Shown: positions 1 to 64,000 of the stretch, piece by piece
Numbering within the stretch: the stretch's first letter is position 1
How the letters are laid out: each line of letters opens with the position of its first letter
Source: Anderseniella sp. Alg231-50
Lineage (GTDB): Bacteria; Pseudomonadota; Alphaproteobacteria; Rhizobiales; Aestuariivirgaceae
Direction of reading: 5' to 3'
DNA length: 64,000 nucleotides
Assembly: GCF_900149695.1 (NCBI RefSeq)
Contig: NZ_LT703003.1
Location: forward strand, 1,984,001-2,048,000
Notes under the pieces: generated by a model
The model's database searches: none
What the model was told of the DNA's origin: nothing
What the model saw: only the letters and a program-made list of their open reading frames with translations
Made by a program: the position numbers and the translations under genes

Positions 1-988
1 GGTGATGCAGTTCATCACAGCTGTGAAGACCAGCGGTTGATGTTGCCGCGCCAATGCTGGCAGACAGGCGAATAACGTTCTGTCCGAAGTTGAAGGGTTG
101 CAGGAATGCCTGCTGCAGCGTCTTGTGCATGCGCTTGCCGGTTGTCTCGTCGGCGATGACGCCAAACGTATCGCCATTGATGTGCGCGCAAACAACGGAG
201 TTGCCGCAGGCAAGGCGCAGTCTCTCCGCCACCAGTCTCAGCAACATGTTGCCGACCGAGTTGCCCAGCCGTTCATTGACGCGGGTGAAGCGGTCCAGGT
301 TGAGCAGGTACAGATTGGTCGTCGTATGTTGCGCCACCTCCTGCGAATGAGCCGTTGCCAGCATCTCCAGAAATGCGGGCTGGTTGGGCATGCCGGTTAT
401 TGAATCGTTCTCGTTCGAACGGTTCGAGTTGCGCAGCGCTTCCTGGCGGGATGCGAGCCTGGCCATCAAACTCACAAACAGCAGAAAACTGATTGCGATT
501 GAAAATATGGCGCCAATCTTGATCGCTCCAACCACCAAAACATCATGGAAACCACTGGCGTCCACGTCAGTTACGATCGTGCCGATTTTCCTGCCACCGT
601 TGGTGATCGGCAAGGTAATCCTGGTGTGGAATGCCGGCCTTGCCGCATTGGGCGGCGATGCGGCGTCATCAACCAGAACCCTCAGAGTTCCGGCTTTATC
701 ATAAATGCGATATCCCAGGATCGGGCCGACAGACTGGACGTTGCCAAGGCTTCGAACCGGTTGAGCATTTCGTCGTGGCGTTGTCAGGAGTTGCGGAAGA
801 TACGGAGTGGTTTCAGCGATCTGGGTGGACCAGGCGTGGGCCAGTTCAACAGCTTTTTCATGAGAGAGGCGGTTGATTTCAATCCGCGCGAAGTTGATCC
901 CGACGACCAGCAGCAGGGCACCGACACAAAACAAAAACGCGTTTGTCAGAAAACGCGGTGTTTTTTGGAATCCCAGAACCTTCAGCAA
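1..988 (-). CDS. Membrane GGDEF-domain protein with degenerate signature, 3' end beyond window
   Basis: This gene reads leftward off the window edge; about 329 codons are visible. The N-terminus has a hydrophobic segment (FLFCVGALLLVVGINFA) followed by a putative periplasmic sensor stretch of about 130 residues. A second membrane segment comes next, then a GGDEF-type domain recognisable from NLDRFTRVNERLGNSVGN. The catalytic signature that should read GGDEF is NGDTF (in AHINGDTFGVI). Diguanylate cyclases need the two glycines and the acidic residue, so this domain is probably not an active cyclase and may bind GTP or c-di-GMP, or accompany an EAL domain beyond the edge. No ATG lies between the upstream in-frame stop and the first membrane segment, so TTG at 988 is my best start and is uncertain. 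Confidence 0.8.
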   Translation of the reverse strand, partial: MLKVLGFQKTPRFLTNAFLFCVGALLLVVGINFARIEINRLSHEKAVELAHAWSTQIAETTPYLPQLLTTPRRNAQPVRSLGNVQSVGPILGYRIYDKAGTLRVLVDDAASPPNAARPAFHTRITLPITNGGRKIGTIVTDVDASGFHDVLVVGAIKIGAIFSIAISFLLFVSLMARLASRQEALRNSNRSNENDSITGMPNQPAFLEMLATAHSQEVAQHTTTNLYLLNLDRFTRVNERLGNSVGNMLLRLVAERLRLACGNSVVCAHINGDTFGVIADETTGKRMHKTLQQAFLQPFNFGQNVIRLSASIGAATSTAGLHSCDELHH

Positions 989-1100
989 AGCTATTTCAGC
1001 TGGTGAGCCAACCGCCCCGATTGTTCATGCGTGCCGTTGAACAATAGCGGATCGGGGTTTCGAAAGAGTAACTTTCCGGGTCGCATTTTGCATCAAATCA

Positions 1101-1135
1101 GGATGATTTTTGGCTGAATCAACCAAAAATCATCC
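1101..1135. repeat. Perfect inverted repeat, 13-bp arms
   Basis: The arms are GGATGATTTTTGG (1101-1113) and its reverse complement (1123-1135), around a 9-base spacer. It lies in the 211-bp gap between the 3' end of rpoH and the start of the GGDEF gene, both on the minus strand. No T-run follows, so it is not a classic intrinsic terminator. The core ATGATTTTTG/CAAAAATCAT recurs in the palindrome at 10574-10604, so the two look like members of one dispersed intergenic repeat family. Confidence 0.7.
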
Positions 1136-1199
1136 CTTGATCGTGTACGGAGTGTCGGGGCAGCTGCACGGGGTCTGCCGAAACCGTTTCGCCCTGGGG

Positions 1200-2084
1200 T
1201 CAGGCCAGCATTTCGGCTGATGCCTTCCTGACGGCTTTTTCCACTTTTTCGTAGGCCTTCACCTCAATCTGGCGAATGCGTTCACGCGAAACTTCAAATT
1301 CCTGCGACAGGTCTTCCAGTGTCAATGGATCTTCCGACATGCGGCGGGCTTCAAAAATACGCCGTTCGCGTTCGTTCAACCCGTTCATGGCCTGATGCAG
1401 CAGCTTGGAGCGCATATCCTGTTCTTCGCTTTGCTCATAGGCCACATCCGGCGTTTCGGTATCGTCGACCAGCCAGTCCTGCCATTCGCCGCCGGATTCG
1501 CCGTCTTTCGACAGCGGAGCGTTGAGCGATGCATCACCACCCAGGCGACGGTTCATCGAAATCACATCCTGTTCCGGCACGCCAAGACGGGTTGCAATCT
1601 CGGTCACCTGATCCGGTTTGAGATCGCCGTCCTCAAGGGCCTGAATCTGGCCCTTTACCTTGCGCAGCTTGAAGAAAAGTTTCTTCTGGCTGGCAGTCGT
1701 GCCCATTTTCACCAGTGACCAGGAGCGCAGGACATATTCCTGGATGGATGCCTTGATCCACCACATGGCATAGGTGGCCAGGCGGAAACCTCTTTCAGGT
1801 TCAAAGCGCTTGACCGCCTGCATGAGCCCGACATTGCCTTCGGAAATGACTTCCGACACCGGCAGGCCGTAGCCGCGGTAACCCATGGCAATTTTCGCCA
1901 CCAGGCGCAAATGACTGGTTACCAGCTTGTGCGCTGCGTCACGATCTTCGTTATCGCGCCAGTTCTTGGCGAGCGTGTATTCCTCATCGGGTTGCAGCAT
2001 GGGGAATTTACGGATTTCCTGCAGATAACGCTGCAAGCCGCTTTCACCGGACAGTACCGGCAGATTGCTACCTGTTGTTGTCAT
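1200..2084 (-). CDS. rpoH: RNA polymerase heat-shock sigma factor RpoH (sigma-32)
   Basis: RpoH directs RNA polymerase to heat-shock promoters. The protein has the sigma-70 family layout: region 1.2/2.1 near residues 10-60 (LQRYLQEIRKFPMLQPDEEY), region 2.3-2.4 with RLATYAMWWIKASIQEYVL, and the RpoH-specific box SQKKLFFKLRKVKG just after it. The C-terminal region 4 helix-turn-helix includes TLEDLSQEFEVSRERIRQIE. I chose ATG 2084 (MTTTGSNLPV) over an in-frame GTG at 2102, because GAAAGG lies at good distance upstream of the ATG; this gives 294 residues, normal for the family. It is single-gene, with its promoter in the 150-bp gap next to rluD. Several rhizobia carry more than one rpoH; which paralogue this is cannot be told here. 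Confidence 0.97.
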   Translation of the reverse strand: MTTTGSNLPVLSGESGLQRYLQEIRKFPMLQPDEEYTLAKNWRDNEDRDAAHKLVTSHLRLVAKIAMGYRGYGLPVSEVISEGNVGLMQAVKRFEPERGFRLATYAMWWIKASIQEYVLRSWSLVKMGTTASQKKLFFKLRKVKGQIQALEDGDLKPDQVTEIATRLGVPEQDVISMNRRLGGDASLNAPLSKDGESGGEWQDWLVDDTETPDVAYEQSEEQDMRSKLLHQAMNGLNERERRIFEARRMSEDPLTLEDLSQEFEVSRERIRQIEVKAYEKVEKAVRKASAEMLA

Positions 2085-2233
2085 TGTTTTTGTACCTTTC
2101 ACCCCGGCAGGGGTAATTTCTGCCCTAAGTTAACCTCGATATAGGCAGTGAAGCGTCTGATTTAAAGGCTTCAGCGGCGTAATAGCATTACAGTTTGGTC
2201 ACGTTTGCATGACTTTAAACCTTTACGTCAAGG

Positions 2234-3220
2234 TCAAATTTTATCCAAAAGATCCTGCATGTCGTCTGGTAACGCAGACCGGAACAGCATTGGATCACCT
2301 GTTTCGGGGTGCTCGAAACCCAAAGTTTCGGCGTGCAGCGCCTGGCGAGACAGTGTTGCGAGGCTCTCACGTGCTGCATCATTGAGTTTGCTGGCGGACG
2401 CCGTGTGGCTGGACCCGTAAACCCTGTCTCCCAGCAAGGGGGTACCGATATGGGCCAGGTGGACCCGGATCTGGTGGGTTCTGCCGGTTTCCAGCCGGCA
2501 GCGCACGAGGGAGGCTGTTGTTTCTCCGGACGCCGGCAATGAACGTATGGTTTCGTAGTGGGTGATCGCCTGGCGTCCTCCGGACTTTGCCACCGCCATC
2601 TTGATCCGGTTGGCGGTGCTGCGGGCGATGAGCGTGTCGATGGTGCCGCGGCGCGGCTGGGGCTCGCGCCACACTATAGCGAGATATTGTCTGGACAGCC
2701 GGCCGTCGCGCCCGTGCGCGGCAAACTGTTCCGACAATGAACGGTGTGCCTTGTCGGTCTTGGCAACCACCAGCAGGCCTGAGGTTTCCTTGTCGAGGCG
2801 GTGAACGATGCCGGGCCGCTTGACACCGCCTATACCCGACAGGCTGCTGCCGCAATGTGCGATCAGTGCATTGACGAGTGTACCGGTCCAGTTGCCCGGA
2901 CCCGGATGCACAACCAGACCGGCAGGCTTGTCGACAACAACTACCTGATCGTCTTCATGCACGATTGTCAGCGGGATGTTTTCTGCACGAGGTTCGGGGT
3001 CCTCCGCTTCGGGAAGAATGACGGAAACAACAGATCCGGGTTTGACCTTGAATGAGGCGTCGACTATGGATGTGCCGTCCACGTTCACATGGCCTTGCGA
3101 AATAAGCATCTGGAAGCGGGCGCGGGAATGGTCGTCACTGGCCTGACCAAGTAGTTTATCCAGCCGTTCGGTGGCTGGTCCATCGTGGGTCAATTCGAAT
3201 ATTTCTTCCGGATCAGGCAT
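2234..3220 (-). CDS. rluD: Large-subunit rRNA pseudouridine synthase, RluD type
   Basis: RluD converts specific uridines of 23S rRNA helix 69 to pseudouridine. An N-terminal S4 RNA-binding domain (about residues 20-80, RLDKLLGQASDDHSRARFQ) is followed by the catalytic RluA-family domain. The active-site aspartate is in GIVHRLDKETSGLLVVAKT, and the family motif GRTHQIRVHLAHIG is present near the C-terminus. The frame extends upstream to 3310, but MPDPEEIFELTH at 3220 is the natural start because residues before it are low-complexity and unlike the family. Its start codon overlaps by two bases the ATG of the divergent DUF6476 gene (CATG, 3218-3221). Members of the RluA/C/D group are similar, so the exact target site is inferred. 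Confidence 0.93.
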   Translation of the reverse strand: MPDPEEIFELTHDGPATERLDKLLGQASDDHSRARFQMLISQGHVNVDGTSIVDASFKVKPGSVVSVILPEAEDPEPRAENIPLTIVHEDDQVVVVDKPAGLVVHPGPGNWTGTLVNALIAHCGSSLSGIGGVKRPGIVHRLDKETSGLLVVAKTDKAHRSLSEQFAAHGRDGRLSRQYLAIVWREPQPRRGTIDTLIARSTANRIKMAVAKSGGRQAITHYETIRSLPASGETTASLVRCRLETGRTHQIRVHLAHIGTPLLGDRVYGSSHTASASKLNDAARESLATLSRQALHAETLGFEHPETGDPMLFRSALPDDMQDLLDKI

Positions 3221-3587
3221 GGTCAATAACCAGGTTTCAAAAAATTCAACAAAGCCAGATGATGATGATGACCTGCCGGTAGGAGACTCACCGGGGTTTA
3301 TCTTTCTCAAGATTGCCGTCTACACGATGGGTCTGATGATTGTAGCGGGTTTTGCGTTTCTTATCTACACGCTGGTCAATCGGGCCAGTACATTGCCGCC
3401 TCCGATGGTGAGTGCGGAAGAAGCGATAGAACTCGCGGTGGGGCCAGGAGAAACAGTGCAGTCAGTGTCGCTGAACAGAGGCTCTCTGGCCATTCATGTG
3501 CGCCGCCCTGACGGCAGCGAAGCCATTATTGTCTACAGCCTTGCCAGGCAGGGCATCGTGCAGCGCCTCAACATCAAGCCGCAGTAA
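3219..3587 (+). CDS. DUF6476 family single-pass membrane protein
   Basis: This is a small protein of 122 residues with an acidic, disordered N-terminus (KPDDDDDLPVGDSPG). One transmembrane segment follows (about 33-58, FLKIAVYTMGLMIVAGFAFLIY), then a periplasmic domain ending SEAIIVYSLARQGIVQRLNI. That pattern matches the DUF6476 family, found next to rluD in many alphaproteobacteria; its function is unknown. The frame is open from a GTG at 3171, but the ATG at 3219 fits the family better. That ATG shares two bases with the rluD start on the other strand, so the leader of each gene lies within the coding sequence of its neighbour, or the mRNAs are leaderless. Confidence 0.82.
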   Translation: MVNNQVSKNSTKPDDDDDLPVGDSPGFIFLKIAVYTMGLMIVAGFAFLIYTLVNRASTLPPPMVSAEEAIELAVGPGETVQSVSLNRGSLAIHVRRPDGSEAIIVYSLARQGIVQRLNIKPQ

Positions 3588-3604
3588 CGCCAAAAGCGGC
3601 TGCG

Positions 3605-5005
3605 TCATGAATTTCCGGGCACATCGCTGTGCAGCGCCCTGATGCGCTGGGCCAGCGAGATGATATTGTTGTTTCCCGCATTCGCGCCTGCTGCCAGGGT
3701 CTTGCCGACAGGCTGACTGTTGTCCTGGGCCACCGCCGTGACCTCCATGGACGAACCCGGCAACTTGACTTCAGCCATTGCGACAGGTTCGGCAATCTCG
3801 GTTTCAGCTCCAGATTTAGCCTTGCTGGCTTTCGCAGACGCAGACTGTTGCTGTTGTTCAGCCGATTTTTCCTGCGGGCCGTCAGCATCTGATTTCGCAT
3901 CGTCAGCCGGTTTCTTTGCGGCCTTGTCCTTGGCGGTGTCTGCGGGATCGGACTTCGGATTCGCCTTGCGGGCTTTAGTGGATTTCTTGGTTGCCTCTGC
4001 CTTTTCATCCTCTGCCTTTTTATCCTCCGGTTTTTCGGAAGTGGCAGGGTTTTCGGCGGCGTCAGCATCCATATCGGTGTTGTTCTTGTTCCACATTTCG
4101 TCCAGGCGGGACAACTCTTCGGTCAGGGTTTCAGTTTCACGCTCGGTCTCGATGATTTTCTGCTCAAGCTGCTCGCTCGCGTTTACCTGACCGGACTTGA
4201 GCAGCATGTCCTGATTAGGAGTGGCCGACTTTTCATTCGTCTGCTTGGATTTTGTCTTGCCGGCGGCAGCGACCCTGGCATCGGCTTCGCGTGACCGGTT
4301 TATCTGCTCGCGCAAGATTGCCAGTTCATCCTGCTGCACTGACAAATCCTGGCGTTGTTCGTCAATTTGACGGGTGAGGGAGTTCATTTCCTCAATACGC
4401 TGGCGCAGTCTTTCCTGGGCATTCTCGAACTTTGACGACGCCATTCCCGTCAGGTCGGCCGAGGCCGGAGGGTTGTCGCTCTTGAGCGTCTCAATGATGA
4501 ACCACTGATCCGAGACCTTGGCTTCGGCAACTTTCAGCTTGCTTTGCAATTCGATGGATATTTCTTCCTTGGCCTGCAGAAGATCCTTCGCCTGCTGGAG
4601 CAATTCAGTCCGGTCCGTCAATTCACGCTCGAGTGCAGTTATCTGCAAGCGGAGATTGTCGGCGTCCTCGTCACGCTTGGTCAGTTCATCATCGCGGCGG
4701 CTGATTTCATCAGCCAGGTGTTCGATGCGGTTTCTGTTCCGGGACGCTTCAGCCATCTGCTCGGCCATGCGGGTTTTCAAATCATCGAGCCGCAGCTGCA
4801 GGCGTCGGCCCTGCATGGCGTATTCCGCCTTCAACCGGTCCCTGTCTGCCCTGAGCTCGGCAATGGCCGACGGCGCGCGACGTTCAACCCGGCGTTTCCC
4901 GAGACTGACTGCGTAAGTCCAAAGCCCGCGTACAACCAGCAATCCAACCAGAAGCGCACCGACAAACCCCAGTGCAACCAGCATGATAGTCTCAATTTGA
5001 GACAT
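3605..5005 (-). CDS. Membrane-anchored coiled-coil protein, function unknown
   Basis: The 466-residue protein has one N-terminal transmembrane segment (MLVALGFVGALLVGLLVVRGLW, about residues 8-29) followed by a basic stretch. A long heptad-rich coiled coil spans about residues 45-320 with many E/R/Q residues (RDRLKAEYAMQGRRLQLRL, LTRQIDEQRQDLSVQQDEL). A low-complexity Ala/Lys/Ser/Asp-rich region follows, and the short conserved-looking end is ISLAQRIRALHSDVPG. I start at MSQIETIMLV; the frame is open for 21 more codons. It converges with the DUF6476 gene, the stops being 18 bp apart. The shape suggests a cytoplasmic scaffold attached to the inner membrane. I do not recognise a named family. 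Confidence 0.8.
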   Translation of the reverse strand: MSQIETIMLVALGFVGALLVGLLVVRGLWTYAVSLGKRRVERRAPSAIAELRADRDRLKAEYAMQGRRLQLRLDDLKTRMAEQMAEASRNRNRIEHLADEISRRDDELTKRDEDADNLRLQITALERELTDRTELLQQAKDLLQAKEEISIELQSKLKVAEAKVSDQWFIIETLKSDNPPASADLTGMASSKFENAQERLRQRIEEMNSLTRQIDEQRQDLSVQQDELAILREQINRSREADARVAAAGKTKSKQTNEKSATPNQDMLLKSGQVNASEQLEQKIIETERETETLTEELSRLDEMWNKNNTDMDADAAENPATSEKPEDKKAEDEKAEATKKSTKARKANPKSDPADTAKDKAAKKPADDAKSDADGPQEKSAEQQQQSASAKASKAKSGAETEIAEPVAMAEVKLPGSSMEVTAVAQDNSQPVGKTLAAGANAGNNNIISLAQRIRALHSDVPGNS

Positions 5006-5347
5006 GAGTCCTCCAGAGGGCAATGACCACACAATTGTCGGATGGGACCCAAACATGCGGTGCGCCACAAACGACTAACAAATGGTAGTTCCGGCAACCT
5101 ACCTGTCGAATTAGATTGCCAGAGCGTCAATCGTAGTACACTGCACGATTGGTGTGAAGGTTAATTGTGCGATAGCCCGTGTTTATCGTGTTGAAAAGCA
5201 AAACTCCCACTTAGCAAGCATGTAACTCACAACCGGATTCCATGCCTTTTCCCAAAGGCCGGCTTGGGCGGGGACGTGTGCGAAGGCAAGTATACTTCCG
5301 CCTGTCCCCATCCCGGCGTTATCTGCACCATACAACTATGGCGAGCG
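5006..5347. other. Intergenic region with imperfect hairpin downstream of eipA
   Basis: No convincing gene lies in these 342 bp. The left part should hold the promoter of the coiled-coil gene. GGGGAC (5270-5275) and GTCCCC (5304-5309) form the base of an imperfect hairpin just past the eipA stop, read from the minus strand. It lacks a clear U-tract, so a terminator role is only possible. Confidence 0.4.
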
Positions 5348-5983
5348 TCAAAACGGGTTCAGTGTGGGGTATTCGGTGTATTTTAGGTATCCCACATTGG
5401 CACCGAGGCGAGCGCCGACGCCGGTGCGGATCGGCGCCAGTTTGAGTTCTTCGTTCGACTGAAAGTTCACACCCAGCCCACCGACCATGTAAGCGGACCC
5501 TTCAATGCCAATGAAACGGTCATAAATCTGGGTTTCGCGGTTGATGTTGTACACCAGAACCAGGACCCGGGAGCCGTTGCCGCCAAGATCAAACCCGACA
5601 GACGGGCCCTGCCAGTAAACCTTCTTGCGGGTGCCGTCCTTCATGAACAGGATGCCTTCCCCGTAGCGCAGCCCGCCAAAGAATGCGCCGGAGGCCTCTT
5701 CACCGATGATATAGCCGGACGGACGGCCTGCCTGTGAAAACACGGTCTCGACAGCCTTGGCAACGCCCTTGGTGGTGGTGCCGAACCAGCGATGGCCGCC
5801 CTGGACAATTTCTTCCGGGCTGTATGTGTTTGCCTCGGACTGCTCATATCCCGAGCGCGAGTATGACGTGCCGTCGTCGGCATCTGCGCCGCGCGCCTGG
5901 GCACGGTTTTCCAGGCCTGACAATGTTGAAAATGCTGTGATGGAAAGGCTCGCAAACGCAGCGAGCGCGAGGATACGTTTCAT
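5348..5983 (-). CDS. eipA: Envelope integrity protein EipA (DUF1134)
   Basis: This is a secreted periplasmic protein of 211 residues with a signal peptide (MKRILALAAFASLSITAFS, cleavage probably after AQA). The mature part is a DUF1134 domain, clear from YSPEEIVQGGHRWFG, PSGYIIGEEASGAFFGGLRY, KVYWQGPSVGFDLGGNGSRV and the family ending GARLGANVGYLKYTEYPTLN. EipA in Brucella and its Caulobacter homologue support cell-envelope integrity and cell division. The gene is unlinked to other envelope genes here and has its own promoter region upstream. Confidence 0.93.
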   Translation of the reverse strand: MKRILALAAFASLSITAFSTLSGLENRAQARGADADDGTSYSRSGYEQSEANTYSPEEIVQGGHRWFGTTTKGVAKAVETVFSQAGRPSGYIIGEEASGAFFGGLRYGEGILFMKDGTRKKVYWQGPSVGFDLGGNGSRVLVLVYNINRETQIYDRFIGIEGSAYMVGGLGVNFQSNEELKLAPIRTGVGARLGANVGYLKYTEYPTLNPF

Positions 5984-6141
5984 ATGTTTTACTCACCTGA
6001 TACTGACAAACTCAAACAACTGCCCAGCCATCAAGGGCAGTAAACTCAGATCAGTATGCGTGATGAGGCGTTAATGGACCGTATACGATTAACAAAATAT
6101 TGCTGAAACAGAAGATTAAGAATGCGTTCAGCATGCAAGGT

Positions 6142-6951
6142 TCAGCAGCCTTGCGCCGACACCGACGCAATGAAAGCGGGATTGTCGAAACCGCGGCCTG
6201 CCTTGCCATACCGAAGCGGTTCTCCGGCTGCCTCGAATACCTCGCCACCTGCGGCAGCCAGCACCGCATGACCGGCCGCGGTGTCCCACTCCATGGTGCG
6301 GCCAAAGCGCGGATACAGGTGGGCCTTGCCGCTGGCCAGCAGGCAGAATTTCAGGGACGAACCGGCAGGCACAATTTCCGCAACATCGCGTTGTGCCAGC
6401 CAGGCATCGGTTGTTTCATCACGATGTGAGCGGCTGGCAACCACCTTGATACCTGATGCCGGCAATGCCGGGCATTCGATACGCTGCAGCGCCGGGGCCG
6501 CCGGAAAACTCTCGTCAGCTTCCAAGGAAGTTTCAAAGGCGCCTGAAACCAACTCACCTGCGTACAGGGTCGACAGGGCTGGTGCATACACCACGCCGGC
6601 AATCGGGGCGGCATCGCGTACAAGTGCGATGTTGACGGTAAACTCGCCATTGCGGCTGATGAACTCGCGCGTGCCGTCAAGCGGGTCCACCAGGTAAAAT
6701 TCCTGCGTGACCTGAGGCGTTGCACCGGCAGATACGGCTTCTTCCGCGATTATGTTGGAGGTCGGGTCCAGCCCGTTCAGGCCTTCCAGAATGATGGCCT
6801 CTGCTGCGATGTCCGCCTCGGTTACAGGCGAGGCATCCGCCTTGCTGGCGACCTCGAAATCGTCATTGTAGATTTCCATGATGCGCGCGCCCGCCGCATG
6901 CGCGATTTTCATCAGCGACAGCAGGTGCTGTGATGGTTCGGGGATGGTCAT
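6142..6951 (-). CDS. cysQ: 3'(2'),5'-bisphosphate nucleotidase CysQ
   Basis: CysQ hydrolyses 3'-phosphoadenosine 5'-phosphate to AMP and so recycles the product of sulfate assimilation. It belongs to the inositol-monophosphatase superfamily of Mg-dependent, lithium-sensitive phosphatases. Metal-binding motifs are EEAVSAG (about residues 68-74), DPLDGTREF and, near the C-terminus, EWDTAAGHAVLAAAGG. The start at MTIPEPSQHL gives 269 residues, normal for CysQ; the frame runs 45 codons further upstream through sequence with no family similarity. It is divergent from chpT with about 195 bp between them. Confidence 0.92.
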   Translation of the reverse strand: MTIPEPSQHLLSLMKIAHAAGARIMEIYNDDFEVASKADASPVTEADIAAEAIILEGLNGLDPTSNIIAEEAVSAGATPQVTQEFYLVDPLDGTREFISRNGEFTVNIALVRDAAPIAGVVYAPALSTLYAGELVSGAFETSLEADESFPAAPALQRIECPALPASGIKVVASRSHRDETTDAWLAQRDVAEIVPAGSSLKFCLLASGKAHLYPRFGRTMEWDTAAGHAVLAAAGGEVFEAAGEPLRYGKAGRGFDNPAFIASVSAQGC

Positions 6952-7146
6952 GAAGTTGATTCGGCTCACATTTTCACAATTTTGACTTTGCCGTAAACAA
7001 GGCGCTGGATGTTCTGTAGTTGAATTGTTGAGTCGGAACAAGGTGTTGTTGCAATCCGGTATTGCCGGGTTGGCAGGGCTTGGCACACCCCGCTAGACTC
7101 ACGCCGGGAAATCAACAGAAGACAACCGTAAGAGGGACCCTGTTTC

Positions 7147-7785
7147 ATGAAATTCAACGCTGTGTTGAGTGATCTCGACCTTGCAGCACTGCTATGCTCG
7201 AAAGTCTGCCACGATGTCATTTCACCGGTTGGCGCCATTGCCAACGGGCTCGAAGTACTGGAGGACGAACAGGACGCTGAAATGCGTGACATTGCCTTTG
7301 ATCTGGTGCGCCGGTCATCGCGGCAGGCATCGGCAAAGCTTCAGTTTTGCCGCATCGCCTTTGGAGCCGCCGGCTCTGCGGGATCCAGCATCGATACAGG
7401 TGACGCGGAAGACGTGGCCAAGAAGTTCATCGGTGAAGACAAGATCACGCTTGAATGGGAAGTTCCGCGCGAAATTCGCCCGAAGAACCAGGTCAAGCTG
7501 ATCCTGAACCTGGTCATGCTGGCGATTTCATCCATTCCCCGCGGCGGAAAGATCACCATGGGTGTGGCTGATGGCGGCGGGTTGACCGCGCGGGCCGAAG
7601 GCAAGAACGCCAAGGTGCCCGAAAAGACCCTGGTCATGCTGGAAGGCGATGCGCAGCAAGATGCCATGGATGCCCGTCTTGCCCAGGTTTACTACACTCT
7701 GAGACTGGCAAATGAGTGCGAGCTTGATCTCACGGCCGCCAATACCGGTGAGGATGCGGTTGAATACTCAGCACTGCCTGCTTGA
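7147..7785 (+). CDS. chpT: Histidine phosphotransferase ChpT
   Basis: ChpT relays phosphate from the CckA hybrid kinase to CtrA and CpdR in the alphaproteobacterial cell-cycle pathway. The phosphorylated histidine is His22 in SKVCHDVISPVGAIANGLEVL (split here for reading: SKVCHD, then VISPVGAIANGLEVL), the dimerisation helix typical of the family. The C-terminal part is a degenerate kinase ATPase fold (QVKLILNLVMLAISSIPRGG). At 212 residues it has the usual length. The GNAT gene starts four bases after its stop, so the two are probably co-transcribed. ctrA, its final target, is less than 2 kb away on the other strand. Confidence 0.93.
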   Translation: MKFNAVLSDLDLAALLCSKVCHDVISPVGAIANGLEVLEDEQDAEMRDIAFDLVRRSSRQASAKLQFCRIAFGAAGSAGSSIDTGDAEDVAKKFIGEDKITLEWEVPREIRPKNQVKLILNLVMLAISSIPRGGKITMGVADGGGLTARAEGKNAKVPEKTLVMLEGDAQQDAMDARLAQVYYTLRLANECELDLTAANTGEDAVEYSALPA

Positions 7786-7788
7786 GCA

Positions 7789-8295
7789 ATGGACCCTGAG
7801 CTTCAGATCGTTGAAGGATACAGGCCGGGAGCCGTGGCGGCGATTACCGCTCACCACATCAACTATTACGCCCAGGAATGGGGGTTCGGGCTGGCGTTTG
7901 AAACCAAGGTGGCAATTGAGTGTGCGGCGTTCCTTCAACGCTATGATGAGCGGCTCGACCGGGTCTGGCTGGTGGTCCGGGATGGCGCAATTGAAGGATC
8001 TTTGATACTGGACCATGACAAGTCCGGCGAAATGCATGATGGCCTGCACCTCAGATGGTTCATCATGTCAGACAGGCTGCGCGGGACCGGTTCCGGGCGG
8101 GCGCTCATGAAACGGGCTGTCGAATTTGCAGACGAGGCTGCAGGCGGCAGGGTGTGGCTCACAACATTTCGCGGCCTGGGCGCGGCCCGGCGGTTGTATG
8201 AAGATTTCGGATTCCATCTGGCAAGCGAAGTCGAAGGCGAGACCTGGGGACGGACTGTGCACGAGCAATTGTGGCTCAGGCATCCTCATCCCTGA
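7789..8295 (+). CDS. GNAT family N-acetyltransferase
   Basis: This is an acetyl-CoA-dependent acyltransferase of 168 residues. The acetyl-CoA-binding motif A is visible as FIMSDRLRGTGSGRALMKRAV (the R-x-x-G-x-G/A pattern RLRGTGSG, about residues 96-103), followed by the motif B-like region GAARRLYEDFGF typical of GNATs. The substrate is unknown. It starts 4 bp after chpT and is likely co-transcribed with it. Its last 20 bp overlap the 3' end of the convergent ATC-hydrolase-family gene. Confidence 0.85.
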   Translation: MDPELQIVEGYRPGAVAAITAHHINYYAQEWGFGLAFETKVAIECAAFLQRYDERLDRVWLVVRDGAIEGSLILDHDKSGEMHDGLHLRWFIMSDRLRGTGSGRALMKRAVEFADEAAGGRVWLTTFRGLGAARRLYEDFGFHLASEVEGETWGRTVHEQLWLRHPHP

Positions 8296-8755
8296 TCGAA
8301 TAACGAAAGTCGCAATGGGATGCGCCCTGCATGATGGTCTGGGTTCTGATCAGCGAAATACGGGCATCATAACCTTTGCAGAACGTGCCGTCGCGTCCGC
8401 ACGACAGCAGGTGGCCAATGTCGGCTAATCCCATTTCCTTATACATTTCAGCATATTGGCAACGCGTTACATTGTAATTCACGTTGCTTTCGGTTTCTTC
8501 CAGCATATCAACCTCAAGGGCGCCATTGGCTTTCCACTGGGGCAGCAGGGCATGGAAACTTTCCAGAGAGGTGTCGCCACCTTCGGTTTTTGCGTAAGCG
8601 GCACCTTGCTCGATGGCATTTTTGGTGATGGCTGCTGAAATGATCTTGCGGGCCTTTTCGTCACCGATTTCAGCCTTCATCTCTTCGTAGATCGGCTTGA
8701 TGATATTGGCTTCTATGCGGCGTTGCTCAAGAATCGGCAGGTCGGTTTTGCTCAT
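8276..8755 (-). CDS. L-2-amino-thiazoline-4-carboxylic acid hydrolase family protein
   Basis: The 159-residue protein matches the ATC-hydrolase family, defined on the enzyme that opens the ring of 2-amino-thiazoline-4-carboxylate on the way to L-cysteine. Visible features are the N-terminal helical part (EQRRIEANIIKPIYEEM) and the C-terminal conserved block with TRCQYAEMYKEMGLADIGHLLSC and CKGYDARISLIRTQTIMQGA (each quoted in part), rich in Cys and His-adjacent residues as in the family. ATG at 8755 (MSKTDLP) is preferred to the frame opening at 8770. Most members are uncharacterised, so the substrate is not assured. It overlaps the GNAT gene tail-to-tail. Confidence 0.8.
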   Translation of the reverse strand: MSKTDLPILEQRRIEANIIKPIYEEMKAEIGDEKARKIISAAITKNAIEQGAAYAKTEGGDTSLESFHALLPQWKANGALEVDMLEETESNVNYNVTRCQYAEMYKEMGLADIGHLLSCGRDGTFCKGYDARISLIRTQTIMQGASHCDFRYSIRDEDA

Positions 8756-8880
8756 TGATGAAAACCTCATGGGGTTCTGATTGCTTGTTGTACCAGTGCC
8801 ATGGGGGCGGGCGGGTTACAAGCCTGGTTTTTGCGGACCAGCCGGTGCACGCGCCAGATGGATATTGTGCCCCAACAACC

Positions 8881-8910
8881 AAAAAACCCCCGGCAGAGCC
8901 TCGCCGGGGG
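8881..8910 (-). terminator. Intrinsic terminator of ctrA
   Basis: On the minus strand, about 60 bp past the ctrA stop, CCCCCGGC (pairing 8903-8910 with 8887-8894) forms an 8-bp all-G/C stem with an 8-base loop. A run of six T (8886-8881) follows immediately. This is a textbook rho-independent terminator. Confidence 0.88.
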
Positions 8911-8972
8911 TGTTCTGGTGCCGTCATGGTGCACATGGCACCCTTCAGGTCCGCACTCGGTTTTCGGTGCTG

Positions 8973-9662
8973 TCAGGCGGCAACGTCTTCAGTTTCGCGC
9001 AGTACATAACCGCGACCCCAAACCGTTTCGATGAAGTTCTGGCCATCTGCTGCTGCAGCCAGTTTCTTGCGCAGCTTGCAGATGAACACGTCAATGATCT
9101 TGAGTTCCGGCTCGTCCATGCCGCCATAAAGATGGTTCAGGAACATTTCCTTGGTCAGCGTAGTGCCCTTGCGCAGACTCAGCAGTTCCAGCATCTGGTA
9201 TTCCTTGCCGGTCAGATGCACGCGCTGGCCACCGACTTCCACAGTCTTGGTATCCAGGTTGACCTGCAGCTCGCCGGTGATGATGACCGACTGCGAATGG
9301 CCTTTCGAACGTCGTACAACTGCATGGATGCGGGCAACCAGTTCGTCCTTGTGGAACGGCTTGGTCATGTAGTCGTCCGCGCCGAAGCCGAGACCGCGTA
9401 CCTTGTCCTCGATGCCGGCCATGCCGGACAATATCAGGATCGGTGTGTTGATTTTCGCCACCCGCAACGTCTTGAGCACGTCATAGCCGCTCATGTCGGG
9501 CAGGTTGAGATCGAGAAGGATAATATCGTAATCGTAAAGCTTGCCGAGATCGACGCCTTCTTCACCCAAGTCCGTAGTGTAACAGTTAAAGCCGTCCGAC
9601 TTGAGCATCAGCTCGATGCTCTGCGCTGTTGCAGAGTCGTCTTCAATCAACAGAACTCTCAT
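8973..9662 (-). CDS. ctrA: Cell-cycle response regulator CtrA
   Basis: CtrA is the OmpR-type master regulator of alphaproteobacterial cell cycle, polarity and motility. The receiver domain occupies residues 1-120 with acidic pocket EDD (7-9), phosphoacceptor Asp51 ([13 protein letters not shown]) and Lys in [13 protein letters not shown]. The winged-helix DNA-binding domain follows ([40 protein letters not shown]). The start MRVLLIEDD at 9662 is the one conserved in the family, giving 229 residues; the frame opens 10 codons earlier. CtrA is phosphorylated through ChpT, encoded nearby, and repressed in activity by SciP, also nearby. A TTAACCAT-type site in its upstream region suggests autoregulation. 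Confidence 0.97.
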
Positions 9663-10113
9663 CCGTAACCCCTTAGTATGCTTGTCCCGCACCGGGCGAC
9701 GGCCCTGTGGAACTTTCCGCCTGAATTAGTTGGCCATCGTGACCAGATCAAAACGCCTGATTAACTCTATGGTCACGATAAACGCCAAATGGTTAACAAA
9801 ACCTAATTCCCTCAAAAATTAGAACCGGTTGGGTTCATTTGTTCAGACTGCTTGTCACTTTTTCAGCTCGCCGTCGCTGATTTTGCGGATTGCATATTCA
9901 TAAAGGCCGAATTCTCAAAAAGCCGTAGTCGGAATCAAAAAACCAGGCACGGTGTTTTCGTTTACCGCCCCTTAAGCCTGATCGTTCATCATACTCGTGA
10001 TAACTGGATGAACCGACGCTAGTTGATTCGATTGAATCTGGCCAGCGGAGGTTTCTCAAATACTGGTTCTTCTGGTTGATTTTGTTTGTTGCGTTTAGTG
10101 AGTGAGGCATTCC
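9663..10113. promoter_or_regulatory. ctrA/fliJ divergent regulatory region with CtrA-type box
   Basis: This 451-bp gene-free region separates ctrA (minus) from the fliJ-type gene (plus). ATGGTTAA at 9789-9796 is the exact reverse complement of the CtrA half-site TTAACCAT known from Caulobacter. A further TTAA lies at 9761-9764. GATTC and GAATC near 10024-10036 are GANTC sites, the target of the cell-cycle methylase CcrM, which controls ctrA promoter 1 in Caulobacter. The sites are seen directly; their function is inference. Confidence 0.55.
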
Positions 10114-10512
10114 ATGCGGTCTAAAGACACGCTTTTGCGCCTGCATCGTTTCCACGTTGAGGAGAAACGGCGCCAGGTTGGCGATATAGAAATGATGATG
10201 GCGGACTTTCGCCGCAAGCAGGACGATCTGGACCAGCAGATTGCTTATGAAGAGCAAAAGACCGGTGTCAGCGATCCGGCAAATTTCAATTATTCAATGA
10301 CTGCCAAGTCAATTCGCAAGCGGCGGGAAAACCTGCTGGCAACGATAGACGATCTGCAGGCACAGCTTGACCGGGCCAATGAAGCGGTTGCGGAAGAAGA
10401 ATCGGAACTTCGCAAGGTCGAGCTGCTGGCGGAAAAAGATGCAAGTCACCGCAACGACATCAAGATGATCGGCCGCCCGGCAGACAATACTGCCAGCCGC
10501 ACGAAGCACTAG
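10114..10512 (+). CDS. fliJ: FliJ-family flagellar export chaperone-like protein
   Basis: The 132-residue protein is almost wholly helical and charged, starting RSKDTLLRLHRFHVEEKRRQ and continuing with the family-like block DPANFNYSMTAKSIRKRREN. FliJ works in the cytoplasm with the FliI ATPase and FlhA during flagellar protein export. This short alphaproteobacterial type lies next to ctrA in many Hyphomicrobiales, which agrees with the location here. ATG 10114 is preceded by GAGG at six bases; an in-frame start four codons earlier is less likely. The stop codon lies inside the left arm of a long palindrome. No other flagellar genes are in the window. Confidence 0.8.
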   Translation: MRSKDTLLRLHRFHVEEKRRQVGDIEMMMADFRRKQDDLDQQIAYEEQKTGVSDPANFNYSMTAKSIRKRRENLLATIDDLQAQLDRANEAVAEEESELRKVELLAEKDASHRNDIKMIGRPADNTASRTKH

Positions 10513-10551
10513 AGCAACATGGGTTCACTTGAACCCATAAAGTTGCTCTAG
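10509..10551. repeat. Nested palindrome overlapping the fliJ stop codon
   Basis: The outer arms are CTAGAGCAAC (10509-10518) and GTTGCTCTAG (10542-10551). The inner arms are ATGGGTTCA (519-527 of that block) and TGAACCCAT (530-538). The fliJ stop TAG lies within the left outer arm. It can fold into a nearly continuous hairpin in RNA. It has the look of the AGAGC-flanked intergenic palindromes common in Hyphomicrobiales genomes, and might slow the ribosome or protect the 3' end of the fliJ mRNA. Confidence 0.65.
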
Positions 10552-10563
10552 CACTCTGAAAGC

Positions 10564-10611
10564 GATCAGTTTTATGATTTTTGATTGATTCAATCAAAAA
10601 TCATACTGATC
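10564..10611. repeat. Palindromic repeat related to the one at 1101
   Basis: ATGATTTTTGATTGA (10574-10588) and its exact reverse complement (10590-10604) flank one central base, giving a 31-bp palindrome. It is itself bracketed by GATCAGT (10564-10570) and ACTGATC (10605-10611). The core ATGATTTTTG is shared with the inverted repeat at 1101-1135. It lies between the 3' ends of fliJ and the convergent sulfotransferase-like gene. Confidence 0.7.
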
Positions 10612-10702
10612 TAGTTCCAGGTTATGGCGGGGTCAGCCCGCCTCAAGGTTCAACATCGACGGCCCCGGTTCACACGGTTTTGTGTGCCGGGGCTGTTGTA
10701 GT

Positions 10703-11428
10703 CTATGTAACCAGACAGTGGGGGCGCAGTTTGTCGTATATCGGCCGCGCCAGGTCGGCGATGCGGGCCAGATCCGCGCCGAGTGCCGGATAATCGGTTT
10801 TCGGATCAGCAAAGCCCGACGACTTCCATGCAGCGTTGTACCAGTGTTTTGCCCACACGCCGTCATAGGGCTTGGGACCGGGCGTCCATGACAGCATCGC
10901 CGGCTCAAACGGAATGCCGATTTTGTCACACAGGGTTCGCAGGCTGCCGGCCGGGTTGGAAAGGACATCCTCGCAGTCGATGACTGGTGGCGCTTCACCG
11001 AGTTTGTCCGCCACCATGTTGAACAGGTCCAGCTGACGCTCGAACCCGATATCGGCGAGCGTGACCTCCTCGCGTTTGGCCGAATAACTTGCGAGAACCC
11101 GTTCAGGGCTGCGGATCAGGAAGACATTTGAAAGCGGCAGGCACCAGCGCCAGTCCTGACCGGGCAGCATGTGATGGGTCATATGCTTTTGATAAAATAC
11201 CGGTGTTGCCGCACCAGGTTTTGCCAGGCACATGTCCACGACGGCTTCATAACCGGTTTCACCGGCGGCAATTATCTCTTCGCCGACGGGATGGCTGATG
11301 CCGCTCGCCGCCAGATAATGCGCGTAGAAAGGTTCATCCCAAACCCTGCAATCCGCGCGACTGGCGAACGAATACATCATCGCGGTGGAAATGTTGCGCG
11401 GGCCTGACCACATGGCGATAGTTGTCAT
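10703..11428 (-). CDS. Sulfotransferase-family protein
   Basis: The 241-residue protein starts with the nucleotide-binding loop MWSGPRNISTAMMYSFASR, where sulfotransferases hold the 5'-phosphosulfate of PAPS. The second part has FLIRSPERVLASY, the typical 3'-phosphate-binding strand and helix (R-x-P/D-x-x-x-x-x-S-x). The acceptor cannot be deduced; this group is often labelled sulfotransferase-like or found in amino-acid contexts. It stands alone, convergent with fliJ across the palindrome-rich gap. Confidence 0.8.
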   Translation of the reverse strand: MTTIAMWSGPRNISTAMMYSFASRADCRVWDEPFYAHYLAASGISHPVGEEIIAAGETGYEAVVDMCLAKPGAATPVFYQKHMTHHMLPGQDWRWCLPLSNVFLIRSPERVLASYSAKREEVTLADIGFERQLDLFNMVADKLGEAPPVIDCEDVLSNPAGSLRTLCDKIGIPFEPAMLSWTPGPKPYDGVWAKHWYNAAWKSSGFADPKTDYPALGADLARIADLARPIYDKLRPHCLVT

Positions 11429-11538
11429 CGGTTCGTGACCTTGTTGAAGACCGGTGATGGAGGGCGCAATCCGGGTGCGGAGCTCACAACTTCACACATG
11501 TCCGCACGAACCCCTGTTCTGAACCCGTTGCCCGGTTT

Positions 11539-12135
11539 CTAGCTGGTGACTTTTTTCATGGCGTTTCTGACGGCCTTGTCGTCCGGCGCCAGTTCTGCGG
11601 CGCGAAACAACAGCTCGGCAGCCTTTGTCTTGTGTCCGATATCCATGTGGCACAGGGCCTGCGCCTTGATGAGTTCCACATTGTCGGGCTGCTGGGCGGC
11701 AAGTTCGTCAAAGATCTTCAGTGCTTCGTCTGCCCTGCCAAGTTTGCCGAGACCACGGCCCTTGTGGAAGCGTGCCTGGGAATTGTCCGGGTCAAGATGC
11801 AGAGCGCCTTCCAGTGCCTTGAGGCCGGCAGCGGGCTGTCCGGCTGATATCTGCAGGCTGCCCAGGTTCACCAGCGCCAGCAGGTTTTCCGAATCCAGCA
11901 GCAGGCACTCTGCATAGGCGCGTTCGGCCTCCTGCGCCTTGCCCTGGTTGTGCAGAGTGACGGCCAGCATCAGCCGCAGGTCCGGGTTCTTGGGCCGCAG
12001 TTCAACAGCGCGGCGTGCGAGGTTTAAAGCAGCCTCGGGTGTCTTGGACGCGTGCAGCTGCTTCATCAGGTTTTCGATTTCCTGCGAGCCGGCACGGGTG
12101 CCGACGCCGGACATTGAGAGTTTGTCGGATTTCAT
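11539..12135 (-). CDS. Tetratricopeptide-repeat protein
   Basis: The 198-residue protein consists of about four to five consecutive TPR units after a short N-terminal tail. Units are readable as AALNLARRAVELRPKNPDLR, AYAECLLLDSENLLALVNLG, KALEGALHLDPDNSQARFHK and KIFDELAAQQPDNVELIKAQ, each with the A/L/Y and P residues of the TPR consensus. No signal peptide is seen, so it is probably a cytoplasmic scaffold. Partner and function are unknown. Confidence 0.85.
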   Translation of the reverse strand: MKSDKLSMSGVGTRAGSQEIENLMKQLHASKTPEAALNLARRAVELRPKNPDLRLMLAVTLHNQGKAQEAERAYAECLLLDSENLLALVNLGSLQISAGQPAAGLKALEGALHLDPDNSQARFHKGRGLGKLGRADEALKIFDELAAQQPDNVELIKAQALCHMDIGHKTKAAELLFRAAELAPDDKAVRNAMKKVTS

Positions 12136-12435
12136 GGGTCATTCGTTCCTGCGAAAATTGCAGGTGAACCTAGAGCCTTTCCGACCTAAATAGAAGGGTT
12201 TGATGGAGAAAATCAGCTCACTCCGCCAGGCACAGTATGAAGCGCGATATGGGGGCATCGGACAAGCTTTGCGACGCTGCCGATGGGCCCACCGAAGGCC
12301 GGTTTTCTGCGCCCACTGAACAGTGTTACGCCTGCAAGACGTCATATGGCTGAAATGACAGTGGCGCGGCAGCCCCGTTTCGGGAAGCTGCCACGCCACC
12401 AAGCCTTAACCTCTAATCTGCCGAAGCAGGGACTA
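12136..12435. other. Intergenic region with strong hairpin 3' of sciP
   Basis: This 300-bp stretch has no convincing gene. A hairpin with 13-bp arms (12361-12373 and 12387-12399, one mismatch, GTGGCG...CGCCAC) lies downstream of sciP on the minus strand. It is not followed by a U-run but may define the sciP mRNA end. The left part should contain the promoter of the TPR gene. Confidence 0.45.
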
Positions 12436-12729
12436 TCAGTTTACGCGATAGTCCTGAATGCGTGTTGTACGCAGACCCGCAAGACCATGCCGGTCGATAG
12501 AACGCTGCCAGCTGAGGTATTCCTCAACCGTCAGTTTATATCGCCCGCATGCTTCTTCGAGGCTGAGCAACCCACCGCGAACGGCGGCGACAACTTCTGC
12601 CTTGCGACGGATCACCCAACGATGGGTGCCCGGCGGCGGCAAATCAGCAATCGTAAGAGGACTGCCATCTGGACCGATGACGTAATTTATACGGGAACGC
12701 AACTGACCTGAATTACTCACTAACTTCAC
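12436..12729 (-). CDS. sciP: CtrA inhibitor SciP (DUF1153)
   Basis: SciP is a small helix-turn-helix protein that binds CtrA on promoter DNA and blocks recruitment of RNA polymerase in Caulobacter. The 97-residue product carries the nearly invariant DUF1153 core: YVIGPDGSPLTIADLPPPG, RWVIRRKAEVVAAVRGGLLS, LEEACGRYKLTVEEYLSWQR and DRHGLAGLRTTRIQDYR. It is divergent from mnmA with 267 bp between them. Its presence 3 kb from ctrA and 5 kb from chpT is notable. Confidence 0.93.
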   Translation of the reverse strand: MKLVSNSGQLRSRINYVIGPDGSPLTIADLPPPGTHRWVIRRKAEVVAAVRGGLLSLEEACGRYKLTVEEYLSWQRSIDRHGLAGLRTTRIQDYRVN

Positions 12730-12996
12730 CTGATACGCTGGTACTAACTGGAGATCAATTTACCGGGTTGGCGTTTATAAAGGTCTAATCAGATACGAAC
12801 AATTGGCAAACAAACCGGCGGAACTGGATCAAAACGGTACAGTCCGACTGAAACACCGTGTGCTTACGGACAAAAAGAAAACTGTTGCAGCCAGGTACGC
12901 GCTGACCATATCTAGTGTCTTGACCAAAGGGTCCTGACCTGCGCCTTTCACAGGCGTGCAGCACGTCAGGCCTGCCCAGTCGACCATCGAGGCATT

Positions 12997-14166
12997 ATGA
13001 ATATCGACGGAGCGATAATTGAACGAGTGCGCGACGCCATCGGGCTTGATCCGGATGGTGGACGCACGCTTGTGGTTGCGGCCATGTCGGGCGGTGTGGA
13101 CTCAACGGTTGTGGCCGGGCTTTTGAAGGCGGCAGGCTACGGTGTGGCCGGCATTACGCTGCAGCTGTACGATCATGGCGAAGCGGTGCGCCGAAAAGGT
13201 GCCTGTTGTGCAGGCCAGGATATTCATGATGCCCGCAAGGCGGCCGCAGCGCTTGATATCCCGCACTATGTCCTGGATTTCGAAAACCGCTTCAGGGACG
13301 CCGTGATCGAGGAGTTTGCCGATGCCTATGTGCGTGGCGAAACGCCGATCCCGTGTGTTACCTGCAACCAGACGGTCAAGTTTGCCGACCTGTTGACGCG
13401 TGCCCGGGCGCTGGGCGCTGCGTGCCTGGCCACCGGTCACTATATAAGGTCGGTCGCCCGTGATGACGGAACCGGTGCGCGTGATCTCAGGACCCCGGAA
13501 GACATGGGCCGTGACCAGAGTTACTTCCTGTTTCAGACGACACAGGCCCAGGCCGACTACCTGCGCTTTCCGCTGGGGTCGTTCACCAAGGACGAAACCC
13601 GTGACATGGCGCGCGCCATGGGGCTTTCAATCGCCGACAAGCCGGACAGCCAGGACATCTGCTTCGTGCCGGACGGCAATTATGTGTCTGTCATCGAGCG
13701 GTTGCGGCCGGAAGCCGGTGAGCCTGGCGATATCGTGCATGAAGACGGCCGCGTGCTTGGCCGCCATGACGGCATAATTCATTTCACCATCGGGCAGCGT
13801 CGCGGCATCGGCGTGGCGGCCAGTGAACCGTTGTATGTGACCGGCCTTGAGCCGGCGGCGGCACGGGTAATTGTCGGCCCGAAAGACGCGCTGGCCCGGC
13901 GGGTCATCAGGCTTCGCGACGTAAACTGGCTTGGATCGACCGGTTCACACGGCCAGGTCAGGTCGGAGAATGTGTTCGTCAAGATACGCTCCACCAGGCC
14001 GGCCGTGGCGGCCCGTCTCGTTGCAGGCGAAGCAGATGAAGTCCAGGTGGTGCTCGATGAACCGGATTTTGGCATTTCCCCCGGCCAGGCCTGTGTATTC
14101 TACGAAGCGCAGGGGCAGGGGTCCCGGGTGCTGGGCGGCGGCTATATTGCGGGCACACTTCGATAG
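12997..14166 (+). CDS. mnmA: tRNA 2-thiouridine(34) synthase MnmA
   Basis: MnmA thiolates U34 of tRNA-Lys, tRNA-Glu and tRNA-Gln using ATP and sulfur from a persulfide relay. The PP-loop SGGVDS lies at residues 31-36. The catalytic cysteine pair is the one in [11 protein letters not shown] (Cys123 aligns with the family nucleophile) and the one in [11 protein letters not shown]. The central domain and C-terminal beta-barrel follow ([21 protein letters not shown]). The 389 residues are the usual length. It stands divergent from sciP and is followed 86 bp later by pcs. Confidence 0.97.
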
Positions 14167-14252
14167 TAGTGTCGCGGGCCGGCATGGCCAGCTTGTGGTC
14201 GAGCGGCGTGCCGACTAGTGACATTTGACCGAATATATGACATCCCGGTTCC

Positions 14253-15005
14253 ATGAGTGACAAAAGTGATCACAAGGATTTGCCCAAGAAGGATGTGGCT
14301 GCCGCCTGGGCGGTGCATGCCTTTACCGCATCCGGCATTGTGCTGGGCTTTCTGGCGCTGGTTGCCATCCTGGAAGGTGACCGCATAGCTGCTTTCCTGT
14401 GGCTGGGGCTGGCCCTGTTCGTCGACGGAATTGACGGCACCCTTGCCCGGCGCGCCCGGGTCAGCGAGGTGACGCCGCAGTTCGACGGGGCGACACTGGA
14501 CAATGTGATTGATTATTTCACCTATGTCGTGGTGCCGGCGATGATGGTGTACTGGTTCGACCTGGTGCCGGCAGGCTGGGAAACCGCCACGGCGGCCGGT
14601 ATCATGGCGGTGTCCCTATACACCTTTGCCAATGCCGGCATGAAGACGTCTGATTATTATTTTGCCGGTTTTCCGGCGTTGTGGAACCTGGTGGTGCTGT
14701 ATTTTCACATCATGCAGACCGATCCGTGGGTCAACCTGACGGTGATCGCCATATGTGGCGTGCTGACCTTCGTGCCGTGGAAGTACGTGCATCCGTTGCG
14801 GGTTCGGGACTGGCGCGCGGTCACCATTCCGATGACGGTGCTGTGGGGTGGTACGACGCTGCGGCTGCTGATTGTGTCCAAGGATGACACGGCGCTGAAC
14901 GCATCGCCGATTATTTTCTGGCTGTGGGTGGCCGCGTCGACGTATTTCCTGGTGATCTGCATCGTGCGGTCACTGCGCCCTGAAGCCGATGAGGCCGAGG
15001 AATAG
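14253..15005 (+). CDS. pcs: Phosphatidylcholine synthase Pcs
   Basis: Pcs joins CDP-diacylglycerol and choline to give phosphatidylcholine and CMP in one step, in the inner membrane. The CDP-alcohol phosphotransferase motif is DGIDGTLARRARVSEV followed by FDGATLDNVID (D-G-x2-A-R-x-n-G-x3-D-x3-D, about residues 52-82). Around it lie about eight membrane segments, and the 250-residue length matches Pcs rather than PssA or PgsA. Pcs is typical of plant- and animal-associated alphaproteobacteria and some marine ones, and shows that this organism can use external choline for membranes. Confidence 0.92.
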   Translation: MSDKSDHKDLPKKDVAAAWAVHAFTASGIVLGFLALVAILEGDRIAAFLWLGLALFVDGIDGTLARRARVSEVTPQFDGATLDNVIDYFTYVVVPAMMVYWFDLVPAGWETATAAGIMAVSLYTFANAGMKTSDYYFAGFPALWNLVVLYFHIMQTDPWVNLTVIAICGVLTFVPWKYVHPLRVRDWRAVTIPMTVLWGGTTLRLLIVSKDDTALNASPIIFWLWVAASTYFLVICIVRSLRPEADEAEE

Positions 15006-15166
15006 GCACAGTGTTGGCCGGCATTGTGTGACCAGTGCTTGACTTGGATGGCCGGAGCCTATTATACCGCGCATGTCCTTGCCGGAGGCCATTGTTTTTC
15101 TGTCTCCGGCACCGGTTCAAAAACCTTGCAGATCAGATGTTTTTGCACAAGGAACCGGTATATTGG

Positions 15167-15243
15167 GGCGGGGTAGCTCAGGTGGTTAGAGCAGCGGAAT
15201 CATAATCCGCGTGTCGGGGGTTCAAGTCCCTCTCCCGCTACCA
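15167..15243 (+). tRNA. tRNA-Met (anticodon CAT), elongator type
   Basis: The 77-nt sequence folds as a cloverleaf: acceptor 5' GGCGGGG, TA, D-arm GCTC...GAGC, and anticodon stem GCGGA/TCCGC with loop ATCATAA giving anticodon CAT. The T-arm has GGGGG-TTCAAGT-CCCTC, and the 3' end TCCCGCT-A-CCA is encoded. The acceptor and D-arm are those of an elongator and not an initiator tRNA (no unpaired 1:72 with CGCGGG start). The last 17 bases form part of the island attachment site, so integration has left the tRNA intact. Confidence 0.95.
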
Positions 15244-15250
15244 AATTTTC
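15227..15250 (+). repeat. Left attachment site (attL) of the genomic island
   Basis: The 24 bases from the T-arm to just past the CCA (TCCCTCTCCCGCTACCA plus AATTTTC, shown in two parts) occur again exactly at 34053-34076. The integrase gene begins 86 bp downstream. A direct repeat of a tRNA 3' end next to a tyrosine integrase is the usual product of site-specific integration. Confidence 0.9.
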
Positions 15251-15307
15251 CTAAGTGTTTGTTTGGCAATCAAAACGTTGATTTAGAACGTCTTTTTTCG
15301 TGCTGCT

Positions 15308-15330
15308 GGTACCATTTTGTGGTACTAATT
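15308..15330. repeat. GGTACCATTT/GGTACT motif near left end, possible arm site
   Basis: GGTACCATTTTGTGGTACT, followed by AATT, lies 6 bp before the integrase start codon and is partly palindromic (GGTACC; GTACC...GGTAC). A close relative, GGTACCATTTGGTACT, lies at 33982-33997, about 55 bp inside the right attachment site. Paired repeats at both ends of an element suggest binding sites for the integrase arm domain or an excisionase; this is inference. Confidence 0.5.
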
Positions 15331-15335
15331 GAGGT

Positions 15336-17174
15336 ATGGAAGACGTGCCAAAATTACGTTATCTGACAGGTTCAGGGCCAACTGCAAAGTTTAAGCGTGC
15401 AGTGCCAAAACATCTGCGAAAATTTGTTGAAAAAACTGCTTGGGTTGAGCGAGTTTCAAATTTGTCCAGCGCTGAATTGAAGCGTCGAGCTCCCTTATTT
15501 GCAGTGGAGACCAATCAACAGATCGATGTTTTGGAACGGCGTTTGGCAAAGGCTGCGAGTGAAAGTTCCACACCTACCATTTCCGATGACTGGGACCTAT
15601 CTGATAATCAAGCTCGGGAGCTTGCAGTTGGGTATTTTGGTTCTCGTCAAGATGAGATGTTGAGTTCATCTTTTTACGTTGTTGATGAAGATGAAGAGGC
15701 ATTCGACGACATTGCCCTTGATGTTGCTGCTGAACTTCGTGAAGCAGAGCTGAACAAGTCCGGAGAGTGGCGATACGCTGAGGCCGCAGCGTTGAGAATA
15801 ATGCACGAAGCCGGGCTTCTGGATGCATTGCCAGAACGACGAAGTAAAGATTATCGAGAACTCTCAAAATTCTGGGTATCAAAACCCGGCTTCCGGAAAC
15901 TCAGCGACTATCTTGCACGTGCGGATGTCGAGTTGGCGCAGCGTCGACTGACATCTTTAGTAAATGGTAGTATCGCGCCGATTTCTGACGAGCTGTTTGA
16001 CGGATATTTAGAACAGCAGCGAAAATCGTCACCACCAACATCCACAACCTTGAAACAACTGGTTGATGAATTCATTGAATATCAAGGACACGGAGTAACT
16101 CGTTCTAGGCGGGATCAGTATGTCATTCCGGGCAGAGCGATATCGGAGTGTCTCGGCCCAACTCGTAACATTAGTGAGCTTAAGCCCAATGACTTCAAAT
16201 CGGTTTTGGAATTGTTGCCACGGATACCGGCCTACGTAACAAGGCACTACAAAAACTGTTCACTGGAGCAGGCATCAGTGGCCTTTGAAAAGGAAAATGG
16301 TGAGCCTGCCAATCGACATAAAGAAGCTCGAAAACACCTTCAGGTCATTAAGCAGATGTTTGAATTTGCCGCTGACCAAAGTTGGATAGAAACTTCACCA
16401 GTCGAGCGATTGAAGCTCAAAAGGTCGCCTGCAAGGCAGTCCAAATCTGCCGCATCGCGTGAGACTTATGAGCCGTACGACATAGAGGACTTAAGAATGC
16501 TCTTCAGTACGCCGTTGTATTGCGGTTGCTTGAATGACGGAAACGGCGTGAACAGGCCCGGCGACCAGATCATCCGACGAGCCAGGTACTGGGCACCTAT
16601 CATCTCACTGTTCACCGGAATGAGGTTGAACGAAATACTCCAACTTGAAACCGCAGATGTTCGAAACCAAGAGGAAGGAATTTGGTACATCAGTGTGAAC
16701 GATGAAATTGTGGGTGCTTATGAGCAGGGTACTTACAACAAGCGGTTGAAGACGGACAACTCTCACAGAGATATACCAGTTCATCCGTTCCTTTTGCAGA
16801 TAGGGTTTCAAAAATGGGTAGCAAGGCGGCCTGTTGACGGACGATTGTTCCCGGAAGCGGTTTTAGGCGGTGCCGAAAAACTATCAGATAATTTCTCCAA
16901 GAAGTATCGATCCTTTGCGAAGGCCGCAGGTGTGTACGTCCCTAGGCGAAAGGTGTTTCATAGCTTCAGGAACACATTCAATGACGAACTGCGAAGGGTT
17001 GGTGTGTCCGGTGAAATACGTGAAGCACTGAATGGCTGGCAGCCGCAACGTGCGATGGACGCGAAGTACGGTCGAGGTTTCCCGATGACGATGCTCTACA
17101 AAGAGATTGTAAAAGTTACATACGATGGCTCGGATCTTGACCATCTCGTGGACCATCATCTGTTATTGGACTAG
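15336..17174 (+). CDS. Tyrosine-family site-specific integrase of the island
   Basis: The 612-residue phage-type integrase has an N-terminal arm domain with the YLTGSGPTAKFKRAVPKHLR pattern typical of DUF6538-type integrases, and a long central region. A core-binding domain follows (TTLKQLVDEFIEYQGHGVTR). Catalytic residues are readable: Arg in SLFTGMRLNEILQLE, Lys in RLKTDNSHRDIPVHP, the H-x-x-R box in HSFRNTFNDELRR, a Trp in the second His position (LNGWQPQ) and the tyrosine nucleophile in DAKYGRG. It lies directly beside tRNA-Met and attL. It should integrate and, with a directionality factor, excise the element. Confidence 0.95.
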   Translation: MEDVPKLRYLTGSGPTAKFKRAVPKHLRKFVEKTAWVERVSNLSSAELKRRAPLFAVETNQQIDVLERRLAKAASESSTPTISDDWDLSDNQARELAVGYFGSRQDEMLSSSFYVVDEDEEAFDDIALDVAAELREAELNKSGEWRYAEAAALRIMHEAGLLDALPERRSKDYRELSKFWVSKPGFRKLSDYLARADVELAQRRLTSLVNGSIAPISDELFDGYLEQQRKSSPPTSTTLKQLVDEFIEYQGHGVTRSRRDQYVIPGRAISECLGPTRNISELKPNDFKSVLELLPRIPAYVTRHYKNCSLEQASVAFEKENGEPANRHKEARKHLQVIKQMFEFAADQSWIETSPVERLKLKRSPARQSKSAASRETYEPYDIEDLRMLFSTPLYCGCLNDGNGVNRPGDQIIRRARYWAPIISLFTGMRLNEILQLETADVRNQEEGIWYISVNDEIVGAYEQGTYNKRLKTDNSHRDIPVHPFLLQIGFQKWVARRPVDGRLFPEAVLGGAEKLSDNFSKKYRSFAKAAGVYVPRRKVFHSFRNTFNDELRRVGVSGEIREALNGWQPQRAMDAKYGRGFPMTMLYKEIVKVTYDGSDLDHLVDHHLLLD

Positions 17175-17343
17175 GAACAAGATCCAATAACCGGGCAGGC
17201 GCGGACGACCGCTCCGAGCCCTTCGCAGACTTAGGGAACTAGGATGCGAGTTGGCGATCCGCCCCAATGCAGCCGTTCGACATCCTTCTATGAAGCGTGC
17301 ATCATGCCTGACATCGAGTTATCCACCCGTCTAGAAACTCTGC

Positions 17344-17643
17344 CTACTCACTCAACAGCCAACCAAACAATCTGCCAAGAAAGTAAAGACTCAGCGTCAG
17401 CGATACAAACAGAAGCAATACCACGACCAATGAGTTTGTGATCGACCGTGGGTCGTCACTGAGCTTCTGGGTACGGCGATCATCCAAGAAGGTGATCAAC
17501 ACTAAAGGAGCTGCGCCGATGGCTGACCAGACCATGCCCTCGCCCAACATTCCCGATAGGACTGCTCCTAGGGGCCAGATACCGTAGAGATAGGTGTTGT
17601 ACGCCATCCAGGCGACGGCGTTTTCAGTGCGATCATCGATCAC
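17344..17643 (-). CDS. Small two-segment membrane protein, unknown
   Basis: The 99-residue open frame has hydrophobic stretches at about 17-54 (LYGIWPLGAVLSGMLGEGMV and WSAIGAAPLVLITFL) and 71-97 (LVVVLLLFVSLTLSLYFLG), separated by a charged loop DDRRTQKLSDDPR. No family is recognised. The start ATG lacks a strong ribosome-binding site, but the amphipathic layout is unlike random translation. It may be cargo of the island. Confidence 0.5.
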   Translation of the reverse strand: MIDDRTENAVAWMAYNTYLYGIWPLGAVLSGMLGEGMVWSAIGAAPLVLITFLDDRRTQKLSDDPRSITNSLVVVLLLFVSLTLSLYFLGRLFGWLLSE

Positions 17644-17670
17644 AATTGATCTGCCCCCAAGTTACCTTGT

Positions 17671-17790
17671 TCACAAATTAGCTCTGTTCATGTTGTGATC
17701 CATCCTGGAACGAGTTGCAAATTCCATCGGTGTGAGCCCATCGAGGCTCGAATGAGAGCATACAATGATCTGCGTGGATGAGTAGCTCAC
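17671..17790 (-). pseudogene. Remnant of IS3-family transposase 3' end
   Basis: Read on the minus strand, the C-terminus SSLDGLTPMEFATRSRMDHN followed by MNRANL and a stop matches the end of IS3-type OrfB transposases (...RPHSSLDGLTP-x-EFA...). Upstream the similarity is broken by frame changes, and the catalytic DDE core is absent. The 469-bp gap between the small membrane gene and the XRE gene (17644-18112) otherwise holds no gene that I can support. Confidence 0.5.
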
Positions 17791-18112
17791 ATGTCCGCTC
17801 CGACCCAAGGTGGACATCGGAGACCCCAATGAGTGTGGCAGGTTTGTCCGCGCTGCGGTCATCCGCACTTATTCGATCAACGGCCATGACCCTAGGTACA
17901 ATAGATGGTCCATTCAGAGATCAAATGGGTACAATTGGACTGAACATATCAGACTAGCAAGCATTCCTTATGGCAGCTATGGCCGACTGAGAGCAGTGCC
18001 ATAAGCAAACAGAGAGCTCTGGACAACAGGTAATCTTAAGAAAATCGCTGCCCCATCTGCGCATTCTCCATCGGCGTGGTGGCTCTTTGGACCACGATGC
18101 TCGATATTGCGG

Positions 18113-18460
18113 TTAGTCTCTTTCACTATCGTCGCGCGACTGAAGCGCCTCAAGTAACCCAACTGCAACCAGCAGGTCCTGTTGGCTGAGTTGGCGCAGA
18201 ATGTCACTCGCTTTTGTGAATGCATCGCTTTCATGTTTTCGTGCTCCGAGCCTAAGCCCATCAAACAAATCAACTGGCTCCAAGGATAACGCGTCCGACA
18301 TTGCTTCTATTGTGATGACGGAAGGCCAAGTTTCTCCTCTTTCGATGAGGGACAAGCCGTCCACCGAACGATCAATCTTTTCTGCAAATTGCTGCTGTGT
18401 GTACCCGCGCTCTTTACGCAGCGTGCTCACTCTGTTTCCCAGTGCTTGTTTGAGGTCCAT
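18113..18460 (-). CDS. XRE-family (Cro/CI-type) helix-turn-helix regulator
   Basis: The 115-residue protein has a classic HTH_3 domain at residues 5-62: LGNRVSTLRKERGYTQQQFA, with recognition helix SVDGLSLIERGETWPSVITI and the helix AMSDALSLEPVDLF. A charged C-terminal extension may dimerise. It is divergent from the secreted-protein gene at 18590. The gap between them holds two TACGTA boxes 21 bp apart, a likely operator that would let it control both genes. Confidence 0.9.
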   Translation of the reverse strand: MDLKQALGNRVSTLRKERGYTQQQFAEKIDRSVDGLSLIERGETWPSVITIEAMSDALSLEPVDLFDGLRLGARKHESDAFTKASDILRQLSQQDLLVAVGLLEALQSRDDSERD

Positions 18461-18485
18461 ATCCGTAGATTGAACCCGGCTACAT

Positions 18486-18512
18486 TACGTATGAACCGAA
18501 TTAAACTACGTA
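18486..18512. promoter_or_regulatory. Paired TACGTA boxes, candidate XRE operator
   Basis: TACGTA occurs at 18486-18491 and 18507-18512, each within ATTACGTATG- or CTACGTATTT-like context, 21 bp (two helix turns) apart on the same DNA face. It lies 26-52 bp upstream of the XRE gene start. The spacing suits two repressor dimers. Seen directly; role inferred. Confidence 0.45.
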
Positions 18513-18589
18513 TTTAGACTGTCATTCGTGTTTTCATTCCGGTAATATGGTGCCGGCACCGATTAATGAAGCGAGTGAAAGGCAGTTTT

Positions 18590-19003
18590 ATGAAATTGAA
18601 GATGGCGATGTTTTTTGTAACAGTTGTCATTGGCAGCAGCGCCGCCCCGGCGAAAGCCGCGAATGAAGTGTCCGTAAGGCCGCTTGCCGAGAAAACGCTG
18701 AAGGGCATCCAAGACGCAGAGAAGGTCTTGTATTACGCGATCAAATCCCGCGATGCCGCAGCTATCAAAGACCGTGTAGTCTGGCCGCTCCTCCGCCTGA
18801 TGGGAGATTGGCCAACATATGCGGAAGCGGTAAAAACGGAAATTCCTCTCTTCGCTTGTAACGATGCGGCTGACCATCTGCGCAATATGGCGGAGTTGAT
18901 GCTAGAACCTGATGATGCGGAAGTTGCAGAAACCCGTGACTACCACATTTCAAAATACAAGATTGCAATCGCGAGCTGTGAGAAGCTCATGTCGAAGGAA
19001 TAG
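18590..19003 (+). CDS. Secreted protein, unknown function
   Basis: The 137-residue product begins with a signal peptide (MKLKMAMFFVTVVIGSSAAP, cleavage likely after AKA). The mature helical domain (about 110 residues) has two cysteines, in FACNDAAD and ASCEKLMS. ATG 18590 is preceded by AAAGGCAG; the frame opens eight codons earlier. No family recognised. It is divergent from the XRE regulator. Confidence 0.7.
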   Translation: MKLKMAMFFVTVVIGSSAAPAKAANEVSVRPLAEKTLKGIQDAEKVLYYAIKSRDAAAIKDRVVWPLLRLMGDWPTYAEAVKTEIPLFACNDAADHLRNMAELMLEPDDAEVAETRDYHISKYKIAIASCEKLMSKE

Positions 19004-19308
19004 GATTTGCGGCCTTGCAGTATCAGCTCGTAACAAAAGCACTTTGATGACAGTGAATGCAGTTTGCCGCATGCAACGTCTAAATGGCAAAAGTGGCAGA
19101 CTGAGAGCAAACGTGCTCGGCTTAGTTCTTCTAGATTGCCGGTGGACCATGAGGTGTTTGCGCTGAAACAGAGCGTCAAGCGCCTGTGAAAACAGCAACC
19201 AACTTGGTCTTACCTGGAGGCGTTGTTCCAACGAATATGAGTTCGTGACATCGCTTGTATCGCCTGCTTCTATAGTGGGTAAACAAGCTTCAACAAAATC
19301 TTCAATCA
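19004..19308. other. Gene-free stretch in the island
   Basis: These 305 bp between the secreted-protein gene and the Rep-like gene contain no supported gene, RNA or clear repeat. An open frame on the minus strand crosses it but overlaps both neighbours and has no recognisable content. Confidence 0.4.
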
Positions 19309-20610
19309 TTGTCACGAAAACCGAAACATCGACTAGCGCCTCTTCGTCAGCTTGTACCTGGGTACTCTGTGGAGCCAAATCGTTGTTGGATTGATCGATT
19401 TGAAGTGGCCTTCGCTGCGCAAACAATCCAGACTGACGAAGTAGACCAGTTCCAGTTGCATATCCAACGGCTGGGCAGGCAAAGCGATGTGTTTGAACTA
19501 ACTGAGTGGGGTAACAGAACTCGGCTGACTGTCGATAGTGGGCGATGGTTGGTAGGTGGTTATATCGATGTAACACGGAGTATGGATCGGGAAGATTGCC
19601 TGACTGTGAAAGTGACCCTCATCCTAAATGGGATCAGGTTTCTTGCTTACAATTATCGTTACATTGCAAACCTCGATGAATTTGAGATCTGCGAATTGTT
19701 GGAAAGACGGTCGAGTGTCCGGGAGGCCATCGAAGGAATTACATTCAACAAGAACGACAACCATTTGAGAGAGCAAGCGGCTAGAGCTGCTCACAACGCT
19801 GATTGGCCATCCGTGATGCTCAGCTACATGGAGGCTGTCGCAGAACTCCTGCAAGATGAGTTTGCTTATGATGACGGTTCTCCCGTATTGGAGTTGCTAT
19901 GGGACGGCTGGACACTGAGGCAACTTGAAGCAGTATGGGAGTTTCGATGCCGCAAGGCAGGTGAAGCATTGAGGACGGCTCGGGATGTTTCGAATGCAAT
20001 GCTTGACGCCACTCCCGGGGCACAAGTCAAAAGCGAAAGGACACCTGATGGTCGGAAATCCCAGATTGGAATTGCTCCCCTGAATGCAAATCGGAAATTG
20101 GTTTGTTATGCTAAGTCTGAAGATCGGGTACGCCTCGAACTACGGTTCTCGAAAAATATACGGCGAGGACTTGGCGACCGTGCACGCATTGCTCAGTATC
20201 CAAATGATGGCCTGGAAGCCCTGTCTCAGTTCATTGAACTTTTGCAGGGTGCGGCGGCTGAAAAGACATCTGTATATCTGAGGCAACTGCCGATGGACCG
20301 GGTGGGGGTAGAACCATCTTCTGAGTTGCTGGGATTACTAATCGCCAAGATTGCTCAACACACATCCGGCAATGTCGCATATCTACATCACGTCATAAGA
20401 CCACTGATTGCAGATGGGCAACTAGAGACGGATACCAATATGAATGACGGCAGAATAAACCTCAGACGTCCGATAGAAGGTTTGATTGAAGGAGGTGTAA
20501 TTCGGCGGCTCCGAACCCAGTCTCGCGAGCGCAGGCATGTCTATGTACTGACAAATAAGTACCGATCATTGATCGCGAAAATAGACGACGCCATGCCAGA
20601 CAAGTATTAG
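19309..20610 (+). CDS. Possible replication-initiation-like protein
   Basis: The 433-residue protein is not clearly assigned. The N-terminal half contains FEVAFAAQTIQ and strand-rich sequence. The middle has KLVCYAKSEDRVRLELRFSK, which resembles the Y-x-K...R-x-E-x-R/F pattern in rolling-circle and phage/plasmid replication proteins. The C-terminal 100 residues look like a winged helix (LLIAKIAQHTSGNVAYLHHV... HVYVLTNKYRSLIAKI). A replication role would fit an integrative element able to replicate after excision. The only start at the 5' end is TTG, so the N-terminus is uncertain. Function is low confidence; the coding call is firmer because of its length and composition. Confidence 0.6.
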   Translation: MSRKPKHRLAPLRQLVPGYSVEPNRCWIDRFEVAFAAQTIQTDEVDQFQLHIQRLGRQSDVFELTEWGNRTRLTVDSGRWLVGGYIDVTRSMDREDCLTVKVTLILNGIRFLAYNYRYIANLDEFEICELLERRSSVREAIEGITFNKNDNHLREQAARAAHNADWPSVMLSYMEAVAELLQDEFAYDDGSPVLELLWDGWTLRQLEAVWEFRCRKAGEALRTARDVSNAMLDATPGAQVKSERTPDGRKSQIGIAPLNANRKLVCYAKSEDRVRLELRFSKNIRRGLGDRARIAQYPNDGLEALSQFIELLQGAAAEKTSVYLRQLPMDRVGVEPSSELLGLLIAKIAQHTSGNVAYLHHVIRPLIADGQLETDTNMNDGRINLRRPIEGLIEGGVIRRLRTQSRERRHVYVLTNKYRSLIAKIDDAMPDKY

Positions 20611-20660
20611 CACCGAGGTAGATTGATCCTTAGGGCGTATGGGGAAGAGAACTGAGCGTG

Positions 20661-20719
20661 AGGACGTCAGTCAAGGGCGAACGTAGTGAGCTCTTTGAGG
20701 CACCCTTTACGGACGTCCT
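20661..20719. repeat. Long imperfect inverted repeat
   Basis: AGGACGTC (20661-20668) pairs with GACGTCCT (20712-20719), and inside it AAGGG pairs with CCCTT. It lies just past the Rep-like gene and before the next gene. It may be a terminator stem or an origin-associated iteron-like structure; neither is shown. Confidence 0.35.
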
Positions 20720-20817
20720 GAGCACAGTACACTGAACCCAGACGACCTAAGGATTTTGCTAGCTCACTATACAAATATTACTGGCCATCCTAACACGAAA
20801 ATTTATTGGAAAAGCGA

Positions 20818-21159
20818 ATGAAAATCAAACAATGCCTAGTGTCTAACGCGTTGGTTTTGTCGCTCCATTGGATGATCGTCCCGGCGTCGGCAGATAGCAG
20901 TCTGCAGTCCCTCACAATCGCCACCGAACTTGGGACTGTATTGGCGTCTGAAGAGTTTTGCGGGTTAACTTACAAACAAGATGCCATCGTTGCCTTCGTA
21001 GAAGAGAAAGTAAAAGCCGACGATATGGGATTTGCTGGCAACCTGGAGATGCAGGTTATGGGATCAAAAGCCCTGTTCAATGAAATGGGCCAATCGCAAA
21101 AGACGGCACATTGTACGCAAATCAAACGTGTTGCGAAAAGCTACGGTTTCGCGGACTAG
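20818..21159 (+). CDS. Small secreted protein of the TVLASE-type rhizobial family
   Basis: The 113-residue product has a signal peptide (LVSNALVLSLHWMIVPASA). Its mature domain has the pattern GTVLASEEFCGLTYKQDAI ... ADDMGFAGNL ... KTAHCTQIKRVAKSYGF. This family is frequent in rhizobia and is sometimes mislabelled signal recognition particle; its function is unknown. The two cysteines (in EFCGL and AHCTQ) probably form a disulfide. The start at 20818 is used because GGAAAAG lies just upstream. Confidence 0.7.
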   Translation: MKIKQCLVSNALVLSLHWMIVPASADSSLQSLTIATELGTVLASEEFCGLTYKQDAIVAFVEEKVKADDMGFAGNLEMQVMGSKALFNEMGQSQKTAHCTQIKRVAKSYGFAD

Positions 21160-21215
21160 AGTGTTTGTGTGTTAGTCAAACCTCCTCAATCGAGCTTACC
21201 TGGAATTAGGTCTAT

Positions 21216-21653
21216 ATGGACATACAAGAAACCCTCAGCCAGCCATGTCGGATTTGGCGTTCGAAGAAGCCGGGAGCAAGCAGTGAACAGTTAGATCAAT
21301 TGATCTCAACATCACCTCAAGAAGTGCCAATCGAGTTGTTGCAGTTGCTCAGTTTCTCAAATGGCGGTGAAGCGGATTTAGCTTTGGAACCCATGGTTTT
21401 TGTCATTGATCCAGTGGAGGAGATTATCGAGAGTGTTCAAGACGAGTTTCTTAAAACCGAGTTTTCAGGTTTTTTGTTTTTTGGTGGAAATGGCGGGCTT
21501 GAGAGATTTGCGATAGATCTCCGTGAGACAAATCAACCCCATCGAATTGTGGCAATCGACACAATATCTGGACCGGACAGCGCAGAAGAGATCGCTCCTG
21601 ATCTGAAGTCTTTTGTTAGTGCCATTGGGTTCGAATACACTGGAAAGATGTAA
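21216..21653 (+). CDS. SMI1/KNR4 (SUKH) family immunity-type protein
   Basis: The 145-residue protein has the SUKH-fold pattern: PIELLQLLSFSNGGEADLAL at 37-56, VIDPVEEI, FLFFGGNGGLERFAIDLR, and a C-terminal IVAIDTISGPDSAEEIAPDL. SUKH proteins commonly neutralise toxins of contact-dependent or type VI systems. It heads a group of small immunity-like genes, yet no toxin is recognisable beside it. The next gene follows closely, probably in the same transcript. Confidence 0.85.
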   Translation: MDIQETLSQPCRIWRSKKPGASSEQLDQLISTSPQEVPIELLQLLSFSNGGEADLALEPMVFVIDPVEEIIESVQDEFLKTEFSGFLFFGGNGGLERFAIDLRETNQPHRIVAIDTISGPDSAEEIAPDLKSFVSAIGFEYTGKM

Positions 21654-21702
21654 GTTTTGTTTGTCGGATCAACCATCAAAATCACCCGGTTGGAGTGCTG
21701 TT

Positions 21703-22131
21703 GTGTCGGGTCTTAGGACAGCATTGGAACGTGCTATTGATAAAGCCGACCCGGATGCTTTCGAGGAAGCTCTGGGTGCTTGTTGGCAAGAGAGAAATCT
21801 GATTGGGTTGTGCCCCGTATTGATCCAAGCTCTTCCTCAGGATTGGCATTTTCGCCACGAAGATGTAGTGCTCGGCATTCAAGAATTAAGATGCGTGGAT
21901 GCTATAGGCGTCCTTGAAGCAAGAGCGACCACGTGTCCGGAGTATCTTCTGTGGGATGAAAATCATGCTCTTGCGCGGAAGTGTACCTGGGCGCTTGCGG
22001 ATATCGGGACCGAGGAAGCCCAAGCAGCGTTGGAACGCTTGGTCAGGTGCGAGACCCCTCTAATCGGCGCCTTCGCACAAAAACGGCTTGATCGATGGCA
22101 ATCCGAAATGTCACGGAAAAGACGACGTTGA
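21703..22131 (+). CDS. HEAT-repeat-like protein, possible immunity protein
   Basis: The 142-residue helical-repeat protein reads AVDAI-type units: HEDVVLGIQELRCVDAIGVL, ARKCTWALADIGTEEAQAAL and ERLVRCETPLIGAFAQKRLD. These have the A/L-G-x-x-x-A-x-x-x-L pattern of HEAT/PBS-lyase-like repeats. The frame opens at 21613 inside the SUKH gene, but GTG 21703 with GGAG seven bases upstream is a better start. Proteins like this occur in polymorphic-toxin immunity loci. Function not established. Confidence 0.6.
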   Translation: MSGLRTALERAIDKADPDAFEEALGACWQERNLIGLCPVLIQALPQDWHFRHEDVVLGIQELRCVDAIGVLEARATTCPEYLLWDENHALARKCTWALADIGTEEAQAALERLVRCETPLIGAFAQKRLDRWQSEMSRKRRR

Positions 22132-22168
22132 ACAGAAAGAACGACCTTATCCTAGTGAGAGGCTTCAA

Positions 22169-22777
22169 TTGAAAACTGTGGTTCCAATCGACTTGTTTTC
22201 CAATGAAACTTGGTATGGCGGATTTTATGAAGCGGCAGTCATTTTGGGCAAATGCAGCGACAACTTTGCCGACCAACGATTGCGTTCAGCTATTGTAGCG
22301 ACCTGGTCTATCGGATCGCAAACTCTCGCCAGCAATCGTTCAACGAATGATTGCAATACGGAAACGATTGAGAGAATTCTAAACCTGCGAGGCTCAATGT
22401 CTCACGACACGTGTGGTTTGATAGCAATCACGACCGTGGTCGTGCGGGAAACCGACTGCGACGATGGAGAAGATTGGCTCTATATTGGCATTCCGCTCGG
22501 AGGGTTATCGAGCACTTGTCCCGCTGTCGGTGGTTGGCCCTTCGGCGATCGTGAAAACAGCGCCAGTTGGCGTGAACCGATTGAGAATGCTTTGGCTGGG
22601 ATCGCAATCGAACTCGCCAAAAGCGTTTCATTTCAGGCGGCGGCGATAGGTTATGAAATAGCGGGCATTGTTGATAATGATATCAGGAATGGCAAAATCC
22701 CTTCTGATCGCCTGATTGGTTATGTGATCCCGCGGCGTAATTCGTATCAATATTTTCCAACCACTCGCTGGGATTGA
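22169..22777 (+). CDS. Uncharacterised island protein
   Basis: I do not recognise this 202-residue protein. It contains LYIGIPLGGLSSTCPAVGGW and ALAGIAIELAKSVSFQAAAI, suggesting an alpha/beta fold, and no membrane segment. The frame opens at 22088, overlapping the preceding gene. TTG 22169, preceded by GAGAGG at six bases and lying beyond the previous stop, is my choice. It lies in the row of immunity-like genes. Confidence 0.55.
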   Translation: MKTVVPIDLFSNETWYGGFYEAAVILGKCSDNFADQRLRSAIVATWSIGSQTLASNRSTNDCNTETIERILNLRGSMSHDTCGLIAITTVVVRETDCDDGEDWLYIGIPLGGLSSTCPAVGGWPFGDRENSASWREPIENALAGIAIELAKSVSFQAAAIGYEIAGIVDNDIRNGKIPSDRLIGYVIPRRNSYQYFPTTRWD

Positions 22778-22911
22778 TCGTCTAAATGTGCCCCAGGTCA
22801 TTGGCGGATACTAACTGCTCAATTACCATCACTAGAAATATTCAAAAAACAATGATAAAATCAAATAATAAACAATTAATTTTTGTTTAGTTTTGAATTA
22901 TGGAGGTGAAT

Positions 22912-23319
22912 ATGCGACATCGTGAAGTAAATGGTTACCCGAATAGACGAATTGCTCATCTAAAGCATGATGAGAAACTATCGGTTGAACAGGTGGATGA
23001 AATCAGAAGACGTTACCGACACCATTCAAGAGATGCAAACTGTCGGGTGCTTGCGGAAGAATTTGGTGTCAGCGCTACAACCATTCACAACATTGTCCGT
23101 GAAAAGAAATGGCGCTTCGGTGATTGGCAATTTAGAGATCGATCTCTTGAACCAAGAAACAATCGGTATGTACCGACCCAAAAAGCACATCGAAGCCTGG
23201 AACGACTAAGCAATGGTTTGATAACGGTTGCGCCATCAAAATATCAACTCACCGAAATGTATGAGCGTATTCTGAAGTTGGCTCATCCATACGAGGAAAA
23301 GGCAAAGATCGAAGAATGA
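22912..23319 (+). CDS. Helix-turn-helix protein, unknown
   Basis: The 135-residue protein has a clear HTH at about 25-65: LSVEQVDEIRRRYRHHSRDA, followed by VLAEEFGVSATTIHNIVREK, as in resolvase-type or phage HTH domains. The C-terminal half is basic (RDRSLEPRNNRYVPTQKAHR). ATG 22912 has an excellent GGAGG five bases upstream. The preceding gap is strongly AT-rich. It may be a small DNA-binding regulator of the island. Confidence 0.7.
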   Translation: MRHREVNGYPNRRIAHLKHDEKLSVEQVDEIRRRYRHHSRDANCRVLAEEFGVSATTIHNIVREKKWRFGDWQFRDRSLEPRNNRYVPTQKAHRSLERLSNGLITVAPSKYQLTEMYERILKLAHPYEEKAKIEE

Positions 23320-23420
23320 GATTTTGGCATTATTAACCCGTGAGTGTGCCGATTGGATGTCAGCGAAAACGACAGCTACACGGACAAAGCTCACATCAGT
23401 TGGTTGTTTACTCCCAAGTT

Positions 23421-23927
23421 CTATTCAGCATTCCGGGAAACATCAAAGCCTAGCTCGTTCAGCCGAGTTGCGAGGACATCGGCGCTAGCGACATCTTCAC
23501 AGCGAACGTTTGGACGACTTCCATCAAGGCATTGGTCCACGACGCTCTTTGCTTCTTTTAGACCCATGTTGGCGCCCACTTTTATCACCTTGGTGGCCTC
23601 AACCTTTTGTACACCTTCCCTCCATCCATCCAAGGTCAAGCTTGGCCCTGCACCTCTGTGCGGGTCACCGGTTAGAAGGTAGTTCTCAACATAGAATTCA
23701 GTTGGGTACGCGGTTCCCAAGCATATCAAATTTCCTGTGCTTTTTTCCACAAGCAAAGGTGCGTTGCCAACCAACATGTCCTCAAACTTGCCCGAAGAAA
23801 GATAGGCGGCACTTTGATATCCAAAGATCCACCCATATTCACCTTGCAATATTGGCTTTTCATCCAATACGACATTTTCAGAAAGGTATTTCTGAGCTAT
23901 GAGAACAGCTTCGTTTAAAGAAATCAA
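23421..23927 (-). CDS. Imm35/YrhB-type immunity domain fused to ribosomal L7/L12-like domain
   Basis: The first about 90 residues match the Imm35 (YrhB) pattern: ISLNEAVLIAQKYL, YGWIFGYQSAAYLSSGKFED, VGNAPLLVEKSTGNLICLGT, AYPTEFYVENY. The last about 55 residues look like the C-terminal domain of ribosomal protein L7/L12: KVIKVGANMGLKEAKSVVDQ, then ATRLNELGFDV, which parallels VIK...TGLGLKEAKDLV...L-x-x-A-G-A-x-V. L7/L12 C-terminal domains contact translation factors, so a link to a translation-targeting toxin is conceivable. It is transcribed opposite to its neighbours. Confidence 0.75.
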   Translation of the reverse strand: MISLNEAVLIAQKYLSENVVLDEKPILQGEYGWIFGYQSAAYLSSGKFEDMLVGNAPLLVEKSTGNLICLGTAYPTEFYVENYLLTGDPHRGAGPSLTLDGWREGVQKVEATKVIKVGANMGLKEAKSVVDQCLDGSRPNVRCEDVASADVLATRLNELGFDVSRNAE

Positions 23928-24066
23928 TTTCCCGCTCGCAACTAAAATGAAAACGCTACGCTATGTGGCAAGTTTGCGACGGCAGGCCTCTAAGTGCAAC
24001 GTCGTTATAGGTTGAAGTCGTCGGTCGCGCACGTTCGAGGATTTTTCGGTTTAGTTGGGAGCTGAA

Positions 24067-24708
24067 ATGAAGTCGATCACTAGACAGAAAGCCATTCGCC
24101 TTCTTGCTTGGCAAGATATGAAAAGGCTGAACAATGAACAACGAGATGATGAGCTCGTTAATATGTCTGCTGCGATTTGGGAAGATCATCCAAGTTGGTG
24201 GCAGTTACCAACAGATTTACGACAAGAGATAGAGAACAGAGAATTTGATGACGCTGAAAGCAGCCGTTTTGATGAGGCTCTGACATTGTCACTTGAACTC
24301 GAGTACCGAGGTGCAACCAACCTGTTTCTTTTGAAGCAAGCGAAGCTACTCGACAGTGAAGTCGAACGTGTGCTGGGGGAGTTTGACGAACTTGTAAGTT
24401 GTCCGTGTTGCGGCCTCCGAACGATAACCAATCGTGGGGACTATGAAATATGTCGAGTGTGTTGGTGGGAAGATGATGGCACCGACAACGAAGATGCCGA
24501 TGGAGCCGGATGTGGACCCAATGGTGATGTAAATCTAACTCTCGGTAGGGTGAATTTTCTCCGCTACGGTATCTTCGATCCGGAGCGAAAAGATCTCGTA
24601 GAAATCCAGCACCCTGCGAACAAGTATCCTTCGGGGCGCAAGTTCGAAATCGATCCAGGAACCAACGTCATTGGTGAGGTTGGCACCGGTTGGAAATCAA
24701 AGCTGTAA
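24067..24708 (+). CDS. CPCC-family cysteine-rich protein
   Basis: The 213-residue protein has an N-terminal helical part and a C-terminal CPCC domain, visible as CPCCGLRTITNRGDYEICRV followed by CWWEDDGTDNEDADG and NLTLGRVNFLRYG. The four cysteines (CPCC, CRVC) should bind zinc. This family often lies in immunity and conflict loci; its biochemical role is unknown. ATG 24067 has GGAG six bases upstream. The gap to the next gene (240 bp) shows nothing recognisable. Confidence 0.8.
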   Translation: MKSITRQKAIRLLAWQDMKRLNNEQRDDELVNMSAAIWEDHPSWWQLPTDLRQEIENREFDDAESSRFDEALTLSLELEYRGATNLFLLKQAKLLDSEVERVLGEFDELVSCPCCGLRTITNRGDYEICRVCWWEDDGTDNEDADGAGCGPNGDVNLTLGRVNFLRYGIFDPERKDLVEIQHPANKYPSGRKFEIDPGTNVIGEVGTGWKSKL

Positions 24709-24948
24709 CGGCTTAGAATTGAAGTTCTTAAATTCCGCGAATGTCAAAGACCGCAAGTACTTCAATTAGGGTGAAAATTCACAAGCGCAAGGTTACCAAC
24801 TTTTGAGATTGGAACTCAGTTTCGGCTCTCATGGATACCATGCAATTGAAAGATACGATATGAAGATTGTTGACAATCAACCACCTCATTGTTGTTCGTT
24901 ACTATTCGTATTTAGACGTTTTCGAGTGTTCTCGGGAGCGCGTCAATA

Positions 24949-26241
24949 ATGCCTATGCCACGACAATCATTGATGCAACCGAGATTGCATGAAGTCTGTA
25001 AAGCTCCCGCACAACAAGGAACGTCGCCGCTCCCAAATGGGGCGATTGAACTAGTCGATATATATGGTAATCCAATCATAATTTTCGAGAACCCTATCTA
25101 CCAAGACAGATGGGTTGAAGACGCAAGAATTTGTTTGGACAAGCAACGTGGCGAATATGCAGTGCATGTGTTCTTGACGCACGCGGGTGCCGATTGGATG
25201 TCTGAGTATACGCTTGATACAATTGGCAAGCAGGTAGCGATTGTCGGCGCTGGGCGCGTGTTCTGCGCGCCGCATGTATTCGAACATCACCCGAGCGGCT
25301 CTCTACAAATTAACACCGGGAATGATCTCTCTGACGCAAAAATCGTGTGGGCTGGTTTATTAGGCCGCGACGATCATTCGATGCAAAAGACTGGTTCGAC
25401 AGGTTGTGGGGAGCCCGGCAGTGGTGTTGTCACAGATCCGTCGAAGATAGAGGAGTTAAAGACAAAACATGACGAGCAAGCCCTTCGCTATCTTGACCAA
25501 AAAATTGCAACGGATAATGGAAACCTGCCAGCGTTGAGACGTCGTGCTCACCTGCTGCAGTCTAAACTGGTTCATGGAGCAGCGATTGCTGATCTGGACA
25601 AGATTGTCGAGAGCCATCCCACCGATCTTAACGCGATCTGTCAACGTGCAAGAACGAAATTGGAAGCGGAAGATAGTCTCGGTGCTGTAACTGACTTCGA
25701 GTTTGCACTATCAAACGGTGTGGATCGCGAAATTATCGCAGAGGAACTGGCGGGCGCCTACTGCAACGCCGGGCTCTATAACAAGGCTTTGTCCGAGTAC
25801 ACGAGGCTATTCAATGCGTGGAGCGACACTCCGATGATGCAGGCGGGTTACTTGTTCGAACGTGGGCAGGTGTTCACCGACCTGGGCAGGCATGACGACG
25901 CGATGTCTGATTTCACTAATGCCTTGGAATTGTTTCCAGCGCCTCGCGATGAGAAACAAGTTGACTTTGCAAGCCTGTCATTCATATCCCAAGTGTGGAA
26001 TGCCATGGCATGGTGTCAGCTCGAAACCAAGGAATTTGACGCAGCGCTTCAATCTTCTAACCGCTCTTTGCAATTTGATCCAAAGAACTCGGACGCACTG
26101 GACACAAGAGGGCATGTTCAGCTTCGTCTGAAAAAATACTCGCTGGCCATCGCAGATTTTCAATCAGCGTTAGCAATCGATCCAGAACTCTGCGAAAGCC
26201 AAGAAGGGCTAAACGTTGCCATACGACGTCTTCCAGAATGA
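24949..26241 (+). CDS. SecD P1-head-like domain plus TPR protein
   Basis: The 430-residue protein has two parts. Residues about 55-125 resemble the P1 head subdomain of SecD/SecF: VHVFLTHAGADWMSEYTLDT, IGKQVAIVGAGRVFCAPHVF, SGSLQINTGNDL. From about 155 on there are TPR units (LRYLDQKIATDNGNLPALRR, DFTNALELFPAPRD, AWCQLETKEFDAALQSSNRS, LAIADFQSALAIDPEL). No signal peptide or membrane segment is visible, so the SecD-like head would be cytoplasmic here, which is unusual. Function unknown. Confidence 0.75.
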   Translation: MPMPRQSLMQPRLHEVCKAPAQQGTSPLPNGAIELVDIYGNPIIIFENPIYQDRWVEDARICLDKQRGEYAVHVFLTHAGADWMSEYTLDTIGKQVAIVGAGRVFCAPHVFEHHPSGSLQINTGNDLSDAKIVWAGLLGRDDHSMQKTGSTGCGEPGSGVVTDPSKIEELKTKHDEQALRYLDQKIATDNGNLPALRRRAHLLQSKLVHGAAIADLDKIVESHPTDLNAICQRARTKLEAEDSLGAVTDFEFALSNGVDREIIAEELAGAYCNAGLYNKALSEYTRLFNAWSDTPMMQAGYLFERGQVFTDLGRHDDAMSDFTNALELFPAPRDEKQVDFASLSFISQVWNAMAWCQLETKEFDAALQSSNRSLQFDPKNSDALDTRGHVQLRLKKYSLAIADFQSALAIDPELCESQEGLNVAIRRLPE

Positions 26242-26338
26242 CGATACCTTCCTGGCGCTTGGCGGTCATCGAATGCACCCGGGTTCATTGGGAACTGTTT
26301 CAACCTGTTTGAATGTAACACTTTGTGGAGAACACTGA

Positions 26339-26773
26339 ATGAAGCGGAAAGTAATTCAGGACTTCGCAAACGTATGCAACCAGATGTTCCTTACATCTCA
26401 TAACAATTCAGACCGCATAAATTTCGTGATATTTGGAAGTGGTATCATAACAATGGATTTTCTGTCCCAGCGATGCACCCACAACAGGTTGACTATCTGC
26501 CCGCTGTTCTACTGTATTAGCTACCGGAAATGGTTAGGCGATCAGTGCGCCAAGCACGGCATTGATTTCAGTATCCTTGAGGCAGTTGAACTTAGCGTCA
26601 CGTTGGAGGTGAAAATATCCCGGATTGTTGACCGCTCAATGACATGGATGACTACATTCATGGAATTTGATTGTTCAAGCAGAATTGTTGCCTACAAAAA
26701 AGAATACACTTCGAAAATGTCCGACTGCAGCGCTATGGGGCTAAGTCAGATAATCCCAGGCCACGAATATTGA
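26339..26773 (+). CDS. Uncharacterised small protein
   Basis: This is a 144-residue open frame with GGAG eight bases before its ATG. It is cysteine-rich (CNQM, RCTHNR, CPLFYC, QCAKH, DCSS, DCSAM) and has a central hydrophobic stretch. No family recognised. It could be a relic, because no conserved motif is visible. Confidence 0.45.
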   Translation: MKRKVIQDFANVCNQMFLTSHNNSDRINFVIFGSGIITMDFLSQRCTHNRLTICPLFYCISYRKWLGDQCAKHGIDFSILEAVELSVTLEVKISRIVDRSMTWMTTFMEFDCSSRIVAYKKEYTSKMSDCSAMGLSQIIPGHEY

Positions 26774-26956
26774 TGCGCGCATCATAACCCATCCCAGAAT
26801 TTTGGGGCCTTTCCCTGGAACCGGAAGATTGTCTCATGACGGTTGCGCATTTTCCGTGCATTGGCAATCATTGAGCGAAAACCGGACCGCTTTAGACCGG
26901 TCACTAGTAGGTGCAATATTGTGCCAAATGCATTCTAGCGAAGTACTGTCATAGAA

Positions 26957-27670
26957 ATGAAAACCATCATCTACGCTATTGGCGATATTCACGGCCGTGA
27001 CGATCTCCTCAAGCAACTGCATGAAAACATAAATGCCTATCACCGCTCTCGATATCCGGAGGCGATTGGAGAGATTGTGCATGTGGGTGATTACATTGAC
27101 GGCGGAGCCCATAGTGTCGAAGTAATCGACCGGCTCATGCGCGGCACAGAAGGTTTTGACAGCACCTGCCTTCTTGGAAACCACGAAGCCATGATGCTTG
27201 AATGCCTCGAAACTGATAACCGTCAAGCTTGGTATACCTGGTTATCAAATGGCGGCGACGAAACTCTGACAAGTCTTGGAATTTCTTTGAGATTTGGAGG
27301 TTACGATCCTTCGGCACTGGGCAAAGCTCTTGGCGAAGAACGCGTATCGTGGCTTCATTCGCTTCCTCTGTATCGAGTTGTCGAGCCCTATCTGTTCGTT
27401 CATGCAGGAATTGCCCCCGGTGTTCCTTTGGAAGAGCAACAGACTAAAGACCTTCTTTGGATCAGAAGTAGATTTCTGGAGAGTGATGCCGATCATGGTC
27501 ATGTGGTTGTGCATGGCCACACGCCTGGCGACGAACCCTTCGTCAAACCAAACAGAATTTGCATTGATACTGGTGCCACGTCCAACGGCCTATTGACAGC
27601 CGCCGTGTTGGACGGTGTGAACCCACCACTGTTTCTTCGTGCTACAGGACGGCCGGGGAAGACCGGTTAA
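26957..27670 (+). CDS. PPP-family metallophosphatase
   Basis: The 237-residue calcineurin-like phosphoesterase has all five metal-binding motifs: GDIHGR at 8-13, GDYIDGG (GDxVDRG with Gly for Arg), LLGNHEAMML, VHAGIAPG and VVHGHTPGD. Bacterial PrpA/ApaH-like enzymes of this group dephosphorylate phosphoproteins or dinucleoside tetraphosphates. The substrate is not predictable. It is single-gene in the island and precedes the res region. Confidence 0.9.
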   Translation: MKTIIYAIGDIHGRDDLLKQLHENINAYHRSRYPEAIGEIVHVGDYIDGGAHSVEVIDRLMRGTEGFDSTCLLGNHEAMMLECLETDNRQAWYTWLSNGGDETLTSLGISLRFGGYDPSALGKALGEERVSWLHSLPLYRVVEPYLFVHAGIAPGVPLEEQQTKDLLWIRSRFLESDADHGHVVVHGHTPGDEPFVKPNRICIDTGATSNGLLTAAVLDGVNPPLFLRATGRPGKTG

Positions 27671-27760
27671 GATCGGCCGAAACTAAAATGTTTCTTTCGC
27701 CTCCGATGATCTCCTCGACTTCACCACTCGAAGAATTGTCATTACTTGTCCTCATGGTAC

Positions 27761-27877
27761 GTCTCGCACGAGCTCGCCCTTGTGAGACTTCTAAAAGTTC
27801 AACGTAATTGTCTCATAGAAATTATATTTGTATTTTGAGACATATGTGTTACTATGTCTATGAATTCAATGAGACAT
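27761..27877. promoter_or_regulatory. res-like region with three inverted-repeat subsites
   Basis: Three inverted repeats with GTCTC/GAGAC ends lie in a row before the serine recombinase gene. They are 27761-27788 (28 bp, GTCTC...GAGAC), 27809-27842 (34 bp, TGTCTCA...TGAGACA) and 27854-27877 (24 bp, ATGTCT...AGACAT). The order and sizes, 28, 34 and about 25 bp with the shortest next to the gene, match sites I, II and III of Tn3/gamma-delta res. The promoter of the resolvase gene should be within it, giving autoregulation. Confidence 0.75.
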
Positions 27878-27888
27878 GAGGCTGATTG

Positions 27889-28458
27889 ATGTTGGTTGGA
27901 TATGCGAGAACGTCTACCGTTGAACAGCAGGCGGGCCTTGAAGCCCAAGAACGTGACCTGGGTGCATGCGGAGCAGAAAAGCTGTTCGTGGAGCAAGTGT
28001 CATCGATAGCGAAGCGTGATGAGCTTCAAAACGCTTTGGAGTATGTTCGAGAAGGCGACACTCTGGTTGTCACCAAGCTCGACCGGTTAGCTCGATCTAC
28101 TTCAGACTTACTCAACATCGTTAGCCGTCTCGAGAACAACGGGGTGGGACTGCGTATTCTAGATTTTGGTGGTGGCGAGATTGACACTAAGACACCAGCT
28201 GGTCGTTTGACAGTAACGATGTTCGCTGCCATGGCTGAGTTTGAACGTGGGATGATGTTGGAACGGCAACGCGAAGGCATTGCCAAGGCCAAAGCCGAGG
28301 GAAAGTACAAAGGCCGCAAGCCTACAGCAATGGCGAAATCAGACGAAGTGTTGGACTTGCATGGGGAAGGAATAGGCCCTACCGAAATTGCTGCCAGATT
28401 GTCCATCGGGCGAGCTTCAGTTTATCGTATCTTAGCGCAATCGAACTCGTCAAACTGA
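27889..28458 (+). CDS. Serine recombinase / resolvase
   Basis: The 189-residue small serine recombinase has its catalytic serine at residue 9 in LVGYARTSTVEQQ. The family blocks VVTKLDRLARSTSDLLNIVS, GRLTVTMFAAMAEFERGMML and the E-helix RQREGIAKAKAEGKYKGRKP follow, and the C-terminal HTH is TEIAARLSIGRASVYRIL. ATG 27889 directly follows an in-frame TTG. With the three-subsite res region upstream it could resolve dimers or cointegrates. No tnpA transposase accompanies it. Confidence 0.95.
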   Translation: MLVGYARTSTVEQQAGLEAQERDLGACGAEKLFVEQVSSIAKRDELQNALEYVREGDTLVVTKLDRLARSTSDLLNIVSRLENNGVGLRILDFGGGEIDTKTPAGRLTVTMFAAMAEFERGMMLERQREGIAKAKAEGKYKGRKPTAMAKSDEVLDLHGEGIGPTEIAARLSIGRASVYRILAQSNSSN

Positions 28459-28495
28459 AGTATTTTTAAGCTCTATGGCATAGAGGGGAACGTCC

Positions 28496-29314
28496 ATGCC
28501 CAAAGTCAAATCGAAACTATTCTCAGAGGATCAATTGAGAGCGGTTTCCAAAATCCTCGGCAATACAGACTTTGGTCTCACAAACACTGAAATTGATGAT
28601 TTGCTGCACATATGCAAAGTGCCTGACGAAATGGGGCCGGGGACTAAATGGCGGCGTATTCTCGTCAATCTGTACAATCATCAGATTAGGAGGAACACTC
28701 GAACAAACGCCATTGAATTCATTAGGCAAGCAATGAAGCCAGCTAGGCATTTAGGAAACCCAGATCGCTTTAAGGCGATGCGGAGCGAACTCAACACAGC
28801 TCTTTCATTTGCTGGATTGATGGTGTTGGAAACAGGCGAAGTGAAATCTGCAAAGGTAGCTACTACCATCGAAGAAGCCGAGCGCAGGGCTGCTGAATTG
28901 AAGGAAGATTTGCAAACACGTGGTGTTCATCCAGACGTCATCAAATTCTGTCGCGCCGAGTTGCTGGCCGACGACTATTTTCATGCTGTGCAAGAGGCTG
29001 TTAAAAGTGTTTTCGATAAACTCAGACTATTGTCGGGTCAGGCTGAAGATGGTGGAGCCTTGATAAATGAGGTTTTGGCCAGTTCGTCTCCAGCAATTAG
29101 GATCAATAAACTATCAACAGAAAGTGAGAAATCTGAACAGAGGGGCTTCGCAAACTTGCTTAAGGGCACCTACGGTATGTTTCGCAATCCTACTGCTCAC
29201 GAAGCAAGAATTAAATGGAGCATGACAAAGGCGGACGCAGAAGATTTGCTTTCCTTGGTTTCTCTCATTCACCGACGGCTTGATGCTTCTCACGCAAGTA
29301 AGAGGTCAATCTAG
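28496..29314 (+). CDS. TIGR02391-family protein
   Basis: The 272-residue protein has the Hypoth_ymh (TIGR02391) C-terminal domain: YFHAVQEAVKSVFDKLRLLS, NEVLASSSPAIRINKLS, RGFANLLKGTYGMFRNPTAH and LSLVSLIHRRLD. The N-terminal about 100 residues are helical and unassigned. The family is found in bacterial defence loci and mobile elements; its biochemical activity is not established. It follows the resolvase by 37 bp and may be co-transcribed. Confidence 0.85.
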   Translation: MPKVKSKLFSEDQLRAVSKILGNTDFGLTNTEIDDLLHICKVPDEMGPGTKWRRILVNLYNHQIRRNTRTNAIEFIRQAMKPARHLGNPDRFKAMRSELNTALSFAGLMVLETGEVKSAKVATTIEEAERRAAELKEDLQTRGVHPDVIKFCRAELLADDYFHAVQEAVKSVFDKLRLLSGQAEDGGALINEVLASSSPAIRINKLSTESEKSEQRGFANLLKGTYGMFRNPTAHEARIKWSMTKADAEDLLSLVSLIHRRLDASHASKRSI

Positions 29315-29348
29315 GAACGAAGCCATGGATGCAAATTCGACTAGATAA

Positions 29349-29470
29349 TGGGGCGTGTCGGTTGCTCAGGCGGCGCGCGATCTCGATTTACATGCCAATG
29401 TTCTGCACAAGTAGATAAAGCAGTTTTCGGCTAGTGATCATCCAAGTAGGCGCAGCGCTTCACGGGGAGA
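29349..29470 (+). pseudogene. Remnant of IS3-family OrfA with internal stop
   Basis: The frame GVSVAQAARDLDLHANVLHK, then a TAG, then IKQFSASD matches the HTH region of IS3-type OrfA (VSVAQAARDLDLHANVLRKW-V-KEF). The TAG stands where Trp is expected, and similarity fades soon after. It is a dead fragment. The 317-bp gap 29315-29631 otherwise holds only the promoter region of the ABC-3C operon. Confidence 0.65.
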
Positions 29471-29631
29471 ATGGACTAGCCTCGAAACGAGAACAATTCA
29501 ATAGAGCAGCTCACCAAGAGTGTACCAAGGTACTCATTCTGTACGGCTAAACTACTCACTTGAGATAGTGGTTAGAATGATATCTAATTAAACTATGCTT
29601 TGTTGGGTATATCAGTAGATTGGGGTGGGCG

Positions 29632-29823
29632 ATGGAATATCTTTCAGAAATAGTCAGTTTTTTGGCTGGGCTCTGCGGAGGCGCACTAATTACGATTAGC
29701 TTAACGAAGACGAAAAAGCAGGTTAAAGGCAAAGGTAGTTTAGTGGACCAGCAATCAGCTCACGCAGAGGGAGATATTGTTGGGGGCAACAAAACAGTTG
29801 GAAATGAACCCAACAAGAAATGA
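29632..29823 (+). CDS. Small membrane protein with GDIVGGNK motif, ABC-3C associated
   Basis: The 63-residue protein has one N-terminal membrane segment (IVSFLAGLCGGALITISL), a Lys-rich stretch and the motif SAHAEGDIVGGNK near the C-terminus. The same D-I-V-G-G-N-K motif starts the next protein, so the two were probably derived from one type of peptide. ATG at 29632 follows a G-rich ribosome-binding site, and the stop overlaps the next start (ATGA). It may tether the ABC-3C complex to the membrane. Confidence 0.75.
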   Translation: MEYLSEIVSFLAGLCGGALITISLTKTKKQVKGKGSLVDQQSAHAEGDIVGGNKTVGNEPNKK

Positions 29824-30404
29824 ACAATGACCAGGGTACTGGCCCAAACATAGATCAATCACATGCAACAGCCGGACAAGATATTGTTGGGGGAAACAAG
29901 TATGACTTTTCTAATCATAAAAGCGCGTATGAGGCTATAGAAGCTCTTGCAAGCAAGTTGAAGCAAGAGGTTGCTGACGAAGCTACAGTTCAGCACACCA
30001 TTAGAAATTTGGCATATTACAAACGGAGAAAGGAAGCTGGTGACGGAATAGTGGGGCTTGAAGCTAAGCTCAAAGCAGGCGGGCGTCTTGATCTCTGGGA
30101 CGAAGACGCGTTAGACCAAAAAGTGGAATTTGAGATGCTCCTGGAGACGTGGTCAATGTATGCGTCTGCCCAAGAAATTTTTGCTCATATGCTAGCTAAA
30201 GTCGAAAGAGCCTTTAAACAACAGATCAAACCGAAACTTCCTGATTTGTCGCATGACGTGGCCGACAGCATGGTTGATAAACTGGTTCTCAATCCGATTA
30301 TCGATGAATGCAGTAAAATCAATCATTTTTTTGTCAACGTGAATGTTGCGCTCGGAATGCTATATTGGTTGGCTGATCATTGCTTCATCCGGTGGCACGA
30401 ATGA
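29820..30404 (+). CDS. ABC-three-component (ABC-3C) C-terminal-domain-type protein
   Basis: The 194-residue protein begins with PNIDQSHATAGQDIVGGNKY, a motif that marks one component of ABC-3C systems. A helical body follows (YEAIEALASKLKQEVADEAT, FEMLLETWSMYASAQEIFAH). ABC-3C systems, described through comparative genomics as predicted conflict (defence) systems, pair such a component with a middle component and an SMC-like ATPase, as here. Subfamily cannot be fixed by eye. Start and stop codons overlap both neighbours by the ATGA pattern, implying translational coupling. Confidence 0.75.
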   Translation: MNNDQGTGPNIDQSHATAGQDIVGGNKYDFSNHKSAYEAIEALASKLKQEVADEATVQHTIRNLAYYKRRKEAGDGIVGLEAKLKAGGRLDLWDEDALDQKVEFEMLLETWSMYASAQEIFAHMLAKVERAFKQQIKPKLPDLSHDVADSMVDKLVLNPIIDECSKINHFFVNVNVALGMLYWLADHCFIRWHE

Positions 30405-30928
30405 CACAGCTCTCTTACCAGCCTGCCTTTGACGCCTACAATGCCATTTTTCGCATTCTTCAATTGCAAACTGTTTGCTCGAGCAGTGTCGCGGTTCCTT
30501 TAGATGCTCTGCGCATAGGTGATTTCTTTTTGTTGTTTCCGTTCATGCTGCAAGACAGTGACATTCGCTATCGCTCGGGCGACCAAAAAATTCGGAGCGT
30601 TGGAAAGAAATATGAAGCAGATCGCCCCTTTAGCCGATTGCCAGATAAAAAAACGCTGTTCCGTCGTATAAGACCTTTCCAAACTGCAGCAATCGCTGGG
30701 CTTGTTCACAGTGGATACATGGATGCGGAAAAATGGGACCAGAGGTTTATTCTACCCACAAAACGAGAACTGCCTGGAGTGTTAAAGCAACGGGTCGCAG
30801 AAAAATGCCAAGGCAATTCGGCACTCCTTGAGGCGATTGGGCTGCTATTGAACGAATATCCGCTTGAGGGCAAAAACGGCCTCAAAGATCGTTCAAGCTT
30901 GTTAGAGTACAGATATGACCTTGTATGA
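30401..30928 (+). CDS. ABC-3C middle component
   Basis: The 175-residue protein starts MTQLSYQPAFDAYNAIFRIL, a typical middle-component opening (F-D-x-Y-x-x-I/L-F-R-x-L). It contains LRIGDFFLLFPFML and ADRPFSRLPDKKTLFRRIRP, with a likely winged-helix part (FQTAAIAGLVHSGYM). It begins at the ATGA overlap with the previous stop and ends 14 bp inside the ATPase gene. It should bridge the ATPase and the terminal-domain protein. Confidence 0.75.
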   Translation: MTQLSYQPAFDAYNAIFRILQLQTVCSSSVAVPLDALRIGDFFLLFPFMLQDSDIRYRSGDQKIRSVGKKYEADRPFSRLPDKKTLFRRIRPFQTAAIAGLVHSGYMDAEKWDQRFILPTKRELPGVLKQRVAEKCQGNSALLEAIGLLLNEYPLEGKNGLKDRSSLLEYRYDLV

Positions 30929-32834
30929 ACCTTCATTGCATGTTCGCCGCCTGAGGGTCGAGAGAGACGGTCTTTCTGCCTACGATGAAGAGTTTCACCT
31001 TGGCGTAAACATTATTAGCGGTGAAAACAGCTCTGGCAAATCAACGATTTTGAACTTCATTCACTTTGCGCTTGGGGGAGATGTAATTGAATGGAGTGAC
31101 GAAGCGAAGCTTTGTTCACGGGTCATGGTTGAAGTGGGTTTGAACGGACTGCTAGCGACTTTATCGCGTTCAATCGGTGATGAGCCGCGGCGGCCTATGG
31201 AAATAATCAGTGGAGGTATGGAGCTTGCGCTAAATGCACCAACACAAAACTGGAAGCGGTATCCGTACGCCCGGGCCGCAAATGCTGATGGCAAGGAGAG
31301 CTTTTCTCAGACGCTTTTTAGACTTCTAGATGTTCCTGAAGCCGCAAGCGAAGCTACGGGCAAGCTGACGATGCACCAGATATTGCGGCTGCATTATGCC
31401 GATCAACTGAGCCCGCCGGACAACCTTTTCAAGGTTGATGATAGGTGGGACACCCCGGTGCTTCGTGACGCTATCGGAAGGCTCCTTTGTGGGTCAGAAG
31501 AGACAAAACTACTCGAAAACAGGCTTAGGTTGAGGGAGTTGGATAAGCAGACGTCTGCACTTGAAGGCGAGCTGCGGGCAATTTTTTCTGCATTTGGTCA
31601 AGTTGGAGAAAACCTAACGCCGGAGTGGGTTGAGGCGCAAAAGCAAAGTTTGATTGCTGACCTTCAATCAGTGAATGTCGAGATATCTCGTGCTGAAGAA
31701 GACCAGTTGGCTGCAAGTGAAGACGATTTCACTCTGGAGCTGCAACAAACTGCATATTTGGGGCTGGAAAATGCCCAGAATGTAATTACTGAAACAAAAG
31801 AGAAACGCGACAGCTTGGCCTTTGGTTTGGCTGACCTTCGGAGCTACCGAAAAAGTATCTCAAACAAGCTGGACGACCTACGAAATTCTGAAGCAGTGCA
31901 AGTCGCATTGGGTGCAGTAATTTTTGATACCTGTCCTGCTTGCTTCGAGCCAGTAATCGAAAATGACGAATACGTTTGCCATTTATGCAAGACACCTGTT
32001 CAACCAGAAAGGCAGCGCGAGCAAATGGTTGCGATGGTCAATGAATTAGCATTGCAGGTGCGCCAAACAGAGGCAATTATTGAAAAAAGGCAAACTGAGC
32101 TAGAGGTTGTGAACAGCGCTCTAACAGAGGCCAAAAATAATTGGCAACATGCTGCGAGAGAATTGGCAGAATTGCGTTCTCGTCCCACATCGAAGTCGCA
32201 AGCACGAATTCGCAGCCTCCAATCGCGAAAAGGCTATTTGGAGAGGCAAATTGAAGAGCAGGACCGGAAGGGTACTGTTGCTGATAAGGTTAAGAGTATA
32301 ACTCTGAGAAAAGAAGAATTGGCAACCACTATCGAACGACTGCGAAATGAAAATATAGCGCTGGAAACTGCTCAAGAACAAAGGATTGCAACTGCATATA
32401 CAGCGATATCTGATGAGATTAAGTATTTTCTTAGAAATGACTTACCTAGACAAAAAGAGTTTATTGACCCTCGTTCGGTAATTTTTGATTTTGGTGCCAA
32501 TAAGATCAGCGTCAACGATAGTACATATTTTTCTGCTAGTTCGCGTGCGGTATTAAAGACTAGTTTTTTCGTTGGCTTTTTGTTCGCTTCGCTAGACCAT
32601 CAGTATTTTCGACATCTGCGCATTTGCTTGATTGATACAATTGAAGACAAGGGTATGGAGGATGAAAGAAGCCACAACCTGCAAAACTTAGTTTTTGAGC
32701 GTTCTGAGAGCGCCGAAGTTGAGCATCAAATTATTTATGCCACAGCAAAGATCTCACCTCAACTGAAGGAAAAAAACCTAGTGGTTGGAAAACATTATAC
32801 TGAAGCAGAACCTAGCCTAGATTTTGCAAACTAA
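30915..32834 (+). CDS. SMC/Rad50-like ATPase of the ABC-3C system
   Basis: The 639-residue ATPase has a Walker A motif GENSSGKSTIL (about 36-46) after a strand VNIISG. Long coiled-coil arms (about 190-300 and 370-480) flank a zinc-hook-like CPAC...CHLC at about 338-356. The C-terminal half carries the ABC domain with SSRAVLKTSFFVGFLFASL (signature-like) and LRICLIDTIEDKGMEDERSH (Walker B-like; the usual terminal acidic pair is DT rather than DE). This Rad50-like plan is that of ABC-3C ATPases. It is cytoplasmic and probably acts on DNA or nucleoprotein during phage infection; the latter is inference. Confidence 0.85.
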   Translation: MTLYEPSLHVRRLRVERDGLSAYDEEFHLGVNIISGENSSGKSTILNFIHFALGGDVIEWSDEAKLCSRVMVEVGLNGLLATLSRSIGDEPRRPMEIISGGMELALNAPTQNWKRYPYARAANADGKESFSQTLFRLLDVPEAASEATGKLTMHQILRLHYADQLSPPDNLFKVDDRWDTPVLRDAIGRLLCGSEETKLLENRLRLRELDKQTSALEGELRAIFSAFGQVGENLTPEWVEAQKQSLIADLQSVNVEISRAEEDQLAASEDDFTLELQQTAYLGLENAQNVITETKEKRDSLAFGLADLRSYRKSISNKLDDLRNSEAVQVALGAVIFDTCPACFEPVIENDEYVCHLCKTPVQPERQREQMVAMVNELALQVRQTEAIIEKRQTELEVVNSALTEAKNNWQHAARELAELRSRPTSKSQARIRSLQSRKGYLERQIEEQDRKGTVADKVKSITLRKEELATTIERLRNENIALETAQEQRIATAYTAISDEIKYFLRNDLPRQKEFIDPRSVIFDFGANKISVNDSTYFSASSRAVLKTSFFVGFLFASLDHQYFRHLRICLIDTIEDKGMEDERSHNLQNLVFERSESAEVEHQIIYATAKISPQLKEKNLVVGKHYTEAEPSLDFAN

Positions 32835-32870
32835 GATATTTTGTTGTGTCTGTGACGATGGGAATGAGAG

Positions 32871-33191
32871 GTGATCAGATTGGCAAAAGCACGCAAGATT
32901 GTTTTAGAGACCCGTTCGTTCAACAAAGTGGGTGAAGCCTCAGAATTCTTCAAAGAGATGTTAAACAGCTACTCAATTGGTGAGCGTGCTTCTGAGGAGG
33001 ACGCAGCAGACCTTATTGCACTCCTTAACCGCCACGATCAGAGAATTGAAAAGATTGGGGCTGGCATTTCTTACTTTGAAGTTGGATTGCCACCAGAACA
33101 TCCCGGCAAATGTTTCTGGATTGTTAGAGTGGATGGAAGCAAAATGGATTTTTCCCTCAAGCACTGTTTGGCTCCGAAGCCTTATGATTAA
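32871..33191 (+). CDS. DUF3223 (DCL-type) domain protein
   Basis: The 106-residue protein is nearly all domain: ETRSFNKVGEASEFFKEMLN, YSIGERASEEDAADLIALLN, RHDQRIEKIGAGISYFEVGL and CFWIVRVDGSKMDFSLKHCL, matching DUF3223, also known from the plant DCL protein involved in rRNA and plastid maturation. GTG start after GAGAG. It follows the ATPase gene by 36 bp on the same strand, so it is probably a fifth gene of that operon. Confidence 0.8.
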   Translation: MIRLAKARKIVLETRSFNKVGEASEFFKEMLNSYSIGERASEEDAADLIALLNRHDQRIEKIGAGISYFEVGLPPEHPGKCFWIVRVDGSKMDFSLKHCLAPKPYD

Positions 33192-33303
33192 GTTCGTTTT
33201 AGACTTAGAAAAGATTAGTCACTTTTTCGGTTAAGATGGCGTCGGCATGATTGTAAATCGACTTTACTAATTTGCGGCAGACCACACCTACAGTACCAGC
33301 AGA

Positions 33304-33729
33304 TCACATAGAAATGCATTCGCCAGCTTGGCGAAGATCAGCTATGGCTCTCACACTGGAAATCTCTTTGTTACTCGCATTCACGATCCATGATATGTCA
33401 TGTTCACTGTTTGGTAGGCCAAGAACACTTGTGAAGATGCATTCTCCACGAATTGGTCCTTCCCAAGCTTCAAGTTCATGAACTGTGATGCGAATTTCCA
33501 TTTTTCGAAAAAAATGTAATGTCGTAATCTCGATACATCGATAACTTGCCACAAGTGCTAAACCGCTAGCGTACATCGATCGGTATGCCAATCCAAATTC
33601 ACTTTCGAGCATCGGCAGGTTTAGAGGGCGTTTTTCCTCGTCTATTTTTTGCATTAGGAGGTCTTTGCCTCTCTCAATGGCTTTCCTTGCGGTTACTGGA
33701 AGATGGACCGATCTGAATGATTGAAACAA
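33304..33729 (-). CDS. Uncharacterised island protein
   Basis: This is a 141-residue open frame, convergent with the ABC-3C operon. It has MFQSFRSVHLPVTARKAIER and EKRPLNLPMLESEFGLAYRS, reading like a helical protein with a C-terminal strand region (IRGECIFTSVLGLPNSEHDI). No family recognised. Length and composition make it a plausible gene, not a certain one. Confidence 0.5.
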   Translation of the reverse strand: MFQSFRSVHLPVTARKAIERGKDLLMQKIDEEKRPLNLPMLESEFGLAYRSMYASGLALVASYRCIEITTLHFFRKMEIRITVHELEAWEGPIRGECIFTSVLGLPNSEHDISWIVNASNKEISSVRAIADLRQAGECISM

Positions 33730-34052
33730 CAGTGCCTCGCTTTATCTACTGTGCGTTTTAAGCTGTTTAAGCTGAAATTTCCCAAATAGAATGCCAATCT
33801 TGTTATTGCAGTGAAAAGGGGGTGGAACAAGCCATTGTTCAGCGTGGCGCAATCGTCCGTTCACCCGCAATTCAACGTATATATCTATCGAACGCAGTCT
33901 CTGACAGCCATCAATTGCAAATCCCCCCGCGCGCCTAGCCTCAGCATTTTTGCTGCCTGCGAAATAGAGGTTCCAATTGTTGGTACCATTTGGTACTGTT
34001 TGGAAATTAATGAAACGTTTTAAATCAATAACTTAGACGTAGCGAGCACGTT
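33730..34052. other. Non-coding right end of the island
   Basis: No convincing gene. It holds the GGTACCATTTGGTACT repeat at 33982-33997, akin to the one beside the integrase, and ends at attR. A short open frame at 33811-34023 has no recognisable content. Confidence 0.45.
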
Positions 34053-34076
34053 TCCCTCTCCCGCTACCAAATTTTC
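34053..34076 (+). repeat. Right attachment site (attR) of the genomic island
   Basis: This is an exact 24-bp copy of the tRNA-Met 3' end at 15227-15250. Upstream sequence has no tRNA body, so it is the duplicated half-site left by integration. After it, composition returns to the GC-rich core type. The element between the two sites measures 18,826 bp. Confidence 0.9.
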
Positions 34077-34346
34077 AACGATCTGAGACCTGTTTTCTTC
34101 TCCAAGGTTTGGTGGAAATCGTCCCTTGAAAGAACACGGATCAAAACTGTGGCAAGTCCGATCTTGTGATCCACGACAGAAATCGTGGTGACACGAATTG
34201 GCTTTTGCCTTGCTTCACGCTTACACTTTCACCGGGACGTCTGGAAACCTGTCCGTTGAAACAGTCAAGGCCATGACGAACTCCGGCACGCAGTACCTGC
34301 AAATAAGACCAGGTCGTGGTTCAAGAGCCTATAGGGAAGCCAAGCC

Positions 34347-36308
34347 ATGGATGATATCGTCACGCATGAACAGACCGGAAATTGTGGTCACTCAGCAGCG
34401 CACAAACAGGCTAGGCATCCTCTTGATGCGCTGACCGCTGATGAGATACTCGCGGTTACCGCCGCTATCCGGGCGCACCCCGACTTTGGCGAAGACATTT
34501 GTTTCGAGACAATAGAACTTAAAGAACCACCCAAGTCTGAGGTGCGGGCCTTCAAGTCCGGTGACGGGCTGAACAGGCAGGCGCGTGCTGCCGTGTTTCG
34601 CCCCGGCGGGATCGGGATCTGGCGAATGACCGTATCGATTGACGATGGTTGTGTTGCAGAAGTGGAGCGCCGGCCGGACGCCAGGCCGATGATCCAGCTG
34701 GAAGAGTTCATGGTCATCGAGGAGATGGTCAAAACCCATCCCGATTTCATTGCCGCATGCGAACGCCGCGGTATTACGGACATGTCACTGGTGTGCGTGG
34801 ACCCCTGGTCGGCGGGTAATTTCGATATCCCCGGCGAGGAGGGGCGCCATCTGTGCCACACCTTTGTCTGGGTGCGCGCTCGCGAGTTCGACAACCTCTA
34901 TGCCCATCCCGTCGAGGGCCTGAACGGTGTTGTCGACATCAAGACGGGTGAAGTGATCCGCATTGATGATTATGGCGTGAGCCCAATTCCTGCGGCCGAG
35001 CACAACTATGAAAGCCAGTTCCAGGCACAAACCCGGGATCACCTCAAGCCGATCAACGTCGTCCAGCCCGACGGCGTGAGTTTCTCACTTACCGGCCGGC
35101 AGATATCATGGCACGACTGGTCGCTGGTGATAGGGTTCAACTCGCGTGAATCCCTGACGCTTCACGACATCAAATTCGGCGACCGGCCGGTTGTTTATCG
35201 CGCTTCGGTTGCCGAGATGGTTGTACCTTATGGCAGCCCCAGAAACGGCCATTTCAGGAAGAGTGTTTTTGACGTCGGCGAGTACGGGATCGGCAAGCTG
35301 GTCAATTCACTGGAACTGGGATGTGACTGCCTCGGCGCAATCCAGTATCTCGACGTTGACCTGAATGACATGCATGGCAACATCTTCCATATTCCCAAGG
35401 CGATCTGCATTCATGAGGAAGACCAGGGGATTTTGTGGAAGCACACGGATTTCCGGACGGAGCGGGTTGAAGTGCGCCGTGCCCGGCGGCTGGTGATTTC
35501 GTCTATCGCGACCGTCGGCAACTACGAATACGCGATGTACTGGTACTTCTATCTCGATGGCACAATGGAGTTCGAGATGAAGGCAACAGGCGTTTTGAAC
35601 ACTGTTGCCGGTGAGCCTGGCGTGCCGGACAAATTCGCCACTGAAGTGGCGCCTGGCGTGTTCGGACAGATCCACCAGCATGTATTCTGCTGCCGCCTCG
35701 ACATGGCGGTGGATGGCGACGACAACTCGGTTGTAGAGTGCAACACCCATGCCGTGCCGGCGGGAGACGACAATCCGTACGGCAACGCATTTTACCAGGA
35801 GGAGATCGTCCTCAAGACCGAGAAAGCCGCGGCCCGCAACATCAGTCCGCAACATCAGCGGTTCTGGAAGTTCGTCAATCCAAACAAGACCAACTACATG
35901 GGACAGCCGGTGGCCTACAAGCTTGAGCCGTCACACTGCGTGACACCGTTCATGGCGCCGGACTCACCGTCCGGCAAGCGCGCGGCCTTCACCTACAATC
36001 ACCTGTGGGTGACGGATTTTGATCCCGAGGAACGCTATCCCGCCGGAGAATACATGAACCATTCTGACGGGACGGATGGTTTGCCACGCTTCATCAGCGA
36101 CGATTCCAGCGTTGAAAACACCGACATCGTGGCATGGCACACATTCGGCCTGCACCATCAGCCACGCCCGGAGGATTTTCCGGTTCAGCCGTGTATTTCA
36201 TCCGGTTTCAAGCTGGTTCCGTCCGGGTTTTTTGACCGCAATCCATGTCTGGACTTGCCGTCGCAAACCAACGCGGCGAGTTGCAACGCCAACGCGGCAA
36301 AAGACTGA
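34347..36308 (+). CDS. Copper-containing primary amine oxidase
   Basis: The 653-residue enzyme oxidises primary amines to aldehydes with release of ammonia and hydrogen peroxide, using topaquinone formed from a tyrosine. The precursor is Tyr393 in ATVGNYEYAMYW (N-Y-E/D motif). Copper ligands are the H-x-H of GQIHQHVFCCRLDM and the later His in FGLHHQPRPEDFP. The D2/D3-type N-terminal region and the C-terminal TYNHLWVTDFDPEERYPAGE are typical. No signal peptide is seen, so it is probably cytoplasmic. It is the first core gene after the island and stands alone. The amine substrate (phenethylamine, tyramine or other) is not predictable. Confidence 0.92.
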   Translation: MDDIVTHEQTGNCGHSAAHKQARHPLDALTADEILAVTAAIRAHPDFGEDICFETIELKEPPKSEVRAFKSGDGLNRQARAAVFRPGGIGIWRMTVSIDDGCVAEVERRPDARPMIQLEEFMVIEEMVKTHPDFIAACERRGITDMSLVCVDPWSAGNFDIPGEEGRHLCHTFVWVRAREFDNLYAHPVEGLNGVVDIKTGEVIRIDDYGVSPIPAAEHNYESQFQAQTRDHLKPINVVQPDGVSFSLTGRQISWHDWSLVIGFNSRESLTLHDIKFGDRPVVYRASVAEMVVPYGSPRNGHFRKSVFDVGEYGIGKLVNSLELGCDCLGAIQYLDVDLNDMHGNIFHIPKAICIHEEDQGILWKHTDFRTERVEVRRARRLVISSIATVGNYEYAMYWYFYLDGTMEFEMKATGVLNTVAGEPGVPDKFATEVAPGVFGQIHQHVFCCRLDMAVDGDDNSVVECNTHAVPAGDDNPYGNAFYQEEIVLKTEKAAARNISPQHQRFWKFVNPNKTNYMGQPVAYKLEPSHCVTPFMAPDSPSGKRAAFTYNHLWVTDFDPEERYPAGEYMNHSDGTDGLPRFISDDSSVENTDIVAWHTFGLHHQPRPEDFPVQPCISSGFKLVPSGFFDRNPCLDLPSQTNAASCNANAAKD

Positions 36309-36567
36309 GAAAAGTACGGGTGGGCTCAACCAGAAGCGAACCGTCGATAGTACTGATCACTTCAAGCTCACGTGGCCCTGCAGAAACGAAGTAGCGAACA
36401 AGCTGGCCCCTGACAGTCGACGGTTGTTACAGTCCCAGCGAATCTGTTGGTATCCGCCTTACCGGCTGGCGCCTTGCAAGTGTGCAACTGAAGACTTTCC
36501 GCCCGCATGATCAGTTGCACCGTGGCGCCTTTCGCTACTGACCGATGGTCTGTTCCGCTATACCTAG
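36309..36567. other. Gene-free stretch after the amine oxidase
   Basis: No supported gene. Together with the following broken frame it looks like a region of gene decay. Confidence 0.35.
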
Positions 36568-36876
36568 CATCCTGCCTGCCTGTTCAAATACATCGTCTGG
36601 TGGATGATCGGGTTGCCATTCATCATCAATGAGGGGGGTGGCGTCGCGGTCGCCAACTGCTTCTTGTTACTGTGTGTGAATGCGGTCTACTGGTGGCGGG
36701 CTAGAACAGAAGAGATGCACTTGTCCCGCGATCCGGCATATGTCGCCTATGCCCTGTCCATGAATGAGCGTTCGATCCTGGCGTTCATGGGCAAAGTTGT
36801 TCCTGCGCTGGCCTACAAGCCGCCAGCCGGATATCTGGAGTTTGAATACCGGGTGCGGGTTAAACATCAGGATTGA
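36568..36876 (+). pseudogene. Truncated membrane methyltransferase-like fragment
   Basis: The frame opens right after a TAG and reads FKYIVWWMIGLPFI and EEMHLSRDPAYVAYALSMNE. This resembles the C-terminal half of isoprenylcysteine-carboxyl-methyltransferase or related PEMT-type membrane methyltransferases (E-x-H-L-x-x-D-P-x-Y-x-x-Y). The N-terminal half with the SAM-binding part is absent, so this is most likely a remnant. Confidence 0.45.
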
Positions 36877-36986
36877 TGTTGAGGCGCAGAGATCGAAGGT
36901 CATTGTCAGTCAGACGGAAGTGTCGTCTGGCAGTCTGTAGATCAGCCACCCGTTGGATCAGGCACTGCGTTGCCAGGATTGAGAGG

Positions 36987-37784
36987 TCATCTCTCCGGCC
37001 TTGTCTGCACAATGGTCCAGTTGCGGGTATGGCCGCGGTCGGTCTTCAGCCAGTGCAGGAAAGCACCCGCGACATCATGCGGGGTGTCTGCTTCTGTTGC
37101 TTGGTGGACCTGCATATACAGCTTGATCTGTCCGCCTCGGGTAACCTGTGTGTCCAGAAAGACAACATTCAGCGCCATCAGTTTCGTAAGTTTGAAAATT
37201 GAACTGCTCATGAAATATCCCGGCTTGTCTGCATCGTCTCCCCTGAAATCGATACATAGATGCACGGTCCCGTTGCGACGCAACTCCCGTCTGATCTGCA
37301 ACAGTGTATTTTCGGTACTGGCAATGAAATGCTGCTGTCCCTGAAAGCCCAGTATGGCCGCCTTGTCGCCTACAGTTTCGGGATTTGCCGCCACTGCCGC
37401 TTGTTGAAAGCCGCGTTCCTGAAGGACCCGAGAGAGCACGGCATCCACCGGCGAATGCAGTGCGACGATGACGGTTGGTGACCCGTTCCGACATACATTC
37501 GCGATGACATCTTCATTGGCCACTCTCACCACCGGGATGTAGCCGGGCTTCATGCGGTGCAGCATTCTCAGCAGCCGCAGATAGACCACATGGTGGACCT
37601 CGTAACCCCAGGGATTGCCGTTCGATGAAAAGGCGTTGAACAAAAATCCAAGCCTCTTCGACAGGGTCCACGCAGCGTTAAAAACAGCATCATGGTCTTT
37701 CGTCCGGTTTGCCAGAATGTTCAACTGGAGGATAAGCAGGGCCAATTTTATTCTCAGATAGTCGAAGCTCCTGGCGACCTGCAT
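36987..37784 (-). CDS. Acyltransferase-like protein of a P450-ACP cassette
   Basis: The 265-residue protein has a hydrophobic N-terminal part (LRIKLALLILQLNILANR). Its body, VIVALHSPVDAVLSRVLQER, GFQGQQHFIASTENTLLQIR and NGTVHLCIDFRGDDADKPGY, recalls LpxL/HtrB-type lipid acyltransferases in order of elements, with HSPVD as a possible catalytic His-Asp pair. The usual H-x4-D/E spacing is H-x3-D here, so the call is tentative. It follows the ACP gene with overlapping stop and start, so an acyl-ACP is the natural donor. Confidence 0.5.
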   Translation of the reverse strand: MQVARSFDYLRIKLALLILQLNILANRTKDHDAVFNAAWTLSKRLGFLFNAFSSNGNPWGYEVHHVVYLRLLRMLHRMKPGYIPVVRVANEDVIANVCRNGSPTVIVALHSPVDAVLSRVLQERGFQQAAVAANPETVGDKAAILGFQGQQHFIASTENTLLQIRRELRRNGTVHLCIDFRGDDADKPGYFMSSSIFKLTKLMALNVVFLDTQVTRGGQIKLYMQVHQATEADTPHDVAGAFLHWLKTDRGHTRNWTIVQTRPER

Positions 37785-38044
37785 CAGACTTTTTCAGTCG
37801 AGCGATGGTCTACCAGGTTGACTATATCCTGCAGGCAGGCCGCGTTGGATATTTCAACCTCGTCCATCATGATGTGCAGCGTGTCTTCAATGTTCAGGAT
37901 CATCTCCATCTTGGCGAGGCTGTCCAGCCGGAGCGATTGCACCTCGGTCTGCAAAAGCTCTTCGTCAGTCAATCCGGCCTGGAGGCTGTCCTTCAAGGTG
38001 TCTCGAATAATGGCGAGGCATATTGTCTGCACATCATCCTTCAT
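37784..38044 (-). CDS. Acyl carrier protein
   Basis: The 86-residue acidic protein has the phosphopantetheine attachment serine Ser42 in SLRLDSLAKMEMILNIED (D-S-L motif) and the expected helix layout. It is not the housekeeping AcpP, whose motif region reads LGADSLDTVEL. It lies between the P450 and the acyltransferase-like gene and overlaps both, so it probably carries an acyl or aminoacyl group that the P450 oxidises. Confidence 0.85.
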   Translation of the reverse strand: MKDDVQTICLAIIRDTLKDSLQAGLTDEELLQTEVQSLRLDSLAKMEMILNIEDTLHIMMDEVEISNAACLQDIVNLVDHRSTEKV

Positions 38045-39074
38045 GAAAGTTCACCTCCAGTCTGGTTGGAAACGAAAACATGCTGTCGGCGCGTCGAAAT
38101 TCCATGTCGTTGACGGTGACCCTGAGGCGGTACTGCGCGAACATGTTTCCGAGAATTTGCCAGGCGCCCTGCGAGACAGAGCGACCAGGACAGGCGTGAC
38201 GGCCGAGGCCGAAAAAACCCGCCCTGTTGCCAATCGTTTCATATGAAAATCGATCAAGATAGAGCCTGACGCGCTGCCCGGCCGAGATGTGTGTGCCTGC
38301 CAGATCAAGATCGTTGACGGCCTGTCGTTCAATGAACGGAACAGACGTCGCGGTCAGTTGACGGCTCCAGTCCATGTCACAAAGAAGCGCGTCCGGGTTG
38401 GACCTGACGCGCTCCATGAAACTCAATGAGAATGAACCCAGCAGTGAATCGGATCCCAGAATGGCAAGCGCCAGAGCATCACTTGCATCGTCAGTGCTTG
38501 AGCTTTGCGAAACCTGTGAACGCATGTGCTGCAATTCATCGTTGATCAACAAGCGGCGTTTCAGGCCCAGTGCCCTGTCGAATATCTGGGTGACGGAAAG
38601 GTAATCCGGCCTGCCTCGCGGATTGACGCCGCTGATATTCAGGACAATATCGGAAGCAAGCGGGTAAAACAGACTTGAAACCAGTTCTACATTGCGCTTT
38701 CCGGCGATGCATTGTTTGAATGTCTTGTCTGCCAGGTCCGCAAAATGAGCAAGCGTGGCCGGTTTTGCAGCCTTGATTTTCTCCGTAATTCTTTTGCGCC
38801 TGGTAGAGTGGTCAGTTCCTTCGGTGCTTAACGGCATACTGCCCAGCACATCGGAGATGTCATCCAGGTTCAGCTTTAACCGCTGACTGACCTGTTGAAC
38901 TTCAGCCTGGTGGTTGATCACAACAAGGTCTTTGGATTTTTGAGCGGTCCTGATCTGATCGGGGCCGGTTACCAGCCAGCAATCGAGTTCGTCCGACCAG
39001 CAGACCGGCTCAAGTTGCCGGAAAATTTCTTCCCTGTCAGCGCTTCTGTGAATGAGACTGTGCCGGATCACCAT
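38034..39074 (-). CDS. Cytochrome P450, unusually short
   Basis: The 346-residue protein has the heme-binding loop FFGLGRHACPGRSV with the thiolate ligand Cys295, and the preceding strand pattern LAGTHISAGQRVRLYLDRF. Typical bacterial P450s have about 400 residues. The I-helix, normally A/G-G-x-D/E-T-T, appears as LGSDSLLGSF, with Ser in place of Thr. The K-helix E-x-x-R is not clear: DWSR (235-238) or ERVR (221-224). The N-terminal part is also short. It is probably an ACP-dependent hydroxylase, or it has lost normal oxygenase function. Its 3' end overlaps the ACP start by 11 bp. It is divergent from the DUF1127 gene. Confidence 0.85.
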   Translation of the reverse strand: MVIRHSLIHRSADREEIFRQLEPVCWSDELDCWLVTGPDQIRTAQKSKDLVVINHQAEVQQVSQRLKLNLDDISDVLGSMPLSTEGTDHSTRRKRITEKIKAAKPATLAHFADLADKTFKQCIAGKRNVELVSSLFYPLASDIVLNISGVNPRGRPDYLSVTQIFDRALGLKRRLLINDELQHMRSQVSQSSSTDDASDALALAILGSDSLLGSFSLSFMERVRSNPDALLCDMDWSRQLTATSVPFIERQAVNDLDLAGTHISAGQRVRLYLDRFSYETIGNRAGFFGLGRHACPGRSVSQGAWQILGNMFAQYRLRVTVNDMEFRRADSMFSFPTRLEVNFHEG

Positions 39075-39308
39075 TTCCCCCGAGTGCGCCGCAAATTTGC
39101 TGGAACAGTGCGGTTCTTACACTAGTAATCTGTAAACCCACAACCCGTCCAGCAAGATACCTGCGGAAGAATTGTCCTGCTTGTGACAATTATCACCTCA
39201 CGGAAATACAGGGTCCGGTATTTACGCCGCCAAGCAATGGCCAGCCTGCCTCCTGACCCATGTCCGGTGCCGGGCAGGCTGTCAATACAACAGACCAGGA
39301 CAAGTACC

Positions 39309-39539
39309 ATGAATACCTCAATCACGACCGCGAGCCGGTCGAAACAAGGGCCACTCGGCTCGAACATATTCCAAGCCCTACGCGGTGCGGCCATGCAGAT
39401 TGCCGGCCGCATCCAGCGCATGCGCGAGGCCCGCGCCGCCTACACGGCCTTGCGGGATCTTGACGATCGCATGCTCAGGGATATCGGCCTGAGCCGATCG
39501 GATGTCGTCGACCTGCAGAATTTCGGCAGGCACAGATAG
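39309..39539 (+). CDS. DUF1127 (YjiS-like) small protein
   Basis: The 76-residue protein ends in the arginine-rich DUF1127 helix: RMREARAAYTALRDLDDRML followed by RDIGLSRSDV. Such proteins in alphaproteobacteria affect phosphate uptake, RNA turnover or sRNA control and are often small-operon or stress genes. ATG 39309 (MNTSITTASRSK) is chosen over an in-frame start 42 codons earlier. Confidence 0.85.
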   Translation: MNTSITTASRSKQGPLGSNIFQALRGAAMQIAGRIQRMREARAAYTALRDLDDRMLRDIGLSRSDVVDLQNFGRHR

Positions 39540-39613
39540 GCATTGCCCGTATGGCGAAGCCCGCAAGTGGTCTCGCAGAAGGCGTGCGCTTGCCCCGTAA
39601 CCAAACAACTGAA

Positions 39614-39660
39614 CCGGTTTTCTCCAGCCTGGCAGCTCTGCCGGGCTGGAGGTCAACCGG
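39614..39660 (+). promoter_or_regulatory. Long stem-loop upstream of homocysteine methyltransferase gene
   Basis: CTCCAGCC (39622-39629) pairs with GGCTGGAG (39644-39651). An inner TGGCA/TGCC stem closes the loop, and CCGGTT (39614-39619) pairs with AACCGG (39655-39660) outside. It ends 57 bp before the start codon and has no T-run. I could not match it to a known SAM-type riboswitch, so it may be a DUF1127 transcript end or a leader structure. Confidence 0.4.
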
Positions 39661-39716
39661 CAGCGCGCATGCCGCGACCATGCCGCTCATCCCTTATCAA
39701 CAAGGAGACCTTGTTC

Positions 39717-40664
39717 ATGAACGCTAGATTACCAGAACCTGATGGCCGGATGTTCCTCACCGAAGGTGGTATTGAAACCCATATGCAATACAAGAAAGGC
39801 CACGAACTCAGAAACTTCTGCCTGTTTGAACTGATCAACGACGAGCATGCCATGGCCGACCTGCGTGCCTATCATGTCAACCTGATCGAGGTGGCTTTGA
39901 AGCACAAGGTGGGCGCAGTGCTTGACGGCCTGCATTATCGCACCAGCCGCGACTGGGGCGAGAAGCTCGGTTATTCCGCCGAGGCTCTCACCGACATTGT
40001 TGTCCGGGGCATCAGGTTTTACCAGGACCTGGCGCGGGAGTACGAAACCGCAGACAGCCCTATGCCGGTAAGCGGTGTTGTGGGGCCCCGCGGCGATGCC
40101 TATGACATTGGCCGCATCATGGAAGCCGATGAAGCTGAAGACTACCATTCAGAACAGATCGCCACCATGAAGCAGGCTGGAGCCGACTTGGTCACAGCGC
40201 TAACATTCAGCCAGGTCGATGAGGCAATCGGGGTTACCCGTGCCGCCCAGGATCATGACATGCCCGTGGTGGTGTCTTTTGCGTTGAACAAGGACGGCCA
40301 TCTCAAATCCGGAACGGCGCTGGGCGAAGCGATCAGGTCAGTGGACCGCGCCACCGGTGACGGGCCGCGATATTACATGGTCAACTGCACGCACCCGGTT
40401 GATTTCGCCGCTGCGTTCGAGGCGCCCGGTCCATGGGTAAAGCGAATTTATGGACTGCGTCCCAACGCATCGTCACTCGATCACGGTACACTGTGCCAGC
40501 TTGGCCATCTCGAGGAAGGCAATCCAGTGGAACTCGGACAGCAGATGGCCGACATGGCCCGGAGATTTTCGCACATCAATGTGTGGGGCGGATGCTGCGG
40601 TACCGACCATGTTCACATAGACGAGATAGCCAAAGCCGTCATACCGGTGCGGGCCGGCTCATGA
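39717..40664 (+). CDS. Homocysteine S-methyltransferase family protein
   Basis: The 315-residue (beta/alpha)8 enzyme of the BHMT/MmuM type has zinc-binding cysteines, in MVNCTHPVDF and WGGCCGTDH, the three-Cys pattern of the family. N-terminal LTEGGIETHMQYKKGHELRN is the usual opening. The donor could be S-methylmethionine, SAM or betaine. ATG 39717 has AAGGAG nine bases upstream; the frame opens 58 codons earlier without homology. It is followed by the ectoine-synthase homologue 40 bp later, so a shared transcript is likely. Confidence 0.87.
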   Translation: MNARLPEPDGRMFLTEGGIETHMQYKKGHELRNFCLFELINDEHAMADLRAYHVNLIEVALKHKVGAVLDGLHYRTSRDWGEKLGYSAEALTDIVVRGIRFYQDLAREYETADSPMPVSGVVGPRGDAYDIGRIMEADEAEDYHSEQIATMKQAGADLVTALTFSQVDEAIGVTRAAQDHDMPVVVSFALNKDGHLKSGTALGEAIRSVDRATGDGPRYYMVNCTHPVDFAAAFEAPGPWVKRIYGLRPNASSLDHGTLCQLGHLEEGNPVELGQQMADMARRFSHINVWGGCCGTDHVHIDEIAKAVIPVRAGS

Positions 40665-40704
40665 TATGCAGTGACAGGGCCGAAAACAAAATGGAGACGC
40701 CGTC

Positions 40705-41088
40705 ATGATTGTCCGTTCGCTGGAAGACCTGAAAGCACAAGGCAGGTATCGTGAAAAGCCCGGCGCATGGGCCAGTTCACGCTACCTGCTGCGTGACGAC
40801 GGTGTCGGTTTTACCCTGACACAGACCATGGTCGCTGCGGGAACCATCCAGATGATGGAGTACAAGAACCATGTCGAAGCAAACCTGATCATCGAAGGTG
40901 AAGGCATTGTTACCGATTGTGCAACCGGTGAGACGCATGCCCTGGCTCCAGGCGTCATGTACACGCTCGACAAGCATGATCGCCATGAACTGAAGGCCGT
41001 CACAGACCTGCGCATTGTCTGCGTGTTTACACCGGCGCTGGTGGGTGAGGAGACCCATGATGAAGATGGCTCATATCCGGTGCTGTAG
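40705..41088 (+). CDS. ectC: L-ectoine synthase homologue (EctC), stand-alone
   Basis: EctC is a cupin that cyclises N-gamma-acetyl-diaminobutyrate to ectoine. The 127-residue protein shows IVRSLEDLKAQGRYREKPGA, RYLLRDDGVGFTLTQT and EANLIIEGEGIVTD. Residues equivalent to the iron ligands are present as Glu58, Tyr86 and His94 (YTLDKHDRHEL). ectA and ectB are not in the window, so ectoine cannot be made de novo from genes here. Stand-alone ectC genes are known in some bacteria that take up the precursor, and others act on related substrates. Confidence 0.85.
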   Translation: MIVRSLEDLKAQGRYREKPGAWASSRYLLRDDGVGFTLTQTMVAAGTIQMMEYKNHVEANLIIEGEGIVTDCATGETHALAPGVMYTLDKHDRHELKAVTDLRIVCVFTPALVGEETHDEDGSYPVL

Positions 41089-41122
41089 CGGATAGGGGGT
41101 AAATGAAAAAGGGGTACGGTCT

Positions 41123-41452
41123 ATGGATGAGTTGATCGAAAAAGCGAAAGCCTATGTCGCGGCTTCCAATGCTCATGACATTGCCCGTATCAAGCCGATG
41201 CTTGCGCCTGCATGCAGCTACCGTTCGGCCGGTGTCGGGCGTCATGATGGTGCAGACGCGATCATGACCATGATGCAGTCGTTCTTTGCAGCCAACCCGG
41301 ATGTCCACTGGCAGGCGGAAAACTATCGGCAGCGTTGCGACCATGTGGTGTTTGATTTTGTGATCACAATGGACGGAAACAGCTCTTCCGGCGTGGAGGA
41401 GATCCATTTCGACGGAGCCGGTAACGTCAGCCGGATTGTTGTGCAGAGATAG
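41123..41452 (+). CDS. NTF2-like / SnoaL-type protein
   Basis: The 109-residue protein has the NTF2-fold outline: ELIEKAKAYVAASNAHDIAR at the start, RHDGADAIMTMMQSFFAANP, then YRQRCDHVVFDFVITMDGNS and GNVSRIVVQR. Members are small ligand-binding or isomerase-like domains. It is third in the methyltransferase-ectC run, spaced 34 bp, and its role there is unknown. Confidence 0.75.
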   Translation: MDELIEKAKAYVAASNAHDIARIKPMLAPACSYRSAGVGRHDGADAIMTMMQSFFAANPDVHWQAENYRQRCDHVVFDFVITMDGNSSSGVEEIHFDGAGNVSRIVVQR

Positions 41453-41491
41453 CACGACGATACCTGCTCTGCGGCTCCATCCCAGGCTGTC

Positions 41492-41782
41492 TCAGCAAAT
41501 GGTTATTCCGCATTCGCGAATGTCAAATTTGTTGGTGCCGCTCAATGAGCGCACATCATAGGCCTGTCCGTTTACGCAATGCGCACGCGCTTCAACGCTG
41601 GTGATGGCGCCGAGTTCCTGCACCTTGACGTTGGTCAGGTAGTTCAGGTTGCACTGCTTTTCGGCCAGTAACTGGTTTTGCAATGCCAGTTGCCATGCCG
41701 GCACATCTTCGGCCAGTCCCGATTGGCTTGCTGCCGTAACCACAAGCGCAAGCATTGCACCGGTCATGATCAATTGTTTCAT
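41492..41782 (-). CDS. Small periplasmic cysteine-containing protein, unknown
   Basis: The 96-residue protein has a signal peptide (MKQLIMTGAMLALVVTAASQ, cleavage near GLA-ED) and a mature part of about 70 residues with four cysteines (KQCNL, AHCVN, RECGITIC), probably two disulfides. No family recognised. It stands convergent to the NTF2 gene. Confidence 0.65.
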   Translation of the reverse strand: MKQLIMTGAMLALVVTAASQSGLAEDVPAWQLALQNQLLAEKQCNLNYLTNVKVQELGAITSVEARAHCVNGQAYDVRSLSGTNKFDIRECGITIC

Positions 41783-42008
41783 GGACTATCCTTTTTTGCT
41801 TTACTGCCCAGCATGCATCGGTTGGCAAAACCCATCATTGACGTCGATCAACCGGGCAGGGATGACACCCGGTGTAGATTCAGTTGTCTAAAAAGGGTAA
41901 TTGGTCTTGATCGATGTATGCTGAATATGCGTCGATAGGCAGACGATGAAACCGGCGTTTCGGGTTTCTTGAGCAAAAAAGTTATTAAACCGAGTGGAGG
42001 AAGTACCC

Positions 42009-43013
42009 ATGAAATTTTTCAAAGCACTGGCAGTTGCCACCAGTTTTCTGGCCGTGTCAGCGACCGGTGCACTGGCCAATTGTGATCCCGGTGAAGAGGT
42101 GATCAAGTTCAGCCACGTGACCAATACCGACAAGCACCCGAAAGGCATTGCCGCAACCCTGCTGGCTGAACGCGTCAACAAGGAAATGAACGGCAAGGCG
42201 TGCATGGAAGTGTTCCCGAACTCGTCGCTTTACGATGACAACAAGGTGCTGGAAGCGCTGTTGTCCGGCGATGTGCAACTGGCCGCTCCGTCCTTGTCGA
42301 AGTTTGAAAAATTCACCAAGAAATTCCGCGTCTTCGACCTGCCGTTCCTGTTTGAAGACATCAATGCGGTTGACCGGTTCCAGACTTCTGCCGACGGCGA
42401 GAAGCTGAAAAACGCCATGAAGAAGCGCGGCCTGCAGGGACTGGCGTTCTGGCACAACGGCATGAAGCAGATGTCGGCGTCCAAACCGCTGATGTCGCCG
42501 GCAGACGCCAAGGGACTGAAGTTCCGTGTGCAGGCATCAGACGTGCTGGTGGCGCAGTTTGAACAGCTTGGCGCAAACCCGCAGAAAATGTCGTTCAAGG
42601 AAGTCTATGGCGGTTTGCAGACCAAGGTCATCGACGGTCAGGAAAACACCTGGTCGAACATCTATGGCAAGAAGTTCTTCGAGGTGCAGGACGGTGTGAC
42701 GGAAACCAATCACGGCATCATCGATTACCTGGTTGTGACGTCGGGAAAATGGTGGGACGGACTTGATGCCGGTACCCGTGACCAGCTTGCGCAGATTCTC
42801 AAGGAGGTCACCGAGACCCGCAATGGAGAGTCCACCGCAGTCAACGAAGCCAACAAGCAGAAGATCATCGAGTCCGGTGGAACCGTGCGCACACTTGATG
42901 CGGCGCAGCGCAAGGCCTGGGTCGATGCACTGAAGCCTGTGTGGGCCAAGTTCGAAGGCGATATCGGCAAAGACCTGATCGAGGCAGCACAGTCCTACAA
43001 CAAGGGCAGCTAG
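42009..43013 (+). CDS. dctP: TRAP transporter substrate-binding protein DctP
   Basis: This is the 334-residue periplasmic solute receptor. It has a signal peptide (FFKALAVATSFLAVSATGAL) and DctP-family signatures IKFSHVTNTDKHPKGIAATL, LKFRVQASDVLVAQFEQLGA and VYGGLQTKVIDGQENTWSNI, which includes the region of the conserved Arg that binds the carboxylate. It uses ATG 42009 with GGAGGAAG upstream. The ligand is probably a carboxylic acid. It is followed by a terminator and then dctQ and dctM, so it can be made in excess. Confidence 0.93.
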   Translation: MKFFKALAVATSFLAVSATGALANCDPGEEVIKFSHVTNTDKHPKGIAATLLAERVNKEMNGKACMEVFPNSSLYDDNKVLEALLSGDVQLAAPSLSKFEKFTKKFRVFDLPFLFEDINAVDRFQTSADGEKLKNAMKKRGLQGLAFWHNGMKQMSASKPLMSPADAKGLKFRVQASDVLVAQFEQLGANPQKMSFKEVYGGLQTKVIDGQENTWSNIYGKKFFEVQDGVTETNHGIIDYLVVTSGKWWDGLDAGTRDQLAQILKEVTETRNGESTAVNEANKQKIIESGGTVRTLDAAQRKAWVDALKPVWAKFEGDIGKDLIEAAQSYNKGS

Positions 43014-43034
43014 GCTGCAGATATTACAAATTGG

Positions 43035-43074
43035 CTCCGTCACCGGTTATCAAAGCCGGTGGCGGAGTTTTTTT
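43035..43074 (+). terminator. Intrinsic terminator or attenuator between dctP and dctQ
   Basis: CTCCGTCACCGG (43035-43046) pairs with CCGGTGGCGGAG (43056-43067), one G-U, with a 9-base loop, followed by seven T. It lies within the transporter operon and should give more receptor than membrane subunits. Confidence 0.85.
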
Positions 43075-43118
43075 ATATATGCAAACCTTTGTGGGCAGAC
43101 AATCGGGAGGGATCAGTC

Positions 43119-43736
43119 ATGTCGGGGCAGGGAGCAGACAGCGGCACGTCAATTGGCGACACAATCGAAGAAACCTTCATGGCAGTCACGCTTGCCATCA
43201 TGACGCTGATCACCTTCGCCAACGTGGTGGCGCGTTACATCTTCAATTCCAACATCCTGTGGGCACTTGAAACCACCGTGTTCCTGTTTGCCTGGCTGGT
43301 GTTGATGGGGGTTTCCTATGGCATCAAGAAGCGCTTTCACATTGGCGTTGACGTGGTGGTGAACCTGTTGCCCGCCGGTGGCCGGAGAGCCTGTTCGCTG
43401 ATCGCAGCCGGGTGCTGCCTGGCATTCGCCGTGCTGATGCTGAAAGGGGCATGGGACTACTGGTCGCCGTTCATTGGTCCGCAGGCGTTCTATGAAACCG
43501 ACGATGTGCCGATGCCGTTCTTTCTGCAGTTCCTTGCCGACTGGCTGAATGACGGCGAACGCTATGAGAAACTGCCGCGATTTATCCCTTATGCGGTGCT
43601 GCCGATCGCCATGACATTACTCCTGTACCGAATGCTGCAGGCGACCTGGCGCATCGCGACCGGCAAGGATGACATGCTCATCGTCTCCCATGAGGTCGAG
43701 GACCAGATCCCGGCCAGTGACAAAGAGGAAGGCTGA
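43119..43736 (+). CDS. dctQ: TRAP transporter small permease DctQ
   Basis: The 205-residue integral membrane protein has four hydrophobic segments (ETFMAVTLAIMTLITFANVV, WALETTVFLFAWLVLMGVSY, ACSLIAAGCCLAFAVLML and FIPYAVLPIAMTLLLYRML). DctQ family features are the KKRFHIGVDVVVNL region after segment two. ATG 43119 has GGAGG seven bases upstream. The stop is four bases before dctM. It links the receptor and the large channel subunit. Confidence 0.9.
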   Translation: MSGQGADSGTSIGDTIEETFMAVTLAIMTLITFANVVARYIFNSNILWALETTVFLFAWLVLMGVSYGIKKRFHIGVDVVVNLLPAGGRRACSLIAAGCCLAFAVLMLKGAWDYWSPFIGPQAFYETDDVPMPFFLQFLADWLNDGERYEKLPRFIPYAVLPIAMTLLLYRMLQATWRIATGKDDMLIVSHEVEDQIPASDKEEG

Positions 43737-43740
43737 TCCG

Positions 43741-45117
43741 ATGGAAGTCGTCCTGCTGTTCGGCCTGATCATTGGCCTCATGCTGATCGGCGTGCCGATT
43801 GCATTTGCCCTTGGCCTGTCGAGTATCGCGTTCCTGCTGCTGCATTCCGGCACATCATTGTCGTCTATTGCGCAGACGCTGTTTTCCGCCTTTGACGGGC
43901 ACTATACGCTGCTCGCCATCCCGTTTTTCATTCTCGCGTCCAGTTTCATGTCCACCGGTGGCGTGGCCCGGCGCATCATCCGGTTCTCCATTGCTCTGGT
44001 GGGCCACTTCCAGGGCGGCCTGGCCATTGCGGGCGTTGTTGCCTGCATGATGTTTGCGGCCCTGTCGGGGTCATCCCCGGCAACGGTGGTGGCGATCGGG
44101 TCGATTGTTATCGCCGGCATGCGCCAGGTCGGGTATTCGCGAGAGTTTGCCGCCGGCGTCATCTGCAATGCCGGTACCCTCGGCATCCTGATCCCGCCGT
44201 CCATCGTCATGGTGGTGTATGCAGCCGCCACCGATGTGTCGGTCGGGCGGATGTTCCTGGCCGGCGTGTTTCCAGGACTGCTCGCCGGCTTCATGCTGAT
44301 GGCCGGGATTTTCGTCTGGGCCAAGTGGAAAGGCCTGCCGTCGCAACCCTGGAAAGGCTGGGGCGAAGTGTGGGACGCCGGCCGTGATGCGGGCTGGGGC
44401 CTGATGCTGATCATCATCATTCTCGGCGGCATCTATGGCGGCATCTTCACGCCGACCGAAGCTGCAGCCGTCTCGGCCGTCTATGCCTTCATCATTGCCA
44501 ATTTCGTCTACAAGGACATGGGACCCCTGGCGACTGCCGACGGTGAACCCAACAGGCCGTTCCATCGCCATCTTTCCAGTGTCATGACGGTGATTACCCA
44601 TCCGGACACCCGCAAAACGCTGGTCGATGCCGGCAAGCTGACCATCATGCTGATGTTCATCATCGCCAATGCGCTGATCCTGAAACACGTGCTGACCGAA
44701 GAACGTATCCCGCAGGTGATTACCGAAGCCATGCTGGCAGCCGGGTTCGGACCGATCATGTTCCTGGTTATCGTCAATATCATCCTGCTGATCGGCGGGC
44801 AGTTCATGGAGCCGTCGGGCCTGTTGGTGATTGTAGCACCGCTGGTGTTTCCGATTGCCGTTGAACTGGGCATTGATCCAATTCACTTGGGCATCATCAT
44901 GGTGGTGAATATGGAAATCGGCATGATAACACCGCCGGTGGGGCTGAACCTGTTTGTCACCGCAGGTGTCGCCCAGATGTCGGTGATCAATGTTGTCCGG
45001 GCAGCTTTGCCATGGGTCGGAATCATGTTCGTGTTTCTGATCATGATCACCTATATTCCGATCATCTCGACCTGGCTGCCGACTACATTGATGGGGCCGG
45101 AAATCATCACGAGATAG
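43741..45117 (+). CDS. dctM: TRAP transporter large permease DctM
   Basis: The 458-residue membrane protein has about 12 segments and the family motifs AIPFFILASSFMSTGGVARR, ALSGSSPATVVAIGSIVIA, GILIPPSIVMVVYAAATDVS and EIGMITPPVGLNLFVTAG. It uses the sodium gradient to import the receptor-bound acid. It starts four bases after dctQ and is followed 40 bp later by hyuA, which suggests that its substrate is processed by HyuAB. Confidence 0.95.
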   Translation: MEVVLLFGLIIGLMLIGVPIAFALGLSSIAFLLLHSGTSLSSIAQTLFSAFDGHYTLLAIPFFILASSFMSTGGVARRIIRFSIALVGHFQGGLAIAGVVACMMFAALSGSSPATVVAIGSIVIAGMRQVGYSREFAAGVICNAGTLGILIPPSIVMVVYAAATDVSVGRMFLAGVFPGLLAGFMLMAGIFVWAKWKGLPSQPWKGWGEVWDAGRDAGWGLMLIIIILGGIYGGIFTPTEAAAVSAVYAFIIANFVYKDMGPLATADGEPNRPFHRHLSSVMTVITHPDTRKTLVDAGKLTIMLMFIIANALILKHVLTEERIPQVITEAMLAAGFGPIMFLVIVNIILLIGGQFMEPSGLLVIVAPLVFPIAVELGIDPIHLGIIMVVNMEIGMITPPVGLNLFVTAGVAQMSVINVVRAALPWVGIMFVFLIMITYIPIISTWLPTTLMGPEIITR

Positions 45118-45157
45118 GCCACAGGGTTTCAAGGTTGCGATACGGAGTTGGATTTTC

Positions 45158-47263
45158 ATGGGGTCAGGTACAGCACAGCCGGTTCGCGCCGGCGTGGATA
45201 TTGGCGGCACATTCACCGATGTTGCCCTCGAAGTAGACGGCGCGATCATCTCCACCAAGGTGCTGACCGACCATGAAAGCCCGGACCGGGCGGTGGTGCT
45301 TGCACTGAAACAGGTGACTGAACGGGCCGGCATAGATGCATCGAAAATCTCGATGGTGATCCACGGCACGACCCTGGTGACCAATGCGCTGATTGAACGC
45401 CGCGGTGCCAAGACGGCATTCATCACCACGGAAGGTTTTCGTGATGTCATCGAGATGCGCAATGAGAACCGCTTCGAGCAGTATGACCTCGATATTGTCT
45501 TGCCGAAACCACTGGTGGATCGCGCGCACCGGCTGACCTTGTCGGAGCGCATGGATTCCACCGGTAAGGTACTTAAACCCCTGGATCCGGCTGAAGCGGA
45601 TGCGCTGGCGGCAAAGGTTTCCGATGGCGGTTACGAGGCAGTGGCGGTCGGCCTGATGCATGCCTATGCAAACCCGGCCCATGAACGTGCCATGGCTGCC
45701 GCATTGGCAAGGGCCTGTCCCGACGTGGTGGTGTCGGTGTCCTCGGCCGTCTCGCCGCAGATGCGCGAGTTTGAGAGATTCAATACGGTGATAGCCAATG
45801 CCTATGTGCAGCCCATGGCAAAAGCCTATCTGGGCCGCCTGGTGGACCAACTGTCGGCAATCGGCATTTCCTGCCCGGTGTTTCTGATGCACTCGGGCGG
45901 GGGTATCATTTCCATTGAGACGGCTATGCAGTTTCCGGTGCGCCTGCTTGAATCCGGACCGGCCGGCGGTGCGATCTACGCTGCCAACTTTGCTCTCAGC
46001 CACGGGCTTTCGAAAGTGGTTTCGTTTGATATGGGCGGTACCACGGCCAAGATATGCCTGATCGAGGACGGCAAGCCCAAGACAGCCAACCGGTTTGAAG
46101 TGGCGCGGACCTATCGCTTCAAGAAGGGCTCGGGCATGCCGGTGTCGACGCCGGTTGTGGAAATGGTCGAGATCGGCGCAGGCGGCGGGTCCATTGCCCA
46201 TGTGGATGACATGGGCCAGATCCGTGTCGGGCCCCAAAGCGCAGGCTCAGAACCGGGGCCTGCCTGCTACCAGCGAGGTGGTACGAAACCGGCGGTGACC
46301 GATGCCAACCTGGTGCTGGGAAAGATCGATGCGGACAATTTCGCCGGTGGCAGCATCGTCCTGTCAGCCGCGAATGCCGAACAGGCGCTTGCAGCGGATA
46401 TCGGCAAACCCTTGGGCATGGATGTCGCGGCCGCGGCGTTTGGCACGACGGAGATGGTGGATGAAAACATGGCCAATGCGGCGCGCGTTCATGCCGTTGA
46501 AAACGGCAAGGACGTGTCGCAGTTCGCGCTGATCGCGTTTGGGGGCGGCGCGCCGCTTCACGCCTGCCGCCAGGCTGAAAAGCTGGGAGTGCAGGACATT
46601 ATCGTTCCCCCGGGAGCCGGCGTCGGTTCGGCAATCGGTTTCCTGCGGGCACCGTTTTCCTATGAAGAAACCCGCGGCGCATTCTTTCGGCTGAGCAGTT
46701 TTGACGCTGGCCGCATCAATCAACTGCTTGGCGAAATGCAGGACACTGCGGCCGCCTTTGTGCGCCACGGGGTTGGTGATGCGCAGACCGAAACACGCAT
46801 TGTCGCCTTTATGCGCTATCGCGGGCAGGGTTGGGAGATTCCTGTCCCGATACCGGCCCAGCGGTTTGAGGCAGGTGATGTAAGCCTGTTTACATCTGAA
46901 TTCGAGAAGGCCTACCGGGCCCTGTTCGGGCGCACCATCGATGACCTTGATATCGAGATTGCCAACTGGTCGGTTGTGGCCACGACACCTTTGCCGGACG
47001 TGATGAAACTGGATAACCAGAAGCGGTTGCGCGCGGCTGTAGCGCATCGAAAACGGCGCTTCCTTGACGCGCAGACACGGCAATTTGTGGAAGGGCAGGA
47101 GGTCATGCGCGGCGATCTGGCGCCTGGTGATTTCGTCGATGGGCCGGCGCTTATCGTGGAGGACGAGACCTGTACCATCGTGACCAGTTCATTCACGGCG
47201 GTTGCGCAGGCTGACGGGGCATTGTGGCTGAGCGCCAGGCAGGACGGGGGAAAAAGCCAATGA
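45158..47263 (+). CDS. hyuA: Hydantoinase/oxoprolinase family subunit A
   Basis: The 701-residue ASKHA-fold protein has a VRAGVDIGGTFTDVALEVDG start, MVIHGTTLVTNALIERRGAK, SFDMGGTTAKICLIEDGKP and FGGGAPLHACRQAEKLGV. With HyuB it forms an ATP-dependent amidohydrolase acting on 5-oxoproline, N-methylhydantoin, or related cyclic amides; acetone carboxylase is a relative. It lies in an operon with dctPQM, so a cyclic imide or amide acid may be the imported substrate. Substrate is inference. Confidence 0.93.
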   Translation: MGSGTAQPVRAGVDIGGTFTDVALEVDGAIISTKVLTDHESPDRAVVLALKQVTERAGIDASKISMVIHGTTLVTNALIERRGAKTAFITTEGFRDVIEMRNENRFEQYDLDIVLPKPLVDRAHRLTLSERMDSTGKVLKPLDPAEADALAAKVSDGGYEAVAVGLMHAYANPAHERAMAAALARACPDVVVSVSSAVSPQMREFERFNTVIANAYVQPMAKAYLGRLVDQLSAIGISCPVFLMHSGGGIISIETAMQFPVRLLESGPAGGAIYAANFALSHGLSKVVSFDMGGTTAKICLIEDGKPKTANRFEVARTYRFKKGSGMPVSTPVVEMVEIGAGGGSIAHVDDMGQIRVGPQSAGSEPGPACYQRGGTKPAVTDANLVLGKIDADNFAGGSIVLSAANAEQALAADIGKPLGMDVAAAAFGTTEMVDENMANAARVHAVENGKDVSQFALIAFGGGAPLHACRQAEKLGVQDIIVPPGAGVGSAIGFLRAPFSYEETRGAFFRLSSFDAGRINQLLGEMQDTAAAFVRHGVGDAQTETRIVAFMRYRGQGWEIPVPIPAQRFEAGDVSLFTSEFEKAYRALFGRTIDDLDIEIANWSVVATTPLPDVMKLDNQKRLRAAVAHRKRRFLDAQTRQFVEGQEVMRGDLAPGDFVDGPALIVEDETCTIVTSSFTAVAQADGALWLSARQDGGKSQ

Positions 47264-48879
47264 GTGACCTGGGCAATGTCGACAACCAGATCATGTGGAA
47301 CCGGCTTATTGCGGTCGTCGAAGAACAGGCGACAACGCTGATCCGGACAGCATTTTCCACCTCGGTGCGCGAAGCCGGAGATTTGTCTGCGGGGGTCTAT
47401 GACAGGCGCGGGCGCATGATGGCGCAGGCGGTTACCGGCACGCCGGGACATGTGAATGCCATGGCTGAGTCGGTGTCGCATTTCATGGAAGAAATCAGCC
47501 TGCAAAACATGTTTGAAGGTGATGTGTACATCACCAACGATCCGTGGAAGGGGACAGGTCACCTGCACGATTTCACGGTTGTGACGCCGTCTTTCCGGGC
47601 AGGCGTGCTGGTCGGTTTTTTCGCGTCCACCGCGCATGTGGTCGATGTCGGCGGGCGCGGCTTTGGTCCTGATGCCAATGAAGTCTATGAAGAAGGCATT
47701 CTGCTGCCGATCATGAAGTTTGCCGAACGCGATGAGGTGAGCCAACCCCTGATCAAGATCGTGCGCAACAATGTGCGCGAAGCCGACCAGGTGGTCGGCG
47801 ATATCTATTCGCTTGCCGCCTGCAACGAAGCTGGTGACAACCGGTTGCAGGACATGATGGACGAGTTCCAGCTTGATGATCTGGAAGGGCTTTCGGATTT
47901 CATCATGGATACCAGCCGCAATGCGACACATGCCAGGATTGCGGCCCTGCAGGACGGTACCTACGACAACGAAATGACGGCTGACGGCTATGATGCGCCG
48001 GTGGTGATGAAGGTGGCGCTGACGATCAGCGGGGACGACCTGGTGGCAGACTTCGCCGGCACCTCGGGCGTCAGCAAATTCGGTGTCAATGTGCCTGCGG
48101 TCTATACCCGTGCCTATGCCTGCTACGGCCTGAAATGCGCCATTGCGCCGGAAGTGCCGAACAATGCAGGCTCGCTGGAACCGTTCCGTATCATCGCGCC
48201 TGAGGGCAGCATTCTGAACGCGCCGCGCCCGTCGGCTGTGTCGGTACGCCATGTCACGGGGCAGATGTTGCCGGACGTGGTGCTTGGCGCGTTGCACAAA
48301 TGCATGGGCGGGGTGGTGCCGGCTGAAGGGTCGAGCAGTTTGTGGAATGTCCAGATAGCTGCCCGGCCGGTCGATCCGATGTCGGGCCTGCCACGGTCGG
48401 AAGTGTTGATGTTCAACTCCGGCGGCACCGGTGGGCGGCCGACACTGGATGGGCTGAATGCAACGGCGTTTCCGTCGGGTGTGAGCACCATGTCTGTCGA
48501 GGCAACCGAGCAGGTCGGGCCGATAACCGTATGGCGCAAGGAACTGCGGTCTGGATCGGGTGGCGCAGGCATGCATCGCGGCGGCCTGGGACAGGTGATC
48601 GAAATTGCCCCGAACAAAGGCTATGAGTTTTTCTTCAACGCCATGTTCGACCGCATCAATCATGCACCGCGCGGGCGCGAGGGTGGCGCAGCAGGGGCTG
48701 CTGGCAGTGTGGCGCTGGATGACGGGACCAAGCTCGCAGGAAAAGGCAGGCAACATGTGCCGCACGACAGGCGCCTGGTGTTGAAACTGCCCGGTGGCGG
48801 AGGTTATGGCGACCCCGCTGACAGGACACAGGAACTGATAGAGGCGGACCTGACGGGGGAGTATGTCATCAACCGTTAG
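47260..48879 (+). CDS. hyuB: Hydantoinase/oxoprolinase family subunit B
   Basis: The 539-residue partner subunit has the signature region EAGDLSAGVYDRRGRMMAQA, the block NDPWKGTGHLHDFTVVTPSF, HVVDVGGRGFGPDANEVYEE and SGSGGAGMHRGGLGQVIEI. It starts at the ATGA overlapping the hyuA stop; the frame opens 12 codons earlier. It completes the operon; the next gene follows after 233 bp. Confidence 0.93.
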   Translation: MSDLGNVDNQIMWNRLIAVVEEQATTLIRTAFSTSVREAGDLSAGVYDRRGRMMAQAVTGTPGHVNAMAESVSHFMEEISLQNMFEGDVYITNDPWKGTGHLHDFTVVTPSFRAGVLVGFFASTAHVVDVGGRGFGPDANEVYEEGILLPIMKFAERDEVSQPLIKIVRNNVREADQVVGDIYSLAACNEAGDNRLQDMMDEFQLDDLEGLSDFIMDTSRNATHARIAALQDGTYDNEMTADGYDAPVVMKVALTISGDDLVADFAGTSGVSKFGVNVPAVYTRAYACYGLKCAIAPEVPNNAGSLEPFRIIAPEGSILNAPRPSAVSVRHVTGQMLPDVVLGALHKCMGGVVPAEGSSSLWNVQIAARPVDPMSGLPRSEVLMFNSGGTGGRPTLDGLNATAFPSGVSTMSVEATEQVGPITVWRKELRSGSGGAGMHRGGLGQVIEIAPNKGYEFFFNAMFDRINHAPRGREGGAAGAAGSVALDDGTKLAGKGRQHVPHDRRLVLKLPGGGGYGDPADRTQELIEADLTGEYVINR

Positions 48880-49112
48880 GGTTGCAATGATTTCGTGCTG
48901 TTCCAACTCGAATTCGTAAACTTGAATGCTTTCAGATTATTAGAGATAACCAGTTGAGGTGAGCCACTGTTGCTTAAGTGCCTATAAATAGTGCAAGTTG
49001 ACCTTGGGACAGTCTTTACAATCCTGAGTATTCTGCTCCATGATTTGCCGGTCACACGGGGGGAGTAGAGACGTTTACCGTAGTGAGCAAAATTACAAAT
49101 GGGATTTGCAAC

Positions 49113-49883
49113 ATGAAAAGATTTAAAAGCCTGGCCCTGGCAGCACTTGCAACGGCTGTAATGAGTAGTGGCGCGTTTGCCGCAGACTGGTCGAAAGTCC
49201 GGGTTGGTACAGAAGGTGCCTACAAGCCGTTCAATTACATCGACTCCAACGGCGAGCTGCAGGGCTTTGATGTTGAGATCGCCAAGGCGATCTGCACCGA
49301 AATGAAAGCAGAGTGCAGTTTCGTTGCCCAGGACTGGGATGGTATCATTCCGGCCTTGCTGGCCAAGAAGTACGACGTGATCATCGCGTCGATGTCGATC
49401 ACCGAAGAGCGCAAGAAGAAGGTCGACTTCTCCAACAAGTACTACAACACGCCTGCCAAGTTTGTTGCCAAGAAGGGCTCCGATATGTCGGACACCAGCC
49501 CGGCAGCCATGAAAGGCAAGACAATTGGTGCGCAGTCTTCGACCACGCATTCGTCATACCTTGAAGACAATTACAAGGACTCGACCGTCAAGCTTTATGC
49601 AACGCAGGATGAAGCCAATGCCGACCTGGCCGCCGGCCGTCTCGACGCCGTGCTGGCTGACAGTGTTGTCATTCTCGCCTGGCTCGGTGGCGACGGCTCC
49701 TGCTGCGAGCACATTGGTGAGAGCCACAATGATCCCAAGTGGTTCGGCCTGGGTGCCGGCATGGCGGTCCGCAAGGGCGAAGACGAGTTGAAAGACAAGC
49801 TCAATGCCGCTCTGGCTGTGATTCTTGAAAACGGAACCTACAAGAAGATTAACGACAAGTACTTCCCGTTCTCTGTTTACTGA
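49113..49883 (+). CDS. Amino-acid ABC transporter substrate-binding protein
   Basis: The 256-residue periplasmic receptor has a signal peptide (FKSLALAALATAVMSSGAFA) and the SBP_bac_3 fold: VRVGTEGAYKPFNYIDSNGE, LQGFDVEIAKAICTEMKAEC, FSNKYYNTPAKFVAKKGSD and GTYKKINDKYFPFSVY. It resembles lysine/arginine/ornithine (ArgT/HisJ) receptors. The start at MKRFKS 49113 makes a proper signal peptide; the frame opens ten codons earlier. A strong terminator follows before the permease genes. Confidence 0.93.
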   Translation: MKRFKSLALAALATAVMSSGAFAADWSKVRVGTEGAYKPFNYIDSNGELQGFDVEIAKAICTEMKAECSFVAQDWDGIIPALLAKKYDVIIASMSITEERKKKVDFSNKYYNTPAKFVAKKGSDMSDTSPAAMKGKTIGAQSSTTHSSYLEDNYKDSTVKLYATQDEANADLAAGRLDAVLADSVVILAWLGGDGSCCEHIGESHNDPKWFGLGAGMAVRKGEDELKDKLNAALAVILENGTYKKINDKYFPFSVY

Positions 49884-49913
49884 TCGCTCAGATTAGTCTG
49901 CTATACATTATCA

Positions 49914-49946
49914 CCCGTCGTGCTACAGTCACGGCGGGTTTTTTTT
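49914..49946 (+). terminator. Intrinsic terminator after the ABC receptor gene
   Basis: CCCGTCGTG (49914-49922) pairs with CACGGCGGG (49930-49938) with a 7-base loop, followed by eight T. Readthrough should supply the downstream permeases at lower level. Confidence 0.88.
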
Positions 49947-49955
49947 AAGGGGTGA

Positions 49956-50681
49956 GTGAATGGCCGCATGATGGACCTGATCACACAATTAGCCTGGGGA
50001 CCTACCGGCTGGGGCGACGAACTTGCCGCCGGCACCCTGCTGACGGTCAGTCTTGCGCTGGCAACCTTGCCGTTTGGACTGGCCATCGGCCTGCTGGTTG
50101 CGCTGGCCAAGACGTCGGGCGAGAGATCACTTCAAACCGCAGCCAATGTCTACACTACAATTTTTCGCGGATTACCGGAGCTTTTGACCCTGCTCATAGT
50201 TTACTATGGCGGGCAGATCATATTACAGCAGATATTTGCCCTGTTTACCGATGCCTATATCGAGGTCAATGGTTTTGTTGCCGGCATGGTGGCGCTCGGG
50301 TTGGTGTTTTCAGCGTTCTCCAGTGAGGTGTTCGTGTCGGCGTTCAAGGGGATTCCGGCCGGACAGCCCGAAGCGGCCCAGGCGCTGGGTATGACCCGCT
50401 GGCAGGCATTTCGACTGGTCACACTGCCGCAATTGATCAGGCTTTCGATTGGCGGCTTGAGCAACCTGTGGCTTATCCTGCTCAAGGAAACCTCGCTGGT
50501 TTCGGTAATTGCACTTAATGATCTGTTACGAAACACCAATATCGCGGTAGGATCGACCAAACAGCCCTTGTTCTTCTATGCAGTGGCTCTGCTCATCTAT
50601 CTGGTGCTCTCGCTCATATCGTCGAGGGGACTGGGCGCGGTTGAGGCCCATGTCAAACGCGGGGAGCAGCGCGTGGCATGA
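49956..50681 (+). CDS. Amino-acid ABC transporter permease (HisQ-like)
   Basis: The 241-residue membrane protein has five segments and the EAA loop EAAQALGMTRWQAFRLVTLP of HisQ/HisM permeases. The frame begins at GTG 49956 directly after the G-rich site AAGGGG; ATG 49968 or 49971 (MMDLI) is an alternative. It overlaps the next permease by the ATGA pattern, so the two form a heterodimeric channel. Confidence 0.9.
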   Translation: MNGRMMDLITQLAWGPTGWGDELAAGTLLTVSLALATLPFGLAIGLLVALAKTSGERSLQTAANVYTTIFRGLPELLTLLIVYYGGQIILQQIFALFTDAYIEVNGFVAGMVALGLVFSAFSSEVFVSAFKGIPAGQPEAAQALGMTRWQAFRLVTLPQLIRLSIGGLSNLWLILLKETSLVSVIALNDLLRNTNIAVGSTKQPLFFYAVALLIYLVLSLISSRGLGAVEAHVKRGEQRVA

Positions 50682-51511
50682 GCGATACCACTGTCCAGAT
50701 AATCGAAGCCAGAAATCCACCACCCGAAACCGTTCGCAAATGGACAGTGTCGCGCATCGTCGGGACAGCGCTGTGTGGCGTGTGGATTGCGATAGGAGCA
50801 GGCCTTGTCTGGTCGCTCTACAGTTCCTTCGATCCGGACGTTTTCTTCAAGTACATGCCCCGGATGGTCGACGGCCTGATCGTTACGGCGAAGCTGGTGG
50901 TGTTCCCGATTGTCTTTGGTGGTCTGGTTGCCATTCCGTTGGCGCTGGCCCGTTTGTCGGCTTCACCGGTCGTGCAGGGTCTCTCGTTTGCTTACGTGTA
51001 TTTGTTCAGGGGTACGCCGCTGCTGTGCCAGATGTTCCTGATGTATTACGGAGCCGGGCAGTTTGCGGACGAGCTGCAATCGGCAGGCCTGTGGTGGTTT
51101 TTCCGTGATGCCTATAATTGTGTGTTGCTGACTTTCGTTCTCAACACGGCCGCCTATCAGGCGGAGATATACAAAACTGCAATCGAGTCCATTCCGCGCG
51201 GCCAGCGCGAGGCGGCCGAAACACTCGGCCTGAAAAAAAGCGTGACGTTCTGGAAGATCATTTTTCCACAAGCCATGATCACCGCACTGAGGCCTCTGGG
51301 CAATGAAATCATTTTCATGGTCAAGGGTTCGGCGGTGGCCAGCCTGGTCACAGTGTTTGATCTGATGGGGGTTACAAAACTGGCGTTTTCGCGAACCTTC
51401 GACTTCAACGTCTATTTGTGGGCGGCGATCATGTATTTCTCGATCGTCGAAATCCTGCGCAGAACCTGGGATTGGCTGGAACAACGGCTGACCCGGCACC
51501 TGGTCCGTTAG
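50678..51511 (+). CDS. Amino-acid ABC transporter permease (HisM-like)
   Basis: The 277-residue membrane protein has about five segments and the EAA loop EAAETLGLKKSVTFWKIIFP, plus GTPLLCQMFLMYYG, typical of HisM. It starts inside the stop of the previous gene (ATGA). No ATP-binding gene follows: the next gene, after 227 bp, encodes an EF-G relative. The ATPase must be encoded elsewhere. Confidence 0.92.
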   Translation: MSDTTVQIIEARNPPPETVRKWTVSRIVGTALCGVWIAIGAGLVWSLYSSFDPDVFFKYMPRMVDGLIVTAKLVVFPIVFGGLVAIPLALARLSASPVVQGLSFAYVYLFRGTPLLCQMFLMYYGAGQFADELQSAGLWWFFRDAYNCVLLTFVLNTAAYQAEIYKTAIESIPRGQREAAETLGLKKSVTFWKIIFPQAMITALRPLGNEIIFMVKGSAVASLVTVFDLMGVTKLAFSRTFDFNVYLWAAIMYFSIVEILRRTWDWLEQRLTRHLVR

Positions 51512-51738
51512 CATTTAGCTTACCGGCAACTGGCCCGTCGGCTGGATCATTAGCGCCCAAATTCCATTGTTTCAGAACTGGTCGACCGGCAAACCCGACT
51601 CCGGGTTCTTGCTCTTCTCCTCAATTGGTGAAAGCATGATGACTGCAGACTAATACCAGGCAGAGATCGGTGTCCCGGTCGATCCAACCATAACATCCGG
51701 GATTTCGCGTAATGCGATTGAGCGGAGGTTATTGAGTC

Positions 51739-53796
51739 ATGGAAGCATCCCCCCGTAGCAGACCGTCAGGGCCCAAGTGCGCCGCACTGATCGGGCCAAT
51801 GTCGAGCGGCAAGACAACACTTTTGGAAGCAATACTGGCGCGTACCGGTGCCATACCGCGGCAGAACACTGCCGCTTCAGGCAATATGGTCGGATGCGGG
51901 TCGCCGGAAGCCCGTGCCCACGGTATGAGTGTCGAGGCAACTGTTGCCACAGTATCCAACCAGGGAGACAGCCTGACACTGGTGGATTGTCCCGGATCAG
52001 TGGAGTACGCCTATGAAGCAGAACCGGTTCTGCGGTTTTGTGACTTTGCCATCGTGGTGGTCGAGGCGGATGAAAAGAAACTGCCGGCCCTGCAACTGAC
52101 CTTGAGACGGCTGGACGAGATCGGCCTGCCGCGGGTTTTGTTCCTCAACAAGATAGACAAGGCGGCCGGCTCGGTTCAGCAGACCTTGCAGATGCTGCAA
52201 ACAGCCAGTGAAAACCCGCTATTGCTGCGTCAGATTCCGATCTGGAAAGACGGGGCGGTTACGGGTTGCATCGATCTGGCGCTGGAGCGCGCCTACACCT
52301 ACCGTGCGCATGCCGAAGCGAAAGTTTCCGAGGTGGGTGATGAAGACCGGTCACGCGAGGAAGATGCCCGGTTTGCGATGCTGGAAACACTGGCCGATCA
52401 TGACGATGTGCTGATGGAGCAGTTGCTGGAAGATGTATCGCCGCCGATAGATGTGGTGCTGCAGGACCTGACGACGGAACTCCATGACGGCTGGATCACA
52501 CCGGTGCTGTTCGGGTCTGCGGAAAACGGCACCGGCATTCTGCGTTTGCTGAAAACCCTTCGCCACGATGCGCCGGACTACAGTTCAACCCGTGAACGGC
52601 TGGGTATTTCAGACACCGGAGACACTGCCGCAGGGGTCATCAAGACCATCCATACATCGCACTCGGGCAAGCTGTCGGTGGTCCGTGTGCTCAGGGGCAA
52701 GCTGGGAGAAGGGGACAACCTGGCAACTGTCGAGCACAGCAATCTGAGAGTATCCGGCATGCATAGCCTGCTCGGTCGCGAGACCAGCAAGGTGTCATCA
52801 GCAGCAACGGGTGAAACCGTGGCACTCGGCAAGCTTGACCCGGTTACGACCGGGTCTGTCCTGTACGCGGAGAAAACCACCCCACCGGACATCGTACCCC
52901 TGGTAACCGCGCAGTCCCTGTACGCTGTTGGTATCAGACCGACCGACCGGCGTGACGAGGTAAAACTGTCTACGGCCCTGTCCCGGCTGGTGGATGAAGA
53001 CCCGTCAATCCGGGTTGAGCACAATCAGGAAGCTTCTGAAACCGTATTGCACGGGTCCGGCGAGATGCACTTGCGGATCGCTGTCGAGAGGCTGGAGAAC
53101 CGCTCCCAGATCACAATCCATACCCATGCTCCCGACATTGGCTACCAGGAGACGATTACCAAATCTGTTACCCAGCGTGGACGCCACAAGAAGCAGTCCG
53201 GCGGACATGGCCAGTACGGCGACGTGGTGCTGGAGATCAAGCCACGGAAACCCGGTTCCGGTTTCGAATTTACCAACACCATTGTCGGCGGCGCGGTGCC
53301 GAAACAGTTCATCAGTTCGGTGGAGTCGGGCGTGCGTGACTATCTGGGACGCGGTCCTTTGGGGTTTCCCGTCGTAGATGTCGCCGTCAACCTGTCCGAC
53401 GGCTCGTATCACAATGTGGACTCGTCCGACATGGCGTTCCAGCTGGCCGGTAATCTTGCCATGCGTGAAGGCATGCCGCAGTGCGGCCCGGTGCTGCTGG
53501 AGCCGATCATGAAGGTGTCCGTTCATGCGCCGTCCGACGCAATAGCCAGCATCACGACAATGGTACCGCAACGGCGTGGACAACTGCTCGGGTTCGAGCC
53601 CCGCGAAGGCTGGCCCGGCTGGGACACGGTGCAGGCATTGATCCCGAAATCGACCTTGTCGGACATGATCATTGAACTGCGATCGTCCACTGCAGGTGTG
53701 GCAACCTACACCGCCGAGTTCGATCATCTGGAACGCCTTGACAGCAAACTGGCTGATCAGATCGTCGGTGCCCGCGTGGAAAGCCTGGCCAGCTGA
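51739..53796 (+). CDS. Elongation factor G-like GTPase, divergent paralogue
   Basis: The 685-residue protein has the EF-G domain order: G-domain, domain II, III, IV (GHGQYGDVVLEIKPRKPGSG) and V. The P-loop is GPMSSGKTTL (19-28), where EF-G has AHIDAGKTT. The G3 motif DCPGSVEY replaces DTPGHVDF, so the catalytic histidine is a serine. Switch I is altered too (AHGMSVEATVATV instead of RGITITSAATT). NKID is normal. It is therefore unlikely to be the main translocase and may be a regulatory or recycling paralogue such as those seen in other alphaproteobacteria. It is a single gene. Confidence 0.88.
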   Translation: MEASPRSRPSGPKCAALIGPMSSGKTTLLEAILARTGAIPRQNTAASGNMVGCGSPEARAHGMSVEATVATVSNQGDSLTLVDCPGSVEYAYEAEPVLRFCDFAIVVVEADEKKLPALQLTLRRLDEIGLPRVLFLNKIDKAAGSVQQTLQMLQTASENPLLLRQIPIWKDGAVTGCIDLALERAYTYRAHAEAKVSEVGDEDRSREEDARFAMLETLADHDDVLMEQLLEDVSPPIDVVLQDLTTELHDGWITPVLFGSAENGTGILRLLKTLRHDAPDYSSTRERLGISDTGDTAAGVIKTIHTSHSGKLSVVRVLRGKLGEGDNLATVEHSNLRVSGMHSLLGRETSKVSSAATGETVALGKLDPVTTGSVLYAEKTTPPDIVPLVTAQSLYAVGIRPTDRRDEVKLSTALSRLVDEDPSIRVEHNQEASETVLHGSGEMHLRIAVERLENRSQITIHTHAPDIGYQETITKSVTQRGRHKKQSGGHGQYGDVVLEIKPRKPGSGFEFTNTIVGGAVPKQFISSVESGVRDYLGRGPLGFPVVDVAVNLSDGSYHNVDSSDMAFQLAGNLAMREGMPQCGPVLLEPIMKVSVHAPSDAIASITTMVPQRRGQLLGFEPREGWPGWDTVQALIPKSTLSDMIIELRSSTAGVATYTAEFDHLERLDSKLADQIVGARVESLAS

Positions 53797-53824
53797 CCAG
53801 GGGTTTTTTGCACTGCCGGCAACC

Positions 53825-55354
53825 CTAGTACCAGGCGTCGGGCAGTTCTGCCTTGCGGCGGGCAACGAAGTCTTTCAACTCGTCGTCCACTGCCGCATCA
53901 AGTTCCGGCGGCTGGTATTCGTCAAGCAACTGCCTGGCCCTTTTCGAGGCGCGCAGGGCCATGTCCTGCGAGCCTTTTTCTTCCCAGTTCTCCACGTTTT
54001 CGCTGTCTGACATCACCGCTTCATAAAATGCGGTCTGGTAATTTTCCATGGTATGGGCGCAGCCGAGAAAATGGCCTGCGGGTTCAACTTCGCGGTAGGC
54101 GCTCTGTGCCAGCGCATTGTCATCGACAGGCAAGCCTTGAAGCAATACCTGATAGGCGCCGAGCCGGTCTGCATCCATGACCAGCTTTTCAAAGCCGGTG
54201 CACAGCCCGCCTTCCAGCCATCCGGCGGCGTGCAGCACGAAGTTGGCCCCGGCCAGAGCGGTTGAATGCATGGAGTCGGCGCTTTCATAGGCCGCTTGCG
54301 CGTCCGCGATCTTTGACGCGGTCAGCGATCCGCCGCAGCGCAATGGCAGGCCGAGCCGGCGGGCCAGCTGCCCGATAACGTAGTTCGACATGGTCGGTTC
54401 CGGCATGCCGAATGTGGGCGCACCGGTCCTGAGGCTCATGGAGGACAGGAAATTGCCAAGGATGAAAGGGGCTCCCGGCTTTATGAGCTGCGAAAACGCA
54501 CACACCATCATGGCTTCCGCCAGAGCCTGCGCGATGGATGCTGCCGTTGAAACCGGCCCCATGGCGCCAGACAGGATGAACGGTACAACCACGATGCCCT
54601 GGCCGTTGCCGCAATAGGCGCGGATGGCTTCGGTCACCACCTTGTCCACCAGAAGGGGAGAGTTGGTGTTCACGTTGCCCATGATGACGCAATTGTTGTC
54701 GAAGGTTTCGCGGCCGTGAAGAATGCGCGCCATGGCAACAGAATCTTCGGCCCGCGAGCCTTCGGTTATGGCGCCGAGATGCGGCTTGTCCGACAGGGAC
54801 ATGTGCAGGTACTGCATGTCGAGATGGCGTTTGGAGACCGGCACGTCGCACGGCTCGCAGGTGACGAAACCTCCATGATGCAAACCCGGCAGCATATAGG
54901 TGAGTTTCACCAGTTTTTCGAAATCGGCAATACTGCCGTAGCGGCGGCCGTTTTCCAGGTCGCGCACAAAGGGTGCACCGTAAATGGGCGCGAATACCTG
55001 GTTGTCGCCGCCGATGGTGACAGTGCGTTCCGGATTGCGGGCCAGTTGGGTGAACTGCGATGGCGCCGTCTTGCAAAGTTCACGGATCATGGCTGCATCG
55101 GCCCGCACGCGGGTGTCAGTGACCCTCGCGCCGGCCGTGCGCCAGGTCTCCAGCGCGTCGGCGTCTTCGCGAAATTCCAGGCCGATTTGCTCAATCAGCC
55201 AGTCGGCCTGCCGTTCAAGCGCCACCAGACCGGCCTCATCGAGAAACTCGAAAAAGGGTATCCGGCGCTTGACGTACGCTGGCACAGGGATTTCAGGCCG
55301 GATTGCGCCTTCGGCACGGCCACCACGTCTGCCCCGGCGGGTGGCCTTGCTCAT
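53825..55354 (-). CDS. Trimethylamine-methyltransferase (MttB) family protein, non-pyrrolysine
   Basis: The 509-residue protein matches the MttB family: GGDNQVFAPIYGAPFVRDLE, GFVTCEPCDVPVSKRHLDMQ, AFSQLIKPGAPFILGNFLSS and the C-terminal helical tail. True MttB has an in-frame TAG for pyrrolysine; here the frame is open across the region, so it belongs to the non-Pyl MttB superfamily. Known members demethylate glycine betaine, proline betaine or carnitine, with a corrinoid protein as methyl acceptor. No corrinoid protein gene is adjacent. It lies 3 bp from the SDR gene and is probably co-transcribed. Confidence 0.9.
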   Translation of the reverse strand: MSKATRRGRRGGRAEGAIRPEIPVPAYVKRRIPFFEFLDEAGLVALERQADWLIEQIGLEFREDADALETWRTAGARVTDTRVRADAAMIRELCKTAPSQFTQLARNPERTVTIGGDNQVFAPIYGAPFVRDLENGRRYGSIADFEKLVKLTYMLPGLHHGGFVTCEPCDVPVSKRHLDMQYLHMSLSDKPHLGAITEGSRAEDSVAMARILHGRETFDNNCVIMGNVNTNSPLLVDKVVTEAIRAYCGNGQGIVVVPFILSGAMGPVSTAASIAQALAEAMMVCAFSQLIKPGAPFILGNFLSSMSLRTGAPTFGMPEPTMSNYVIGQLARRLGLPLRCGGSLTASKIADAQAAYESADSMHSTALAGANFVLHAAGWLEGGLCTGFEKLVMDADRLGAYQVLLQGLPVDDNALAQSAYREVEPAGHFLGCAHTMENYQTAFYEAVMSDSENVENWEEKGSQDMALRASKRARQLLDEYQPPELDAAVDDELKDFVARRKAELPDAWY

Positions 55355-55357
55355 GAC

Positions 55358-56149
55358 TTACTCCTTCACAGGTACGGTGTAGTTCAACCCAAGCCTGCCG
55401 CCATCAGGGTAGATGGTCTGGCCGGTGATATAGCTGGACAAGTCGGATGCCAGGAACACGGCAATCTTGCCTATTTCGTCAGGCTCGCCGGGGCGTCCCA
55501 TCGGTGTGCGGGACATGATGGCACGCATCTTTTCGGGGTTGGCGGCAACGGTCTGGAACATTTCCGTGGCAATTGACCCAGGACCGATGGCATTGACGCG
55601 TACCCCTTCCTGGGCAAGCCGGATGCCAAACGCTTTGGTCCACTGGTTCACCCCGCCCTTCGACATGACATAAGGCGAGATTTCCGGGATGGTCAGCACG
55701 GCATTGGCGGAAGACATGTTGATGATATTGCCCTTCGAGCCGTTTTCATCCGGTGCCTGCGTCAGCATCTGTTTCGCCGCCAGCTGGCCCGACATGAACA
55801 CGCCCTTGAGGTTGACCGCCATCACCTTGTCATAGTCTTCCTCGGACAGCTCCAGCGGATCGGAGACGGTCACGATGCCTGCATTCGCCATCATGATGTC
55901 GAGCCGGCCATGGGTTTCGACCGTGAAATCGATCAGGGCCTGAATGTCTGCCCGCTTTGTTACATCGCAATGCGAGTAGCGCACGTCATACCCCTGTTTA
56001 CGCAAGTCCGCAGCGGCCTTCTCGCCTTGTTCGTCGGTGACATCAGAGGTCACGACCTTGCAGCCGTGTTCGGCAAAACTGGTTGCGATGGCCAGGCCCA
56101 GTCCACCTGAAGCGCCGGTTACGATTGCGATCTTGTCTTTGAGCAGCAT
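55358..56149 (-). CDS. Short-chain dehydrogenase/reductase
   Basis: The 263-residue SDR has the cofactor motif IVTGASGGLGLAIA (TGxxxGxG), NNAG-type strand MMANAGIV, the catalytic serine in IINMSSANAVL, and the tyrosine/lysine in SPYVMSKGGVNQW. The tail TGQTIYPDGGRLGL is the usual SDR end. It is first in the operon with the MttB-family gene and may oxidise a hydroxyl in the demethylated product. Substrate unknown. Confidence 0.93.
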   Translation of the reverse strand: MLLKDKIAIVTGASGGLGLAIATSFAEHGCKVVTSDVTDEQGEKAAADLRKQGYDVRYSHCDVTKRADIQALIDFTVETHGRLDIMMANAGIVTVSDPLELSEEDYDKVMAVNLKGVFMSGQLAAKQMLTQAPDENGSKGNIINMSSANAVLTIPEISPYVMSKGGVNQWTKAFGIRLAQEGVRVNAIGPGSIATEMFQTVAANPEKMRAIMSRTPMGRPGEPDEIGKIAVFLASDLSSYITGQTIYPDGGRLGLNYTVPVKE

Positions 56150-56319
56150 GAACAGTCATTCCTTTTTTGTTGATTGATTGCACACTCCAAAACAGTTCAG
56201 TCGAGGTCAAGTTGTTTATGCCGGGGCAAGTAACTATTGATCCCTTTGGTATATGCAGGCACGCCATGCGCGACAGGGGCTTCCACCGGCGTGAAAATTA
56301 ACGCAAATTGCCGCGCATC

Positions 56320-57750
56320 ATGCCCGACCATCGCCCATCCAACCTGATCATTTTCTGCTCTGACGAACATGCACGGCGCGTGACCGGCTGTTACGGGGAT
56401 CCGGTGGCGCGGACCCCGACGCTTGACACCATTGCCCGGCTCGGCACCCGGTTCTCCAATGCCTACACACCTTCGCCGATCTGCGTGCCGGCCAGGGCGT
56501 CCCTGGCAACCGGCCTGCAGGTGCATGAAACCCGCTGCTGGTCGTCGGCTGAGCCCTATCACGGTCAGCATGAAAGCTGGATGCACCGGTTGCGCGAAGC
56601 AGGCCACCCGGTGGTGTCCATCGGAAAATTGCACTTCAGGCGGGCCGGCGACGATCATGGTTTCGATGAAGAAATCGAACCGATGTATCTGGCCAATGAC
56701 GGAGCAGGGTGGGTGCAGGGTCTGTTGCGCGATCCGGTGCCTGCCTATGACGATACAAAAGCGTTTAGTGAAGACATCGGGCCGGGTGAAACCGAGTACA
56801 CCGAGTATGACCGCCGGGTAAGCCACGAAGCTGTCAAATGGCTGAAAAAATATGCGACGAAATTCAAGACCCGGCCATGGTGCCTGTTTGTATCGTTCGT
56901 CAGCCCGCATTATCCGCTCAAATGCCCGGAAGCGTATTACCGGTTGTATGAGCGCGCCGAAATACCAGGGCCGGCAGCACAACCGCCCGAGCATGATGTG
57001 CTGCAGCAGATGGCGCAGTTCTGGAACTATGACGATCATTTCGACGACGGCATGCGCGATGTGGCGCGCAAGGGATATTATGGCCTTGTCAGTTTTCTGG
57101 ACGACAATATCCGCCGGGTCATGGAAGCGCTCGAAGATACCGGCGGCGCGCGCGACACGTCCGTGATGTATTTGTCGGATCATGGAGAAATGCTGGGCAG
57201 TCATGGCTTCTGGGCCAAGTCGGTGATGTACGAGGATGCCGTAGCCGTACCACTGATGATGATGGGTCCGGGGATCGGCGAGGGCATAAATTCAACACCG
57301 GTCTCATTGACCGATGTGGCCACCACGGTACAGCAAACCGTTGGTCTTGAGCCAAAGCCCGCGCGCGAGCCCTGGATGTCTCGGCCGCTTCAGGACATCA
57401 TTTCCGACCCCGAACCTGATCGTTTCATCCTGTCGGAGTATCACGATGGCGGCAGCCCGTGCGGCATAACCATGCTGCGCTATCGCGAATGGAAATACGT
57501 CTATTACGCAAACGGCCACGCTGCACAGCTATTCAATCTGGATGATGATCCGCAGGAACTGAATGATCTTGGCAGGTCGCGTGAACATGAACGCCAGCGT
57601 GACATGCTTCGCAACCTCATGGGACATGCTGTCGATCCGGAAAGTGTCAGCCGGGATGCGTTTGCGGATCAGAAAATGCTGATTGAAAAACTGGGTGGTG
57701 TGGACGCACTGCTGGCAATGAAGAGTTTCGGCCACACACCGGTCGGCTGA
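56320..57750 (+). CDS. Sulfatase-family hydrolase
   Basis: The 476-residue enzyme of the alkaline-phosphatase superfamily has the sulfatase signature ICVPARASLATG, where Cys55 (C-x-P-x-R) is converted to formylglycine by a separate maturase. Metal-binding residues are in FCSDEHARRV and MYLSDHGEMLGSHGFWAKS. Choline-sulfatase and arylsulfatase-type enzymes share these features; the second half does not settle which. No signal peptide, so it acts in the cytoplasm. The start at MPDHRPSN is chosen; four more codons are open upstream. It is divergent from the SDR and followed by the CoA-transferase 20 bp on. Confidence 0.9.
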   Translation: MPDHRPSNLIIFCSDEHARRVTGCYGDPVARTPTLDTIARLGTRFSNAYTPSPICVPARASLATGLQVHETRCWSSAEPYHGQHESWMHRLREAGHPVVSIGKLHFRRAGDDHGFDEEIEPMYLANDGAGWVQGLLRDPVPAYDDTKAFSEDIGPGETEYTEYDRRVSHEAVKWLKKYATKFKTRPWCLFVSFVSPHYPLKCPEAYYRLYERAEIPGPAAQPPEHDVLQQMAQFWNYDDHFDDGMRDVARKGYYGLVSFLDDNIRRVMEALEDTGGARDTSVMYLSDHGEMLGSHGFWAKSVMYEDAVAVPLMMMGPGIGEGINSTPVSLTDVATTVQQTVGLEPKPAREPWMSRPLQDIISDPEPDRFILSEYHDGGSPCGITMLRYREWKYVYYANGHAAQLFNLDDDPQELNDLGRSREHERQRDMLRNLMGHAVDPESVSRDAFADQKMLIEKLGGVDALLAMKSFGHTPVG

Positions 57751-57770
57751 AGTTAACTGGAGACTGATAC

Positions 57771-58940
57771 ATGACGGCACCATTGGCGGGCCTCAAGGTT
57801 ATTGAAATGGCGCGGATCCTGGCAGGTCCGTGGATCGGGCAGACACTGTCTGACCTGGGTGCCGAGGTCATAAAGCTGGAAAGCCCGGGCGGCGATGACA
57901 CCCGCAACTGGGGTCCGCCGTTCGTCAAGCGGGCCGATGGGTCGGATGGCGATGCGGCCTATTTCCACTCCACCAACCGGGGCAAGAAATCGGTCGTTGT
58001 GGATTTCAAGACGGAAGAGGGGCGCGAAACCATTCGTGCCCTGGTCGAGGACGCCGATGTGTTCGTCGAGAACTTCAAGGTTGGCGGCCTGGCCAAATAT
58101 GGCCTTGACTATGCGTCCTTGCGCGAACTCAACCCGAAGCTGATTTACCTGTCGCTGACGGGGTTCGGCCAGACCGGGCCGTATGCCCACAAGGCGGGGT
58201 ATGATTTCATGATCCAGGGGCTTGCCGGGATCATGGACCTGACCGGCGAACCTGACGGCCAGCCGCAGAAAATGGGTGTTGCGTTTGCCGACATTTTCAC
58301 CGGGCTTTACGGTGTTATCGCAATCCAGTCGGCCTTGATGGTGCGCAGCCAGACAGGCAAAGGCCAGCATATCGACATGGCCCTGCTGGACGCCATGAGT
58401 GCGGTACTGGCCAATCAGGCCATGAACTACCTGGTGTCGGACACATCGCCGAAGCGCATGGGCAATGCGCATCCCAACATCGTGCCCTACCAGGTTTTCC
58501 CGTCGAGTGACGGTCACCTGATCATTGCCACCGGATCACAGCCGCAATGGGCGAAAATGTGCCAGGTGCTGGGTCTTGACGAGCTGATTGACGATGCCCG
58601 TTTCCGGACCAACCAGGACCGGGTGAAGAACCGCGATGAACTGGCGGTACTGATCTCCGCAAAAACCTCGCAGCGCAAGCGTGATGACATGTTGGCGGAA
58701 TTTGATGCGAAGTTCATCCCGGCCGGACCGATCAACTCGGTCGAGGACACATTTACCGACCCGCAAATCGTACACCGCGGACTGTGCGTCGACGTAGCTG
58801 ACGGCGACGGTGTCATGGTGCCCAGTGTGCGCACACCGATTGTGTTTTCCGACAGCACATTGAAACTCGACCGGGCAAGCCCGAGGCTCGGCGAACACAC
58901 GGACGAAGTGGTGAACGGTTTGAAAGAACGCAAGAATTGA
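57771..58940 (+). CDS. Class III CoA-transferase (CaiB/BaiF family)
   Basis: The 389-residue enzyme has LKVIEMARILAGPWIGQTLS, DLGAEVIKLESPGGDDTRNW, GFGQTGPYAHKAGYDFMIQG and GVAFADIFTGLYG, in which Asp174 corresponds to the catalytic Asp169 of formyl-CoA transferase. It moves CoA between carboxylic acids; in this setting carnitine, betaine-like or dicarboxylic acids are possible. It follows the sulfatase by 20 bp and overlaps the AbrB gene by four bases. Confidence 0.93.
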   Translation: MTAPLAGLKVIEMARILAGPWIGQTLSDLGAEVIKLESPGGDDTRNWGPPFVKRADGSDGDAAYFHSTNRGKKSVVVDFKTEEGRETIRALVEDADVFVENFKVGGLAKYGLDYASLRELNPKLIYLSLTGFGQTGPYAHKAGYDFMIQGLAGIMDLTGEPDGQPQKMGVAFADIFTGLYGVIAIQSALMVRSQTGKGQHIDMALLDAMSAVLANQAMNYLVSDTSPKRMGNAHPNIVPYQVFPSSDGHLIIATGSQPQWAKMCQVLGLDELIDDARFRTNQDRVKNRDELAVLISAKTSQRKRDDMLAEFDAKFIPAGPINSVEDTFTDPQIVHRGLCVDVADGDGVMVPSVRTPIVFSDSTLKLDRASPRLGEHTDEVVNGLKERKN

Positions 58941-59998
58941 TTGCCGGATTGACCAAACAGGACCTTGAACAGGTCATTGCCGCACTGGCAATCGGGCTCG
59001 GCGGCGGTGCCGTGTTCTGGTGGCTTGGATTGCCGGCGCCGTGGCTGGCGGGATCCGTGGTGACGGTGGCGGCAGCGTCCCTGTCGGGCGTTATCAGGCA
59101 GCCCATGCCCCGGCATCTGTCCAAGATCATATTCATTCTGCTTGGCCTGCAGATCGGCGGTGCGGTGACACCTGAAACACTGAACACGCTGTCGCGGTGG
59201 CCCCTGAGCTTCATGGCGCTGGCGGCAACCATGGTGGTGCTGGTGTGGAGCGGCGTGGTGTTTTTTCGAAAGGTGTATGGCTGGGACCGGGCAACTTCGT
59301 ACTTCGCCGTCATGCCCGGTGCCCTGTCGGTGGCGCTGGCGCTGGCGGCTGATACTCGCGCGGACCTCAAGAAAGTCAGTGTGTCCCAGGTGATCAGGCT
59401 GTTTGTGCTGGTGGCAATCCTGCCGTCGCTGATTTCATCTCTGGGGGATTTGTCCGATGCGCCGCCACAGGTGTTGCCGCAACCGGGCTCCCTGCGTGAT
59501 CTTGTCATGGTGCTGGGCGCAGGGCTGGTGGCCGGTTTCATCTTCGACAAGCTCAAGGTGCCCGCCGGCCTGGTTTTGGGACCTGCATTGGCTAGTGCTG
59601 CCATGCATGTGGGTGAAGTGGTGCATGGCACATTGCCGTTGTGGCTGCTGGTGCCGGTGTTCGTGTTTCTCGGCACCATGATCGGGATGCGGTTTGCCGG
59701 GGTGAAACCTGCCGATATTGCCAGTATCGGGGGTGCAGGCCTGGCCGGACTGGGCGTGGCGCTGGCGGTCAGCATCGCAGGCGCTGCGGCCGCCAGCATG
59801 ATTGCGGATGTGCCGTTTGCCTGGACCGTGCTGGCGTTTGCACCCGGCGGCATGGAGGCCATGACCATCATGGCATTCGCCCTCGGGCTTGACCCTGCCT
59901 TTGTCGGAGCGCACCAGATCGGCCGGTTTGTGCTGATTGCACTGGCGATGCCGCTGGTGTGGCGGTTCATTCAGCAAAAACCCGGTGCGCCAGAGTGA
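58937..59998 (+). CDS. AbrB-family membrane protein (PF05145)
   Basis: The 353-residue integral membrane protein has about ten segments in two similar halves, each with a G-x-x-x-x-G-A/P pattern (ALAIGLGGGAVFWWLGLPAP, VLGAGLVAGFIFDKL). The family is often called ammonia monooxygenase or AbrB, names that do not describe a known function; a transport role is more likely. The frame starts at TTG 58937, overlapping the CoA-transferase stop, so translation is probably coupled. Confidence 0.8.
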   Translation: MIAGLTKQDLEQVIAALAIGLGGGAVFWWLGLPAPWLAGSVVTVAAASLSGVIRQPMPRHLSKIIFILLGLQIGGAVTPETLNTLSRWPLSFMALAATMVVLVWSGVVFFRKVYGWDRATSYFAVMPGALSVALALAADTRADLKKVSVSQVIRLFVLVAILPSLISSLGDLSDAPPQVLPQPGSLRDLVMVLGAGLVAGFIFDKLKVPAGLVLGPALASAAMHVGEVVHGTLPLWLLVPVFVFLGTMIGMRFAGVKPADIASIGGAGLAGLGVALAVSIAGAAAASMIADVPFAWTVLAFAPGGMEAMTIMAFALGLDPAFVGAHQIGRFVLIALAMPLVWRFIQQKPGAPE

Positions 59999-60067
59999 AG
60001 TTTTGCCGCAGGTCTTTCACAGGGATGTTAGGTGTTGTTGAACCCGGAACAACCCTACAATGGCGCC

Positions 60068-60859
60068 ATGGACCAGATTGACAGCCTTTTGGAATACAAG
60101 ACCCTGTGGATTGCCGGTGTTGCAATCGCATTTCTGGCGCTTGAACGGGTTTTTCCCAATGCCCGCCCGCTTGCCGGTGCACATCTGAAAACGCTGGCAC
60201 AAAATGCCTGGCGGCTGGCCAAGAATTTTGGGCTGCTGTTGCTCAATGCCGGCCTGTCGCCGGTCCTGGTCATTCCGATTTCGGCCCTGGCTGCCACTCA
60301 TGCGCTGGGCTGGCGCCCCGACTGGTGGTCGGGCGGTGTCGGCCTGATGGCTGATATCATCATTCTGGATTGCTGGATTTACTGGTGGCATCGCGCCAAT
60401 CACGAAATTCCGTTTCTGTGGCGTTTTCACGAAGTTCATCACCTGGACGAGTTTCTCGACGCAAGTTCGGCCGTTCGGTTTCATTTTGGCGAAGTGGTCA
60501 TGTCGGCGCTGGTGCGTGCAGCCGTGATCTGGCTGCTGGATATTCCCCTCCTGTCGGTGGTGGTGTTCGAGACCTGCGTGCTGACCATGGCGCTGTTCCA
60601 CCATTCCAATGTGGCATTGCCGCGCTGGCTGGAAAAGCCGCTGTCGAAAGTACTGGTGACACCATCGATCCACTGGGTGCATCATCATGCTATCCGGTCC
60701 GACACCGACAGCAACTACGCCAACATCCTGTCGATATGGGACATCGTCTTCGCCAGCCGGTCGGCTACGAACCGCTGGAAGGACATGCCGATAGGGGTTG
60801 AACGCCGTCATGACGAGAGTTTTTTCGGCTTGCTGACACGGCCATTCAGAAACCGCTGA
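60068..60859 (+). CDS. Sterol desaturase / fatty-acid hydroxylase family protein
   Basis: The 263-residue membrane protein has the histidine boxes of the di-iron family: WWHRANHEIP (H-x3-H), FHEVHHLDE (H-x2-H-H), LFHHSNVAL and SIHWVHHHAI. Four hydrophobic segments surround them. The reaction (hydroxylation or desaturation of a lipid or sterol-like chain) is typical of the family. The start at MDQIDSLLEY is chosen; 12 more codons are open. It stands alone and may act with the lipid-activation genes downstream. Confidence 0.88.
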   Translation: MDQIDSLLEYKTLWIAGVAIAFLALERVFPNARPLAGAHLKTLAQNAWRLAKNFGLLLLNAGLSPVLVIPISALAATHALGWRPDWWSGGVGLMADIIILDCWIYWWHRANHEIPFLWRFHEVHHLDEFLDASSAVRFHFGEVVMSALVRAAVIWLLDIPLLSVVVFETCVLTMALFHHSNVALPRWLEKPLSKVLVTPSIHWVHHHAIRSDTDSNYANILSIWDIVFASRSATNRWKDMPIGVERRHDESFFGLLTRPFRNR

Positions 60860-61077
60860 TCTGGTGCTGAAGCTAATCCGGTCGATACTCCATACCGGCA
60901 CATGCAGGGCACACCCGTCGCGACTCCAACATTGGCATGACGTATGCAACAGTTCGATGAGAGATCATTGCGAACCGTCGTGAATGTGCCTTTTTGGCAC
61001 AAGTAACGCCCATGCGCGCAAGCAGTGGATGAATGTGACCGCCAGTTTCCCGATTACGGATTGAAAGGGTCAAAGAG

Positions 61078-61632
61078 GTGAGCGAACAGCAACCGGAAAT
61101 TAGCGGGGACGGCGGTGTCAGCGCCAACCGGCAGATTGACGGGCTGGAACGCGATGTGCGCCGGGCCCGCCTGGCACAGGCTGCGCACTTTGATGCTCTT
61201 GTTGACATAAAGGACGCACAGACCCTGCGTCTTGCCGCTCTGCATGAAAGCCTGAAAAAGCAGATTTCCCAGGAACCCCGCCTGGCTGGACTGCTGCCCT
61301 TGCAGATGGTGGACGGATTTCCGCCGCGGCTCTGGATTGACAATATATCGTTTGTGGTCATGGAGCCCGATCCCCGGACATTCCGCCTGATACGCCAGGA
61401 ACAGGCCAGGCATGAAACCATGCTTGAGACCCGCGACATGAAGGAAATGATCGCCAAGGTCCGTGAGCATGCCTCGCATTCGCTGATAGAAGCGCAAAGA
61501 GGAGAACGGAGTTTCGAAGTAGGCAACGGGCGCATCACCTCGCAATTGATGATGGCGTGGCTTACCGGTTTCACCTTCGGTGTCCTGGCATTGCTGATTG
61601 TAGGGGTCATGACGGGACGAATCGTTTTTTAG
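61078..61632 (+). CDS. Membrane protein with coiled-coil, tail-anchored, unknown
   Basis: The 184-residue protein has a long helical charged body (RQIDGLERDVRRARLAQAAH, RQEQARHETMLETRDMKEMI) and a single C-terminal membrane segment (LTGFTFGVLALLIVGVMTGR). It starts with GTG after AGAGG. No family recognised. The layout suggests a cytoplasmic domain anchored in the inner membrane by its tail. Confidence 0.7.
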   Translation: MSEQQPEISGDGGVSANRQIDGLERDVRRARLAQAAHFDALVDIKDAQTLRLAALHESLKKQISQEPRLAGLLPLQMVDGFPPRLWIDNISFVVMEPDPRTFRLIRQEQARHETMLETRDMKEMIAKVREHASHSLIEAQRGERSFEVGNGRITSQLMMAWLTGFTFGVLALLIVGVMTGRIVF

Positions 61633-61906
61633 CCATGATGACCCGTGCATTCAGTGCCTTCCACCATGACAATCCTGCGGATTTGTCGCGATGATGACAG
61701 ATTTGTATCCGGTTGTTACACGAATTTCAGGCTGGATCGGCCGGTTTTTGGGGTGTTTTGGGCCGTCTGGGCCCGGTCTCGGAGAAACTGCCGTTCCGAC
61801 ACGTTACATTCTGAAATATCAAGTGATTTCAGTGTCACGCGCCGCATCTGGTAAAACTTTAGTCAATTGGTGGTGAAGGCGATTTGCATCGAGTGACAAC
61901 GGCAGG

Positions 61907-63775
61907 GTGTTGTTACCGGTTCGCCGGAAAAAAGGGGTTCGATTGGTGCGTGTAGACACGACAACCGAAATTGGCACGGGAGCCGGGGCGGAAGTCCGCC
62001 CCTTCACACCGGCAGGAACACCGACAATCAATGCAGACCTGGTGCAGCGCCTTGGCGGATTTACCACCTTGTGCGAGGGGCTTGATTACGCAGCCCAGGG
62101 CCAGACGGGGATGAATTTTTACGGCCCCCGCGGCCAGCTTGAAGAGATCGTATCCTATCATCAGTTGAGAAAGCGGGCGATTGCCGCAGCGCATCAGCTT
62201 GTCAACGCCGGCATCAAGCCGGGCGAGCGCGTTGGCGTGGTGGCCGAGACGGGTGCTGAATTCATGGTGGTGTTCTTCGGATGCCAGTATGCCGGCATGG
62301 TGCCGTGCCCGTTGCCTTATTCCATGTATATCGGCGGACGCGAGAGTTATGTGACACGTATTGCCGGCATGCTCGAAAGTGCGCACGCAACCGCAGTGGT
62401 TACAACAGCTGATCTTGATGAGCTGGTTCGCGATGCCGCAGGCCGTGCCGGTATCAGGCGCGTGTTGAGCCATGAGCAGCTGGCGAGCCTTTCTACCGAA
62501 GGTCCTGCACTCCAGCCGTTCGGCCCGGAAGATATTTCCTACATTCAGTATTCATCCGGCTCCACATCCAACCCGAAGGGTGTGTTGATTTCCCAGAAAG
62601 CCGCGTGTGCGAACACCATGGCCATTCTGCGTCACGGACTGAAGATTCGCCCGACCGACAGGGCCTTTTCCTGGCTGCCGCTGTATCATGACATGGGGCT
62701 GGTCGGATTCTGCCTGTCGCCAATGATGGGGCAGGTGTCGGTTGACTATCTTGCCACCCCGGCGTTCGCGCGCCGTCCGGCGCTGTGGCTCAAGCTGATG
62801 TCGCAAAACCAGTGCACGGTCGCTTATGGCCCGTCATTCGGTTATGACCTCGCGGCGCGCCGTGCAAACGGCAGTCTGCCCGATCTCAAGCTGGATCAAT
62901 GGCGTGTAGCCGGTATCGGCGGCGACATGGTGCGTGCCGACGTGCTGAAACTGTTTTCGGAAACACTCGGTGTCACCGGCTTCAAATCAAAGGCGTTCCT
63001 GCCCAGCTACGGGATGGCCGAGTCCACGCTCGGCGTATGCTTTGTCGATGCGGATGAAGAGATCCGGGTTGACGTGATCGATCGCACGGCAATGAAAGAG
63101 TACGGTGTTGCCGAAGTCTCGACCGAAACCGATCCCGATCGGGTCCGCAGTTTCGTCGTGTGCGGACGTCCGCTTCCCGCTCACAAAATGAGGGTCGTGA
63201 ATGTCACCGGCAAGGAACTGGGTGACCGCGAGATCGGATGCATCGAGATTGCCGGCCCGAGCCTGATGAGCGGCTATTTCCGTAATGATGCCGCCACGTC
63301 GGCGATCATGCGCGACGATGGTTTTATGGACACTGGTGACATGGGGTACTGGCTGGGTGGCGAGATTGTCATTACGGGCCGGGCCAAGGACATGATCTTG
63401 CACAACGGACGCAATATCTGGCCGCAGGACATTGAATGGTCCGTCGAGAAACTGTCCGCAGTGCGTGACGGGGACGTGGCCGCGTTTGCTGTCGAAGGCT
63501 CGATGGGTGAAGATTGCGTGCGTGTTCTGGTGCAGTGCCGCGTGCGCAAGGATGATGAAATCGACGCACTTCGCAAAGCCGTTAAAGCCCAGATTTCCCG
63601 GACAATCGGTATCGAGGCACAAGTGGTTATGGTGCCGCCCAAATCACTGCCGTTCACGTCATCAGGCAAGTTGTCACGTTCCGGCGCGAAAACCATGTTC
63701 AGCAATGGTGACATCGTTGAAATCGTGACAGATCTGGACACCGTCGAAAACGCCATGTCTGTGGCTGCCGAATAG
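61907..63775 (+). CDS. Fatty acyl-AMP ligase (FAAL) family protein
   Basis: The 622-residue adenylate-forming enzyme has ISYIQYSSGSTSNPKGVLIS (AMP-binding loop), SWLPLYHDMGLVGFCLSP, FLPSYGMAESTLGVCFVD and the C-terminal DTGDMGYWLGGEIVITGRAK. The YHDMGL motif and the AESTL motif are those of FAALs such as FadD32-like enzymes, which activate a fatty acid to acyl-AMP and pass it to an ACP or PKS. The frame begins at 61907, but GTG 61946 (VRVDTTTEIG) following a G-rich site is a good alternative start. The NAD-epimerase gene follows. Confidence 0.85.
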   Translation: MLLPVRRKKGVRLVRVDTTTEIGTGAGAEVRPFTPAGTPTINADLVQRLGGFTTLCEGLDYAAQGQTGMNFYGPRGQLEEIVSYHQLRKRAIAAAHQLVNAGIKPGERVGVVAETGAEFMVVFFGCQYAGMVPCPLPYSMYIGGRESYVTRIAGMLESAHATAVVTTADLDELVRDAAGRAGIRRVLSHEQLASLSTEGPALQPFGPEDISYIQYSSGSTSNPKGVLISQKAACANTMAILRHGLKIRPTDRAFSWLPLYHDMGLVGFCLSPMMGQVSVDYLATPAFARRPALWLKLMSQNQCTVAYGPSFGYDLAARRANGSLPDLKLDQWRVAGIGGDMVRADVLKLFSETLGVTGFKSKAFLPSYGMAESTLGVCFVDADEEIRVDVIDRTAMKEYGVAEVSTETDPDRVRSFVVCGRPLPAHKMRVVNVTGKELGDREIGCIEIAGPSLMSGYFRNDAATSAIMRDDGFMDTGDMGYWLGGEIVITGRAKDMILHNGRNIWPQDIEWSVEKLSAVRDGDVAAFAVEGSMGEDCVRVLVQCRVRKDDEIDALRKAVKAQISRTIGIEAQVVMVPPKSLPFTSSGKLSRSGAKTMFSNGDIVEIVTDLDTVENAMSVAAE

Positions 63776-63839
63776 GTTCGCGCCCGTTCGCACCAGTCCG
63801 GCATTTCTGCTGAACAATCTGCTGTTAAGTGATTGAGCC

Positions 63840-64000
63840 ATGCCTTCACGACAAGCGCACCCTGCGCCGCTTCGGATTGCGATCACCGGAGTTACCGGAT
63901 TTGTGGGTTCACACCTGGTGCGCCAGCTGGCTGCACGCGGCCATGACATCACAGCGCTGGTTCGCGATCGATCGCGGTTGAGCAAGAAATTTCCGGCTTC
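63840..64000 (+). CDS. NAD-dependent epimerase/dehydratase, 5' part only
   Basis: The 53 visible codons start at ATG 63840 and read PLRIAITGVTGFVGSHLVRQ, the Rossmann-fold dinucleotide motif T-G-x-x-G-x-x-G of extended SDRs, then LAARGHDITALVRDRSRL. The rest runs off the window. It is 64 bp after the FAAL gene and probably co-transcribed with it. Confidence 0.85.
   Translation, partial: MPSRQAHPAPLRIAITGVTGFVGSHLVRQLAARGHDITALVRDRSRLSKKFPA

Follow-up and report, generated by a model that had tools for sequence, protein, structure and literature searches.

Introduction

Among the systems closest to the one described here, those of the Lamassu superfamily (ABC-three-component, or ABC-3C) are laid out as LmuA-LmuC-LmuB, and effectors of several kinds (nucleases, trypsin, hydrolases, TIR, SIR2, and others) are fused to the N-terminus of LmuA, according to a review (PMC10586767); the same review describes a Glu-to-Gln change in Walker B as general in Lamassu. 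A different wiring is found in BASS amyloid signaling pairs, with diverse motifs of about 20-40 residues by which the N-terminus of a receptor is matched to the C-terminus of an effector encoded by the adjacent gene, as set out in two reports (PMC8086366, PMC12261475). For the effector-associated domains (EADs) of multicellular bacteria, two papers describe effectors that are either fused or brought in trans via a like adaptor (PMC7159879, PMC8195603).

Here, we analyze an operon in a window of 64,000 nucleotides from Anderseniella sp. Alg231-50, in which a CTD9 protein, an MC5 protein, and an LmuB-like ATPase are encoded in the same order as LmuA, LmuC, and LmuB. Whereas LmuA carries its effector as an N-terminal fusion, the CTD9 protein begins with a short tail, and a tail matching it is found on a separate peptide, the proposed effector.

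Results

A CTD9/MC5-type ABC-3C operon

The ORF calls bear out the five-gene layout given in a preliminary description of this DNA, i.e., four overlapping ORFs and a DUF3223 gene 36 bp past the ATPase stop, all on the + strand. The operon opens with the ORF of a 63-aa membrane peptide (29632-29823; ATG start), the proposed effector, in which one N-terminal hydrophobic stretch (about 29650-29703) is followed by a Lys-rich tail with GDIVGGNK in the motif SLVDQQSAHAEGDIVGGNK (29737-29793; DIVGGNK at 29773-29793). Net charge is -2 before the hydrophobic stretch and +5 after it, and the basic tail is predicted to be cytoplasmic; the peptide drew no profile match in Pfam, NCBIfam, or PADLOC. With a 4-nt overlap, the third component follows (29820-30404), a 194-aa protein with QDIVGGNK near its N-terminus (motif PNIDQSHATAGQDIVGGNK, 29844-29900; DIVGGNK at 29880-29900) and a CTD9 domain over residues 79-192 (30054-30395; Pfam PF20285, E 8.3e-27, 94.4 bits against a cut-off of 27.9). 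A further 4-nt overlap leads to the 175-aa middle component MC5 in the LmuC position (30401-30928; Pfam PF20291, E 3.5e-42, 144.5 bits against a cut-off of 25), and a 14-nt overlap to a 639-aa LmuB/Rad50-like ABC ATPase (30915-32834), the proposed sensor, matched above the family cut-off by AAA_23 in Pfam (E 2.7e-8) and by LmuB in PADLOC across residues 6-631 (E 1.5e-39). All three hallmarks of ABC-3C, i.e., a CTD-type third component, a middle component, and a Rad50/SMC-like ATPase, are present in the one operon, and the ABC-3C identity proposed earlier is confirmed by the Pfam CTD9 and MC5 matches and the PADLOC LmuB match. Promoter and terminator scans gave signal near the shuffle level.

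In an AlphaFold2 model of the CTD9 protein, the first 30 residues form an unstructured, low-confidence tail and the body resembles the C-terminal domain of LmuA, with the best eight rows of a structural search using this model all being LmuA. The fused N-terminal effector that marks LmuA is absent from this 194-aa protein, in which no enzyme domain was found by Pfam. Searched against the PDB by sequence, the CTD9 protein had no match, and the ATPase matched only Rad50 3tho (0.0063).

Walker A, signature, and Walker B positions were located in the ATPase, with Thr at the Walker B position where the Lamassu review leads one to expect the Glu-to-Gln change. The zinc-hook-like CxxC noted previously is present, but as two pairs (CPAC...CHLC, four cysteines) in place of one, in all 56 full-length ATPases examined, including that of the window; a zinc hook with a single CxxC per chain is thus ruled out. 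LmuB-type ATPases usually have a CPxC zinc hook, and CPxC occurs in 56/56 of the CTD9-locus ATPases.

That both small proteins share a motif was likewise claimed correctly. Searching the 4.6-Mb genome with a degenerate DNA pattern for this motif gave exactly two hits, both inside this operon, and a reversed control pattern gave none; the repeat in the peptide and the CTD9 protein is therefore not a product of chance.

Matched tails co-vary between CTD9 loci

MC5 was found in 70/70 CTD9 loci, and directly upstream of CTD9 lies an ORF for a TM peptide, a multi-TM protein, or a soluble helical protein in 64/70, so that the split motif, initially taken for an unusual version of the system, is in fact the usual CTD9 layout. 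The 61-locus tests leave out L073 and L074, which duplicate L037 and L050, along with the degraded L069; L070, with its CTD9 frame broken in the record, was judged by eye. The loci had already been inspected when the hydrophobicity limit was reduced from 1.5 to 1.2 and when the five soluble effectors were included by name.

Motifs vary between loci, yet within a locus the two tails match. Scored against the CTD9 N-terminal tail of the same locus, the effector C-terminal tail reached a mean of 59.5, compared to 31.9 for shuffled pairs, and 0/10,000 shuffles reached 59.5; for 12 cluster representatives, the scores were 61.5 and 30.3. This co-variation survives control for relatedness, with a partial rank correlation of 0.64 between the two motif matrices once CTD9 core identity is accounted for (0/2,000 permutations), and with the own partner beating the partners of relatives in 49/55 loci at a core identity of at least 40%, and in 35/45 at a core identity of at least 50%. 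The ends of MC5 and the ATPase showed no match to the tail (means 14.6-16.3). At a score limit of 44, set by eye for tail comparison, control stretches just before the last 32 residues of the effector also reached 44 in 2/61 cases; five effectors have a second motif copy (tandem copies in 5/61). Two loci found after the statistics, L080 and L102, have matched tails as well (score 45 for the former; by eye for the latter). Codon identity in matched tail residues, at 315/693 against 290.6 expected, is close to expectation, indicating that the match is held mainly at the protein level and less at the codon level.

Behind the tails, the type of effector is exchanged. Helical proteins that are soluble and lack a TM stretch fill the effector place in five loci and L080, with tails matched; L049 keeps the tag of this group with a different effector part; and in L030 and L033, a domain is fused to CTD9 and the motif is absent. 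A positive-inside topology is predicted for 53/56 one-TM peptides, and peptides of this kind are named "hypothetical protein" in the three plasmid records that annotate them. An AlphaFold2 model of the soluble effector, built on five sequences, is modest and helical (mean pLDDT 70.7). A known fold of the Bell/HeLo-like type is unsupported for these proteins by Foldseek, which returned nothing significant (best E 0.9), or by Pfam, in which there were only weak matches below the cut-off; their likeness to Bell/HeLo-like domains is therefore a tentative resemblance.

DUF3223 is an occasional neighbor

The 106-aa product of the last gene (32871-33191; GTG start) belongs to DUF3223 (DCL family; PF11523, E 4.5e-21). 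It had been presented as a defining addition, with conservation beside the operon as the test of that claim; the gene adjoins the operon in only 4/54 loci (the window and three others) among those with a full ATPase plus at least 400 nt downstream. We thus reject it as a core part, and it probably stands outside the core system. By sequence, its PDB relatives are 2k0m and, at weaker similarity, plant Pol IV and V (largest subunits), from which no role is suggested here. PADLOC labels the protein HamC. In Hachiman type II, HamA and HamB are found beside HamC, whereas neither drew a hit among the 10 different operon and neighborhood proteins scanned with PADLOC (for the ATPase, among the best 25 of 42 families).

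Distribution

The CTD9 branch is present in records of Pseudomonadota, Bacteroidota, Acidobacteria, and Verrucomicrobia. When 72,556 plasmid records were searched by tblastn, an Agrobacterium peptide retrieved 4 records and a 26-residue tail 3, all of them holding CTD9 loci. CTD9 had no match in phage records, nor had the soluble effector in plasmid and phage records. For other CTD types, the ORFs of the eight CTD7 loci are long (388-480 aa), in line with effectors being fused there; CTD10 had matches in 7/249 genomes; and CTD11 had none in 249 genomes, where the search control gave none either.

Discussion

Proposed tail-mediated effector recruitment and its alternatives

We consider it fairly probable that this CTD9/MC5-type ABC-3C (Lamassu superfamily) operon, for which its family suggests a defense function, recruits a separate membrane-peptide effector via like tails so as to damage the membrane. 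The LmuB-like ATPase and MC5 would serve as a sensor whose target is probably DNA that is foreign or damaged, and would hold the CTD9 protein with its LmuA-C-terminal-like fold. Upon triggering, the CTD9 protein would be freed or rearranged and would self-associate as solved LmuA does, thus bringing several flexible N-terminal tails together. The gathered tails would then bind the like tails of membrane peptides at the cytoplasmic face, through like-with-like and perhaps amyloid-like contacts, and the clustered peptides would open or damage the membrane. This reading builds on the observed family membership, gene order, co-varying tail pairs, predicted cytoplasmic side of the peptide tail, variety of effector types, and absence of the motif next to a fused domain; binding between tails, clustering, membrane damage, and the trigger are inferred.

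More tentatively, as a possibility to which we give somewhat less than even weight, the SMC/Rad50-type DNA sensor may kill the cell by prion-like templating, with CTD9 oligomers seeding an amyloid-like stack that recruits membrane peptides of the same motif. As part of this reading, the motif would be a lineage-specific address, behind which effector modules (TM peptide, multi-TM, soluble helical) could be exchanged. Such addresses would limit cross-talk among systems, and a further receptor class, beside NLRs, would then be wired to amyloid signaling.

One-TM peptides with positive-inside topology could also act as a membrane anchor, merely tethering the CTD9-MC5-ATPase complex via the motif while another part or an unlinked enzyme causes the damage, and the CTD9 protein is devoid of an enzyme domain by Pfam. 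We find this unlikely in view of the soluble, TM-less proteins with matched tails that occupy the same place, and of the missing motif in the loci whose CTD9 bears a fused domain; the latter observation accords better with an effector than with an anchor. Similarly unlikely is a shared docking site, for which both tails would fit one groove, whether on the ATPase, on MC5, or on a host protein, with the peptide competing with or inhibiting CTD9 as a built-in antidote or regulator rather than binding it. Two ligands of one site would look alike too, and the tail-match, relatedness, and codon tests do not discriminate here; tandem motif copies and the widely different motif types between loci nonetheless fit self-like assembly better. 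Were the tails functionless duplication relics, shared codons such as those at 5/13 identical residues in the window (four in a row) and at 13/13 in L038 could be explained. However, overall codon identity lies near expectation, the pattern recurs in several phyla, and the match exceeds all shuffles even with relatedness controlled; the tail and codon tests thus largely refute this reading, which we regard as highly improbable.

Significance

In the CTD9 branch, the effector appears to be a separate membrane protein for which a short, locus-specific tag serves as the address, a split wiring found in distant bacteria and akin to immune signaling by self-assembling tags. If the favored recruitment reading is true, SMC-like DNA sensing would be linked to tag-based, perhaps amyloid, signaling; matched versus mismatched tails would constitute a simple, testable code; and effectors overlooked by domain searches could be found through tail matching. 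No description of matched-tail pairing in CTD9 systems was found in the literature searched, Krishnan et al. 2020 aside, which is reportedly the source of the ABC-3C classification and may mention such peptides. Fused enzymes make up the Lamassu/ABC-3C effectors listed in the review (PMC10586767).

Comparison with tag-based systems

BASS pairs of bacterial NLRs and Bell-domain effectors display the same matched N-terminus/C-terminus arrangement as CTD9 proteins and effector tails, and some CTD9-locus motifs contain tandem repeats, as is reported for BASS4 and HET-s. The receptor in BASS is an NLR, whereas that of the CTD9 system is an SMC-like ABC-3C complex; in contrast to BASS effectors, most CTD9-locus effectors are TM peptides, and the amyloid nature of their tails is a proposal. 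Two BASS3-type example peptides bore no clear likeness to CTD9-locus tails (8 and 3 matches at p <=0.05 among 122 tails, against a chance expectation of ~6); for a fungal sigma peptide, the count was 20 among the same 122 tails. EADs are folded domains, unlike the CTD9 adaptor, a short tail that is unstructured or of low confidence in the two models made, but EADs follow the same fused-or-in-trans logic as that proposed for CTD9 loci.

Organization and setting of the operon

All five genes that the preliminary description had placed at 29632–33191 were found there, on the forward strand, by an ORF check of the window. Successive genes among the first four share 4, 4, and 14 nt, an arrangement that points to coupled translation. 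Pfam searches of the encoded proteins returned CTD9 (a third-component domain of ABC-3C systems), MC5, and an AAA domain, and PADLOC identified the ATPase as LmuB and labelled the DUF3223 protein HamC. A degenerate pattern of the DIVGGNK-type motif occurs twice in the whole 4.6-Mb genome, both times within this operon. The same gene order is annotated on an Agrobacterium plasmid (L067; hypothetical protein, ABC-three component system protein, middle component 5, ATP-binding protein, DCL family protein); there (NZ_CP110833.1, locus 8149–9537), a DNA cytosine methyltransferase and a very short patch repair endonuclease are encoded downstream of the five-gene operon with its DUF3223/DCL gene. In the window ATPase (30915–32834), Thr directly follows the Walker B Asp, a position held mostly by Asn, Thr, or Gly among 56 ATPase sequences; the Glu three residues past the Asp is invariant (56/56), and ATP hydrolysis may be slow or may proceed via this shifted Glu.

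Upstream lie genes for a serine recombinase (27886–28458) and for a protein matching PADLOC PD-Lambda-3_B (28496–29314; 5.1e-74; TIGR02391/Hypoth_Ymh), so the operon may be part of a small defence cluster. Within the 20000–42000 interval examined, G+C content is 0.42–0.51 over 20–34 kb versus 0.53–0.58 over 34–42 kb, the shift falling just past the operon; the low-G+C stretch holding the operon looks as acquired DNA would.

Spread of CTD9 loci

We collected 70 CTD9 loci: 59 from genome_contigs, 6 from plasmids, 4 from other genomes (two of which duplicate contig loci, L073 being a copy of L037 and L074 of L050), and the window. Since the genome_contigs scan used a single peptide pattern, this is a sample and not a census. 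The distribution is rare and patchy: CTD9 was matched in 6/398 genomes of the phylum, counting that of the window (five of the six above cut-off), and in 2/60 relatives, one being the window's own genome, with no match in the five other genomes of the genus. MC5 is encoded at all 70 loci and the ATPase at 67; two of the three exceptions (L015 and L058) stop at that point, and the third, L069, is degraded. In this broken locus (Agrobacterium plasmid NZ_CP047389.1, 4270–8638), the ATPase was not found, and the positions expected for MC5 and the ATPase hold genes with the annotations Mu transposase C-terminal domain, TniB, and TniQ.

Effectors encoded upstream of CTD9

An ORF directly upstream of CTD9, which we take to encode the effector, is present at 64/70 loci. 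It is usually a peptide with a single hydrophobic stretch near the N-terminus, some loci having a longer protein with two or more stretches; five Bacteroidota loci (L058, L059, L060, L063, and L065) instead encode a soluble helical effector, and a sixth soluble effector (L080) was found later. The 56 non-redundant transmembrane effectors range from 49 to 125 aa, with a median of 59 aa, and because net charge is higher after than before the hydrophobic stretch in 53/56, the C-terminal tail is predicted to lie on the cytoplasmic side.

Six loci have no such upstream ORF. In L030 and L033, a domain is fused to the third component. In L021, L022, and L072, CTD9, MC5, and the ATPase are all present, and neither a tail motif nor an upstream effector ORF was recognised; their effector may be elsewhere, of a different kind, or lost. 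In L070, the CTD9 frame is broken in the record, and GGDIVGRDK can be seen by eye on both tails.

Effector and CTD9 tails match within most loci

The last 32 effector residues were compared with the N-terminal tail of the same-locus CTD9 by BLOSUM62 local alignment. Mean score was 59.5 for own partners versus 31.9 for shuffled ones, with 0/10,000 shuffles attaining 59.5; with one locus taken from each of 12 clusters, the values were 61.5 versus 30.3. The motif varies from locus to locus, yet within a locus the two tails agree, e.g., KIKQKAGKKSKQYASGGDMTINK / EISQEAGNNSEQYSSVGSMHINK (L061), NSTFNGPYAGRDI / NSNFFGPYAGRDL (L056), and GSTVHGSVRAGNDTN / GSNIQGGVRVGDDTN (L037). Two loci found after the statistics were done also have matching tails (L080, score 45; L102, by eye, VAQSGNFAGGHIAAGNVTT / VVQSGNHAGGHIAGGSVST). 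The L069 peptide, counted among the 64, has no matching tail (score 15). The remaining protein ends of the operon do not match the tail (means 14.6–16.3; none reaching 44, a limit set by eye).

Common descent of partners was weighed by core identity. Across 61 non-redundant loci, the two motif matrices have a rank correlation of 0.70, or 0.64 given CTD9 core identity (0/2,000 permutations). When partners are swapped for those of relatives with at least 40% core identity, the score falls from 60.0 to 47.6, and the own partner beats relatives' partners at 49/55 loci (35/45 at 50%). Counting against the match, the own partner ranks top in only 25/64 rows and 33/64 columns, because a large number of loci share the GGDIVGRDK type, and 4/61 tail pairs score under 44.

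Of the 693 identical tail residues in the 61 pairs, 315 share their codon, where local codon use predicts 290.6 (z 2.0); because sharing is so near expectation, tail likeness is kept mainly at the protein level, which speaks for selection more than for copying, and copying may explain the slight excess. The L038 tails look recently copied (13/13 identical residues with the same codon); those of the window do not (5/13; 4.8 expected).

Effector exchange and fused variants

Effector types have been swapped between loci. The L049 effector has two hydrophobic stretches and the tag type of the soluble-effector group, scoring 70–78 against four of the five soluble effectors and 46 against L058; its N-terminal part is unrelated to that group (score 23 against L063), and its CTD9 core is ~50% identical to the group's cores. 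Five effectors (L025, L027, L042, L052, and L057) carry the motif doubled.

In the fused third components of Photobacterium (L030 and L033; at about 4.1–6.4 kb), no tail motif was seen. The L033 fused domain matches a PADLOC LmuA profile (1.2e-9), and by the look of its sequence resembles a trypsin-type protease, although a Pfam search found no peptidase in it. A metallo-beta-lactamase-type LmuA gene precedes the CTD9 fusion, that of L033 being assigned by Pfam and matching a different PADLOC LmuA profile (5.6e-60). Sampled CTD7 third components are all long (388–480 aa; 8/8).

Proposed mechanism and comparison with known systems

The CTD9/ABC-3C family is already known; in the literature searched, we found no account of an in-trans effector with matched tails. 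By analogy with Lamassu, the ATPase would sense DNA, and CTD9, at first held, would later be freed to oligomerise; we propose that the clustered CTD9 tails would then draw the membrane peptides together. The hydrophobic stretch of the window peptide is glycine-rich and GxxxG occurs within that of 22/56 transmembrane effectors, making self-association in the membrane compatible with these sequences. According to a review, Lamassu is thought to work through abortive infection (PMC10586767).

BASS pairs, as described earlier (PMC8086366, PMC12261475), have the same layout, i.e., a motif at the receptor N-terminus and effector C-terminus, adjoining genes, and diverse motifs. Two BASS3-type example peptides match 8/122 and 3/122 tails, no more than about chance, and a fungal sigma peptide matches somewhat oftener (20/122); stacking of the tails as amyloid is a candidate reading, by analogy with BASS pairs.
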